From positions 186,001 to 250,000 of the forward strand of contig JBAIAA010000321.1 in assembly GCA_037893245.1 (NCBI GenBank): 64,000 nt of DNA, read 5' to 3'. Of the stretch, positions 1-64,000 are shown in pieces. A program made the position numbers and the translations under genes. Each line of letters starts with the position of its first letter. Position 1 is the stretch's first letter. The DNA is from Crossaster papposus (taxonomy: Eukaryota; Echinodermata; Asteroidea; Velatida; Solasteridae). The notes below the pieces were generated by a model that saw only the letters and a program-made list of their open reading frames with translations, had not been told where the DNA came from and ran no database searches.

Positions 1-961
1 AACTTAAAAGTCGGAGGTCCAGTTTCCAAGAGAGAAGAAACAAAATAAAAAATAAAAATTATATAGGCCCTAATGGCATGTAAAGTAGTTGCTATAATAA
101 CTAGTTTGGCCTAAATTGTACAAGATTTGTAACGGAGTGTACTTTATTTTGCTTTCAGTTTCTTAAATGACGGCAAAACTGCCCGTTTCCAACGTATAGA
201 TGAATCCAATCAAACACTAGACTTGTGGACAAGTTTAATGTTTGTCGCGGTGATAGCGTTCAAACTCCCCCCGCGAATCCTCGCGACACGGGCGCCCCGA
301 GACTACTGCTCCCCGCTCCCCGTGCTGCACAGCTTCGGTCTCATTTAACGACTTGTACAACCCGACAGCGGTTTGTGCACGGCCTATGGGCAATTCAGCC
401 GATTTCGTACGGACGCATCTGATTGGTCAATTTGGTTAAATCTATGAATATTCAAATTCATCGGGTTAAATAACTGGAGTGGGTCAATAACCATTCACAG
501 TATGCATTGTTCAGTTTTATGAGGCAACACACACATTTTAAACAGATATATAATAATGCATTTTAAGATAAGTTTACATTATTTATTAATTCAGTAAACT
601 AATAAAGCAGTTAACACACAAAAACACAAGCACATTTGCTCTCCAGTACAAGCATTCAGTACATTTACAATAACTGAAATTATTACTATCCTCAGATAAA
701 ATGAACTCGTCTCAGTGATCGTCTCTGTGACAACCGTAAAGTATATCGCGTTCGTGCTCGAATATATTAATACGTGCAGCATTCGGGTTTTAAAGTCGTT
801 AATAGGGAAGTATAGTCGGGAGCCAGCAGCCTCGCGCGAGGGCGCGTTTTAGCGTTTTATGCACCGCGACTCGACTATATGCACCGCAACTCGACTATCA
901 CCGGCCGCGACAAACATTAACGACTTGTCTACAAGTCTTATCAAACACACGATGGATCGCG

Positions 962-1140
962 CACACACAGTTGTGAACCACATAACGACCGAGGGTCCCC
1001 TATTGTGTTTTCCTTTATTCCTGTACTATAACCTAACCCTATTACCTAGCGCTTACCCAAACGAGGGATGAGGGAAACCGTGGCGCGAGGATTCTTTGTT
1101 CCCTTTGTTCTACTCTGTGTTTTGATCCTCGATCGTAATA
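962..1140 (+). repeat. Dispersed repeat, copy 1 (partner at 59.9 kb)
   Basis: The stretch from about ACATAACGACCGAGG to the TTGTTCCCTTTGTTCT motif is nearly identical to 59896-60040, which lies in calmodulin intron 4. No coding potential is visible. The two copies, 59 kb apart and in the same orientation, indicate a dispersed repeat family. The family ends cannot be fixed from two copies. Confidence 0.7.
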
Positions 1141-3417
1141 CGATACAAGAGCACACGGACATTGTGGGGGGCCAGTAGCCCTGTATCTAGAGATTAAATT
1201 AGCGTCACGTGACCTTTCTGAGAATGAAACAATTTTGTCCTTGTATTGTTATAATGTTTGTGTGTGTAAAAATGCCCGAGTAAGTAATAATAACAATAAT
1301 AACAATAACAAGTCCCACACGCAGCAGTTTTTTGTTCTGCGCACATTCAAGTTTAGAGGTGTTTAAAATTAACGCTTTATTTGCGTGCGGCAGAATGCGT
1401 GTGTGTATTCGTTAGAGTACATAATATCCCTTCAATTAAAAAAAAACACGGACACACCAATTTTAAAGATAACGATTTTTATTCTTAAATGAAGTTCTTG
1501 TTCACTGGAAATCCGACAATTGTCCCCCCCCCCCGTTATTTCAGATGCATACGCGATGGCCTGCGCTGTACTAATGGAGCTTGGACGAGAATGGTTAAAG
1601 GATGCAAGAACCAATACACAAATACCAGGGACTCAGTCTCGTTCCGCGCGGGAGGAGCGCCGAGTCACACCAGTAAATTTATCCACACTATTTTGTATCA
1701 ATTTCTAACGCTGCACGCAAAACTTCAGGTTTTAGCCTGTTTATACATAACCATTGGAGATTGGACAAGGATACTGGCAAACGAGAATAATACCCACCAC
1801 GAAAGCGGACCCCATTTTGTATCTATATCCTATACACACTATACCTAACATATCCCCAGGATAAACTGAACAATATTAATATTCCGGGGTCTGCTCGTAG
1901 GTCAGACGCATCATAAGTCCGACGCCTCACTATAAGGTTTGACAATTAAATTGACCTGTATACGCCTCGTTTGACAAATTGCCATTATTAATGAATACAA
2001 ACTTCGCGTAAAATGTCAGAGTGAGCCACTGATTTATACATCCCCTGGGCCGGGCGTGTATAGTGGTCTTTTATACTGTATCCGAGTACAATGAGTTCAA
2101 AACTACTAGAGTTCTATTGGACTTATCGAATCCGGAAAAAATGGAGGTTGGACTTGAGTACGAATACGTCCTCCGACACTGGGGAAATAACCGGCATGTA
2201 ATTCTAATTAAACTCGTTTTTGCCTAGTCGGACGAATGAAACATTCTGTGTAACGGTGCATACCTCCAACACCTCAAGGGAGGTTACCTCTTTCTTGCTT
2301 TATATTATGGACGTTATGGGCGAGAACGTTCTACATTGTTAGAAAATTAAGACTGTATTAATAACAAATTGCACGCCTCGCTCTTGTCATTTCAGGGACT
2401 GGGACGAAGTGCGTACCATCTGGATTAAGTAGGCTTCACCACTGCAGAAAATAATTGCCTGTAGTAAAACCATGAAGAAATACAAACACATGCTAAAACG
2501 TGGCCCCAAAAAGTTTGTTTTTCCTTGAATTATATGTTGAATTTTCTTTTTGAGTCAATTGTCTCGTAACAATGACAAACAAGCACCTTTGATTTATTTT
2601 ATGATCAAACCACATTTTGTTCGTATTCGTCGTAAAGAAAGTCTTCTCAAGATAAGCATCACGTAATTTATTTAGCATTTATGAGCATTTGGCATTTATT
2701 TTATTCAGACATGCGAATTCATTTAGCAATATATCATTTTAGCACACACGGTGTTCCTTTGAGTAATGCACATTCGTCATCTAATGCTATAGTAAAGTTG
2801 GTTCGACTGGAGATTTTCAATAAATTGTAATTTTCTTTTTCGTGAATGGGCATTTAATTTTGCAAAATGAACATTTAAAAAGGTACAAGTAAGAAATGAA
2901 ATGCAAACAAATAGATACATCAATTATTGTGTAGTTTAATTATTTTTTTGGTTTATAATCTAATTACACTTTTGTTGTTTTTTGCCCGGAGCCTATTCTT
3001 TAATAATTTAATATTGACAACATTAATCAATTTACCACAAAATGGGGGGTGGGCTAAACATTTTTCCTTTTGAAATGTTCAAATAAGTAATGTCCGTTTT
3101 GGTCCATTTTCTCATCCAATTACACAAAAATGAAACTTGTGCCCATCAAATTATTGCTACTTTAAAAATACAGAGTAGGGCTAGATTCCTAATACATTTC
3201 TCTTTTGATTAGTGGTTATTTGACCGAAAACTGAAAGAGGTTAGTGGATCCCAACCACACTTGGACTAGCTGAATTACTTGAACGGTTCAAAAACTGTCT
3301 CAAAACATGTTTGTCCATTTGTTAATTACCATCATCTTCATCAAATTTGATTGCTTTTGTGTAATTATCGCTGTTAAGTGCTGTGATACCACGTGTAAGA
3401 CCGCTTTAGAGTTGCTT
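1141..3417. other. No gene recognised
   Basis: AT-rich intergenic DNA. Small open frames (for example 1489-1848 and 2493-2678) have no recognisable domain, no splice context and biased composition. Only a short C-run near 1525-1534 stands out. Confidence 0.6.
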
Positions 3418-3463
3418 ATTATTATCATTATTAATTATTATTATTATTATTATTATTATTAAT
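3418..3463. repeat. (TTA)n microsatellite
   Basis: Imperfect ATT/TTA triplet tract ending in TTAATATGAATTG. Such tracts often mark LINE or SINE 3' tails in this window, but no element is recognisable just upstream. Confidence 0.8.
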
Positions 3464-3690
3464 ATGAATTGTATAATTAACAATAAAGGTGTTTTCAGCA
3501 TGACAAATTGGCATTGACAGTTAAGTAGAAGTTGTGTATGAGCAGGTCCAAAAACATCGATAAATTAAAAAATAAAACAATTCTGTTTAGATCAGGCAGG
3601 GCCTAATGTTGGGGATCGGCGTGGGTGGATAAAAACACCAACGAACGATGTTGCTTGTCAAATACCAGCATGTTATTTTTGTTTATTTCC

Positions 3691-3820
3691 AACCAGTTCA
3701 CGCCGGAATTATTTTAACATCCCCGAGCCGAGGCGCGGGATTATTTTCAACAAAACTCGATCTGAGGCGGGTTCAGGCCAAACTTTGCGTGCATATACGT
3801 CCTTTGGCGCGAACTGGTTA
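3691..3820. mobile_element. Short MITE-like repeat with inverted ends (copy 1)
   Basis: The left end AACCAGTTCACGCC and right end GGCGCGAACTGGTT are imperfect inverted repeats about 130 bp apart. The interior (GCCGAGGCGCGGGATT, CTCGATCTGAGGCGGGTTC) recurs at 9845-10087 with GAGGCGCGGGATTG and ATTCGAGGCGGGTTCAGG, and both copies end near TATACGTCC. No coding capacity, so a non-autonomous DNA element is inferred. Confidence 0.55.
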
Positions 3821-4086
3821 GACAGAAAATGACAATCGTTTCGTGATCTAAATGTTAAAGAAAAGGTGTAACACGTGGTCTTTCGGCCCGGAAGTCACCA
3901 ATAACATCACTCGGTGACCAGCCTCTTCCACATACTTTATGAGCAACAACGCTCAAATACAAGAATTAGGTACGCCACTAATACCGGCCTGCAACTAATC
4001 TCCGCCCATTGTTTTCCTTCATTATTATAATATACACTAAAAATGGTTGTTTCATATATTCTAAAAATGTGCAGTTTTGCAACAGG

Positions 4087-4335
4087 GGTGGCATGGGTGG
4101 GTTGTCCGTAAAGCGCTCAACTCTCATCAATGTGGTCCGGGTTCGAGTCCCAACCTGGACCATTATGTGAGTAGAGTTGTGCGTTAGTTCTTTGATGTGT
4201 CACAAGGGTTTTTCTCCGGTTTTCCCTCCTCTGGAAAAATCAAACATTTTCGATCTCAGGCTGTGCTCCATTATGAGTCGATGTGGCCTGCGAATAAGGA
4301 TGGTTAACCTCCCAAATTATTATAATTATTATTAA
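4087..4335 (+). mobile_element. tRNA-derived SINE-like element
   Basis: The 5' part resembles a pol III split promoter: an A-box-like TGGCATGGGTGG and a B-box GGGTTCGAGTCCC about 50 bp downstream. The body then passes through a GTTTTTCTCCGGTTTTCCC motif to an ATTATTATTAATCG-type tail. A related body (GATATTTTTCTGGGGGTTTCC) follows another B-box at 56648-56900. A SINE is inferred from box spacing and the simple-repeat tail. No target duplication was established. Confidence 0.55.
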
Positions 4336-4714
4336 TCGTATTTGGAATCTACACTTTTGGAATCTACACCCTTGGAACCTTTTATAAACCAAAATGCATG
4401 TACTGCTTTAGTGGGCACCACGAAATTCAAGAAATATGAACATTGTAGCGATACTACCCCATGGTCTAATATAGTACAGCAAGAATAAGGTTTGACCTCG
4501 CAGCAACATACTTTTTGTTCACCACAATGCATTATCATAAGGTCCCTAAAATGAAATACTAAACGCTTTTAGAAATCCAAGCGGTAGAAATATGCCCATT
4601 TTGCATAAATCTTTAATACCTGCAGTGCCGTGTAATATATTTGTTCCTATAACTATGTGTGTATATTTTTATTTATTTTTCGAAAAGTTAATTTTGGTGA
4701 TTCTGTTTCTACTA

Positions 4715-6796
4715 TAGGTTTTCCCGGACGATATCGCAAAATGTGTACATTCATTTGTAAAAAATTATTTTAGTTTCGCGCCGATTTTTAAAACGACGTA
4801 TGTCCAAGTTTCATTTTTGCAAAAACGAGCATTCAGTTTTATTGTTTAATTCAAATAAATAAATGTGCTTAGCGTTTCATTTAAACGATTACAAACACGT
4901 GATTGGGCTTTCGGTTTGACGTATGCGTGGCCGATTATTAGGAATGTGTAATCTATTTTGCAGCAAATCGATTTATCATTGTGTCACGGCCTGAATTGAA
5001 TATTCTTGTTTATTTGTTACAATTTAAATTCGCATTATGCATTCAATTTCAATAAAGTATATATGGCTATACAATTCATGATACAACTTAGATTAAATCA
5101 TTAATAAATCAATGTACTGTGGGACTAATTTATCATTAAAACAAATCTATTTTAACCCTTACCATCTCAAATCCTCTTTGCAAATTGCAGGGTTTTGCAG
5201 GAATGAGGTTATTTTGTTTTTGTTAATGACTATTTGATCAGTTCAATTGTCTATCCGTCAATTGTCTCTCCACCAGGACATCTGGGGAGATATGTCTGAG
5301 AGTGGTTGTACCATGCACTGCATTCTGCAGGTGTCACCTGCCCAACGTTGAGTGCAGCCACCTCCTGGAGACGGAGAGATCACCAAGCTTGCAGGGACAC
5401 ACCAGCTTGGCCTGCTGCGTCTTGGTCTCCAAATCTTTCTTGCCATTCAGGTAATCCAGTGTGCGCTTCACTCCCGCCTTGAAAGCTGAGTGTGCCATTT
5501 CTGTGGGATTTAAGAATTGCGAGTAGGGGGAAGCAGCTTGATGATAAAATTGTTAGCATCAGGGGGTAGTTGAGCTCAAACATGAGGACGAGCGTTGTCA
5601 TATATCAGCATACGACATTATTGTACAGTTGTCGCTAAGAACTCCTCAAAAGTCGCTCTCGTCATGGTCTCTGATGCTATTTTGTGAGCCACAAGTCCAA
5701 CCTCACCACAAATTGCAAACGTTATATTGACGACACGTCTCGCTGGCACTCCCCGAGCAGCGCCACTCCCCGAGCAGCGCGACCATAAGACCGATGGGTC
5801 CAAACGTTGTAGCCAGTCTTATCAATGTACACAGTGTGTCCAAGGACACCATGCCCGAGAAGCCAGTTTGCAAAGACAACTTGTGCATCTAATACTCGTG
5901 GCAAATTTCTCGGTTCTGGAACCTCTTCAGCTAGTTTGGGAGTTATAAGCATGTTTTCTACAGTTCTAGCTATGGTGCTAGTTGTCACAAAAGGCTTATT
6001 AGGAAGATCAGCTCGCAGTTTAGCATTCAGTTGAACCAAAGTCATCCGGGGGTTATCATCTAGATATCGTTGAAGGGCATCTCTCATGTCGTCGTCAACC
6101 TTCTGGTTTATTGGTCCTTCTTTCGGCAGCCTGTTACGACGAGCATCTCGGAGATATATGCCAACGATTTATCTGGCCGTTGAGTGGTTGATGTCTATTT
6201 ACTACATCTAAGTAGTCAGCGGCGTCAGCCTCAAATGCATCGATAAAACGATTTCGATCAAGAGACTCGTCTGTATCTCCCTCTTGCAGCCATTATTGGA
6301 TATTGTTAGGAGGCATGCAGTAAAATCTAGCTAGGCTATATGATGTGATCGTGGCAAATGCTGAGCAAATTAAGAATGATTTTCTTCAACTTAGGGGGTT
6401 CATATAGCATGTATTTGGTATGTTTCAAAAGACGAGACCACCTGGTTTAATTCCCCATATGTTACTTTTGATAACACATAAATGAATTTCAATGCTTGAA
6501 CGGTCATAATACAAACGCACATTTAGCGAAATTGATTGTTGGAAAAAATTAAAAGGAAAACATGATTGCGGGTGTGCATTCAAATTCGCGCGAAATTAAT
6601 TAATATACTAAATTCGGTGCACATTAGGGAAATCGTGCGCTGATTTCTTACGACTGGATGCGCCATCATGCACAAAATAATTATCAATTGTTAAATAGAA
6701 AACGGAAATGTGAACGTTCCTACTATTTCACACGAAAACGAATGCACCAGTTACAAATGAATGTGCACATTTTGCGATATCGTCCGAGAAAACCTA
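4715..6796 (-). mobile_element. Tc1/mariner-like DNA transposon relic with ~49-bp TIRs
   Basis: The left end at 4715 (TAGGTTTTCCCGGACGATAT) and the reverse complement of the right end at 6796 (TAGGTTTTCTCGGACGATAT) match almost perfectly for about 49 bp, continuing through CGCAAAATGTG and ACATTCATTTGTAA. Both sides are flanked by TA (4713-4714 and 6797-6798), the classic IS630/Tc1/mariner target duplication. The 2082 bp element contains one decayed transposase on the minus strand. Elements with the same ends but no transposase lie at 53753-55133 and 62897-63262, so this is the likely source-type member. Confidence 0.85.
5258..6305 (-). pseudogene. Decayed IS630/Tc1/mariner-type transposase
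   Basis: The coding remnant spans several minus-strand frames. 6087-5722 encodes a helix-turn-helix-like N-terminal part (MRDALQRYLDDNPRMTLVQL) followed by the first DDE-fold segment VYIDKTGYNVWTHRSYGRA, where the Asp of IDKTGYN is the likely first catalytic acid. The frame then shifts into NITFAICGEVGLVAHKI (5803-5618), and IYDNARPH supplies the probable second Asp. A worn C-terminal part with IKLLPPTRNS and a basic tail runs to about 5260. Upstream, the frame with ESLDRNRFIDAFEADAADYL reaches about 6300. Stops and frameshifts show it is dead. It sits inside the TIRs at 4715-6796, which fits the family. The final catalytic acid cannot be placed with certainty. Confidence 0.8.
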
Positions 6797-7280
6797 TACA
6801 ATACCACCTTTTAAAGCATCTAAGTGACGGATTAATTATGAGAACATATTAATAATCCAAATAACTACTCTGTGACCCTGTAACGTTGCGGGCATTTACC
6901 TTGTCTCCAGATATCATCAATGTTTGCACACTGTTGGGACTAAAACGCACAGGACTAAAACATTTTAAACTTTTTTTGATTTTGTGCATACAAACAAAAT
7001 ACGATGACGTTGGAAATATGACGATGGCATCTCTCAAGGAAAAAAACCCGAGAAATCCCGTACAAATTGATAGAAAATGACCGGAATGATTGGACAATAA
7101 CTTTCGCCTCATGGGCCTTATTTACATAACTCATTTAGGGTGAAAAGGTATATTCAGTTCCGCCTCCCGGGCCTCCTTTACACAAATTATCATATTAGAG
7201 TAAACAAGTATATTCACTTCCGCCTCCCGGCCCTCGTTTACATAAAATAATTATCATAGTAGGGTGAACAGTTATATTTC

Positions 7281-7626
7281 AAGGTAGGACACACCATTGG
7301 TAATTGCTTGAATTATCATGAATATGTGGATTTGGAGGGTTGTATTTTATAGTAAACATCGTTTAACCGACATGCCAGAAGTTTTACAACCATGAATGCC
7401 AAGAAACAAAAAGTATGAAAAACGGCGTTCGTTTCCAACTTTCGCGATCGCCGTTCAGCAATCATGATTTTGTTTAAATAAACTTGTTCAGAACAATTAC
7501 AGGATATCTAGCCCAAACACTTTGCTGGATTCCAAGAATCATTATTTACTTTCCAATAAGTAAGATATTTCTAAATAAAAAGATAGTAAAAATTATCAAT
7601 ATCTGCAAATGGTGTATCCTACATTT
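7281..7626. mobile_element. MITE 'GGTAGGATACACCATT' family, copy 1
   Basis: Left end AAGGTAGGACACACCATTGG and right end GCAAATGGTGTATCCTACAT are inverted repeats about 346 bp apart. Two more copies at 40833-41219 and 50629-50996 share the whole body, including GGTAATTGCTTGAATT and GAAGTTTTACAA, and a CGCGATCGCCGTTC motif in the middle. No coding capacity, so a non-autonomous DNA transposon family is inferred. Confidence 0.8.
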
Positions 7627-7794
7627 AAGGGTGTAGACTTACTTTATACATACTTTATATGAAAACATTAAAATACCAAAGATAGAAAACAATCATGTGA
7701 CGAACTTAAATCAAGTTTCTATGACATTGATTGTAAAATGGCAAAATTGCTTTATCTATGTGCGTTCGGCAACTGCGGACGACGAAATTGAATT

Positions 7795-8880
7795 GTCTTT
7801 AGTCCGCCCTAAGGGCGAGTCCGCCCACCACGTGATTTTCCACCACTACAGCTGCTGAGGAAGTTTTGATGATGTAATTAGATTACGCAGGACATGACGA
7901 AACTCCTATAATAAGTTATCATCAAAACACTGTTTACATCATATAAGTTTTATCATGTTTTTATCATGTAAGTAAACATTTCTTGCATCAATAATATTGT
8001 ATAAACCCCAAGACATAAACAAGTACTGTTTTTATAGTGGTTGTCATTTAGAAGATAATAGACTTGCCAAAATAACTCTGCAGTTATGAACTCGGTTTAC
8101 TGTGTTAATGACTTATACGACGTGGTAAAACACAAGATGAGCTCTTGGGGCCAGGTTCGCCCTGTGGCGGACTCGCCCCACGGGGATGGGCGGACTTGCC
8201 CCATCACATTTATATGCCTATTATTTATTTAAGCAAGCTAAATAAAGGTGAAATAAACATATAGAGATATATCCTTAAATATAATAACGTCACGTTGCAA
8301 AACTAGCACTAATACCCATGCTAAGATGTTATGAAACTAGAACACTTTGATAAATCAAGTTTTTAAAATGTCATGAGCTACAGGTGGATAACATTATGGG
8401 TTACCATGACAAGTTGTTTCACGTTGTACTTTACACTTACTAACTAAACTGTTGATTACAAATTACAAGTTGTGGCTCAAAAATATTTAGTTTGCTAGTA
8501 TTTTTAGCTTACATTCAGCAGTTTAAATATGAGAAAAGATAACCCTCAAATATTAGAGAAAACACAAGTTGTGATTTATAACTATTCAGTGTATAGCTTT
8601 TTCTTTTAATATTCAACAGTTTAATGAGACAGAACTGTTGCTCAGAAATCACAAGTTGTGGTTCATAACCATTTGGTTTGCTTATATTCATATATTTTAA
8701 GATACTAAACGAGACTGAACTTTTGAAGAAAAACAAACACAAGCTATCATTTACATCAAATAGTCTCAAATAGGTCAAATAGTCTCAAATAAACATTTCT
8801 AAGTACAGTTATATGCAATATATGATAGTTTGTGCATTGTTTTGACTTATTTTTTAATATGGCAAACTTGCCCCACCATG
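7795..8880. repeat. AT-rich stretch with GC-rich 'GGCGGACT' blocks
   Basis: GC-rich blocks such as CGAGTCCGCCCACCACG (7820s), GGCGGACTCGCCCCACGG (8170s) and TTGCCCCACCATGTGGGCG (8869-8887) recur along an AT-rich stretch. They look like related short modules of one dispersed repeat, whose end fragment is at 8977-9100. No gene is visible. Confidence 0.45.
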
Positions 8881-8976
8881 TGGGCGAACCTGCCCCAACA
8901 GGATGGGTGTGGGGTAAGTTCGCCCACTTGTATATGTGTTACTCCTGCTGTTACTGTAAGACCTGTCGTTCCAAAT

Positions 8977-9100
8977 ATTGTGGTGGTTTTAAGCCAAGTA
9001 ATAGTGCTTTCACATGTAAAAAGTATGGCTTTCTAGTCTGCAAATTTACATCTCTAGGCTAGTGAGAAAAAAATGGGGCGGACTAGCCCCGCTCTCCCCT
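8977..9100. repeat. Dispersed repeat end, copy 1 (partner at 51.7 kb)
   Basis: TTGTGGTGG, AGTGCTTTCACAT, AAAAAGTATGGCTTT, TTTACATCTCT and the final GGACTAGCCCCGCTCTCCCC all recur in the same order at 51634-51761. The shared sharp end at CTCTCCCCT suggests a true element terminus. Confidence 0.75.
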
Positions 9101-9158
9101 ACAGTAATAAAATACATTACCCCTGACAATACCTCCTCGTTAAAAACTCATTGCTTAC

Positions 9159-9306
9159 ATCTGGCAAATAAAAGGATATTTTTGCTGATCCGCTGAGCAA
9201 GAACCATCTAGGTCTGATGCGACAGGTGGGGGAGCCAAGTCGCAATACGTGCCATCTTCTATTATAAACTGGGTTTCATCATTTCCCACTACCCGCATGA
9301 CGGGAC
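9159..9306 (-). CDS. C-type lectin-like domain, C-terminal exon (partial gene)
   Basis: On the minus strand a TGTGCTAG acceptor precedes the exon and a GTAAGC donor follows it (148 nt, entry phase 1, exit phase 2). It encodes about 49 residues beginning PVMRVVGNDETQFIIEDG and ending QQKYPFICQ. The pattern Cys (GTYC) - Cys (DGSC) - Cys (FIC) matches the last three conserved cysteines of a C-type lectin-like domain, where the last Cys pairs with one in helix 1. No WND or EPN motif is visible, so sugar binding cannot be claimed. The matching N-terminal half is not adjacent. The nearest one found is at 35086-35410, whose phase-1 end is compatible. A partial duplicate lies at 9489-9553. Splice sites are by eye. 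Confidence 0.6.
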
Positions 9307-9488
9307 CTAGCACATGCAGTCGAAGAAAAAGGAAAGAGGCTGTTAGTAGCGAAATTGTACATCTGATTAAACATACGAAATTGTTGACCACGATTTCTGC
9401 ACAAATGCAGAGATGTAATGGTTATCCGTAGAATTCCTTGGTCCATTGAAATAAATTACCCCTCCTCGTTAAAAACCCAATTGCTTAC

Positions 9489-9553
9489 ATCTGACAAATA
9501 TAAGGATATTTTTGCTGATCCGCTCAGCAAGAACTGTCGAGGTCTGATGCGAC
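9489..9553 (-). pseudogene. Partial duplicate of the lectin C-terminal exon, with a stop
   Basis: About 105 bp at 9452-9556 repeats 9114-9233, including the donor GTAAGC and the coding end QKYPYICQ. The duplicated stretch begins inside the exon, so it has no acceptor. The codon that is TCA (Ser) in the intact exon is TGA here (SC*ADQ). It is a truncated, non-functional tandem copy. Confidence 0.65.
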
Positions 9554-9640
9554 GGTGTTCGACTGAGTCGATGGAGCTTGGGTTGTGAATGGTGGGATGG
9601 TCGTAGATTACGAATCCACACTGTATTCTCTGACTTAACC

Positions 9641-9846
9641 ACGCACGTTTGTTTATGGTGTAAATCGAGGAGTTTCTTTTGTTCCTCTCGATAATTTCCT
9701 TTGTTTGTACTCTAACGTTTTCCGACGGCTCTCATTGGTTTTGTACACGAATCTCAATCGAGGTCGTCCTCGATTCTAACCCTAACCCCAATTCACCTTC
9801 GTGTCGCCAGGCATGTGTCCTCCATTTACACCATAAACAAACGCGT
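9641..9846. repeat. Inverted repeat, ~26-bp arms
   Basis: ACGCACGTTTGTTTATGGTG followed by TAAAT at 9641-9665 is mirrored by ATTTACACCATAAACAAACG and CGT at 9824-9846. The interior (TTTTGTACACGAATC, TCTAACCCTAACCCC) resembles the 60.0-60.4 kb repeats, suggesting a related foldback family. Confidence 0.65.
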
Positions 9847-10087
9847 ACCAAGTCGCGCCGGGATTATTTTTGAACATCACCATGCCGAGGCGCGGGATTG
9901 TTTTTAACGAAACTCGATTCGAGGCGGGTTCAGGCCGATAGTACCGCGAAGCACACCCACGCATTTCCAGGCCCTGCTCGCTGCTGACAGACATTTCCGG
10001 TCTTGCTCGTGGTGTGTTTATGCGTCATCCGTTTTGAATCTGGGGAAAACTTTGCGTTTATATACGTCCTCCGGCGCGAACTGTACC
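9845..10087. mobile_element. Short MITE-like repeat with inverted ends (copy 2)
   Basis: GTACCAAGTCGCGCCGG at the left and CCGGCGCGAACTGTACC at the right form imperfect TIRs. The interior is homologous to 3691-3820 but about 110 bp longer, with an extra GCACACCCACGCATTTCC-containing piece. It directly abuts the 9641-9846 palindrome. Confidence 0.5.
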
Positions 10088-10866
10088 ATTGAGTAAACTG
10101 TCATTCAGTTGAGTGGACAGTCATGCATTCTGGTATTATCGTGGCCATGTATTAGACGCGTTAGCGTGCAGGGTTTATCGATGATCTTACATAACCAAGC
10201 TCTGGATTAGGGTTTAGATGAAAACCGCGAATTTCTAACTTTACTTGTGTGAACTTGGAAAATTTGAATAAGGAATGTGTATCGCTACACCCGTACAACC
10301 TAATAAAGCAATATAAATCTGTTTGTGCGAGACATGCCTTAGCGTCAACGTAGATATTTCACGAACGTTTTAGGCTCTAACTGCAGTATACATTTCCTAA
10401 ATCGTGTTCTTAATGTCAGTGTTAAAATGTTAACACAATTGTTCTACATTTCATGTGATCTAATGTGCACTTATTTTACAGTAAGTTGTGTACAGGGCAT
10501 TTTGAAAAGCGTAGTTCCAAATTCACACTTTAATAAAGATTCGTATAATAAGAATCCACACTTTTTATCCAAAGCGTCGATTCGTAGATACGCATCCACA
10601 CTTTTAACAATAGAGTGACGTCACACCGAACCACACTTACCAAAAGACCCATGGTCGCTTCTTCCGATATTCACTTGTTTGCCTGAGAATAAACGAAGGA
10701 AGAAAAAAACATTAAAACAATATTTTGTGTTTCTGGGTTTCTCATATTTTACATGCATAAGTTATTTTATTATATTATTACAGTATTATTCACAGTTACT
10801 TATTAAGCCAGTTTGGTATTTAATCTGCGCATGTGTACAGTGAGTCACGGGTCATTCGGCACGCCA

Positions 10867-11107
10867 GGGCCAATTTCATAGAGCTGCTAAGCACAAAAAT
10901 TAGCTTAGCATTACAATTTGTCCTTGGCAAAAACAAGGTTACAGACCAAATTTTCACCTGATCTTCATTGTTCTGGATTGATAATCAGCTGTTTTTTTGC
11001 TTAGCATGAAAAACACGTATAATTTTGGCTGGTAACCTGTTTTTAATGAGCAAGACTTTTTGTGCTAAGCATTTTTTTTTGCTTAGCAGCTCCATGAAAT
11101 TGGGCCC
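10867..11107. mobile_element. MITE with 'GGGCCAATTTCAT...AGCTGCTAAGCA' ends
   Basis: The left end GGGCCAATTTCATAGAGCTG is mirrored by GCTCCATGAAATTGGGCCC at the right, and internal GCTAAGCACAAAA and TTTGTGCTAAGCA are also inverted. The unit is about 241 bp with no coding capacity. I associate this 'GCTTAGCA' type of repeat with echinoderm genomes, which is a memory-based impression only. Confidence 0.75.
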
Positions 11108-11330
11108 AGGTGGTCGCATAACACATGGCGTCAGCAATTTTATCCCCAGTAACCTTTGACCTGGACTACATCATCGAGATACCGGGACTGGCTTATTGTT
11201 GTTGTAGGGTTTAGGCTTTGGATTTGAACACCTTAACAAATACTTGTATAATGAACAATAGAAAATGGCAACTAAAATAAAAGGATTTCCAATCAGTGAC
11301 AATTTTAATTATTATGTGATATTATCAAAC

Positions 11331-11657
11331 CGTGATAGATGGAAAAGGCCGCCTTCTCGGGTAGACGATACGAATGCGCCGTACAGACCACTACGGCGCT
11401 CTCAAGCGACAATCCCTGGTTACGATAGACAACAAGAGTCGAGCGAATGGCGCATCTAGAAGCATTTACTGCCTGAATCGCGTAGCCGGCTCCCGACGTG
11501 ATTTCTAAAATCTTCCAACTCTCGGTGTTGTGGTTGTTTGTGTGGAGTAAACTCCAGGTGATGACGTCACCGTCGGCCGTGCATTCATAACGTATTGGGG
11601 TGTCATCAGTGATGCCCTCGTTCGTCATCGTAAAGTTGAGAATCTTTGGGTGCCAAT
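11331..11657 (-). CDS. Ig-like domain exon (partial gene)
   Basis: The minus-strand exon is bounded by a TTTGTGTAG acceptor and a G|GTTTGA donor. It is 327 nt, exactly 109 codons, entering and leaving in phase 1. It encodes DWHPKILNFTMTNEGITDDT onward, with Cys in IRYECTADGD, Trp in VITWSLL and a second Cys in AVVVCTAHS. That B-strand Cys, C-strand Trp and F-strand Cys pattern fits an Ig-like fold. The preceding exon in transcription order (LamG-like, 12703-13443) ends with G in phase 1, which completes GAT (Asp) here, so the two exons join cleanly. An extracellular recognition or adhesion role is inferred. The weak donor is the least certain point. Confidence 0.6.
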
Positions 11658-11689
11658 CTACACAAAGATACAACCAAGAGAATTATCAA

Positions 11690-12600
11690 CACTTGTAATA
11701 CAAACAACAATCCAAAAACAAACAGCGCCAACAACCACAACTACAAACATCACATTAAAAGGGCACTATGGGTCATGAAATCCCCGAAAATCGCATGCTT
11801 TGGACTGTTTACTGATCCTATTTTAAACATCTCGTTGGAAACCACTACATGCTTTACTGTTCCCAAGAAAAGACGCAAAAAAGAAAAGAAAAACAAAACA
11901 AAACCGGTTGTTTACTTTGGACACGACGAGTACACCATAGTCTTGTTTGCAAGACGACCTAATCGCGGTATGCAGTGCACGTAGGCCGCCGTTGCGGTCG
12001 CCCTCTAAACGTACACTGTACTGTACGCCATGACCTTCGATAAGATCGTCTTGTATATCTGCTATAATCAGTCGGAAAAGTTCGAGCAGAACTGTGTCGC
12101 ATTTGCATGCGCGTGTGACGTTAGGTGCATAATTACGTGACATAACATAAACTTGACCAATGAGTCAGCGAAAATGCATGTTACGTCACGCAATTATACA
12201 CGCAACGTCACACGCGCATGCAAATGCGACACAGTTCTGATCGAAATTTTCCGAGCGATTATATAGCAAGACAATCTTATCGAAGGTCGTGGCGTGGTAC
12301 GGTGTACGTAGTAGAGGGCAACCGCAACGAGTGCATATACGCGCGCTGCATACCGCGATTAGGTCGTCTTGCAAACAAGAATAAGTACACTACAACTTTC
12401 TCAACCTCAACCAAAATTAATACCACAACCATAATAATTGCAAATACAACAATCAGAACCAAACACGCTATCACCACAACGACAACTACAACCACAACAA
12501 AACTACACAACCACAACCATTATACATGCAGTAACAACAGCAACCACAACTAAAACAACCGCAACAAAACGATGACAACCAGGTACTAGCCATAGAGCTA
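11690..12600. repeat. CAA/CCA-rich intron tract split by a foldback MITE
   Basis: The intron between the LamG and Ig exons (11658-12702) is rich in AACAACC-type triplets at 11690-11760 and 12390-12600 on the plus strand. The 11940-12380 palindromic element separates the two halves, as if it had inserted into one simple-sequence tract. Confidence 0.55.
11940..12380. mobile_element. Foldback MITE (~440 bp, ~200-bp arms), copy 1
   Basis: The element is close to one long palindrome. GTCTTGTTTGCAAGACGACC at the left is mirrored by GGTCGTCTTGCAAACAAGA at the right. TCGCGGTATGCAG, CCTTCGATAAGATCGTCTTG and GCATTTGCATGCGCGTGTGA also recur inverted. Related copies are at 38853-39241 (whole) and 59075-59258 (right half). 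No coding capacity. It would form a strong hairpin in the pre-mRNA of the Ig/LamG gene. Confidence 0.85.
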
Positions 12601-12702
12601 AATTACATTTCTTTTTGTTTTCACTTGAGAGTATTATACTTCCTCCTACAGGTATTAGTAAATGCCACACAAGTATCAACTTCCGATAGAAAGGATACGC
12701 AC

Positions 12703-13443
12703 CTATAGATCCACACTTGCACAGGTTTGCTATCTGTTTGGCACTCAGAAGACCGTCGAACACAACGAGATTGCTTTGTGCGGCAGAGCCACCGTATACG
12801 TCAGCAGAGTAGGAAGGACTACACGAATTTTTCATACCGATGTAAAGTCGAGTGCAGCTATCCGACGTAGATCCGCCTGTGTTTGTCACCACGTCTGCAT
12901 TAACCATCTTCCCGTCGACAAAGAGTTCCAAGTCCATGCCCACCGTGCTTGACAAATCCACTGTGAATGCGAGATGGAACCACTTGTCCAGTGGTATCTT
13001 ACTTTTGACATATTGCTGTGCAGCCGTAAACATTTTGGACCGCATTTTCATCGTAAATCTCTCAGTGCTCTTTGTGTACAAGAAGCATATTCCCCTGGAA
13101 TTACTACTCTGTCCCCCAGAGCTGAAGTAATACCACTCGTTTTTGTTCGCAGTCGTAGATTGTTCCGGTGTATCGATTTTTAACCAAATGGACCAGGTCA
13201 CACTTCGCGACTCGCACTGGTCGAGGTCTGAGACACAAGTCCCTGCAAAGTCTCCCAAATCTAAGTAGGACCCAACTGGTGCGTGCACTGCGCAGGTTTG
13301 TCCGTCTAGCTCCGGTCCGGGAACCATTTGAGGAGTTCCCACCACTTGATACGCCTCGTTATCCACCACTGGGTAATTCTCGCATGGTGTGACGTCGCTC
13401 GTTTGGCTGGAGAATTCGTTCAGGATTGGTTGCAAGTCCGAAG
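12703..13443 (-). CDS. LamG/concanavalin-like domain exon (partial gene)
   Basis: The minus-strand exon runs from a TATTACAG acceptor to an ATAG|GTGCGT donor. It is 741 nt (247 codons), phase 1 at both ends. The first ~50 residues (SDLQPILNEFSS onward) form a linker. Residues ~50-240 look like a LamG/pentraxin-type jelly-roll: PVGSYLDLGDFAGTC, SVTWSIWLKID, EWYYFSSGG, DKWFHLAFTVDL, DLELFVDGKMVNAD, CTRLYIGMKNSC and NLVVFDGLLSAKQIANLCKC. The motif WFHLAFT...LELFVDG is characteristic of LamG-like folds. The open frame reads through the donor into a valine-rich translation of simple repeats, which I exclude. It joins in phase to the Ig-like exon at 11331-11657. Upstream exons are not identified; the signal-peptide/lectin exon at 35 kb is phase-compatible but 21.6 kb away. 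Likely a secreted or surface protein. Confidence 0.75.
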
Positions 13444-13484
13444 CTGTAATATTAAAAACACATTTCAAAGTGAACAGAAAAAAA

Positions 13485-13550
13485 TGGCAAAGCGGGATGC
13501 GAATCCCCGGAATACCAGACCGGCGCTCTACAAACTGAGCTATTTTGCCC
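13485..13550 (-). pseudogene. tRNA-like sequence (pseudo-tRNA or SINE head)
   Basis: On the minus strand GGCAAAATAGCTCAGTTTGT begins a tRNA-like fold: D-arm GCTC/GAGC, anticodon-like hairpin CCGG/CCGG, B-box-like GGATTCGCATCC and a 3' TTTGCC that pairs with 5' GGCAAA. The variable loop is missing and the T-stem is weak, so a working tRNA is unlikely. Confidence 0.45.
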
Positions 13551-13729
13551 TATGTTGGCGGTCTCCCAAATTGTCAGTATTTTTGTTCAATGGCGCTAGT
13601 CGGAAGTCATAAACACCCGAATTCCGTGTGGCCAGGGATCACGCCCAATTCTAAAATACAACTTTGGAAGCGACATTGTGGGGATCGCCCAATGAGGATA
13701 CGATATTTTATCTTATAATACACAAATAA

Positions 13730-15910
13730 ACCACAAGGGAAACTAACTAGGTACACTGTTAAAAATTGTGTAACTTCACAGTTGTTTTTCTGTTGAAAAT
13801 GTCAATATATAACAGTAGATATTACTGTTTTGGGATTTCTTTGCATATAAACAAAACTAGTACTGGTTATGTACATTTTTCTGAATTTCTCTGTTTGGTT
13901 ACAGAATGTTCGCTGTTAAATTACAGTTTTGTACTGGAACAAGAAACATCATCTTTTGAACAAGCATTTTCTTCCGTTATGTTAAGACACATCAACATTA
14001 CTGTTTTATAACAACACATTTTGCTGTAAATATACAGCAACGACAACGAAGTATTTATTTACAGAGAATCTACTGTTCTTCTACACGAATCGCATTACGC
14101 AGCAACTGACCAATCAGAAGTGAGGAAATTAGTGTTCACAAAAGTCATGTTAAACTGTGTTGTTTTACCACAAAACACACTTTTTTGACCATTTTGTGTA
14201 ATTATTAAAGCAATTCACTGATACAATTTTGATTTTTAGCAAATAAAGCTGAAGAATTGCATCCCATCTCCCTCCGCATTAAAATAATAAAATTATTTAT
14301 TTGAAAGCGTGACTTCATCATTGCGGGAACAGCTGAATATAAAAGTAACTCACGACAGTGGTTAAAGTGTTTAGTAGTTTATCGTAGCATTTGTACTATA
14401 TATCTGTATACGTAATACATGTAGTATTGTGTAATGTGTAATAACTAGTTACTTTTAATAAATACCTAGGAGAGTTGAAGGCTTCTGATTGGCCGAGACT
14501 CGATCACGTGCCGGTCATTATATGTAGTAACATCATGGGTTTTCCAAGGGCCGTTTTCTAAACCCCGGCTTTGGGCTGCACTCTGGCCACATTACAGACG
14601 TTTTCCTAGTTCCGGATCGCAAAAAATATTCAGGCTGTTTTCGGCAAGTCTAATCCTCGAAATTTAAATGAAATAGGTTTAGTAGTTTACCTTGAGTGAT
14701 GGAGAAACTACAGTTTTTGTTTCGATATTTATGCTCTTCTTTATTTTAAAATACATACTGTACGACGTCAAATATACCGACATCCCTTTTTCTAGTTGTG
14801 GATCAGTTTAACCAATTCCGGATCGAGTAAAAAAACTGCTTCGTACATGTACATGAACAATTATCACGCTAGAACCAACCCGAATCAAGCCTATATTTCT
14901 GATAAAGTATTCATTAATTTATATAAATACAGTTTAAAATAAATGTCAAATACTTTAACTTCCAATAAAGTTTTAAAAAAGGACTTGCAAGGAAATGCTT
15001 TGAAATGTTTTGTCCGTGTACGTGTGTTGCGCGCGGCAACGATCCGATAAACTTTGTCCCACCATGGAGACATTTCTCCATGGTCCATTAGAACACGTCA
15101 TATGAAATCGCTTGCGCGCGTGCTGTTGATGCATGTATTTTACGGGCGATCCGGAACTCGAAAAAAAAAATGAACGTTCAGTCTTTGGCAGATTTGAGAC
15201 TTTTACTTCGACTTATTTTTACTTATGTATCAAGAAGCTTGTATGTTTCTTTTCAAAATGCACTTCATCTAAACAAATAGTATTGGAGACCAAGCCATAA
15301 CAAGGTAGGTTTTTATTTGAAGCGATCTGGAACTAGAAAAAATCCGGAACTAGGAAAACAACTGTACCACTGCTAAACTACATGAACAAAGCCAAAATAC
15401 GAAAACGAAGCTGCGTTTGTAAAACGGCGTAGAAGAAGCCGCGAAGTCGCGAAATTCGGAGTATTTTCACCTTCGGCTCGATCCATTACCAGCGGTCATC
15501 CCCCAACCCGGTCATTACCACGCAGTAACAACCGGGTTCTCGCACTGTTATTACCTATATAATAGGTCTGATTCCCACTTCATTCATCGATGTAAATTGC
15601 CGCAATACGCGTAACAGAAAACTGTACTTCAACAGGAGCGATTGTTTTTGGACAAAACTTCGACATAAAACTTGCTGTTATATTAACAAAACAACAACGG
15701 GTTAATCACTGTTGCAAAACGGGGGAATCACTGTAGGTGTACAGTAGCCAATACAGTAGAATCTCTGTTAATAAACAGAGATAAAAACAACAGTAGAATG
15801 TACTGTTAAAAAACAGTAACTACTGTAATGCCAATTGACAATAGAATGTACTGTTAATTAACAACTATTCTTTTAAAAGTGTACATTTAGTAGTCAGTTT
15901 CCCTTGTGGT
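13730..15910. mobile_element. Long non-coding element with ACCACAAGGGAAACT inverted ends
   Basis: The left end ACCACAAGGGAAACTAACTA and the reverse complement of the right end, ACCACAAGGGAAACTGACTA, match. Both ends then carry ACACTGTTAAAAA- or ACACTTTTAAAAG-like sequence and many ACAGTA/TACTGTT words pointing inward. The middle holds no recognisable gene. A block at 14100-14240 (CAACTGACCAATCAGAAG) recurs inverted at 33480-33600, inside another foldback element. No convincing target duplication was seen. Confidence 0.6.
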
Positions 15911-16195
15911 GTATAATAATAGCAGGTGCAAAGGGGCTTATTATGCTCGTGTACGATTTTTGCGTACACTAGCACTTTCAATGCTAATTTTAACTTAAAT
16001 ACCCTTTAATAGATTCAGAGGAAAATCCCCTGCACAGTAATCATCGTTTTCAGTCGTCTGGTGTGTTATTTGTCAAGGCTGATAGGGATAACATTGCGCA
16101 TTTCACACTAACGATTCGGCATTCTGCATATACCATACAGTGACTATTGAGTGACGTCATCAATACATAGGTGTATTGCTAAACTATAATCTCGA

Positions 16196-16500
16196 TCAAT
16201 ACCGCAGCTCAGTCGCTCAGTTGCTCAGTCGGCAGAGCATCGGACTCAGGATCGCAAGGTCCGCGGTGCAAGTCGGCCACCGCTCACCCAGCGTTTGGGT
16301 AGCACTTCGGTGCGGTAAGTGAACTGGGAACTGGGAGTTGAAGACAACAATTTATCTCCCTGGTCTATTGCTTTTAAAAGGGGATTAGACTCCCTCGTTG
16401 TTTCGAGGGCGCGTCGTCCGTCTATGCAGTTCAATTATGGAGGGCACCCTTGATTTCACACGCGATCTGTTAAAAACCAGTCCTGTCGCAAAGCTAAAAA
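16196..16500 (+). mobile_element. tRNA-like SINE candidate
   Basis: GCTCAGTCGGCAGAGC is a good tRNA D-arm/A-box, followed by a hairpin-like anticodon region and a degenerate B-box (GGTGCAAGTCGGCC). The body has CTCACCCAGCGTTTGGGTAG and CTCCCTCGTTGTTTCGAGGG. A tRNA-derived retroposon is inferred. No second copy is present in the window to set its ends. Confidence 0.4.
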
Positions 16501-16892
16501 AGGCCCGGGAAATTCAGAGGAGATTCAAAGCATAGCTCAACAGCTACTCGCACGCGCTGTGACATGTGACGGTTATGCAAATTAACGCGTCTAGTACCCA
16601 GTGTTATTCTAATAATAACAAGTCGTCGTCGCGTACATCTACACATGTACCTTGTTTGTACATGTATAATGCGAAGTTGCCAAGTCGCCCAATTGGGCTA
16701 CAAAACGCGTGTTGGTGATGATCATCGAAAAGAGCATTCAAAAGTAGGATATAAACATAATTACACTGGACGGTTTGTGTGTTATTCTTGTGTGGAACGA
16801 GTTTCGGGGTCACAAATTATAGGTTGGTTTAACGTATGCACGTGTTCACTATGGCTGCTGTTGATTGACTCGACGATGCTCTTGTAGCCAAA

Positions 16893-17010
16893 ATGTTAGT
16901 TATTCATCATTTCAAAATTGAAAAGTCGTCTGCTATTCGTCAATTTGTTCACGGTCATGATCTTTCTGTGAATCTCCCAACCGGTTTCGGTAAGAGTGTT
17001 ATATTCCAAG
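16893..17010 (+). pseudogene. RecQ-like helicase N-terminal fragment
   Basis: The short frame starts MLVIHHFKIEKSSAIRQF and ends with HDLSVNLPTGFGKSVIFQ. The LPTGFGKS segment is a Walker A loop of the type found in RecQ-family DEAD/DEAH helicases (LPTGxGKSxxxQ), and the preceding residues match the spacing of the Q-motif region. Nothing else of the helicase follows: a MITE with inverted ends starts within a few bases (17014). It is too short for a gene and is probably a dispersed helicase-like fragment or a first exon cut by the insertion. Host versus transposon origin cannot be decided. Confidence 0.5.
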
Positions 17011-17013
17011 CCA

Positions 17014-17441
17014 CCGGCCCGGCCGCGTATTTTGTTTGTTTTTCCCAGGACGAGTGAGGCCACATAGCATAAATGGACGTATCTACAATACACTGAGTGG
17101 AAGACACTAAGGTTCTCAGATCCTTACTTCCCCTTAAATTAAACTCACTCCAACAATAAACTTGGAGACCAAAAATAGTCAATAAAAAATGAGCAGAGAC
17201 CGAATTTGCAACCCAGTCGTACGATCTATACCCATTATCCACTAAGCTACTGTGAGAAGTCGACAGAAGCCGTTTTTCATAGTACCTCTGTGCTACCTGT
17301 AACTAGTTGAATGAGCAATGACAATAATTATATTATTACCGTCATTGTTAAAACTACTGAATATTCATGACGCGAGGGTCTAGATACGCCCATTTATGCT
17401 AAGTGACCTCATCCGTCCTAGCCTATACGCGGCCCGGCCCC
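17014..17441. mobile_element. MITE with ~65-bp inverted ends abutting the helicase fragment
   Basis: CCGGCCCGGCCGCGTAT with GAGGCCACATAGCATAAATG at the left is mirrored at the right by CATTTATGCTAAGTGACCTC and ATACGCGGCCCGGCCCC. The element is about 428 bp and non-coding. Each arm is interrupted by small indels. Confidence 0.7.
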
Positions 17442-17833
17442 AACAGTTTTACAAACACGGGCATTGAGAGTTTCACCGTTCATTTGCAAGGACAACCGTT
17501 TAAAAAAAGACAATTAGACATGAAGGCCCTAAGCTATGGAATTCTTTGCATAACTCACTGAAAAGTATTCGTAGCCTCCCATTATTTAAATATCAATTTA
17601 AAACTAATCTATTGTCAAATTACTTCAACTCTGATTGAATTTCTTAATGGTTACAACATGTACTCTGTATATCTCTGTCAATTGTAATAATCCTGAACAT
17701 TAATTTGGTGTTGTCTTATATGTATCCTTTCGTTTCACTAAAAATATATCAAAGGAGATTCATACTCGACAAGCGTTGCTTTTTGGGGACCCCCTTCCAC
17801 AATTGAAATGAATGTACGTATTATTCGTTTATA

Positions 17834-18592
17834 CAGGGTGTCTCAACAAAATTACAACGCTCCGTTAGGTAATCGTAACTTTCTGAATAAGTATTGGAAA
17901 AGAACAATTCAAACGACAAAATAATGTCAAATTAGTTTGCTATAAAGTAAAGAAAACCGCGTTTGATTCGGTTCAGTAATCACAGAGGAATGAGCTATTA
18001 CGTTAAAGTATTTAAAGAACACTTCCATCCAAGTTTGCTCATATTGAGTGATTTAGACAACGCATACAATAAATTAATCAATACTTCTTTCAAAGATAAC
18101 ATTCCTAACTTTTTTCTTGTTCTCTTTTTTATTTTAATTTAAATAATATCCCAGGTGTTAACCAAGTTCAATATAATATTGCACATAAAGGTTATCAAGA
18201 AAATAATTCGTAATCTCTCTCCTTATAATGAGTTGTAATGTTTTGTGTTGTGGTTGTTATGAATGTCACGATCAATTATTACTCAGTACTCAGTAATAGT
18301 TATCAAAGTATTAAACAGTGCTGGCTAATTAAAAAGGGAAAGAGTAAGTAACCACCTGCACAAACGAAAATCTGTGTAATACACAAACTTGGATGGAAGT
18401 GTTCTTGGACTACTGTTACGTAATCGCCTATTTCTCTGTAAATACTTAACTGAATCAAGCACGGCTTTTGTAAAATTATAGCTAACTAATTTGACTTTAT
18501 TTCTTCGTTTGAATATTTCTATTCCGACACTTTTCGACACTTCTATTCCGACACCTAAATGTGCGTTGTAATTTGTTTGTTGAGACACCCTG
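17834..18592. mobile_element. Mariner-type MITE with CAGGGTGTCTCAACAAA ends
   Basis: Left TIR CAGGGTGTCTCAACAAAATT and right TIR (reverse complement) CAGGGTGTCTCAACAAACAA, both continuing to TTACAACGC, are flanked by TA on each side (17832-17833 and 18593-18594). CAGGGTGTC at the tip is typical of mariner elements. The 759 bp interior has only short frames without a transposase motif, so it is non-autonomous or decayed. Confidence 0.8.
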
Positions 18593-18719
18593 TACATTTA
18601 ATAACGAATTAGTTGTTGATATCTTGCATTCTCTTGTAATTTTCAGAAATGTGGTACAAATATTTAAAAAAGAAAGATAGAAAATAATAGTTCTAGACTT
18701 GGAACAGTAAATGTACACT

Positions 18720-18910
18720 ATAAAAAACAAAGTGCTAATTTAGCACTTGAAGATCTAACAAGTTGCACTTCCAGGTGCTTGTGACTGCACGCGCTGTGCT
18801 GGTTCAGCACCTTCATGAGTGCTACAACAACAGCACTCAGAAAGAGCTACTCATAACACCCTTTAGGTGCAATGAGGTGATTCAATATGTGCACTCGCAA
18901 GGAGTTATAA
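18720..18910. repeat. 'GTGCTA/TAGCAC' short-word repeat
   Basis: Frequent inverted words such as AAGTGCTAATTTAGCACTTG, GTGCTGGTTCAGCACC and CAACAGCACTCAG recur. The same word style fills the element at 32723-34121, so this is probably a fragment of that family. Confidence 0.5.
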
Positions 18911-20344
18911 TAAACACTATAACTTAAATGCCACTTTTCTATAATTCAAAAAGACAATAATTAAATCAATGAAGCATGATGTTGGATTTTTTTTCTTCTC
19001 GCAAATGTTATTTTATTCGATCCAGAATGTTGCATCAAAACGCGAAGTGTAGACACTTAAATTGTCAACATACTATTTAGATTAAGTAACAAACTTTAAA
19101 ATAAGTTTCTAAAAACAAATACTGATTATGCACTTATTTTGCGGTGTATTATAAATGTGGTTATAGAAACCTAAGAAATAGTCAAGATTTCCAAGTAAAT
19201 TTGTAAACAAATGTACTTTCCTAAATTAAGCAGGGAACAAGTCACATACAAATGGAAAAATTAAAGGAAAAAATCAAAAAAGAAATTAACCAGCTTAAAC
19301 AACTTGATTTATCCAAAATCATATTCATTAGTAATGAGTCATTATTTTAATTAATTATTTAATGGATAATAAGGCTTTACCATAACAATAAATGAACAGG
19401 AATCTTCTGAAAACTAAATCCACTCTCCAAAAGTGTAATTTGTCCAATGTTTCAAGGTTTAGACTACTCTTCTTAGTGATTTTGTTCCTTAGTGACACCA
19501 ACAATTTAACTTTAAATATTGTAACCAGTGTGATTTCGTCCAAAATTATAATCTTTAATGATTTTCATCAGAAATTACTTATCACTGAATAACACATTTG
19601 GCTTATCTAATTGTATGTGTTTATAGCCCGATTAGACTTCTCCACAATATTAGCCAATTATGCTTTGGCATGGAACATTTATACCGCTTGCAACGAAGGA
19701 GTCCAGTCTAGCTGGCGTTGTTTGGTCATGATTTTAGGGCAAATTATTTACTGTGTCATGGCAACTTCAGTTACTCGAGGTGGCAGCTTTCCTGTGTATT
19801 TGAGGCCATGAGACTTCAGGTAAATGAAGAAGTTCGTCAGGAATGTTGAGTACAGGTTGAACACGTAGGATCTGCTTAACTGGTGATCTAGAGCCGAATG
19901 CAAGAAGGGCAGGCTGCTTTTGTGGATTCATTATTCAATGCACCCCGGATGAAGTGAACTGCTGACTTTTTAGGAAGAAACGAAAAAGAACAGAATTTTG
20001 TTAATCATTACAATACAAATCACATTTTAAAAATTATTTGAACATCACCAGAACTGACCTTAAAGGAAACATGTAATAATGATTTGTTTTGCTTAAATCA
20101 ATGTTGACAACAACATTATGTGTGTGGTTGTGTTTATTTTCTGTGATAAATGGGAGAATTTTTTTGTTTTTAATTTTGGTAAAACCACTCCGCCCCTCAA
20201 AGGGAAGCCTCATTAACATAAAACCTCGCGAGGGGTATGACGAAAAGGGGCCTATCGTATACTGACTGCGCGCATTGCAACAAGTGTCCGTCTTTACATG
20301 GTTTTTCATTCTGAATCAGGGTAAAAATACAACAGTTTTCGGTC
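18911..20344. other. No gene recognised
   Basis: AT-rich DNA. The frames at 19392-19592 and 19611-19811 have no recognisable domain and biased composition. Nothing repeat-like was identified by eye. Confidence 0.5.
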
Positions 20345-20590
20345 ATGCCGACTATGTGTGTAGCTGCTAGGTGTAGCAAAACTACTAAGGGTGAAGTAAG
20401 GCTTTATTTGTTTCCGGCTGATCCTAAATATCGGAAGATTGGGACAGCCAAAGTAAAGCTTACCAGAGCGAAGTGGTCCGGGCGGGCCTATAGTGATTTT
20501 CGGCCCTCGATCTGCAGCGAACATTTTGAGCGGTCGTGCTTCGACCTAGAGCGCCTATCGTTATCCTCGCCCGAGTCCGTGTCTGAATAA
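20345..20590 (+). CDS. THAP-type zinc-finger protein, short or first exon
   Basis: The 81-residue frame starts MPTMCVAARCSKTTKGEVRL. It has the THAP (C2CH) layout: Cys-x4-Cys near the N-terminus (CVAARC), LYLFPADPKYRKIG, a Trp in RAKWSGRAYSDFRPS and then CSEHFERSCFD, with the C-x2-H pair and trailing aromatic residue. THAP domains bind DNA through zinc and occur in animal transcription regulators and in P-element-type transposases. The protein stops 13 residues after the domain (SSPESVSE), so it is a THAP-only mini-protein, a truncated copy, or a first exon whose donor precedes the stop. Acidic-looking sequence continues beyond the stop in other frames. The start at 20345 fits the usual MP-x-x-C beginning. 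Confidence 0.6.
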   Translation: MPTMCVAARCSKTTKGEVRLYLFPADPKYRKIGTAKVKLTRAKWSGRAYSDFRPSICSEHFERSCFDLERLSLSSPESVSE

Positions 20591-21172
20591 GAAATACTGT
20601 GATTCGAATCAGACGAATCAGTACTGTTTTCGTCGGATTTACCAAAAACCGAGGAAGAACTTCACGATCGTCGATGTGAAATTCGAAAACCGTGCACAAA
20701 GCGTACGCGATTCGTACACTGTGGGCGCATCAACACGCAACAATGTGCGTACGTGGCCACGCGAACCCGTCTCGTACCTAGACGTCGCATACCCACTATC
20801 GATAATTTGTCCAGGTCCTGCCTCGGTTTACGTCACTCATTTTTAGTGGCCGCGAAATTTAAAAAGGGGGGGGGTAAATTTTTAGACGGCAAATTACCAC
20901 ACTAAACGTACACTAGAACCAGTTGTGCTTTGTATTTACATTTAATACACATAAATCTATTAAATTAAAACAAAAATTGCGTAATGAAAATGTAAGCCTG
21001 CATGTCTCCTTTAACACTTATAATAAAATAGCTTGGAGTTGAAAACTTTAAGGATATGCCATGCTATTCCACATATTATCACCATACATGATCGAGATTT
21101 ATACATATACTACATGTACCTCTAACTGCACTTCTCATATTCCAGTTAATTTGCCAATTTCGATCAATTACT
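20591..21172. other. No gene recognised; GC-rich then AT-rich
   Basis: 20700-20830 is unusually CG-rich for the region (GCGTACGCGATTCGTAC and neighbouring words) and could be a regulatory or CpG-rich patch beside the THAP frame. No motif is convincing. Confidence 0.35.
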
Positions 21173-21193
21173 GGGGGGGGGGGGGGGGGGGGG
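21173..21193. repeat. G homopolymer tract (21 bases)
   Basis: Uninterrupted G run visible in the sequence. The exact length is likely unreliable in sequencing data. Confidence 0.9.
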
Positions 21194-21304
21194 TAGATTG
21201 CAAAACATCAATGCACATCCTTTCAATGCATATCAGCAATTCAAATTTTAAAAAGTGTTTGGACCAACTTCATAATCACAAGCTGCTTGTCCACATCTTG
21301 ATGC

Positions 21305-21420
21305 TGAGAGACATGACCTTCTGTCTTTGTGTTGTACGATAGCAATCATGGCAACAGCTAATCCATGAAGCCATAGAGTGCTGGCCGTGAGTATTAAAAT
21401 CAGTCAGTCCGCAGCGCACT
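21305..21420. repeat. Dispersed repeat, copy 1 (partner at 32.6 kb)
   Basis: GAGAGACATGACCTTCTGTC, GTTGTACGATAGCAA, CATGGCAACAGCTAAT and GGCCGTGAGT occur in the same order at 32608-32700. No coding potential. Confidence 0.75.
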
Positions 21421-23034
21421 GAAAAGCCGTTCTTTTTATGTGCGATTTATGCATGGCACTTTGTGCGTGACCTCGTTTTTGAATACTTAATGAGCTGGCG
21501 ACAACGCCTGGAATTTGGTCCGAAACATCCGTTTTATTCACTGGCTGTCAATATTATGTATATTTTCTTTTGGATAAGAAAACATTTTGTTATATTATCA
21601 AATCAGATTGGAAATTATATGACATTTAGAGGGTGAAATTTATAACGTAAAAAAAGCTCCCGAACCAACAAAATGACCTTTAAAAAAAGACGAATTTTGT
21701 CCACCTTCTGGCAGCGGCCACAACCCAATTTCACACTGATGTTAAAGATAATTTCATATTCTATCACAAAACTGTAGATTTGGGGTTGATTTTAACTTAG
21801 TCCAGTCAGGGCGCAGAAAATTATAACGTTCTCAATAAATTAACAAACGGAACATCCCGCCATGACAGCCCATAGTCTTCCTGCGCCCTCATTGGTCGAA
21901 AATGACGTCATTGCAAAAGGCTTCGTGGTAACGTGTAGTTCATGCACATTTCAATACGCAGTTTTTTGTGTATTTTTTTAATTGTAAGCTCAAGCGAAAA
22001 GGATTCTGCCAATCAGTATTTTGTTTCATCTTTTTAACAGTGGACTGATTAAAAAATAATAATATTGCCTGCGTAATACAATGTATACAGCCAAATATAC
22101 ACACAAAAAAAAGCAACAAATGAAGTCGTTGTTTAAAATTTATATCTGTATTGTGAGGTTGGTTTATAAAAGAAACTGCACTTTTTATTTGAAACGTGCA
22201 TGTTATTGCTTACATATACCCTGTTGATGTTATACGACTTGAATACAATTGTTAAATTAAACCCTGAAATTGTAAAAACTTATTTTAATTACATCATCAT
22301 GTACATGTACATAAATACAGATTGAAGAAATGACCAAAATTAGGGTTGATAATATGATAATAAATGTTTAGCAATTTGGCAAAACATTAACAAAAATATG
22401 GCCAACATTCAAATAAAAATAATGACAACATAGTGAAGATGATAATTACCATCATCTTTGGCATAATGTTCAATGTGCAAACCATTAAGATTTATTATAA
22501 AAGTAAATAATTTTTTGTTTATCTTTGCTTGATGTTTTTGGCATACCGGTAGTTTCTTTGTCATTAAATTATTGTAAATATTAAATTACAATGTATACCC
22601 GCTTCTAACATTGCAAAAACAAATGATTTTAAATAAGACATAAATTTTGTAATATAGATGTTAATGCACATAAATTATATCACTGAATATAAATAATACA
22701 ATCTGCATTCATAAAGTAATATGCTGTTTGTGTCAAATTTACATTGTAGCTCAAAACTTTGTTGGCATAGTTTTTGGCATTAAGTCCTAGATGATTTGAC
22801 AAACTGACCCGACTCCACCAGACTCAGTTTCGATCTGTTTCAGCTGCACTGTGTTTGCACAACACTGACACAAAGTCATGTATATTATTTAAAACACTAA
22901 AATACAAAAACATTTAAATCTGCATGTACAAAGCACGTGCTGCATATAGATCCACCAGTACATTTAAATCTTCAACTATTTTCAACACTTCTTTGGAAAC
23001 CCAACTCTAGATTATTTGTCCGAACATAAAATCA
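21421..23034. other. No gene recognised
   Basis: AT-rich intergenic or intronic DNA. The only recurring string is TTAGTCCAGTCAGGGCGCAG, present near 21796 and again near 23791 in the same orientation, which hints at a dispersed repeat end. Confidence 0.45.
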
Positions 23035-23260
23035 TTACAAATACAATATGTCAGGCACAGTTGTGAGGTTGATGTCATGCTGATGAAGCAGATACTTTCT
23101 AAGGCCAGAAATTGTAGTACCGCGACGAGTCACTACCTGCAAATCAATAGTAGTGATGTTCTCTTTGAGATACTTTGTGAGAGAATATCCAAGGACAAGA
23201 GCTTTGCCTTTGGCCTTCTGTAGAGGTTCCCGACATGCTGGCAATGGCTGCGGTGGGCAT
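23035..23260 (-). CDS. Possible SGNH/GDSL-like domain exon fragment
   Basis: The minus-strand frame has a proline-rich lead (RPPPWPCPPQPLPACREP) and then KALVLGYSLTKYLKENI, LQVVTRRGTTISGLRKYL and TTVPDILYL. The VLG-x-S-xxxxL start, the GTTISGL block and the PDILYL strand resemble block I and later strands of SGNH/GDSL hydrolase-like folds, but the canonical GDS is GYS here. A GTAATG donor follows DILYL, so this may be one exon. Such domains also occur in invertebrate retroelement proteins. The match is by pattern only, and no catalytic triad is demonstrated. Confidence 0.3.
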
Positions 23261-24099
23261 GGCCATGGTGGTGGACGGCATGACTACTACCTAGTATAAG
23301 AAACATATTGGAAGAAAGAAATATGAACTATGAAGTTTAGCACAATAATAGCAGTAACTATTATTATTAAACAATTTGTTATAATTTTGAACCAAAACAT
23401 AGGCCTGAGTCGTTTTTATACATGAAAGAAAAATCTATTTTGTATGCATGACATGAAGGCAGAAACCTAACTTTATCATATAAATAAGCCACACAATTAA
23501 AACAAAACAATTAATTTTGTTTCTGTTGGCTACTGCAAAGTGTGCAATCACCATCTAGTGCATATCCAGCACATATAGGCCTACATTTGTACATGTACAT
23601 GCACCCCTGTGTGCAACACACGCTCTGCGTATGTACAAGCCGAAAGACATGGCCGAAAAAGTTGAAATCGCGCGCACGAAAATCGTCGCAAAATACATGA
23701 ACAAAATGTCGCCACAGGCTAAATTGTATATCAAACGAAAGATCATTGCTTCCTTTATCGATGTGTAGTAATCATTTTTGGCAATATTTCTTAGTCCAGT
23801 CAGGGCGCAGAAACTAAACACACGACAACAAATTTCCTTAAAATCATACCATAACTTTGAGTGAACAAAATTCTGCCAAAAACATACTGAATCTCGTCAT
23901 ATTTTATACCATTCGATTCAGAAAATCGTTCGCTTTCCACTTACCACGCTATCTTGGAGAATCACTGCTTCGTTTGCAACGTGTAGCTCGTGAAAACAAA
24001 GCGGTCGAACTCTCGCAATTACTCGCGTAAATCTCGTGGCCGATTTGCGACGCCGGCCCTGCAAATAAAGTTCGGGATATGACCTCATTAACGCGGGCG

Positions 24100-25090
24100 C
24101 TGCAGACTGACTGAAATAGTACTACATTTGCAAGAAATACTGTTTGTTGGCAAATATGAAGAGAAAACCTAGTCGTTAGGCCTATTCTAGATCGATAATT
24201 AAGTTGCCACACTCGACGTTGACGTGCATCACCATGACTTGGCCATGACGACAGTAATTGCACGTCAGACTTGTTAGTGTATTATTATTAAATCATCACC
24301 CACAAAGCTACTCAAATGTTAACAAGGTCTATGTATTATTAATGAGCAATGAACAAATGCCACACTTTTATTTGCTTACCTTTTCGCTTCCGAAGGATGG
24401 GTCCCCTGTCAGCAGACACCACCACACGTACGATGACAACAAACGTGTAAATGCAAACAAGCCCAGACTTGTCGAAACAATGAGATGACGCAATAGACCA
24501 ATCAAAATAGTTTTGCTTGCCAGCACCTATTTTTATCCCTTCGGACACATTTTGCTCCAGTGGTGCTGGTTTGTCCACGTGAAGGGCAGGTCATTGCGTA
24601 GCACTCACTTGTTAGCACTTTGTTTCTTAGAGTGTACATTAGGTCACATTGTGCACATCACGCGACCAGTCTGGTATGCAAAAGATCTGCACTGTTGCGC
24701 TTGCGTGATTATTTAAGAGAGAATAAATTACATATTCAGATACCTAAACCATGCCGGGGGGATGGGGGAGGGGGAGGGGAGGGAGATATGGTGGAAAGGG
24801 GAAGGAGGGGGGAGGGGGAGGAGGAGGGGGAGGGGAGGGGGAGGGGGAAGGGGGGAGGGGGGTTGGCATAGGATTTGCATGAAGACTGGGGTAAGAGTGT
24901 TTTTAAATTTGGTTAAGGGTTTTGTTTGGGTTAGGGTATAATATAGGGTATATTGGGTTGACATCAACCCAGGAAATAAATGTGGTTGAAATAGGAGCAT
25001 TTTGAAAAACGTGCTCGACTTTCTAACCATTTTGTACACGAGAACAAAGATATGTCTTTACAAGGATACAGATTTGAGAGAATATGGACA
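24100..25090. repeat. Long dispersed repeat, copy A (split by an LTR element)
   Basis: The stretch matches 34125-34750: TTTGCAAGAAATACTG, GGCCTATTCTAGATCGATAA, CGACGTTGACGTGCATCACC, GGATTTGCATGAAGACTGGG and TTTTGAAAAACGTGCTCGAC occur in the same order. The match resumes at 27273-27640 after the LTR insertion. Copy A has an extra ~330 bp (24515-24850) that copy B lacks. An inverted fragment of the right part is at 50281-50440. Confidence 0.8.
24754..24862 (+). repeat. G-rich (GGGGA)n tract
   Basis: The plus strand is almost only G and A with many GGGG runs (GGGGGAGGGGGAGGGGAGGG type). It could form G-quadruplexes, which is inference from run spacing. Frames through it (24620-24871 +, 24728-25039 -) are composition artefacts. 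Confidence 0.8.
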
Positions 25091-25094
25091 GTAT

Positions 25095-25372
25095 TGTAAC
25101 GAAACGCGTTGTCTGGGGTCGACACACACACACAGGAAGGAAACTGACACAAGTATTCTGTGGTTTCGGTGATTCTAAGGTCGTTTTAATGTACTCCTTC
25201 TCTGGTCACAAACACTGACATGATGCTTACCGCTATCGCGCGGCCCTGGAACTGGTCTAAACCAGTTCGGCGTATGCGCTATCCAGAACGGGTTTCCCTG
25301 GCGTACCGTCAGGGGATTACACCATGGAATCGCTCTAGTGCCCTCTATCGGCCAACCGGCACAAACGTTACA
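25095..25372 (-). repeat. LTR (3' LTR in minus orientation)
   Basis: Begins TGTAACG and ends CGTTACA. Shares CGCGTTGTCTGGGGTCGACA (GCGTTGTCTGGGGTCGACA in the other LTR), GGAAGGAAACTGACACAAGT and GCGCGGCCCTGGAACTGG with 26994-27268. Differences are a few substitutions and a CA-repeat length change. Confidence 0.85.
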
Positions 25373-25526
25373 CAGCCCCCCACGAAGACCTTGTTTGCCC
25401 CCAAACAAGACGGTGGGCTCTGCCGCCGCACACCCGGAAGACCCGCACCGGAAAGCGCACAACGCCAACATTTATACAACAATTTACATTACAACAATTT
25501 ACATTACAACAATTTTTGGGGTAAGC

Positions 25527-26019
25527 CCCTGGCCCCGGCACACCCCTGGCCCCGGCACACCCCTGGCCCCGGCACACCCCTGGCCCCGGCACACCCCTGG
25601 CCCCGGCACACCCCTGGCCCCGGCACACCCCTGGCCCCGGCACACCCCTGGCCCCGGCACACCCCTGGCCCCGGCACACCCCTGGCCCCGGCACACCCCT
25701 GGCCCCGGCACACCCCTGGCCCCGGCACACCCCTGGCCCCGGCACACCCCTGGCCCCGGCACACCCCTGGCCCCGGCACACCCCTGGCCCCGGCACACCC
25801 CTGGCCCCGGCACACCCCTGGCCCCGGCACACCCCTGGCCCCGGCACACCCCTGGCCCCGGCACACCCCTGGCCCCGGCACACCCCTGGCCCCGGCACAC
25901 CCCTGGCCCCGGCACACCCCTGGCCCCGGCACACCCCTGGCCCCGGCACACCCCTGGCCCCGGCACACCCCTGGCCCCGGCACACCCCTGGCCCCGGCAC
26001 ACCCCTGGCCCCGGCACAC
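25527..26019. repeat. 17-bp minisatellite, 29 tandem copies
   Basis: The unit CCCTGGCCCCGGCACAC repeats 29 times (493 bp) with almost no variation, indicating recent expansion or homogenisation. Because 17 is not a multiple of three, all frames give a 17-residue protein repeat (for example [17 protein letters not shown] on + and its minus counterparts), so the long open frames here are by-products. The array lies inside the LTR element. Confidence 0.95.
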
Positions 26020-26037
26020 CCCTCTAATGTTAAGACT

Positions 26038-26345
26038 TGACTGCGACTGTGACTGCGACTGGCTCCTCTGACTGCGACTGGTGCCTTCGACTGCGGCTGG
26101 CTCTTGCGACTGCGACTGTGGTTCCTGCGACTGCGACTGCGGCTGGCTCCCGCGACAGCGACTGGCTCCTGCGACTGCGACTGGCTCCTGTATCTGGTGC
26201 CTGCGACTGCGACTGGCTCTTGCGACTGCGACTGTGGTTCCTCCGACTGCGACTGCGCCTGGCTCCTGCGACTGCGACTTGCTCCTGCGACTGCGGCTGG
26301 CTCCTGTGGCCGCGACTTTGACTGCCTCTTGCGACTACGACTGGC
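26038..26345. repeat. CGACTG-rich degenerate tandem repeat
   Basis: Imperfect repeats of GCGACTGCGACTGGCTCCT and shorter CGACTG units fill about 300 bp directly after the 17-bp array, still inside the LTR element. The frames through it are low-complexity artefacts. Confidence 0.85.
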
Positions 26346-26508
26346 TCAGAGAGCGTGGGCGTCCCGGCGAGGCCCCGCCCCCGCTGCGCCGACGGACCCG
26401 GCTCGGAATCGTTCCGAGTGGAACAAAACGTCTGCCGCGCCGCCGTTCACAGCATGGGCCGGGCCCCCCCGGACTCGGTTTAATTCCTGCAGAAGATCCA
26501 GAGAATGT

Positions 26509-26926
26509 CTAGAGACGAGGCCCCGCCCCCCCCCCACTGCATCCACGGGCACAGCTCGGAATCGCCCCGTGTGGAGCAAGACGTCTGCTGCGCCACCGTC
26601 TACAGCATGGGGCGGCCCCCCCCCCCCCGACACAAACCTGGTAGCGGACCCGGACAAATATGGGGAAGGGCGCCCTCTCTCCAAATCGGAGTGGACGCAC
26701 TGAAGCCCCCAGCCATAGGCGCATGTCCCGAAATTCCCCGCCATCCTTCTCTAACTCCTCCCCCAGGAAACATCCAGACTCCCAGGTCCCCATAACCTCC
26801 CTAGAGAAGGCCTCTAACTCCGCCAGCGTGATGTACGGAATGCACCGGCTCCTGGGCCCCGCTCCCCGGGCCCGCACTCCAGCTCGCCTCCCCGCCGCAG
26901 GGCGAGTCGGCCGCCACACCATCATG
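26509..26926 (-). CDS. Possible gag-like leader ORF remnant of the LTR element
   Basis: Reading in the element's sense, the first frame after the primer site starts MVWRPTRPAAGRRAGVRARG and contains YITLAELEAFSREVMGTW and an Arg/Pro-rich remainder. Its position is where gag would lie, but no zinc knuckle or capsid motif is visible and composition is strongly GC-biased. It may be a non-coding leader. Confidence 0.25.
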
Positions 26927-26973
26927 GTTTCGTGAAAACATGAAACAACTTCACCTGGTTTCCTTCCTCCTGC

Positions 26974-26992
26974 ATGCCAACCGCTGCCACCA
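26974..26992 (-). other. Primer-binding-site-like sequence of the LTR element
   Basis: Minus strand TGGTGGCAGCGGTTGGCA starts one base inside the LTR boundary. TGG at the start is the complement of the tRNA CCA end. The tRNA species is not assigned. Confidence 0.6.
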
Positions 26993-26993
26993 A

Positions 26994-27268
26994 TGTAACG
27001 AAAAGCGTTGTCTGGGGTCGACACACACACAGGAAGGAAACTGACACAAGTATTCTGTGGTTTCGGTGACTTAAGGACGTTTTAATGCACTCCTTCTCTG
27101 GTCACAAACACTGACATGACGCTTACCGCTATCGCGCGGCCCTGGAACTGGTCTAAACCAGTTCGGCGTATGCGCTATCCAGAACGGGTTTCCCTGGCGT
27201 ACCGTCAGGGGATTACACCATGGAATCGCTCTAGTGCCCTCTATCGGCCAACCGGCACAAACGTTACA
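26994..27268 (-). repeat. LTR (5' LTR in minus orientation)
   Basis: Partner of 25095-25372, with the same TGTAACG/CGTTACA ends. It is followed outside by the GTAT duplication and then by the resumed dispersed repeat A. Confidence 0.85.
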
Positions 27269-27272
27269 GTAT

Positions 27273-27640
27273 GCACAGTATACACTGTATACACAGGATC
27301 GTGGATACGTTTGTCGTAGACGTTCTCGCAGTTGTGCAACTAAAAAGAAACAATAAACCTAGTCTTGAGTCAATACTAGGCTGATACCGACAATATGCCT
27401 CCTCGACCTATTACCTTAATTGTTAAACGCTATTTGGAAGTGAAAGTGTCATTTTTACTGGAAACAAGTGATACGTTGACCGGACAAAAAGTGTTATTTT
27501 GACTCGGAAAAGAGTCGTTTTGCCCAGGAAAACTGCATGCCATTTTGACCAAGGGACTCATTAGCCATTTGTTATACGCAATTTTGATTTTAAAACGTCA
27601 CTTCAAAATGTAAAATAGCAGCATCTTACTTAGACTTGAT
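27273..27640. repeat. Long dispersed repeat, copy A, right part
   Basis: Matches 34754-35080: GCACAGTATACACTGTAT, GTCGTAGACGTTCTCGCAGT, GAGTCAATACTAGGCTGATA and TGCCATTTTGACCAAGGGAC. It continues the copy interrupted by the LTR insertion. Confidence 0.8.
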
Positions 27641-28378
27641 GACAAGTCGTTAGATAGTCGGGTTTAATCCGTGTATTTCAGTCGAAGTTTATCGGCACGG
27701 CTGGTTTAAGACTAGTAACGTGCCGAGTTGCGACATATCTAACGACTTGATCAATACGTTCTCGCACCGTTATTCATATAAGCGTGCAGCGCAATACATA
27801 TGCAATGTATTTCTGCGGTGAGATCCAATGGCGCACTGCTATGCAAATGTGGACTCATCCATTCCGATCATCTCAAGGCTTTAGGAACAGGTTTCTAGAT
27901 CTGGTGATGTTTAACGACCAACACACTCAGCTAGGTCAATTGCGTGTTGCAATAAAATATATCATTGTGATACACTTGATTTATTTGAGTTGTGTATGCT
28001 ATATCATTACTTTTCTAATGTTACACAATACAAAGTACGAACCCTTGAAGTAATGAGAATGATCTACGTAGAAAAAGAATAGTAGCTAAACACCTCTTTT
28101 AACCGCATGTGTTGTACGAAATCTGTAAACTTTGGTTTAAAAACACTGCAGGCGTACACATGTACGACCGAGAAAACGAATTTAATATCACAGGAAACTA
28201 AGTTAATATCACAAAAACAATCCAGTTTGATCAGGAAAATTAAGTTAAACATAAAAACACCCAAGAATGACATGTATACGCCAAGTTTGAATTTTAGGTA
28301 GACCTATTTTCGGAAAAAGATACGAGACATTCGTGTGAGACAATGCAATGCAGTGCAAGTATTTACAAGATTTTCTAA

Positions 28379-29085
28379 ATCGACCTGTGAACCGACCTGT
28401 GGACCGACCTGTGGACCGACCTGTGGACCGACCTGTGGACCGACCTGTGGACCGACCTGTGGACCGACCTGTGGACCGACCTGTGGACCGACCTGTGGAC
28501 CGACCTGTGGACCGACCTGTGGACCGACCTGTGGACCGACCTGTGGACCGACCTGTGGACCGTCGTGTGAACCGACCTGTGAACCGTCGTGTGAACCGTC
28601 GTGTAAATGACTTGTGAATGACTTGTGAATGACTTGTGAACTGACTTGTGAACTGACTTGTAAACTGACTTGTGAACTGACTTGTTAACTGACGTGAACT
28701 GACGTGAACTGACTTGTGAATGACTTGTGAACTGACTTGTGAATGACTTGTGAATGACTTGTGAATGACTTGTGAATGACTTGTAAATGACTTGTAAATT
28801 ACATGTAAATGACTTGTAACAGACTTGTGAATGATTTGTAACTGACTTGTGAACTGACTTGTGAACTGACTTGTGAACTGACTTGTGAATTGACTTGTGA
28901 ATGACTTGTGAACTGACTTGTGAGTGACTTGCGAACTGACTTGTAAATGACTTGTGAACTGACTTGTGAACTGACTTGTGAACTGACTTGTGAATGACTT
29001 GTGAACTGACTTGTGAGTGACTTGTGAACTGACTTGTGAATGACTTGTGAATGACTTGTGAATGACTTGTGAACTGACTTGTGAA
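28379..29085. repeat. 12-bp tandem repeat array 1 (two variants)
   Basis: 28379-28600 is a nearly uniform block of the 12-mer ACCTGTGGACCG (about 15 copies). The rest is a looser array of ACTTGTGAACTG with 11-bp variants (ACTTGTGAATG, ACTTGTAAATG). The two 12-mers differ at three positions, all transitions. The related array 2 is at 36.4-37.6 kb. Open frames here arise from 12-bp periodicity. Confidence 0.9.
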
Positions 29086-29329
29086 TGACTGCGATTTTCA
29101 CACAGGAGTCTGATTTTCCATGGATTTTCTTACGACACCGGTAGCTTCCACTGTCACGTGACGAAAACGGAAAAATGCTGCCTTTTCAAAAAAAGTCCAA
29201 AGATTTCCGAATATGTTTTATTGACGGTCGGTTATCGTTAACGTTCGCAAATTCCGGTTTTAGGTAACGTTAGCAAAATAAAGCCTATCGATCTAGATTC
29301 TCTTTTTTGGTTTGCATAAAATTGAAACT

Positions 29330-30510
29330 TACGAAGCTGTATTAGGGACATGATGAAAATAATTATTTTCTCTCACTTCAGCTAACTCGTACGTACGACT
29401 TATATGTCGTACGTACGACTTATATGTCGTACGTACGACTTATGAAATGTAACTCGTACGTACGAGTTATATGTCGTACGTACGACTTAAATGTCAGACT
29501 TATGTCGTACGTACGACTTAAATGTCAGACTTATGTCGTACGTACGACTTAAATGTAAGACTTATGTCGTACGTACGACTTAAATGTCAGATTTATGTCG
29601 TACGTACGACATAAGTAGGCCTATGTATATGTCGTACGTACGACTTAAATGTCAGACTTATGTCGTACGTACGACTTAAATGTCAGACTTATGTCGTACG
29701 TACGACATACGTAGGCCTACTTATGTCGTACGTACGAGTTAAATGTCAGACCTATGTCGTACGTACGACTTAAATGTCAGACTAGGTATACCAGTACCTA
29801 GTAGCATTGGAGTAGCTCCACGGTCGCCCTACCGAATGAGGTGCGCGCGGCGTAGGCCTACTTATGTCGTACGTACGACATAAGTCTGACATTTAAGTCG
29901 TACGTACGACATAGGTCTGACATTTATGTCGTACGTACGACATAGGTCTGACATTTAAGTCGTAAGAAAGGACATATACGTAGGCCTACTTATGTCGTAC
30001 GTACGACATAAATCTGACATTTAAGTCGTACGTACGACATAAGTCTGACATTTAACTCGTACGTACGACATATAAGTAGGCCTACTTATGTCGTACGTAC
30101 GACATAAGTCTTACATTTAAGTCGTACGTACGACATAAGTCTTACATTTAAGTCGTACGTACGACATAAGTCTGACATTTAAGTCGTACGTACGACATAA
30201 GGCTGATATTTAAGTCGTACGTACGACATATAACTCGTACGTACGAGTTACATTTCATAAGTCGTACGTACGACATATAAGTCGTACGTACGACATATAA
30301 GTCGTACGTACGACATACAAGTCGTACGTACGACATATAAGTCGTACGTACGACATATAAGGCGTACGTACGACATATAAGGCGTACGTACGACATATAA
30401 GGCGTACGTACGACATATAAGGCGTACGTACGACATATAAGGCGTACGTACGAGTTAGCTGAAGTGAGAGAAAATAATTATTTTCACCGTGTCCCTTAGA
30501 CAGCTTCGTA
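29330..30510. mobile_element. Foldback element made of CGTACGTACG palindromes
   Basis: The ends TACGAAGCTGT (left) and ACAGCTTCGTA (right) continue as inverted arms that share AATAATTATTTTCTCTCACT and CAGCTAACTCGTACGTACG. GAAACT directly flanks both sides (29324-29329 and 30511-30516), consistent with a 6-bp target duplication. Both arms are filled with about 18-25-bp units carrying GTCGTACGTACGAC separated by TTATAT, TTAAATGTCAGAC or TAGGCCTAC spacers. A short non-repetitive centre lies near 29785-29850. The 1181 bp should extrude as a giant hairpin. Frames such as 30148-30436 (-) are artefacts. Confidence 0.85.
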
Positions 30511-30597
30511 GAAACTTGCATTGGCAAAAAATAAACACCAGACAAAATTTAAAATCACTACTCGAAGCCAATGCAGGCGTTGTGCCTTTTGGGGAAA

Positions 30598-30850
30598 AGC
30601 CGTGGCCTTCATTCGCTGCGTGGCTTTCATTCGTTGCGCGCATGGCTTTCATTCGCCATGTGGCTTTCATTCGTTTTGTGGCTTTTGTTCACGGTGTGGC
30701 TTTCACTCGCTATATGGCTACGGCTTTTATTCGTTGAGGGTTTATATGGGAAGCGAGGCTTTCGTTCTTTGCGTGGCTTTCAATGATTAACGTGGGGTTT
30801 ATGTTTGCTGATTGCGTTTCATTTGTCACGGCGGAGCTTTCATTTGTCGG
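30598..30850. repeat. Degenerate GTGGCTTTCATTCG tandem repeat
   Basis: About a dozen imperfect copies of a 15-18-bp unit around GGCTTTCATTCG follow the foldback element. Frames at 30489-30790 merely translate the repeat. Confidence 0.8.
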
Positions 30851-32130
30851 TTGATTTGTTAATTTCTAATTTTGTCTTTAGTTTTGGGGTTCGTTATTTT
30901 ATTTTGCTGCATTCTCATTGTTAATTGCAGATTATTATTATGATAATTATTGTATCATTTTATTTTAATTTTATTGTTGCTTTACTTTATGTTGCGGTTG
31001 TCTTTTTTGCCCTAATGGCCGCCCATAGCAAACGGCAACCTTGGAATAATTAGTCGGTGATAATGGTCTAGTTTGTGCAGCTCAAAGCCACATATGTGTA
31101 CGTCTGATGAATATAAATATAGGATCGTATTAATACAAACTAGCATTTGCTTCTTTTACTACCAATTTGTAAGCATTTACTAGCATCTGTATACATTTAA
31201 GGATCCCACTTCTGGGCAGTGTTGCCACTGTGTGTGTGGTAGGTCCACCCTACACTTTGATCATGCACCTGGTTACAACACTAATAAAATTCAAGATAGA
31301 AACCGGCGCTATATAGAATCTCAAATAAATCAATAAGATTTAATTACAATTCCAAAGATTAAGTTACAAACAATGCGGAACAAATAACGAAACAATTTAT
31401 TCCAATGATTTCTAACTATTTCAAAGTATTCCAAGTGGTAAGTTACCCGAGCGTTCAGGAGGGTGGATCAGTGTTGCCCTTCCTATAACACACAGAGATT
31501 AGGCCATTGGCGACCTTTCGATTCGGAACGGGAGACAAAGAGGACGGTAATCCAACGTAAGAACAAAATAAGAACGTAGCAAGAAATATGAAATCAAATA
31601 ATAATATAAAAGCCAGCTGCGACCAAGGAGTCGACAGATGGATACAATACAATAGGTCAGGAATTTCTAGGATAAATAGGTAAAGTGCTTATTTTGGTTT
31701 AAAACGAGAACAGTTGTACTGTATTCCAATCCGGTGATGAGCGCCGGTCCAACGTTGAAGTTTGCACTCGGCGGCCACAAAAAAAACTTTTAGGAGGAAA
31801 TGTGGGTGCATCCTGGGCGCTAGTTGCACTTCCCTTGGAACGAATGTGGAAAATCTATGTGATTGCTTTTTTTAAATTTATTTTTTATCCATTTACCTTT
31901 GAGGTTGGAGTATTGGGTGGGAATGTCAGTGGCGTACGGTATGGTATGTTCTGACCGAGAGTGAGCTCTGTCTGTTAGACTCTGATCTTGTGGAGTTCTT
32001 TGACTTGTCAACTGGAGTCATTTTATTGTCAAATTGTATTCGACTCGAGTATATTCACCTCGAATACTTATTGTGTCGTCGGTGCACGTTGACCCTTTAT
32101 TTGCATGTTAACCCTTTATTTGCATGTGGA
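30851..32130. other. No gene recognised
   Basis: AT-rich DNA with no recognisable domain in any frame. A (TTTATTTGCATG)-like motif repeats about four times at 32090-32160, just beyond its right edge. Confidence 0.5.
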
Positions 32131-32189
32131 CCCTTTATTTGCATGTGGACTCTTTATTTAGTGTGAATGCACCGCTGCCCAAGCCAGAT

Positions 32190-32600
32190 CGAACGTTACA
32201 CGGTTCACGTATTGGCTGGTTCGCGGCATGAACAGTGTGAACGTTGCATCTCCGTGGTCCGTGTCGAAAACAACCCATGCTGAACCGGGTTGGAAGCGGG
32301 TTGGTTTCAACACGGTTCAAAACTGAGATAGTGTGAAAACGCTTTAACAGACTCTTTAGAGGAGTCAGGCGCATTTTACTCTGTTTAAATAGCCAATTGG
32401 CTCGAATTTGCTTGTGTGTGCTCTGTAATATTAACCCTAACTGTTTTACATCGCTGATAGTGAAGTTAAGGGTTGATGGATGGAGTAATTATGAATCGAG
32501 AAACGACCTCGAACTGCTTCCAATTAGTGTAATGGCTGAAGTGTTAATTATAATCTTCCTCATCATCATCATCAGCCCAAGTATGTCCACGCATGGCTGA
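32190..32600. repeat. Dispersed repeat pair member (partner 37914-38360)
   Basis: ACACGGTTCACGTAT, CGGCATGAACAGTGT, TCTCCGTGGTCCGTGTCGAA, GACTCTTTAGAGGAGTCAGG, ATAGCCAATTGGCTCGAAT and TCATCATCATCATCAGCCC occur in the same order at 37914-38360. Internal GACTC...GAGTC and CCAATTGG words are palindromic. No coding function is visible. Confidence 0.85.
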
Positions 32601-32604
32601 CTAT

Positions 32605-32705
32605 CATGACTGAGAGACATGACCTTCTGTCTGTGTTGTACGATAGCAACCATGGCAACAGCTAATACATGAAGCCGTGGGGTGCCGGCCGTGAGTTAAT
32701 CATGT
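32605..32705. repeat. Dispersed repeat, copy 2 (partner at 21.3 kb)
   Basis: Carries the same ordered words as 21305-21420, including CATGACCTTCTGTC and TGGCAACAGCTAAT. Confidence 0.75.
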
Positions 32706-32722
32706 ATTAAAATAGTACTCCA

Positions 32723-34121
32723 CACTCTAAAAACTGAAGTGTTATAAATAAATCCCTAAGTGTTAGATTTAGCACTATCCAGGTGCTTCCTGAGGGACTG
32801 CACCTCAAGTGCCATTTCAGCACTTGATGAAGTGTCAGCATTGCAGCACTATCTAAGTGCTGTGAAAGTGCTACCAATACAGCACTAATATAGTGTTGAT
32901 TTAAGTCCTTTGTAGCACCATCTTGGTGTACATCCAGCACCCCAAGGTGCAATCCATACAGCATTTGATGAAGTGTCAGCATCCCAGCTAACCAAAAAAC
33001 GTTCCATGAACGTTCTTACAACGTTACGGTAATGTTTCCGGAACGTTTGGAAAAAAACGTTGCGGGAACGTAAATGTGTGGAGTTCTCTTGACGTCCTTT
33101 GAACGTTACAAAGAAACGTTGTGAAATAACATTCGTACAACATTCAATGCACATTGGCAAGATACAAACATCTACTGTTGAACACTCTAATTATGTACAT
33201 GTACATATTCGATGCGTGTACAGATTACGTAATACTACATTAACTTATTGCACATTGCAATTACACATACATACAATAATAACCTATTCCTATTAGATAT
33301 TACCTACTGAACACTTACTACAAACTTAGCTATTGCCGTTGTTAGTTTTATAGTTCGCTTTGTTGTCCACGAAAAAGTCACAGCAAATGTTTATGAATAA
33401 TGTCAACATTTGAATACGAATAAAATGTAATGCGATTTTTTTCTCACTATTTGCCCAAAAATCAAAATTCAATCGAGGAATCGTTTGAATAATTACATAT
33501 CATGGTCAAAAAAGTGAATTGTTGGACTAAATACCACAATTTAACATCGACTATTGTGAACACACATTTCCTCCCTTCTGATTGGTCAGTTGCTGTAGGT
33601 AAATTTCCTAATCGATACAGCACCAATGAAGTGCTAATATAAGTCCTTCCTAGGCGTTACTTTTAAATGGGCGGGGCAGTGGGGGCAGGGCGGGGTGGTT
33701 GGGGGCAGTGATTTTTCATGAAGTTAGTTGACACAAGGACCAATTTTTGGACAAATTTAAGATAGTTAGGTCCTTGTGCAGACTTACTTTATTGAACAGA
33801 GAAATGACAAATTCAAAAGGATGTCTCTTCAAATTAGCCTTTATTTTTTACTTGATCCCTCGAAGCAACAACCATGTCAAAAGTTTAGACAAAACAATAC
33901 GTTTATCGAGGTAAAACCAAACAAATATCCTATGTTTTAGATGTTTTAGATGTTTTAGATGTTTGTGTATTAAAGCACTTTGAAGTGCTAGAATAGCACC
34001 AATTATGGTGTTGGAAATGAACGCCTCCAAGTGTTATTATAGCACTATCTTAAAACTTAAAGTGCTGAATTTATGTAGCACTTGGATAGTGCTAGGTTTT
34101 AACACTTCAGTTTTTAGAGTG
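32723..34121. mobile_element. Foldback/MITE with CACTCTAAAAACTGAAGTGTTA ends
   Basis: The left end CACTCTAAAAACTGAAGTGT is mirrored exactly by ACACTTCAGTTTTTAGAGTG at the right, 1.4 kb away. Both flanks of the interior are rich in GTGCTA/TAGCAC words. The interior contains an AACGTT-rich block (32984-33128) and a block at 33480-33600 that recurs inverted in the 13730-15910 element. No transposase is visible. Confidence 0.75.
32984..33128. repeat. AACGTT/GAACG-rich block
   Basis: Words such as AAAACGTTCCATGAACGTTC, ACAACGTTACGG and GGAACGTTTGG repeat at irregular spacing. It looks like a separate small repeat nested in the 32.7-34.1 kb element. Confidence 0.55.
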
Positions 34122-34124
34122 CAT

Positions 34125-35085
34125 TTGCAAGAAATACTGTTTTTGACATGAAGAAAAACCCAGTCGTTTAGGCCTATTCTAGATCGATAAATAAGTTGCC
34201 ACACTCGACGTTGACGTGCATCACCACGATACGGCCACGACGACAGTGATTGCATGTCAGACTTGTTAGTGTATTATTAATTCGTCATCAACAAAGCTAC
34301 TCAAATGTTAACTAGGTCTATGTATTATTAATATCATCTCAATGAACAAATGCATCATGTTTATTTGCTTACCTTTTCGCTTCTGAAGGATGGGTCCCCT
34401 GTCAGCCGACACCCCACACGTACGATGACAACAAACGTGTAAATCCAAACAAGCCCAGACTTGTCGAAACAATCACATGACGCAATAGACCAATCAAAAT
34501 AGTTTTGCTTGGAGGGGGGGGGGGGGGGGTAGCATAGGATTTGCATGAAGACTGGGGTAAGAGTGTTTCTACATTTGGTTAAGGGTTTTGTTTGGGTTAG
34601 GGTATAATATAGGGTATATTGGGTCGAAATTTCAATCAAAGAAATAAATGTGGTTGAAATAGGAGCATTTTGAAAAACGTGCTCGACTTTCTAACCATTT
34701 TGTACACGAGAACAAAGATATGTCTTTACAAGGATATAAAATTGAGAGAATATGAACAGTGTGCACAGTATACACTGTATTCATAGGATCGTAAACACGT
34801 TTGTCGTAGACGTTCTCGCAGTTGTGCAACTAAAAACAAACACTAAACCCAGTCTCGAGTCAATACTAGGCTGATATCGACAATAGGCCTCCTATTGGAA
34901 GTGAAAGTGTCATTTTGACTGGAGACAAGTGTCACGTTGACCGCGGAAAAGTGTAATTTTGACCCGAAAAAGACTCGTTTTGACCAGGAAAACTGCCATT
35001 TTGACCAAGGGACTCACTTGCCATTTGTTATACGCAATTTTGATTTTAAAATGTCACTTCAAAATGTAAAATATCAGCAACTTAC
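34125..35085. repeat. Long dispersed repeat, copy B (unoccupied LTR site)
   Basis: Collinear with 24100-25090 plus 27273-27640 but without the LTR element. Around 34757-34775 the sequence GTGTGCACAGTATACACTGT corresponds to the place where the LTR element lies in copy A. A G run of about 18 bases at 34513-34530 replaces the G-rich tract of copy A. The right end coincides with the donor of the lectin exon at 35086, so this repeat forms the start of that gene's first intron. Confidence 0.8.
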
Positions 35086-35410
35086 TCGTTGTGTTTATTG
35101 CAGGTATATTTAGCCAAATAAACGATGGTACATCAAATCCTGTTATGTTCTTGAACACGTTGTCGGTGAGCTTCAAAATGGATATGATGTCTTCGGCGTC
35201 TGTTGTTGTTGCAAGGGAGCCCATTCGGCCGTGATATTTGAGACGCTGACAGAACGCCTTTGCTTCCGTGTACGACAAATATTCTGGGTAATACCTGTAG
35301 CACTTGTCTCTGTTTCCTGTCCATTGGAAATTGCACGGCGAACATGCTGCTTGAGCAGAATCAACCAAATCCGCGATAAGCGCGCCCGTCAAAATTAGCC
35401 AAAGCGCCAT
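35086..35410 (-). CDS. First exon: signal peptide plus N-terminal half of a C-type lectin domain
   Basis: The minus-strand frame starts at an ATG at 35410 and ends at a consensus donor (ACGA|GTAAGT), 325 nt, phase 1. Residues 1-21 (MALWLILTGALIADLVDSAQ, then A) are a signal peptide. From residue ~22, CSPCNFQWTGNRDKCYRYYP, SYTEAKAFCQRL, GSLATTTDAEDI and PSFIWLNIPA follow the order W-x-CY - helix-1 FC - G-x-L-A - helix 2 - WL of C-type lectin-like domains. The second half, with the remaining cysteines, must lie in another exon. The only such exon seen (9159-9306, -) enters in the compatible phase, but the LamG and Ig exons lie between them, so linkage is unproven. The product is probably secreted. 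The open frame beyond the donor (about 10 residues) is intronic. Confidence 0.75.
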
Positions 35411-36250
35411 GTTTAGCGCTCGCGCAGTTTTGATTATTACTGAGTGCGCTGGGAGAAGGATTTCGTGTTTATTAAGTTAACAGCGTAGATTGATCCATCA
35501 AACTATGGGCGGCCATTAGTGCAAAACTCTTAATTTTTAAGTCTAAAATCCCATAGCGTACACTAAACTCGGATGTCGTTTGGGGGAAATTCGCCCTCGG
35601 GCCCGTGATGGGGATTTTGGCCAGCCACATAGTCACAATCATGGAGCAGTTGGGACATGAGAGGAATACCCACTTATGAACATGCCGGGGATTGTCAGTA
35701 AAATCTTGCCCCTATAGGGTGGGCATGGTAAGGATTTGGTCGTTTCAAAAGTGACTTTTGTCGCAACTTTTTCCTATACTTCAGCCATCAGAAAACAATA
35801 GTGTCCTAAAAAAAACCGGACTTGTTCAAACCCTATGAAGCAGGTCTGACAAGCGTTGTGTTTTCTCAGTGAATGCTTTATTTTCTAAGCCAAATTTGTT
35901 TGTAAGCTAAGTTATTGCTTTATAATGGCTGATAGGTCAAAGCAGGACAAATTAGTGGTGTCGTTATACAGTCAGTCCGCACTGCGTGCGTTAATGAGGT
36001 CAAATCCCGTGTTTTATCTGCACAGCCCAACGTGCATAATCGACAACGAAATTTGCGCGATAATCTGCGAGAGTTCGAAGACCTTTTTTGATGAATTATA
36101 CGGTCAACTGTAGCATAAATGTCGGAACCTTGACGAAGTACGGACTTATTGGTGGTATTGCGCATGCTTAATTAAGTGATGATCACGATACTATTAGGAA
36201 AGTGAACGGTCACGTGGGAGGGTTTTACCAATAATCATATAGAGAAAATG
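35411..36250. other. No gene recognised; 5' flank of the lectin exon
   Basis: This lies upstream of the minus-strand lectin ATG. I see no TATA box or clear initiator. The plus frame at 35925-36113 has no recognisable domain. Confidence 0.4.
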
Positions 36251-36264
36251 AGTCCGATTTTCCA

Positions 36265-37570
36265 GAGTTGCAATCGAGTCAGTCACACTAAAAGTCACCA
36301 CAAGTCAATCACAAGTCATTCAGTCCTTAGTCAACTTACAATCTATAAACTTTGACAAAAACGTTCCTTTGTTATTGTTCCTCTTCGGAACTGACTTGTC
36401 AGTGAACTGACTTGTGAATGACTCGTGAAATAAATTGAGAATGACTTGTGAATTTAATTGAGATTGACTTGTGAATGACTTGTAAATGACTTGTAAATGA
36501 CTTGTAAATGACTTGTGAACTTACTTGTGAATGACTTGTGAATGGCTTGTGAACTGACTTGTAAATGACTTGTAAATGACTTGTAAATGACTTGTGAACT
36601 TACTTGTGAACTTACTTGTGAAGGACTTGTGAATGGCTTGTGAACTGACTTGTAAATGACTTGTAAATGACTTGTGAATGACTTGTGAACTGACTTGTAA
36701 ATGAATTGTGAACTGACTTGTAAATGACTTGTAAATGACTTGTGAACTGACTTGTGAAATGACTTGTGAACTGACTTGTGAATGACTTGTAAATGACTTG
36801 TGAATGACTTGTGAACTGACTTGTGAATGACTTGTGAATGACTTGTAAATGACTTGTGAATGACTTGTGAACTGACTTGTGAATGACTTGTGATTGACTT
36901 GTAAATGACTTGTGAATGACTTGTAAATGACTTGTAAATGACTTGTAAATGACTTGTAAATGACTTGTAAATGACTTGTGAATGACTTGTGAATGACTTG
37001 TGACCTGACTTGTGAACTGACTTGTGAACTGACTTGTGAACTGACTTGTGAACTGACTTGTGAACTGACTTGTGAACTGACTTGTGAACTGACTTGTGAA
37101 CTGACTTGTGAACTGACTTGTGAACTGACTTGTGAACTGACTTGTGAACTGACTTGTGAACTGACTTGTGAACTGACTTGTGAACTGACTTGTGAACTGA
37201 CTTGTGAACTGACTTGTGAACTGACTTGTGAACTGACTTGTGAACTGACTTGTGAAATGACTTGTGAATGACTTGTAAATGACTTGTGAATGACTTGTGA
37301 ACTGACTTGTGAATGACTTGTGAATGACTTGTAAATGACTTGTAAATGACTTGTAAATGACTTGTAAATGACTTGTAAATGACTTGTGAATGACTTGTGA
37401 CCTGACTTGTGAATGACTTGTGAACTGACTTGTAAATGACTTGTGAACTGACTTGTGAACTGTCTTGTGAACTGACTTGTGAACTGACTTGTGAACTGAC
37501 TTGTGAATGACTTGTGAACTGAGTTGTGAACTGAATTGAGAATGACTTGTGAATGACTCGATTACAACTG
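36265..37570. mobile_element. 12-bp tandem array 2 framed by inverted repeats
   Basis: AGTTGCAATCGAGTCAGTCA at the left is mirrored by TGAATGACTCGATTACAACT at the right. Between them, about 36395-37555 is a tandem array of ACTTGTGAACTG (very uniform at about 37010-37250, some 20 copies) mixed with 11-bp ACTTGTAAATG and ACTTGTGAATG units. The long frames here (for example 36612-37658 on -, repeating FTSQ) exist because a 12-bp unit is stop-free. The inverted ends suggest a foldback-type element whose interior is satellite. Confidence 0.75.
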
Positions 37571-37913
37571 CGATTTCAACACACGTTTCCGGTTTATAAA
37601 AACGCATGGCACACTCCCCGTGTGATATCACCCAGTTGCGCACGAGAAACTGTCGCATTTGTTTTATTTGGCCTTACGATCCTTGAACTAAATTCCGGCT
37701 TATAAAAAAAAATGGGGAAACTGGTAATCCACAACATGCTCCTGCCCCGATTTTGTATTATATTATATATATTTTTCTTCTGACATTTTTGGGTTAAAAA
37801 AAAAAGGATATTTTTCAGACAAATTGCACACCAAATTCACATGACGGCATTGATTTTCACGCAAACTTTGTGCGGACATAATTAAAAGCTACTGAGATTT
37901 TGCATGCCATATA

Positions 37914-38360
37914 TTACACGGTTCACGTATCTACTGGTTTTGCGGCATGAACAGTGTAAACGTTGCGTCTCCGTGGTCCGTGTCGAAAACAACCCATGCT
38001 GAACTGGGAGGGAACCGGGTTTGTTTCAACGCGGTTCGAAACTGAGATAGTGTAAAAACGCCTTAACTGACTCTTTAGAGGAGTCAGGCGCATTTTACTC
38101 TGTTTAAATAGCCAATTGGCTCGAATCTGGCTGTGTGTGCTCTGTAATATTAACCCTAACTGTTTTACCTCGCAGATAGTGAGGTTAAGGGTTGATGGCC
38201 AGAGAAGACCAATTATATTAAAAATGTAGTAATCAACTTAGAGTAATTATTAATCGAGAACCGACTTCGAACTGCTTCCAATTATTAGTGTAATGGCTGC
38301 TTTCTTGTATTGAAGTGTTAATGATAATCTTCCTCATCATCATCATCAGCCCAAGTATGT
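37914..38360. repeat. Dispersed repeat pair member (partner 32190-32600)
   Basis: Same orientation and order of shared words as 32190-32600, with small indels. Confidence 0.85.
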
Positions 38361-38554
38361 CATCCATCTGCTAGACCAAGGCCTCTCCCAAACTCTGCCA
38401 AGTATTTGTTATGTGTCTTTGCCAGGCTATTTACCGCACATGGCTGGCTATCATGACAATCTCATCTCTCCATCTTGCTCGAGCCGAGGCCTCCCACGTT
38501 TTTATTCCAGAGAGGGGTTGCCAGTCTGTTGCTATTAAATTATAAAAGCATGTT

Positions 38555-38700
38555 GAATGCCATGGCCCAGTGGTTAGGGTGTTCGACTCATGTACGATGT
38601 TGCGTGGATTCGAACCCTGGTTTTTCAATTCTCGGCCTCGTTTCCGGCTCGGCTACAATTTTAAGATGTTTGGTTTGAGAACACTCAATAATTATTAGGT
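38555..38700 (+). mobile_element. tRNA-derived SINE-like element
   Basis: TGGCCCAGTGGTTAGG (A box) and GTGGATTCGAACCCTGG (B box) are spaced as in a tRNA, followed by a short body and an AATAATTATTAGG-type tail. A short SINE is inferred. No terminal duplication was determined. Confidence 0.55.
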
Positions 38701-38852
38701 CATTGTTCTACCCTCGAGAAACATCATATATACATATAGAATGACGAGGTCCAAGCTTAGGCGAATGCACATTTCATTCAAGTGAAGAGATGTAGCACAT
38801 ATTAAAATAAACCCGGGATTTGGAAAACCTCAGTGATCGTGATGTAGATTAT

Positions 38853-39241
38853 AGCCTGGGTTGCAAGACGTCCTAATCGCGGTATGCAGCACGTGTTGGC
38901 CGCCAACTGTAGACCACGCCATAACCTTCGAATAGGTCTTCTTGTCTATATCGCATAATCGCTCAGAACATTTTGAGCATAAATAAGTCGCCTTCGCATG
39001 CGTGTGTGACGTTTCTTCATAATTACGTGACGTAACATAAATTTGACCAATAATTCAGCGATTATGCATTTTACGTCATGCGATTATTGGAACTTTCTGA
39101 GCGATTATGTGAGTTAGCCAAGACTACCTATTCGATTTCGAAGGTCATGGTGTGGTCTAGTCTATGGCGGCTCGGGGGCGCCCGCATCGGTGGCCTACGC
39201 GCGCTGCATACCGCGATTAGGACGCCTTGCAACCAAGACTA
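38853..39241. mobile_element. Foldback MITE, copy 2
   Basis: TTGCAAGACGTCCTAATCGC at the left is mirrored by GCGATTAGGACGCCTTGCAA at the right. The interior shares CGCATGCGTGTGACG, ATTACGTGACGTAACATAAA and TTTGACCAAT with 11940-12380. More diverged than copy 1. Confidence 0.8.
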
Positions 39242-40115
39242 GATGTAGATAATTATACAGTGAGCTAGCTCATTTGGTTCTATTGTGATATTTATTGAGT
39301 ATTTTTCTGTTGGATTATTTTACATTTGCTGTTATGTATGGTCAGGGGTTCCTTTGCACCTAGACCACTGCGAATGGACCACTGACTTCACTTTACAAAA
39401 TAAGATCTAAAGCTAAAACTACTAGCCCAAATCAAGATATCTTGGTATCATGTTTCTTCGAGAAAGATTATCCATCTATTGGTATAGGTAGTTTTGGCCT
39501 CAGGGTAGTAAAATTATTGGGGGGGTTTATTTACTACCCTGTATAGGCGGACTACTTTAGGGAATTGTTTTTACAAGCGTTTGGCGGACGAACAACCGAT
39601 ACGGTTTAATCGTAATTATTGTAATTGATTTCATACCACGAGAGGTTATCACTGCGCCGTTCAAGCCTATGTAATTTCATCCACGCCCCCAACTGAGTCT
39701 AGGAACATATAAGCCAAATAAAAAAAATGTTTAGCGTCATGCCTTTTTTTTTAAAGGAAGGAGGAGGCCCTTTTGTTAAAAATGGCCGCCCGACACATCT
39801 TAATTTGAGTCATGATAGTGAACATTATCTTCCAATTTAAAATTAAAACATGGTTTACCCACGATTAAAAATCAAAATTCATGAGGGTCGATCATGTATG
39901 CACCGTACACGACTACACGTCACACCCTAGCCTTCCTATTAGAAAACAAAATTATATTTCCAGAGCATGTTCACAGTGATGCTAAATTATAAAATACGAT
40001 CTTAAAATTGTATTATCTTAAAAAAAGAAAAGGCGGCCCCCAAAAAGGAAGCGTGCGGTGACGCTAAACATGTTTTTTAAATTTTATTTGGCCTAATATG
40101 GTGTTCTAAAACGGA
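39242..40115. other. No gene recognised
   Basis: AT-rich DNA with no convincing coding or repeat structure apart from small homopolymer runs. Confidence 0.5.
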
Positions 40116-40119
40116 CAGG

Positions 40120-40255
40120 CAGCATCGTGGTTCAACTTTCAAAACGTCGTACTACAACTTTCTAAACGTCGTGGTTCAACTTTCAAAACGTCATGGTTCA
40201 ACTTTTAAAACGTCGTACTTCAACTTTCAAAACTTCGTACTTCAACTTTCAAAAC
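40120..40255. repeat. ~19-bp tandem repeat (TTCAACTTTCAAAACGTCG)
   Basis: About seven imperfect copies of TTCAACTTTCAAAACGTCG with variants (GTACTACAACTTTCTAAACG). It abuts the left end of the next MITE. Confidence 0.85.
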
Positions 40256-40256
40256 T

Positions 40257-40655
40257 AGCCACACTTGTTAACCTTTCCTGTAATTTTGATGAAAAATTAC
40301 AGTCAAATTAGCTGCCTAATGAAAGTAATCCTACTTCGAGTTATTTGTATAGATTGGGAAATGAGAATGCAAGATTTAACAAATTAAACCTCAAATGTTA
40401 TCAAAAACTCATACTTTTATTTCATAATCTACAAGATAATGCTACTGGGCAAACTTAATGTTGGTATAGGCTTCATCCGAACACTGATTAGTGATAGTGC
40501 CTAATTAGCCCGTTTAATAAATCCCCTTTTCAATGCAGTATTGTAATGCGTTAAAAGGTTTGACAAATAACTCGAAGTAGAATTACTTCCATTAAGCAGC
40601 TAATTTAACTGTAATTTGTCATCAAAATTACAGGAAAGGTTAAACAAGTGTGGCT
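40257..40655. mobile_element. MITE with AGCCACACTTGTT ends and ~95-bp inverted arms
   Basis: AGCCACACTTGTTAACCTTT and AATTACAGTCAAATTAGCTG at the left are mirrored at the right by AGCAGCTAATTTAACTGTAA and ACAAGTGTGGCT. The arms also share CTACTTCGAGTTATTTGT. The element is about 399 bp, with no coding capacity and an uncertain target duplication. Confidence 0.8.
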
Positions 40656-40832
40656 TATGTTGTATGATTTGAAATTGTTTGAAAAAGTATTGTTATGTCC
40701 CGTTTATTTTGAAAAATTCTTTGATTAAAATGACATAAACCTTTTGGAAAATGCATCACGTTTTGCAGCATGTATTATATATTGTTCGGCTTTTAGTAAA
40801 TGTATGGCTGAATCCGCGGCCAGAAATCGGGA

Positions 40833-41219
40833 TAAAGGTAGGATACACCATTGGTAATTGCTTGAATTGTCATGAATGGGTACATTTGGGGGGTTGTATT
40901 TTAAAGTAAATATCATTTGACTGACCTGTCCGAAGTTTTACAATCATAGATGCCGAGAAAAGCACGAACAGCGTTTGTTTTCAACCGGCGCCAAGCAGTT
41001 TTTCTTATTTTTTTAAATATTTTTTTTCGCGATCGCCATTCGGCGATCGCGAATTTTTCTTTATAAAATTATGTTTTTTCGGAATAATTACAAGTTATCT
41101 ATCGCAATCATTTTGCTGGATGCCTAGAATCATTATTTACTTTCAAATGAGTAAGATATTTCATAATAATTTGGTAGTAAATATTTTCGATATCTGCAAA
41201 TGGTGTATCCTACCTTTAA
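40833..41219. mobile_element. MITE 'GGTAGGATACACCATT' family, copy 2
   Basis: Ends TAAAGGTAGGATACACCATT and AATGGTGTATCCTACCTTTA are inverted repeats. The body shares GGTAATTGCTTGAATT and GAAGTTTTACAA with copies at 7281 and 50629. The centre contains CGCGATCGCCATTCGGCGAT, a palindromic core. Confidence 0.85.
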
Positions 41220-41887
41220 GGCACAAAATAATCTAATAAAAACATGTGCAAAACTGGTTCTGGTATAACCAGAACCAAGATGGTTTAAAACTTTGTTCAC
41301 CTTAAAAATGGTATCATTATGGCGCAAACATAGTACAGCTCTCCGTTATCTCAGTCTGTTTCAGGTGAGGTTTCTAAAATGCAGACAGTAATTCAAGGCA
41401 CATCCATAATCTGAAGTAACACGGAAAATGTATAGAGTAAGTAAAAATGTGTCATTGGTTTGTTTGTTTTTTACTTTTTTAGGGCCCCTTTAGTTATGAT
41501 CAAATTAGAGTCGAAAATAATGAACTTTTGTTCAACCTAAAGACTTCCTTAAATCTAATGACACCCTTTTTGTAATTTTTAAAAGTTTTTTGTGGTAGAA
41601 ATTGTGATTTTCTTAAGCGGTTTACAGTTGGAGATGTGCAATTCAGCGCGATATTGTGCGTTCACTTGTACTTCGCAGTGACCGCCATCTTTATTTTCCG
41701 TATGCACGTTGTCGCCGGTATTTTCATTTTCCCCAAATATTTCCCTCAAAATTTTCAAACACTGCCATATATCTTTGACATAACTGTGTGTTCTTAATGT
41801 CACCAACTCGTTTGGGAAGTGAACTTTATTCCAGGCGTATTCCGTTCTCTACAGGGCCCTACACTACATAATTGCCCATATTATAAG

Positions 41888-41920
<33 letters not shown>

Positions 41921-41934
41921 TCTCTCTCTCTCTC
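41888..41934. repeat. C homopolymer and (TC)n microsatellite
   Basis: About 31 C followed by eight TC units. The poly-Pro stretch of the frame at 41819-42181 derives from it. Confidence 0.9.
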
Positions 41935-41939
41935 CTCCT

Positions 41940-42840
41940 CCAGTCTTACTGTGGACATTCCTTTGTATTCTCGTGTAGTTAAGAACAAGTTGGCTAAATT
42001 TATTTTGTATCGCTTCCATAAATTTGTAATCAAGCTCAAATTTACATTCAGCGAGAACCTTGTCAATCTTGGGTCCATTACTTTTCTGATTTATATTGAT
42101 GACTTTGTTAAATCATCTGATGTATTTTCATTTATTTTATTTCCTGATAATTATAATTTATTTATTTTCAATAGTAATTAGAAGTTAAAATCTATCTGTA
42201 ATTGGTTTGCAGTTAATAAGTTATCAGTTACTATTAGGAAAACCAAATATATGTATACTGCTTGTTATCTCCCCTCCAACATATCAATAATTGATGACAC
42301 GATCATAGAAAAAACAGATTATCTTTAATTTATTGGATATTTTATAGATTCCAAAGTAACATGGACTAATCACATAGAATATTTATTCAAAATTATTTCT
42401 AGAAACAATATTTTATCCCTCTACAATCTTAGTTTCTCTGTACAATACAATAATATTGTCGTATCTTAGTAATAGTATTCTATCCTGTGGAGCATGTTCC
42501 CTCAGTAATCTATACAGGCTTTTCCTTTTACAAAAACGGGATCTTATAATTATTAATTGTTCTGATTTCAATGCTTACCCTTTATTTTCCAAACACAAGG
42601 TTCTGAAAGTTAAAGACTTTTATTTTCATCAGCTTGGATCTCTCATTTACCAATCTGTTTTTGGTATCTTACCATCTTCTATAAATTCCATCTTCGTCCG
42701 GAATTGCGATGTTCATTCTCATTACACTCCTCAATTCTCAAATTGTAATTTTCCATTGACTCGCACATCTTTATCATTAAATACGAGGGACCCATGCTGT
42801 GGAATTCTTCTCATGAGAACCTGAAAATGTATAGATATTT
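41940..42840 (+). pseudogene. LINE fragment 1 (reverse transcriptase C-terminal part)
   Basis: Frame-shifted remnants are collinear with the distal half of a CR1/L2/jockey-like ORF2: SITFLIYIDDFVKSSDVFSF with the worn catalytic block ILFPDNYNLFI (corresponding to FADDTNLFI), SICNWFAVNKLSVTIRKTKY in the thumb region, and near 42790 the terminal motif RGPMLWNS. Stops and shifts throughout show an old, 5'-truncated copy. It is separate from the LINE that follows, whose own 5' portion starts at about 42925. Confidence 0.75.
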
Positions 42841-42955
42841 GTCAACTTTTAACTCAATTTATCATTTTTCTGTTATTTGCAACTTGCAACAAAACAAGTC
42901 TTCTTTTCTTGCTAAACAGATTGTTTATAGGGATATTTAATACATTGACATTAAT

Positions 42956-44577
42956 AGCTTGAAAAGTGACTTAGTCTCTTCTAGGCTGTGCAAGGACACT
43001 CCTCGAGGTTTTAAGGAGCTTACGAAATGTTACAATACTACACTAGCTAGTACCTTCAACACACTTGCCCCATTAAAGTCTAAGATGGTCACTGCTAGGC
43101 CCCGTCTACCTTGGTTTAATAAAGAAATCAACTTTGACTTAAGGATGAGGAGACATGCAGAAACGAAGTGGCGACGAACTAACATGGCCTCTAATCTTTC
43201 AGAATATAAGCTAATAAGAAATAAGGTAACCTTTCTTCTTAACAAAGCTCGCTGCAATTTCTACAAAGATTTTATCGAAGGTAATAGTTCCTACCAGAAG
43301 AAATTATTTAGAGCATCTGAAAAGCTGCTCGGGCATAGTGATGACGTCATATTTCCACCTTTTAAAGATAAAATGACCCTTGCTAATGATAATGTGTAGC
43401 TTTTTTGTAAAGAAAATATATAATATTCATGCTAAACTTGATGACGTAGAAGTTTCAACCTCTGTAGACAGAACGTTCTCCTTTACATCTGAAACATTGT
43501 CCAGTGGCCTATCTTGTTTGATAGTTTCATACCATTAACGGAGTCACAGGTAAAACAGCTTGTTGTCAATTCTTCTAAGGGATCATGCACTCTGGATCAT
43601 TTGCCTACTAACATTGTGGGTGAGTGCCTTGATGTTTTGCTTCCAGTACTTACCAAAATTATAAACTCATATTTAGTATCTGGCACATTTCCTACTGACT
43701 GGAAAGAAGCTTTAATATGCCCTTTCGATATTAAATTAGAAAACTACCAAACAATCAGTAACTTAAAATTTATTTCTAAATTAACTGAGAGAGCCGTTTG
43801 TGACCAACTTTATTGTCACATGTCAAAACATTCCATGTTTCCGGTTTTCCAATCATCTTACCGGAAGCATCACAGTACAGAGACGGCTCTTATAAAGGTT
43901 ACACATGATTTACTGATGAGGATGAATTCCCAACATGTTATTCTGCTTATCCTTTTAGACCTGAGTGAAGCGTTTGATACTGTTGATCACGTCATTTTAT
44001 TGAAACGTCTGCAGTCTAAATTTGGAGTCACTGGCAAGGCCCTCGATTGGTTTTCGTCTTATTTGTCAGATAGAAGCCAACGCGTATCCATTCAAGGTAC
44101 CTTATCAGAAAAGTTTAATATCAACTGTGGTGTTCCTCAGGGATCCTGCTTAATACCATTTTTATTTACTGTCTATGCCTCTAAATTTGTTTGACATCAT
44201 CGAGTATCATCTGCCTCATGTTCATTGTTATGCCGATGACACTCGGCTGTAACTATCTTTTAGACCTGACAATATATCTTGTCAAGCTGCTGTAAATATA
44301 ATGGAAAATTGCATCAGGGACATCAGGCAATGGGTGTTGCATGACCGGCTTCTAATTAATGATGCTAGAGTGAATTTTTGATCATCGGATCAAAGCAGCA
44401 GTTGAAGAAAATTTATATTTTCAATATCATGATAGGCGATACTAAGGTTTTTCCTCAACATGTGTTCGTAATTTGGGGTCATGGTTTGATTCTGAACTTA
44501 CAATGAATACCCACACCAATAAAGGTTGCTCTGCACCTTTTTTCATCTTAACAACATCAAACGCATAAGTCAATTCC
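42956..44577 (+). pseudogene. LINE reverse transcriptase region (N-terminal/RT part)
   Basis: 42959-43399 encodes the linker before RT, with KSKMVTARPRLPWFNKEI and a basic region. 43514-44194 holds RT motifs: ESQVKQLVVNSSKGSCTLDH, FPTDWKEALICPF, NYQTISNLKFISKLTE, the first catalytic block LLDLSEAFDTVDH and GVPQGSCL. The second catalytic block YADD lies at 44229-44240 in another frame. NLGSWFDSELTMNTHTN and LHLFFHLNNIKRISQF follow near 44470-44577. Two or more frameshifts and stops mean it cannot encode an active protein. The 3' end is interrupted at 44580 by the MITE. Confidence 0.85.
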
Positions 44578-44580
44578 TAA

Positions 44581-45733
44581 TGGCCCTGTCACACCAGAAC
44601 ATTTTAGGCCAACGCGTGAGTAGCGTGTTGTAATTTTGGCAACACGCTGGCAAACGCTGACCAACGCTAGGCCAGCGTTAGCAACACGCTGAGCGGGTTA
44701 CTCACACGCTGGGACACGCTGTCACACGCTGAGGAAAAAATATTTTTTTCAACATACCTACAATTTCCAGCGTTTGCCAGCATGTGACTGCACACGCTGG
44801 CGGCGCGTTGGAGGTTCGTTACTCACGCGTCGAACACGCTAGACGATCGTTATCAACCCGCTACTCACACGCTGGCGTACGCTGGCGTACGCTTGCGGCA
44901 CGCTGGTTATGGCCTTGACACACCAGAACGTTTTAGGCCAATGCATGAGTAGCGCGTTAAATATAGTTGATACGCTGGCAATCGCTGAACTTTCACAGAA
45001 AAAGTCAAGTGGAACCGTGATTTCAGGTTGTCCATACAAGTTGATAACGGGTTCATAGCGTATGCAAGCGCGTGATTAGCGTGTGAGGAACGCGCTCAGC
45101 GTGTGAGGGACGCATCGCTGATTTATAGTAAAAATACGACAGCGGATCACCAGCGTGTGAGTAGTGGGTTGGTAACGATCGTCTAGCGCGTTCGACGCGT
45201 GAGTAACGACCTTCCTGCAAGCCGCCAGCGTGTACAGTCAAACGCTGGCAAACGCTGATTTTTTTTAGGTATGTTGAAAAATGTATTTTTGCCTCAGCGT
45301 GTGACAGCGTGTTCCAGCGTGTGGGTAACGCGCTCAGCGCGTTGCGAACGCTGGCCTAGCGTTGGTCAACGTTTACCCGCGTGTTGCCGAAATTCCAACA
45401 CGTTGGCCTAAAACGTTCTGGTGTGACAGGGCCATTACTGTAGTAGCGCGTCATCTTTTTGTACAACTAAATGTGGTCGTTGCCGTAGGCTGGCGCGCGT
45501 TGGACCGCGCTACTCACGCGCTGGGCAGTCGTTCATCAGTCGTCGAGCGCGTTACTAACGCGTTATTCACGCGCTGGCGAACGCTATGAACCCGTTATCA
45601 ACGCGTTATGGACACGCTGAAATCACGGTTCCACTTGACTTTTTCTGTGGAAGTTCAGCGTTTGCCAGCGTATCAACTATTTTTAACGCGCTACTCACGC
45701 GTTGGCCTAAAACGTTCTGGTGTGACAGGGCCA
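44581..45733 (+). mobile_element. PIF/Harbinger-like MITE (outer copy), TAA target duplication
   Basis: The left end TGGCCCTGTCACACCAGAAC (44581) and the mirror of the right end, TTCTGGTGTGACAGGGCCA (ending 45733), are flanked by TAA at 44578-44580 and 45734-45736. Its two halves differ in subterminal sequence (half A with ACCAACGCTAGGCCAGCGTT, half B with AAAAAGTCAAGTGGAACCGT). With the inner element and one TTA removed it is about 625 bp. TWA duplications are typical of PIF/Harbinger. No transposase is present. The CACGCTGG words make it very CpG-rich. Confidence 0.85.
44910..45434 (-). mobile_element. Same-family MITE inserted in reverse inside the outer copy, TTA duplication
   Basis: TGGCCTTGACACACCAGAAC starts at 44910 and CTGGTGTGACAGGGCCA ends at 45434, flanked by TTA at 44907-44909 and 45435-45437. 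Its left half matches the outer element's right half (B) inverted, and its right half matches the outer left half (A) inverted, so it lies in the opposite orientation. The result is a long imperfect palindrome of over 1.1 kb. Confidence 0.85.
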
Positions 45734-46023
45734 TAACACAAGACTCTCTTGTAACCCTATCAGTACCGAGCGCGCCACCTGGGTTCAAAGTTGCATGGAC
45801 GTTCGCAAAAAAAAGAGCTTGTATGTCCCCCGTTATAATAGTCGTTACGTGACCAGCGTTCTTTGTTGCCACAAGCCGATATTGCTTGCAACTGGAATGT
45901 CAACAGCGCCCTCACTTTTGGCAGCTGTGTGGTTCATTATTGCTATTGGTTTCAAACTGGTTCAAAAAGACGCGCGCGTTCACGCGATCACCAGCAGTTT
46001 GTCCAACGCCACTTAGCTGCCAT

Positions 46024-46154
46024 CATGGCCGAAAACGCTTCCAAGATTTTGGAGGAAATCTTCGCAGATAGAGGTTCAGATATGTCCGATGGTGAATCTT
46101 CTGTAGCAACATCTGACGAAAGTGATGAAGAGGCAAGACAAGCCTTTTCAACTT
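46024..46154 (+). pseudogene. piggyBac transposase N-terminal exon remnant
   Basis: MAENASKILEEIFADRGSDM, then SDGESSVATSDESDEEARQA, is an acidic Ser/Asp-rich leader like those of piggyBac transposases. The frame ends in a TGA immediately before a GTAGAG donor-like site, so the intron may have been spliced just here in the ancestor. An intron of about 850 bp then leads to a TTTCAG acceptor at 47004. Confidence 0.5.
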
Positions 46155-47004
46155 GAGGTAGAGTCGGTAGGTTACTAAAAACACACCGTTCAACTTAGCT
46201 ATTCTCGAAATGTTTCGCATCCGACATTCATAGGCTACTGTAATGTAACCTTTGCTTTTTGATGACCTTTTGCAGGAAAAATCATCAAAAGCACTGAAAG
46301 TTTCAGTTTGCATTGCATAATCCGATGGAATTCAATTAGAAATTGATAAAAATATTGATTTGTTATTGATTTATTGATTTTTTATTGATTGATTGATTTT
46401 AAAGAAAAGAAAAAGTTGTGTTTTTTTTGTTTTTTTAACATGTTTTTTGTTTAGATATTCTTAACTTTCTAAATTTTTATATATTTTTATAATACTAATC
46501 TTTAAAAAAGGGATTTTATTTCATGAGATTTTATTTTATGAGACTTATTTCAGTGGAAACACTAGATACGAGCATCCACAAACGGCATTGTAAGGACAGT
46601 TTGTCATTAAAGGTAATACAACATTTGCGACCACCACCCACCCCCAAAACAAAACAAAAACAAACAAACAAAAAACAACAACAACAAAACTTGAAAAAAA
46701 AATACTTCATTTTATGAATGACCATATTTGACAGTCACGAATGGTCTCGAGCATCCTGTAAAATCCGGGCACCTGGTGTGCTGTTCTGTTTTAACAAAAC
46801 TGATATTGTTTAGCAATTTCAAAAGATGGTTGGCCAAACGTCGTCCCAACTAATACTAAACCCCGGATAAATCCATTTAACCCTCCCCCACCCCCCCCCC
46901 CCCCCCCCCAAAAAAAAAAACTAATGTTGTATACTACCCCTAAAAGAAAATGTGCCGTGAAATGAATAGTGTCCCATTAACCTTTCTGAATGTTCCTATT
47001 TCAG

Positions 47005-48314
47005 GTGTGGATGGAATAAAGCAAGCATCTCTTATAGCAAGAGCCCACCGATGAAATTCAGTGAAGAGACTGGCTGTACGGGAGATTTCAGTCACCTGTC
47101 GCCTTTGCAAATCTTTCAGCTCTTCTTCTGCCAAGCAGTGTGGGAGTTGATGGTGGATGAGACCAATCGCTATGTTGACCAGACAATGTGTGCAGATGTG
47201 GCCTGGAATCCAACTACTGTTCCTGAAATGATGGCATTCGTGGCCTTGCATCTGTGCATGGGTATCAACAAAAGGCCTCGCTACAGCATGCACTGGTCCA
47301 GGTCCGAAGTTCTGCGAAGTCCCCTGTATTCGGCGACCATTCCTCGCAATCGATTCACTCTGATCCTTCGATTTGTCCACCTTGCCAACAACAGAGCTCA
47401 ACCAGGTGATGCTCCCCCTGACAAACTCTCCAAGGTCCGCCCGCTGTTCAACATTGTACTGCCATCCTTTCCTCGCATTTACAAGCCAGGCCGAAATCTC
47501 TCACTTAGGTTCAAACAGTACATGCCACGAAAGTCCGCCAAGTGGGAATTGAAATGTTTTTCATTGAACGAGTCAGAAACCGATTATACATGCTTGGAAG
47601 GTGTTCATCGGCTCTCAGCCCACATCTCAGCAATCTAGTCGACCCTCCGTTGGTTAATGCTTCAACACACCACCCACATAATATCACATCTGCTGGGCAT
47701 GTAGTCATCGACCTAATTACAGGACTCGAACACAAGGGACATTTCATTTTCATGGACAATTGGTATACCAGCCCAGCTCTCATCTGCAAGTTGCCACAGT
47801 TAAAGTTTAGAGCTTGTGGAACTGCACGCTACACCACACTGGGGATTCCAGATTGTGCAAACCCAAAAAAGTAACACATGATAAGAGGTGCTGACCCCCA
47901 GTTTTACACCAAAGCCGGCCAACTGTGCGTCGTTTGGCAGGATGCCAAGCGTGTAACTCTTCTCACAAATGTTGAAAATGCAAAATCGACACGAAAGACA
48001 TTCGAAGCAAAAACAGTTTGAGTGGACTTCGTACGATCAAAAAACCTTATGTCGTTAATGATTATAATAAATACATGGGAGGAAGTGATCTCGCAGCACA
48101 AATGTGTCAGTACTACTCGCACCCTCACAAATCGATGAAATGGTGGAAAAGAGTTTTCGTGGCCATTCTTGACATCTGCTTGGTGAATGGCCAAAAGCGC
48201 AACTGTGTTGTTTGCAGTACCAGAGCCAAGCGGAAACAAACTCGCATGATTTGTAAACAGTGTGACAAACCAATGTGTGTACTACCATGCTTTAAGAAGT
48301 TTCATAGTCTGTAA
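47005..48314 (+). pseudogene. piggyBac transposase, catalytic region and C-terminal zinc finger (inactivated)
   Basis: After the TTTCAG acceptor, WNKASISYSKSPPMKFSEET begins the DDE_Tnp_1_7-type domain: LSPLQIFQLFFCQAVWELMV, MAFVALHLCMGINKRPRY and IPRNRFTLILRFVHLANN. Around 47495-47520 the sequence passes from KPGRNLS straight to FKQYMPRKSAKWELK, so the segment that normally carries the first catalytic Asp is deleted. A frameshift follows. HFIFMDNWYTSPAL (near 47750) keeps the second Asp. A stop and another shift come before VNDYNKYMGGSDLAAQM, which keeps the third. The end, CVVCSTRAKRKQTRMICKQC with CDKPMCVLPC, is the Cys-rich C-terminal zinc finger. It is dead by deletion, two frameshifts and stops. 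Confidence 0.9.
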
Positions 48315-48344
48315 TGAGCATTCACCCGAGCAACTTTTATTGTG

Positions 48345-48472
48345 GTCCCCCCCCCCCCCCAATCCCCCACCCCCCCCCCCCCCCCCCCCACCCCCATTTC
48401 AATGTTGGAGTGATGGTGCACACACCGCCAACCCAACATTGAGTTGGGGGTGGGGGGGGGGGGGGGGGGGGG
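48345..48472. repeat. Poly-C / poly-G hairpin in the piggyBac 3' region
   Basis: A C-rich tract followed by CAATGTTGG is mirrored by CCAACATTGAGTTGGGGGTG and a G run. The two tracts would pair. Homopolymer lengths are unreliable. Confidence 0.75.
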
Positions 48473-48945
48473 TACGTGGCCGCCTTCATTTGAACCTTTA
48501 ACTGCATCTATAGTGTTCCCATTTTGTATGTTTGTGCAATTACCATCTAAGTAAAATCTAAGTAAAATCTAAGTATTTTCAAAGAAAAACTTGAAATTTT
48601 CTCACTAGTGTTTCTGCATCAGATTTACAATTCTTGGTAGTTGTCAAGTCATATTAAGGGCACAAAAGTGGGGGTGAGAGTAGGAATTCTTTCCACCCCT
48701 TCCAAAAAACTTTTCACAGGCCAATATTGTTGTTTTAATTAATCTAATAGTCATTGCTTTTGGGGTACTGTCAATCCATTATGATTCAACACCATCAAAG
48801 AAGAGTGGCCTTTCATTACTTTGCCTTGCGAGGGCGCTATACCCTAAAACTTGGCAAAAAGTGCTTGGTCACTAACTGGTAATATCATGCACATTACTCT
48901 GGTAACCTAAGCATAGTGACAAAATATGCCTTGGTAATGAAAGGG

Positions 48946-49373
48946 TTAAAACTAATTCATGCATTTGTGACCAGTCGTCTTGATTATTGTAATAGCCCTT
49001 TGTATGGTCTGCCAAAGTCACAAATAGCTAAACTGCAAAGGGTTCAAAACGCTGCAGCCAGAATTGTTACTAACACACACCGGTTTGAACACATTACGCC
49101 TATTCTTTTGTTTACCTTCAAAGTTCTTAGTGGTCTTTCTCCAAAGTACTTACAGGATTTTGTTTCCATCCGGAAAGTATTTTCATATCAATATAAGTCA
49201 GGGAATAATGGTACTTTCTTAGATTGTCACTCTGGTATCACTTAGGTGATAGGGCATTTTCTGGGGCAGCCCATAAGCTTTGGAATGCGCTACCGTTTCA
49301 TATACGTAGCGAACAGGAACTTGCCTCTTTTAAATGTAATATACAAACCCATCTTTTTAAAGCCACTTTTTAG
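48946..49373 (+). pseudogene. LINE ORF C-terminus (continuation after the piggyBac insertion)
   Basis: [40 protein letters not shown] and [19 protein letters not shown] in one frame are followed, after a frameshift at about 49245, by GDRAFSGAAHKLWNALPFHI and the stop at 49371-49373. [12 protein letters not shown] and AAPxLWNxLPxxIR-like blocks are hallmarks of the C-terminal part of CR1/L2/jockey-type ORF2. The usual HWLP segment is missing between HITPI and LLFTFK, a small deletion. Confidence 0.9.
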
Positions 49374-49691
49374 TGTGTTTTTTTGTTTGTTCTTTTGTGT
49401 CTTTTGTTTGTCTATGGTCGCCTTGCCAGTTAGTATATATTTTGAGCATAGGGTTAGAGGCGTCTGTCTCCTGAAAATGTCAAGACATTACCGATGCCAG
49501 CAGGGATAGCCTATGTAATAAGTAACTATTAGTTCTCTGTTGGCGGGACAGGCGTGTCCCCCTACTTTTGTTTGGGCACTGGCCTGGTGACCAGTCTTTT
49601 TTCTTTGTCTTTTTCTTCCATTCTGTACTTTTTAACATGTGTTCTGCGCCTTTTATCATTTTGTATGTATAAGGGGCGCAATATAAATGTT

Positions 49692-49716
49692 TAATATTAT
49701 TATTATTATTATTATT
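49692..49716 (+). repeat. ATT-triplet 3' tail of the LINE
   Basis: ATT repeats directly after GGGGCGCAATATAAATGTTT mark the LINE 3' end. Confidence 0.8.
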
Positions 49717-49719
49717 GTG

Positions 49720-50280
49720 ATCCTATGTAACTTATCAATGTAAAGGTTCCATATGGCACACATCTTATATAACGTGTACGCTGGCATGTAATGTACGTGT
49801 AGTATCCTTGTCTATTGTTTGTTTTGTGTTATACGTATATAAAGTAATTTAAATTTGTATATAAGGGGCCCACGATTACAAGCTTTGCTTCTTAGTGGGT
49901 TCCCTATACAGTTTCACTTTCTGTATATTAAGGACCTTTTGGTATAATTGCCATAATAAAAATGTGTGACGCTGTGGAAATCAAATGCACAATGAACAAT
50001 GAACCTTCTCCCTGGCTTCCTTCCTTCCTTCCTTCACATTGACACGCATCCTTCGCACGCTTCATCGCCTCAGTGATCATCCAGCATCATCCACGTCCTG
50101 GACTCCTGCATAAATATAACCTTCGTACGCTTTATTGCTTCCAGGCTCCATACAACTCCGCTTCACTATTGGAATAATCTAGTTTCCTTACGACGGACAG
50201 CGCATACTGTCAGAAACGTTGAGGTCCACCCAACTCACACACATACACACAAATTTGCGTTTTTGTATCACTGTGGAGAC
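49720..50280. other. No gene recognised
   Basis: Intergenic DNA with a short CTTCCTTCCTTCCTTC run near 50020. No motif identified. Confidence 0.5.
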
Positions 50281-50440
50281 ATGGCTTTGTTCTCGTGTAC
50301 AAAATGGTTAGAAAGTCGAGCACTTTTTCCAAAATGCTTTCATTTTAACCACAATTATTTTTCTGGGTTGAAATTTCGACCCAATATACCCTATATTATA
50401 CCCTAACCCAAACACTAACCTTAACCCACATTCTAACCCT
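50281..50440 (-). repeat. Inverted fragment of the long dispersed repeat
   Basis: Reverse complement of the part of copies A and B containing TTTGTACACGAGAACAAAG, GTGCTCGACTTTCTAACC and TTAGGGTATAATATAGGGTA. A third copy shows the A/B similarity comes from a dispersed element, not from one segmental duplication. Confidence 0.75.
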
Positions 50441-50628
50441 AGTTTTTTAGTAATTTAAGTACAATCCAAAAATCTAATTTGTGAAATTCCTAATGGAGAC
50501 CTATTTATCTATATAAATTACCCTTTGGAGACGTTTTCACTTCCATTGTCCCCATTTTGTTCAAGTTTCCAGAGGGTACCGTATTTCGCACCACATTTCT
50601 ACAGGGTGCTACCACAATAAAATATCCT

Positions 50629-50996
50629 AAAGGTAAGATACACCATTGGTAATTGCTTGAATTATCATAATGGGTGGATTTGGGGGGTTGTATTTTATAG
50701 TAAATCTCATTTAACTGACCTGTCCGAAGTTTTACAATTATGGATAGCGAGAAAATCACGAAAAACAGCGTTTGTTTTTAACTGCCGTCGGGCAGTTATT
50801 CGTATTGTTTTTTCGCGATCGCCGTAAAATGTTATTTTATAAACATATTTTGTTTTCGGAATAATTACAGGATATTTAGCGCAATCATTTTGTTGGATGC
50901 CTACAATCATTATTTACTTTCAAATAAATAATATATTTCTTACTAATTCGGTACTAAATATTTTCGATATCTGTAAATGGTGTATCCTACCTTTAA
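50629..50996. mobile_element. MITE 'GGTAGGATACACCATT' family, copy 3
   Basis: Ends AAAGGTAAGATACACCATTG and AATGGTGTATCCTACCTTTA. The body is collinear with copies at 7281 and 40833, with TTTTTTCGCGATCGCCGT in the centre. Confidence 0.85.
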
Positions 50997-51633
50997 GTTT
51001 AAATTTCTTTTCTATATAATAACAATCATACTTTTATAATTTATTTTTGAAATGTGTTTACCATTTTGATATATTTAATTGTGCAGAACTTGACACCTTA
51101 CTCCGGTGCGTGTATAATTATGAGTCGTTTCATATAGGTGAAGTTGAGAACTAACGCGGTTACCCAGAGGTCTAAAATCCGATGGGTCTATGAGTGGTAT
51201 GGTAACTTTTAAACTTTATGGCTTCCCCTTTCCCGAAATAGTCAGGGTCACTTAGGCCTAAAACATATATACTGGGGTTGTCGAAACTAAGAGTTCCAGA
51301 TTTATACCTCATTTTACAAGGCTAACTTGTAACTTTAAATCCGAAATATAATAATTACAAATTGACATCAATCGACGCAGAAATTGTCGAAGTTGCACTC
51401 ACTTTTTAATGTTAGCCTGAAACTACCACGTCACTGATGTTATGTCCGTTTTTCGAGGGGCATTACCAAACTCTCGTTAAAACCTCGTGAAATCTCGAAC
51501 GGCCGCGACTGCCAACTAGCTGCAAATAAAACTTCACCGTGCACTTCATTATTGACAACGCTGCGCGCTGATTGAAATAGCATATATTTTTTTAGGTTAT
51601 TTGTTTCTATCTCGAATGTGTTTTTCACGGCCT

Positions 51634-51761
51634 GTTGTGGTGGTATTTAGCCAATACATAGTGCTTTCACATCGTAAAAAGTATGGCTTTTTAGCCTGCA
51701 GATTTACATCTCTATCGGCCAGTGAGTTAGAACATGGGGTGGACTAGCCCCGCTCTCCCCT
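51634..51761. repeat. Dispersed repeat end, copy 2 (partner at 9.0 kb)
   Basis: Same orientation and word order as 8977-9100, ending GACTAGCCCCGCTCTCCCCT. Confidence 0.75.
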
Positions 51762-52038
51762 GTTCGCAATTTGCTACTGAGAATCACGGGCATATTAAAA
51801 GAAATATATAAAGAAATACAGGCTACAAGAAATTACAATACATTCCCACACTATTCCAACCAAAAACCCTTTCAAATTAAATTATAGGGCCTACAAGTGC
51901 TCGGCTGTGTCGTCCTAATCATGGTCATGCCGCACAGTAATTTCTTTGAGATATCTGGTCCAGTGCATGACTAAGACTACGCGGCATCGTCATCGTTGAA
52001 CAATTTACCAATTTACACAGCATTGTGAGCCTGCTGCT

Positions 52039-52060
52039 GCTCTCTCTCTCTCTCTCTCTC
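52039..52060. repeat. (CT)n microsatellite
   Basis: Perfect CT dinucleotide run about 0.9 kb upstream of the calmodulin start codon. Confidence 0.85.
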
Positions 52061-52739
52061 TGCCGACGAAGACTAGCATCTTTGTTTGCCAGCGATCGCG
52101 CAAAGGATGGTGGGATGGTGGTGCGACATGTTCATGTTATTATAAGTGCTCGCCCGGCGCGGCGAGACGCATTGCAGTCACCACGTACGCATAATTATTA
52201 TGAACGCGGCAACTGCCAATATTATTACTGCCTCATTAATAAATTGTGCATGGAGCGCGGATGTCAGAGCTCGAGGCATGCCTGTTATGGTGACGAGTCC
52301 AAGGTCCATAACAACAAGCTTATTGTGCTGTTTTGAATGGATACATTTTGTTTTGAAAAATTAAAATTGAAACGGAAATTTGAAGGAAATTTGTTAATAC
52401 GACAGGTGTAGCCAAAAATAACCAGCACAATTTTCAACAATTTGTGTATTCTGCTAGCAGCGTGTAAACTACACATTACGATTTGCTTTCGATTGAATAA
52501 TACAATTTGAGATTTGCATTTTGTATTTATTGCCACAATGTAAATGACATTAATTTTGGCGTATAACAAATAATATTTAAGCGATTGTATACAGAAAAAT
52601 ATATGATATGCACTTCGGAGTCTAGTCCCAGAATAATGCAACACACGGACTCTACATTATGAATGATTCTTTAATATAAAACCAAACTACGTCAGGTTTA
52701 TTGTTATTATTCATGAGCTATTGTGCAGTGCGCACGCTC

Positions 52740-52967
52740 AGTAACTTAAACTGCGTATATCCCGCCCATTAAGCCTGGCCGCTTCTCTTTTTTCTCTCTT
52801 TTTTTTCTGCTTCCGTTCATCAGGGCCGCTGTTGTTGAAATATCGCGCCGTGCGCCTGTGTCGTATATGTCCGCTTTTTGCCGCAAGACAAGGAAACACC
52901 GACAGAGCAACAGACTAGTTACACCTGCTACTTCAAGACACACTTGTTTGTTTTCGTTCTGGACAAA
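52740..52967 (+). promoter_or_regulatory. Calmodulin proximal promoter and 5' UTR candidate
   Basis: This is the stretch before the calmodulin ATG. It includes a pyrimidine-rich run (CTTCTCTTTTTTCTCTC, 52782-52808) and a CG-bearing segment (ATATCGCGCCGTGCGCC) about 120 bp before the ATG. No clear TATA box lies at a suitable distance. The transcription start cannot be set by eye. The ATG context is ACAAAATGG, which fits animal initiation. Confidence 0.4.
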
Positions 52968-61319
<8,352 letters not shown>

Positions 61320-62279
61320 GCCAGAATCTGTCATATTCTGCGGCATGTGCCTCCATTTGTAGCAAGTATTAAGAACGACCTATATTTACGGAAATAATAC
61401 AACTTAAGTCATTGGGATGTAAACACAAAAGCGTACATTTTTGTTCGTACATGAACCGTGTTTTTAATATCACTGTTGAGTCAATTTGGTATTGGGTTTA
61501 AGCATGGTTAACAAACTAATAAGATGTACTCCTTCAGTTTAAACGTTCTTACTGCGCTCGGCTTTAATGGGGATTCCTTTGAACTGTGGGTATCAGTAAC
61601 ATTTAATTGATTTTTAAAACAATGCACTGGGGCCCATATGGAGCGAGATATGAGACGGAATTGGGACCCCCTTCTTTGTAGTGGTCATTGTACGTGTTTG
61701 CGGAATGTTGTGGTTTCTCAGGAATTGGTTTTTAGGTTTTTAGGGGGGGGGTTTACACGTTAGGTAACAATAATCTAGAAAGTGTGTTTGTACATGTATA
61801 GGGTATGCTGTGTATACTGGCCGGGCTTTAGGCTTTTGGAGGGGTGTGTTGGATAACAATAGTCTATAGAGTGTATAGGTAGGGGGATAAGGGGAGAGTC
61901 CCTCTGTCTCATTATCGTGCTATACTGGGGCCTCGCGTGCAATATTACGCTTGTACAAGGACCAAAAGTGTGTAAGAGTAACACAGGGGATGGAACACTT
62001 TTATAGACTCGGTTGTTTGGACGAAGTCTTTCAAGTGGAATTTTCCTTTCAAAATTTCAATCGTTTGACTATACGCTTTACAAAAGACCACCGGTTTCGC
62101 CTGTTTACGTCATTTTGTTACGTACTTTCTGTTGGTGCCCTTGACATATTGTTTTGTGCAGACTGTACTGAAATGCATTGTACCTTTCTGTAGAAACGCC
62201 TATGTACAAGAATGAGGTCTTACTTGTCGCATTATGTAACGTAGTTTTCTGTTTTAATTTACCTTAACGTTCACTTTAA

Positions 62280-62333
62280 AATAAAACTACATGATGAACA
62301 TTTTTTGGTAAAATCCGCCTTTTGCCCAATAAA
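62280..62333 (+). terminator. Candidate calmodulin polyadenylation signals
   Basis: AATAAA occurs at 62280-62285 and 62328-62333, about 1 kb after the calmodulin stop. Choosing between them, or excluding an earlier site, needs transcript data. Confidence 0.4.
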
Positions 62334-62896
62334 ATAACGCATTGAAGAAAGACATATGATATATTTTCAACAGAACGGTAATTTCTATAAAGAATGTGCC
62401 CAGCTTCAAACAAATATTTTTTAACAAATTATTTTAAGAAAATTCTTCTTTTTTCTGACACATTCGTATAATGTAGTTTGTAAAGCGCCCTCTGTCTGTA
62501 TATAAGAGCTAGGGCAAGTTGTATTCGGTGCTAATTTGCAGATTGCGCATGCCAAAGAGACGATTTTTGAAGACATGTAGGTCTATAGAGGGCGCTGTAT
62601 ATAACAGGTAGCTAACATCAAATACGTGTATACCTGTGGAATATGGATTACTTTAATACAATGTATTCCCAAAATAGGTGATTCTTTACTTAAATCATTA
62701 CATCACTTCTTCATTTTTTTTTAACACAGTGCATGTTCCCTTTAAAATCTCATGCACTATTTTAACTTGATACCAGAGACATTCCGCTTTACACTCTTCC
62801 TTTTTGCCAAATTTGAAAATGTTTGTACTTACATAATTTGAAATTCATGTTTACCAAACCGAGGAACTAATGTAACGTCGGCATGCGTAGTTAATA

Positions 62897-63262
62897 TAGG
62901 TTTTCCCGGCTAAATGAATTCACCAACTCTCACATTAAATTTTGTCAGAAAAATAAATTCACACCCTTTTACCAAACCAATTTAGCATGCACTGTACTTA
63001 TCAATCACAGCCTTGAAGTTTTAACGTCTGCTCACCCTTTGTAAACACAAGGTCGAAAGTATTCGTCATTACTAGACGAATTTAATCTGTAATTACGAAT
63101 ATTCTCGACCCAATGTTTAAATAAAGTGACCAAACTTTGGAATTGAACGATAGATTACTTATATAGGGCCTAATTGATTTGGTAAGCGTGTAAAATTGAA
63201 TGTTAGAGTTCGTGAATTTGAATTAAAAAATTGTTTTTAAATAGCCGGGCCTGGAAAACCTA
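62897..63262. mobile_element. Short TAGGTTTTCCCGG MITE
   Basis: Left end TAGGTTTTCCCGGCTAAATG and right end AGCCGGGCCTGGAAAACCTA (with a small insertion in the TIR) are flanked by TA at 62895-62896 and 63263-63264. The 366 bp interior is non-coding. Family of 4715-6796. Confidence 0.75.
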
Positions 63263-63779
63263 TACAAATTTATTATTAAACCAGTGCAATATGTCCTAAA
63301 AAAACCCAAAAATATCATGTTTTAGATTGTCCTATTTGTTATGGTTGAAAGGAAACCAACCCAATGTCTTATCGTTCCCGAGAAAAGACGAGAAAAACGG
63401 TAGTTTACATTCCCATGACGGTCTACGCATACGTTTTTCCTGTCGTTTTTATTCAATGTTCGATACACTTGTTTCCCATAAATTGCACACGGCACCAATG
63501 CACGAAATGTGGTTTCTAGTTTCTACACATCCGGAAAAGGTAAACACTTTCTGGATGGAATCTTTCATACTACATGTACATGTACACCCAAACTGTTCGG
63601 AGTCACTTCTGTGACTCCGAAACTCGTGAGTCTACACAAGAATAACACAAAACACCCAGTTGTTAAAGGATTATTCACCCAGTTGTTAAAGGATAGTTGT
63701 GTGGATGTTTATATTCTACTTTTGAATGCTTTTTCCGGTGAACATCATTTTGTTTAAAACTCTTTTTGTAGCTCAATTT

Positions 63780-63899
63780 GAGACTTTTGAGACGATAGCG
63801 GGCGCCCCAACAATTAACCGGTCCTTTTCTATTGTTCTCGTCACTGGGAACAATAGAAAGGACCGGTTGGTGGGGCGCCCGCTTTTGTCTCAAAAGTTT
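63780..63899. repeat. Near-perfect hairpin, ~50-bp arms
   Basis: GAGACTTTTGAGACGATAGC, GGGCGCCCCAACAATTAACC and GGTCCTTTTCTATTGTTC at the left are mirrored by GAACAATAGAAAGGACCGGT, TGGTGGGGCGCCCGC and TTTTGTCTCAAAAGT at the right, with a loop of about 11 bases. The arms differ by only a few bases and a small indel. It could be a compact foldback element or an RNA hairpin source. Confidence 0.8.
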
Positions 63900-64000
63900 C
63901 CCATTGGGCGATTTCAAGGTATTTGCTCTAAAGAGTTTGAAAGGCGCAATTATAAGGTCACGGTTGTGTTCGCATTATTTTTACATTGTAATTGCATCAA

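Follow-up and report, generated by a model that had tools for sequence, protein, structure and literature searches.

Unequal flanks of a piggyBac lineage in the sea star Crossaster papposus: probable inheritance of the left tetranucleotide from the donor site

Background

Target duplications serve to define the ends of transposable elements and the events of their insertion. In a contig of Crossaster papposus (JBAIAA010000321.1) we analyzed a stretch of 64,000 nucleotides, hereafter the window, in which a LINE is interrupted by DNA transposons, a piggyBac element among them. The initial annotation of the window described identical TTAA duplications on both sides of this piggyBac element. The left tetranucleotide is in fact GTAA, and only the right one is TTAA (Table 1). 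The locus raises the question of where a left flank that does not repeat the right one comes from. It was this misread duplication that led us to an asymmetry of flanks extending over the whole piggyBac lineage.

Methods

The host assembly (1.02 Gb, 1841 contigs) was searched for related sequences. Relatives of the LINE were collected by probing with its downstream piece alone, which returned 30 loci including the window itself; the 29 others were compared. The flank counts refer to left and right piggyBac tips that match the patterns searched in the host genome; segmental duplicates are included, and the rows are not independent. Nine of the 13 distinct pairs with a left GTAA come from a right-end pattern that forces TTA and hides GTAA/GTAA pairs. 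A search for right tips not followed by T was therefore run to cover possible pairs of this kind. In the paralogue search for the insertion on contig C302, a reversed-pattern control with 3 mismatches gave 3 chance hits.

Results

The LINE and its interruptions

The features of the locus are collected in Table 1.

Table 1. Features of the interrupted LINE, in positions of the window
Feature	Positions	Strand	Remarks
LINE block A	42861..44577	+	RT-bearing; 5' truncated within the endonuclease; start set by blastn against relative L158
Outer MITE target duplication, left copy (TAA)	44578..44580	+	
Outer Harbinger-like MITE	44581..45733	.	625 bases without the inner copy and one TTA
Inner MITE target duplication, left copy (TTA)	44907..44909	+	
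Inner MITE	44910..45434	-	same family as the outer copy, opposite orientation
Inner MITE target duplication, right copy (TTA)	45435..45437	+	
Outer MITE target duplication, right copy (TAA)	45734..45736	+	
LINE fragment, 14 bases	45737..45750	+	separates outer MITE from piggyBac; present in 28/29 relatives
piggyBac left flank (GTAA, not TTAA)	45751..45754	+	
piggyBac element, defective	45755..48945	+	Pfam DDE_Tnp_1_7, zf-Tnp_2; piggyBat in PDB
Transposase piece 1	46970..47635	+	DDE_Tnp_1_7 3.5e-33
Transposase piece 2	47509..47871	+	shifted frame; DDE_Tnp_1_7 3.1e-08
Transposase piece 3 and zinc finger	47976..48311	+	DDE_Tnp_1_7 1.7e-12; zf-Tnp_2 8.6e-06
piggyBac right flank (TTAA)	48946..48949	+	
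LINE block B	48950..49716	+	3' end, (ATT)n tail

Block A of the LINE matches reverse transcriptase (Pfam RVT_1, 1.1e-16; frame 43493-44191), and the relative L158 carries the AP-type endonuclease domains Exo_endo_phos and Exo_endo_phos_2, so that the element belongs to the EN-RT LINEs. This domain content fits many LINE clades; the initial label CR1/L2-like rests on resemblance and is putative. Alignment with L158 moved its start from 42925, as first annotated, to 42861. In a comparison aimed at a target-site duplication of the LINE itself, the longest exact word common to its 30-40-base flanks is 5 bases.

The LINE was proposed to be older than the DNA transposons because its reading frame was restored once they were removed. 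The rejoined reading of 25 residues does run on across both junctions after excision of the insertions. A continuing frame alone is weak evidence, as it is expected by chance in about one case of three per junction; the real proof is given by collinear relatives, whose failure to align across the junctions had been named as the observation that would count against the proposal. In 28 of the 29 relative loci the distance between blocks A and B is exactly the 14 bases predicted and a tetranucleotide, with no rejoining needed, and the 14-base fragment shows at most one difference in these copies. The remaining locus, the divergent L017, is collinear too, with slightly different edges. The LINE is the oldest layer.

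Self-comparison revealed no second LINE or piggyBac copy inside the window. No LINE relatives were found in viral_contigs or in one search of genome_contigs, where another search gave 12 pattern matches with bacterial or archaeal titles. A literature text search with LINE peptides found no paper.

A MITE inside a MITE

The outer MITE has the boundaries and the TAA duplication that were first assigned to it, and its interval contains four MITE tips, not two. Aligned to the outer MITE in reverse orientation, the inner copy is identical in 463 of 627 columns; the 104 gap positions fall mostly in one internal stretch that is absent from the inner copy. Among 40 near-full-length genome rows of the 525-base unit, 34 extend over 1-525 (the window included), three over 1-523, and three over 20-525. 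Since this unit is repeated in the genome, the inner MITE counts as an independent unit, which brings the insertions in the window to four. The three layers described earlier are real as a layering, but a second MITE inside the first was missed. Both MITEs have the 3-bp TWA duplications of PIF/Harbinger MITEs (TAA/TAA and TTA/TTA), and no coding capacity was found in either.

Of the two MITEs the inner one is the younger; the nesting does not order the MITEs relative to the piggyBac element. The order, spacing and boundaries of the insertions are direct observations. The history behind them is best read as follows. A 5'-truncated EN-RT LINE copy was hit by two DNA transposons 14 bases apart. 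One is the Harbinger-like MITE, which inserted at TAA and later received, at TTA, a second copy of its own family in reverse orientation; the other is the piggyBac element, inserted at TTAA.

The piggyBac element

The piggyBac boundaries agree with the initial annotation. The element ends in the short inverted CCCT/CCYT tips of piggyBac, CCCTATCAGTACC and, reversed, CCCTTTCATTACC. It is broken: its transposase is split over several frames by frame shifts, and the DDE_Tnp_1_7 domain of the superfamily is recognized in three pieces. Its best relative of solved structure is piggyBat. In the alignment several of its relatives have 180 bases at 48188/48189 that the window copy lacks. Insertion into TTAA, as known for piggyBac, is indicated by the inferred empty site of the window copy. 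It lacks identical 4-bp flanks with TTAA at either end, which are usual for the superfamily but, as published variants show, not strictly required. Both target duplications had been regarded as validated; this holds for the TAA of the MITE but not for the piggyBac element with its unequal flanks.

The original target sequence

The layering of the LINE supplied one of two empty sites. Sixteen LINE copies in the genome have CCTAA before the fragment; it is followed by TTAA in 14 of them and by GTAA in 2. Five of the copies with CCTAA also have the CACAAG of the window, and all five continue with TTAA. At diagnostic positions the window LINE agrees with the TTAA group in 5/5 upstream and, with the target base omitted, in 5/8 downstream, and it nests among TTAA copies in the tree (FastTree support 0.956 and 0.877). 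With the junction masked by 40 bases on each side, it lies opposite the GTAA/TGA group across a split of bootstrap 98. L133, a GTAA copy with CCTAA, is on the window's side of this split. Measured by raw identity, intact GTAA/TGA copies are marginally nearer to the window LINE (0.939) than is the best TTAA copy (0.934).

The second empty site belongs to the insertion L044 = L061 = C302:400641 (contigs C302 and C481). Its empty paralogues read TTAA in all seven cases, and in the four that were fetched the left flank matches at 133-137 of 149 bases. At the base preceding the tetranucleotide, the empty sites have T and the filled ones A. A candidate empty site of C318 was not counted: TTAA does follow an inverted-repeat element in L021 that is similar to the C318 left flank, but the right flank finds no counterpart there.

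For these two insertions the sequences of the empty sites show that the piggyBac target was TTAA despite the left GTAA. The left tetranucleotide was accordingly not copied from the target. A different target is seen for L070: its empty paralogue lies in the window (about 500-648) and has TTAC, as does the right flank of L070. TTAC is the reverse complement of GTAA, so that targets of this type may be used as well.

Asymmetry of flanks in the genome

Among 102 left tips with NTAA the first flank base is G in 53, A in 27, C in 4, and T in 18. TTAH follows 103 right tips; among the 100 matches listed, TTAT occurs 60 times, TTAA 37 times, and TTAC 3 times. Where the first flank base at the right tip is not T (51 cases), it is A in 48, C in 2, and G in 1. 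G is thus the first flank base of 53/102 left ends vs 1/154 right ends (Fisher p = 5e-25, which serves as a guide only).

Collapsed by flank, the left GTAA ends represent 19 distinct insertions. Both ends could be read for 19 distinct insertions (Table 2), of which 16 have unequal tetranucleotides and three identical ones. None of the 13 with a left GTAA has GTAA on the right.

Table 2. Flank pairs of distinct piggyBac insertions
Left/right flank	Insertions	Loci
GTAA/TTAA	6	window, C302 = L044 = L061, L065, C191a, C318, C349
GTAA/TTAT	5	C11 = C470, C74, C191b (pairing less sure: left flank resembles that of C191a), C437, C717
GTAA/ATAA	2	L106/L164, L167
ATAA/TTAT	1	eight duplicated loci
TTAA/ATAA	1	L168/L169
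GTTG/TTAC	1	L070
TTAA/TTAA	1	L060
TTAT/TTAT	1	L057
ATAA/ATAA	1	L170/L171

The fetched stretches of L059, L072, L095, L096, L099 and L103 contain no right end. L103 has a flank in common with L167, and L101 is without the last 16 bases.

In a first tree of left ends, five GTAA sequences from four insertions formed one clade with support 1.000. A larger tree of 29 left ends contains a bootstrap-100 clade of nine sequences, none of them with GTAA; the remainder (14 GTAA, 4 TTAA, 2 ATAA) is not cleanly separated. GTAA copies are not monophyletic in this larger tree, which has several very long branches.

Discussion

Could the flanks be unequal for a simpler reason? One explanation concerns the window copy alone: an ordinary TTAA duplication whose left T was later changed to G. 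Both the window LINE and the piggyBac element are decayed, and one substitution would be enough. A G at this position recurs, however, in 18 other distinct insertions, and we find this explanation barely credible. It is also quite improbable, if slightly less so, that the transposase prefers polar GTAW targets and always turns its left end towards the G. Such a preference would agree with G being far commoner at left than at right ends, and one TTAC target was indeed seen (L070). However, TTAA stands in the empty sites of two GTAA insertions, and an ordinary duplication of GTAA would place GTAA at the right end as well, where it occurs at most once in 154 ends.

An explanation of a different kind redraws the boundaries of the element. 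If only TA or TAA were duplicated and the element were longer (ACCC..GGGT or CCC..GGGT), the G would be the target's own neighbouring base. TA is indeed common to both flanks in 13 of 13 distinct GTAA pairs, and no special mechanism would be needed. This reading predicts empty sites with GTAA, whereas TTAA was found for two insertions. It also implies that GGG at the right end is always followed by T, but of the 51 right ends with another base in this place 48 have A, for example the GTAA/ATAA insertions L106/L164 and L167. The excess of G at left ends only would remain without an explanation. We set aside both the TA and the TAA variants, since the empty sites and the changing base at the right end speak against them; this reading is unlikely, though less so than the two preceding ones.

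The lineage-wide asymmetry is best explained by inheritance of a donor overhang. It is likely, in our opinion, that the left tetranucleotide travels with the element as a donor-derived 4-nt overhang, and that GTAA is carried in this way by the piggyBac lineage. With a little less assurance, we consider it probable that the lineage hands its left flank on from one site to the next over many independent insertions, so that one side of the supposed target duplication is an inherited part of the element. Excision is reported to leave a 4-nt donor overhang on the piggyBac end, and piggyBac with non-TTAA flanks is reported to integrate at TTAA with comparable efficiency (both in the part of PMC7351741 that concerns these steps). 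An excised element of the lineage would accordingly keep four nucleotides of the donor flank as a 5' overhang. A GTAA overhang would be ligated with a mismatch into the gap at a TTAA target, and the new copy would again have GTAA on the left, with the right flank showing the target (TTAA, TTAT or ATAA). The G:A mismatch could be resolved either way, which would give a mixture of GTAA and TTAA within one group; copies with a left TTAA would be those in which repair restored the target base. The donor-overhang step is what we infer.

Several observations count against the explanation. For a TTAT target, GTAA/TTAT pairs would require mismatches at two positions. The raw identity of the window LINE and the placement of L133 are also on this side, as are the preceding base at the C302 sites and the chance hits in that search. 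The same is true of the non-monophyly of GTAA copies and of the TTAC target of L070.

The layering of LINE and DNA transposons is ordinary; the probably inherited piggyBac flank is the notable part of the locus. If true, the inherited left flank is the trace left in nature by an integration that ligates the donor overhang and involves no DNA synthesis. Evolution would then provide evidence that the overhang seen in piggyBac biochemistry is joined to target DNA under natural conditions. Where inheritance on one side is possible, a difference between the two flanks does not have to mean recombination or decay and can serve to trace donor lineages.

In comparison with known systems, the window LINE shares with EN-RT non-LTR retrotransposons the EN/RT domains, the 5' truncation, and the simple-repeat 3' tail, and has no unusual feature. 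The MITEs have the TWA duplications and terminal inverted repeats of PIF/Harbinger (Tourist-like) MITEs; what differs here is that one copy sits reversed inside another. Our literature search for unequal piggyBac flanks returned only rare variants of the duplication and no report of a systematic left/right difference. A few rare piggyBac types with the duplication GTAA are listed in a survey, whose passages on them mention no asymmetry (PMC10813416). For Pokey, about 10% of flanks are given as TTAT, ATAA and CTAA in the relevant part of PMC3849761; flanks of these three kinds are likewise found here. The lineage described here has in common with the piggyBac superfamily (T. ni piggyBac, piggyBat, Pokey) the DDE_Tnp_1_7 transposase, the zinc finger, the CCCT tips, and the TTAA targets. 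It differs from the superfamily in that the left flank is mostly GTAA and the right one TTAA, TTAT or ATAA, so that the flanks do not form a duplication.

piggyBac copies in duplicated and possibly tandemly repeated DNA

A single piggyBac insertion with the flanks ATAA/TTAT is carried by eight fetched loci of the Crossaster papposus genome (contigs C169, C177, C612, C720 and C1105). The DNA that flanks the insertion is the same at all eight loci, which represent a segmental duplication. The window itself contains an empty paralogue of a site that is filled elsewhere in the genome by L070, a piggyBac copy with unequal flanks (GTTG/TTAC); the empty site has the tetranucleotide TTAC.

Several piggyBac left ends were observed on a single strand of contig C335 (including those at 819048, 824116 and 829184), and likewise in contigs C661 and C1087. 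Three of those in C335 are spaced at exactly 5068 bases, as if one copy had been trapped within a tandem array.

Other features of the window

The window also contains tandem repeats, open frames and a tRNA-like match. The two long minisatellites have units similar to each other, and in both of them several reading frames are open. The Rfam tRNA match is possibly a tRNA-derived repeat; it is overlapped by an open frame of 348 aa, which we presume to resemble a LamG-type domain. The other open frame presumably resembles a C-type lectin domain.

Features of the window, with positions and strands
Position	Strand	Feature	Details
~500-648		Empty paralogue of the L070 site	
13485-13549	(-)	Rfam tRNA match	33.4 bits
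25526-26023		Minisatellite	17-base unit, 29.3 copies, 100% matches (Tandem Repeats Finder)
28382-29090		Long minisatellite	11/12-base unit, ~61 copies
29387-30453		Tandem arrays based on the palindrome CGTACGTACG	Units of 20 and 31 bases
35054-35476	(-)	Open frame	
36402-37558		Long minisatellite	11/12-base unit, ~101 copies
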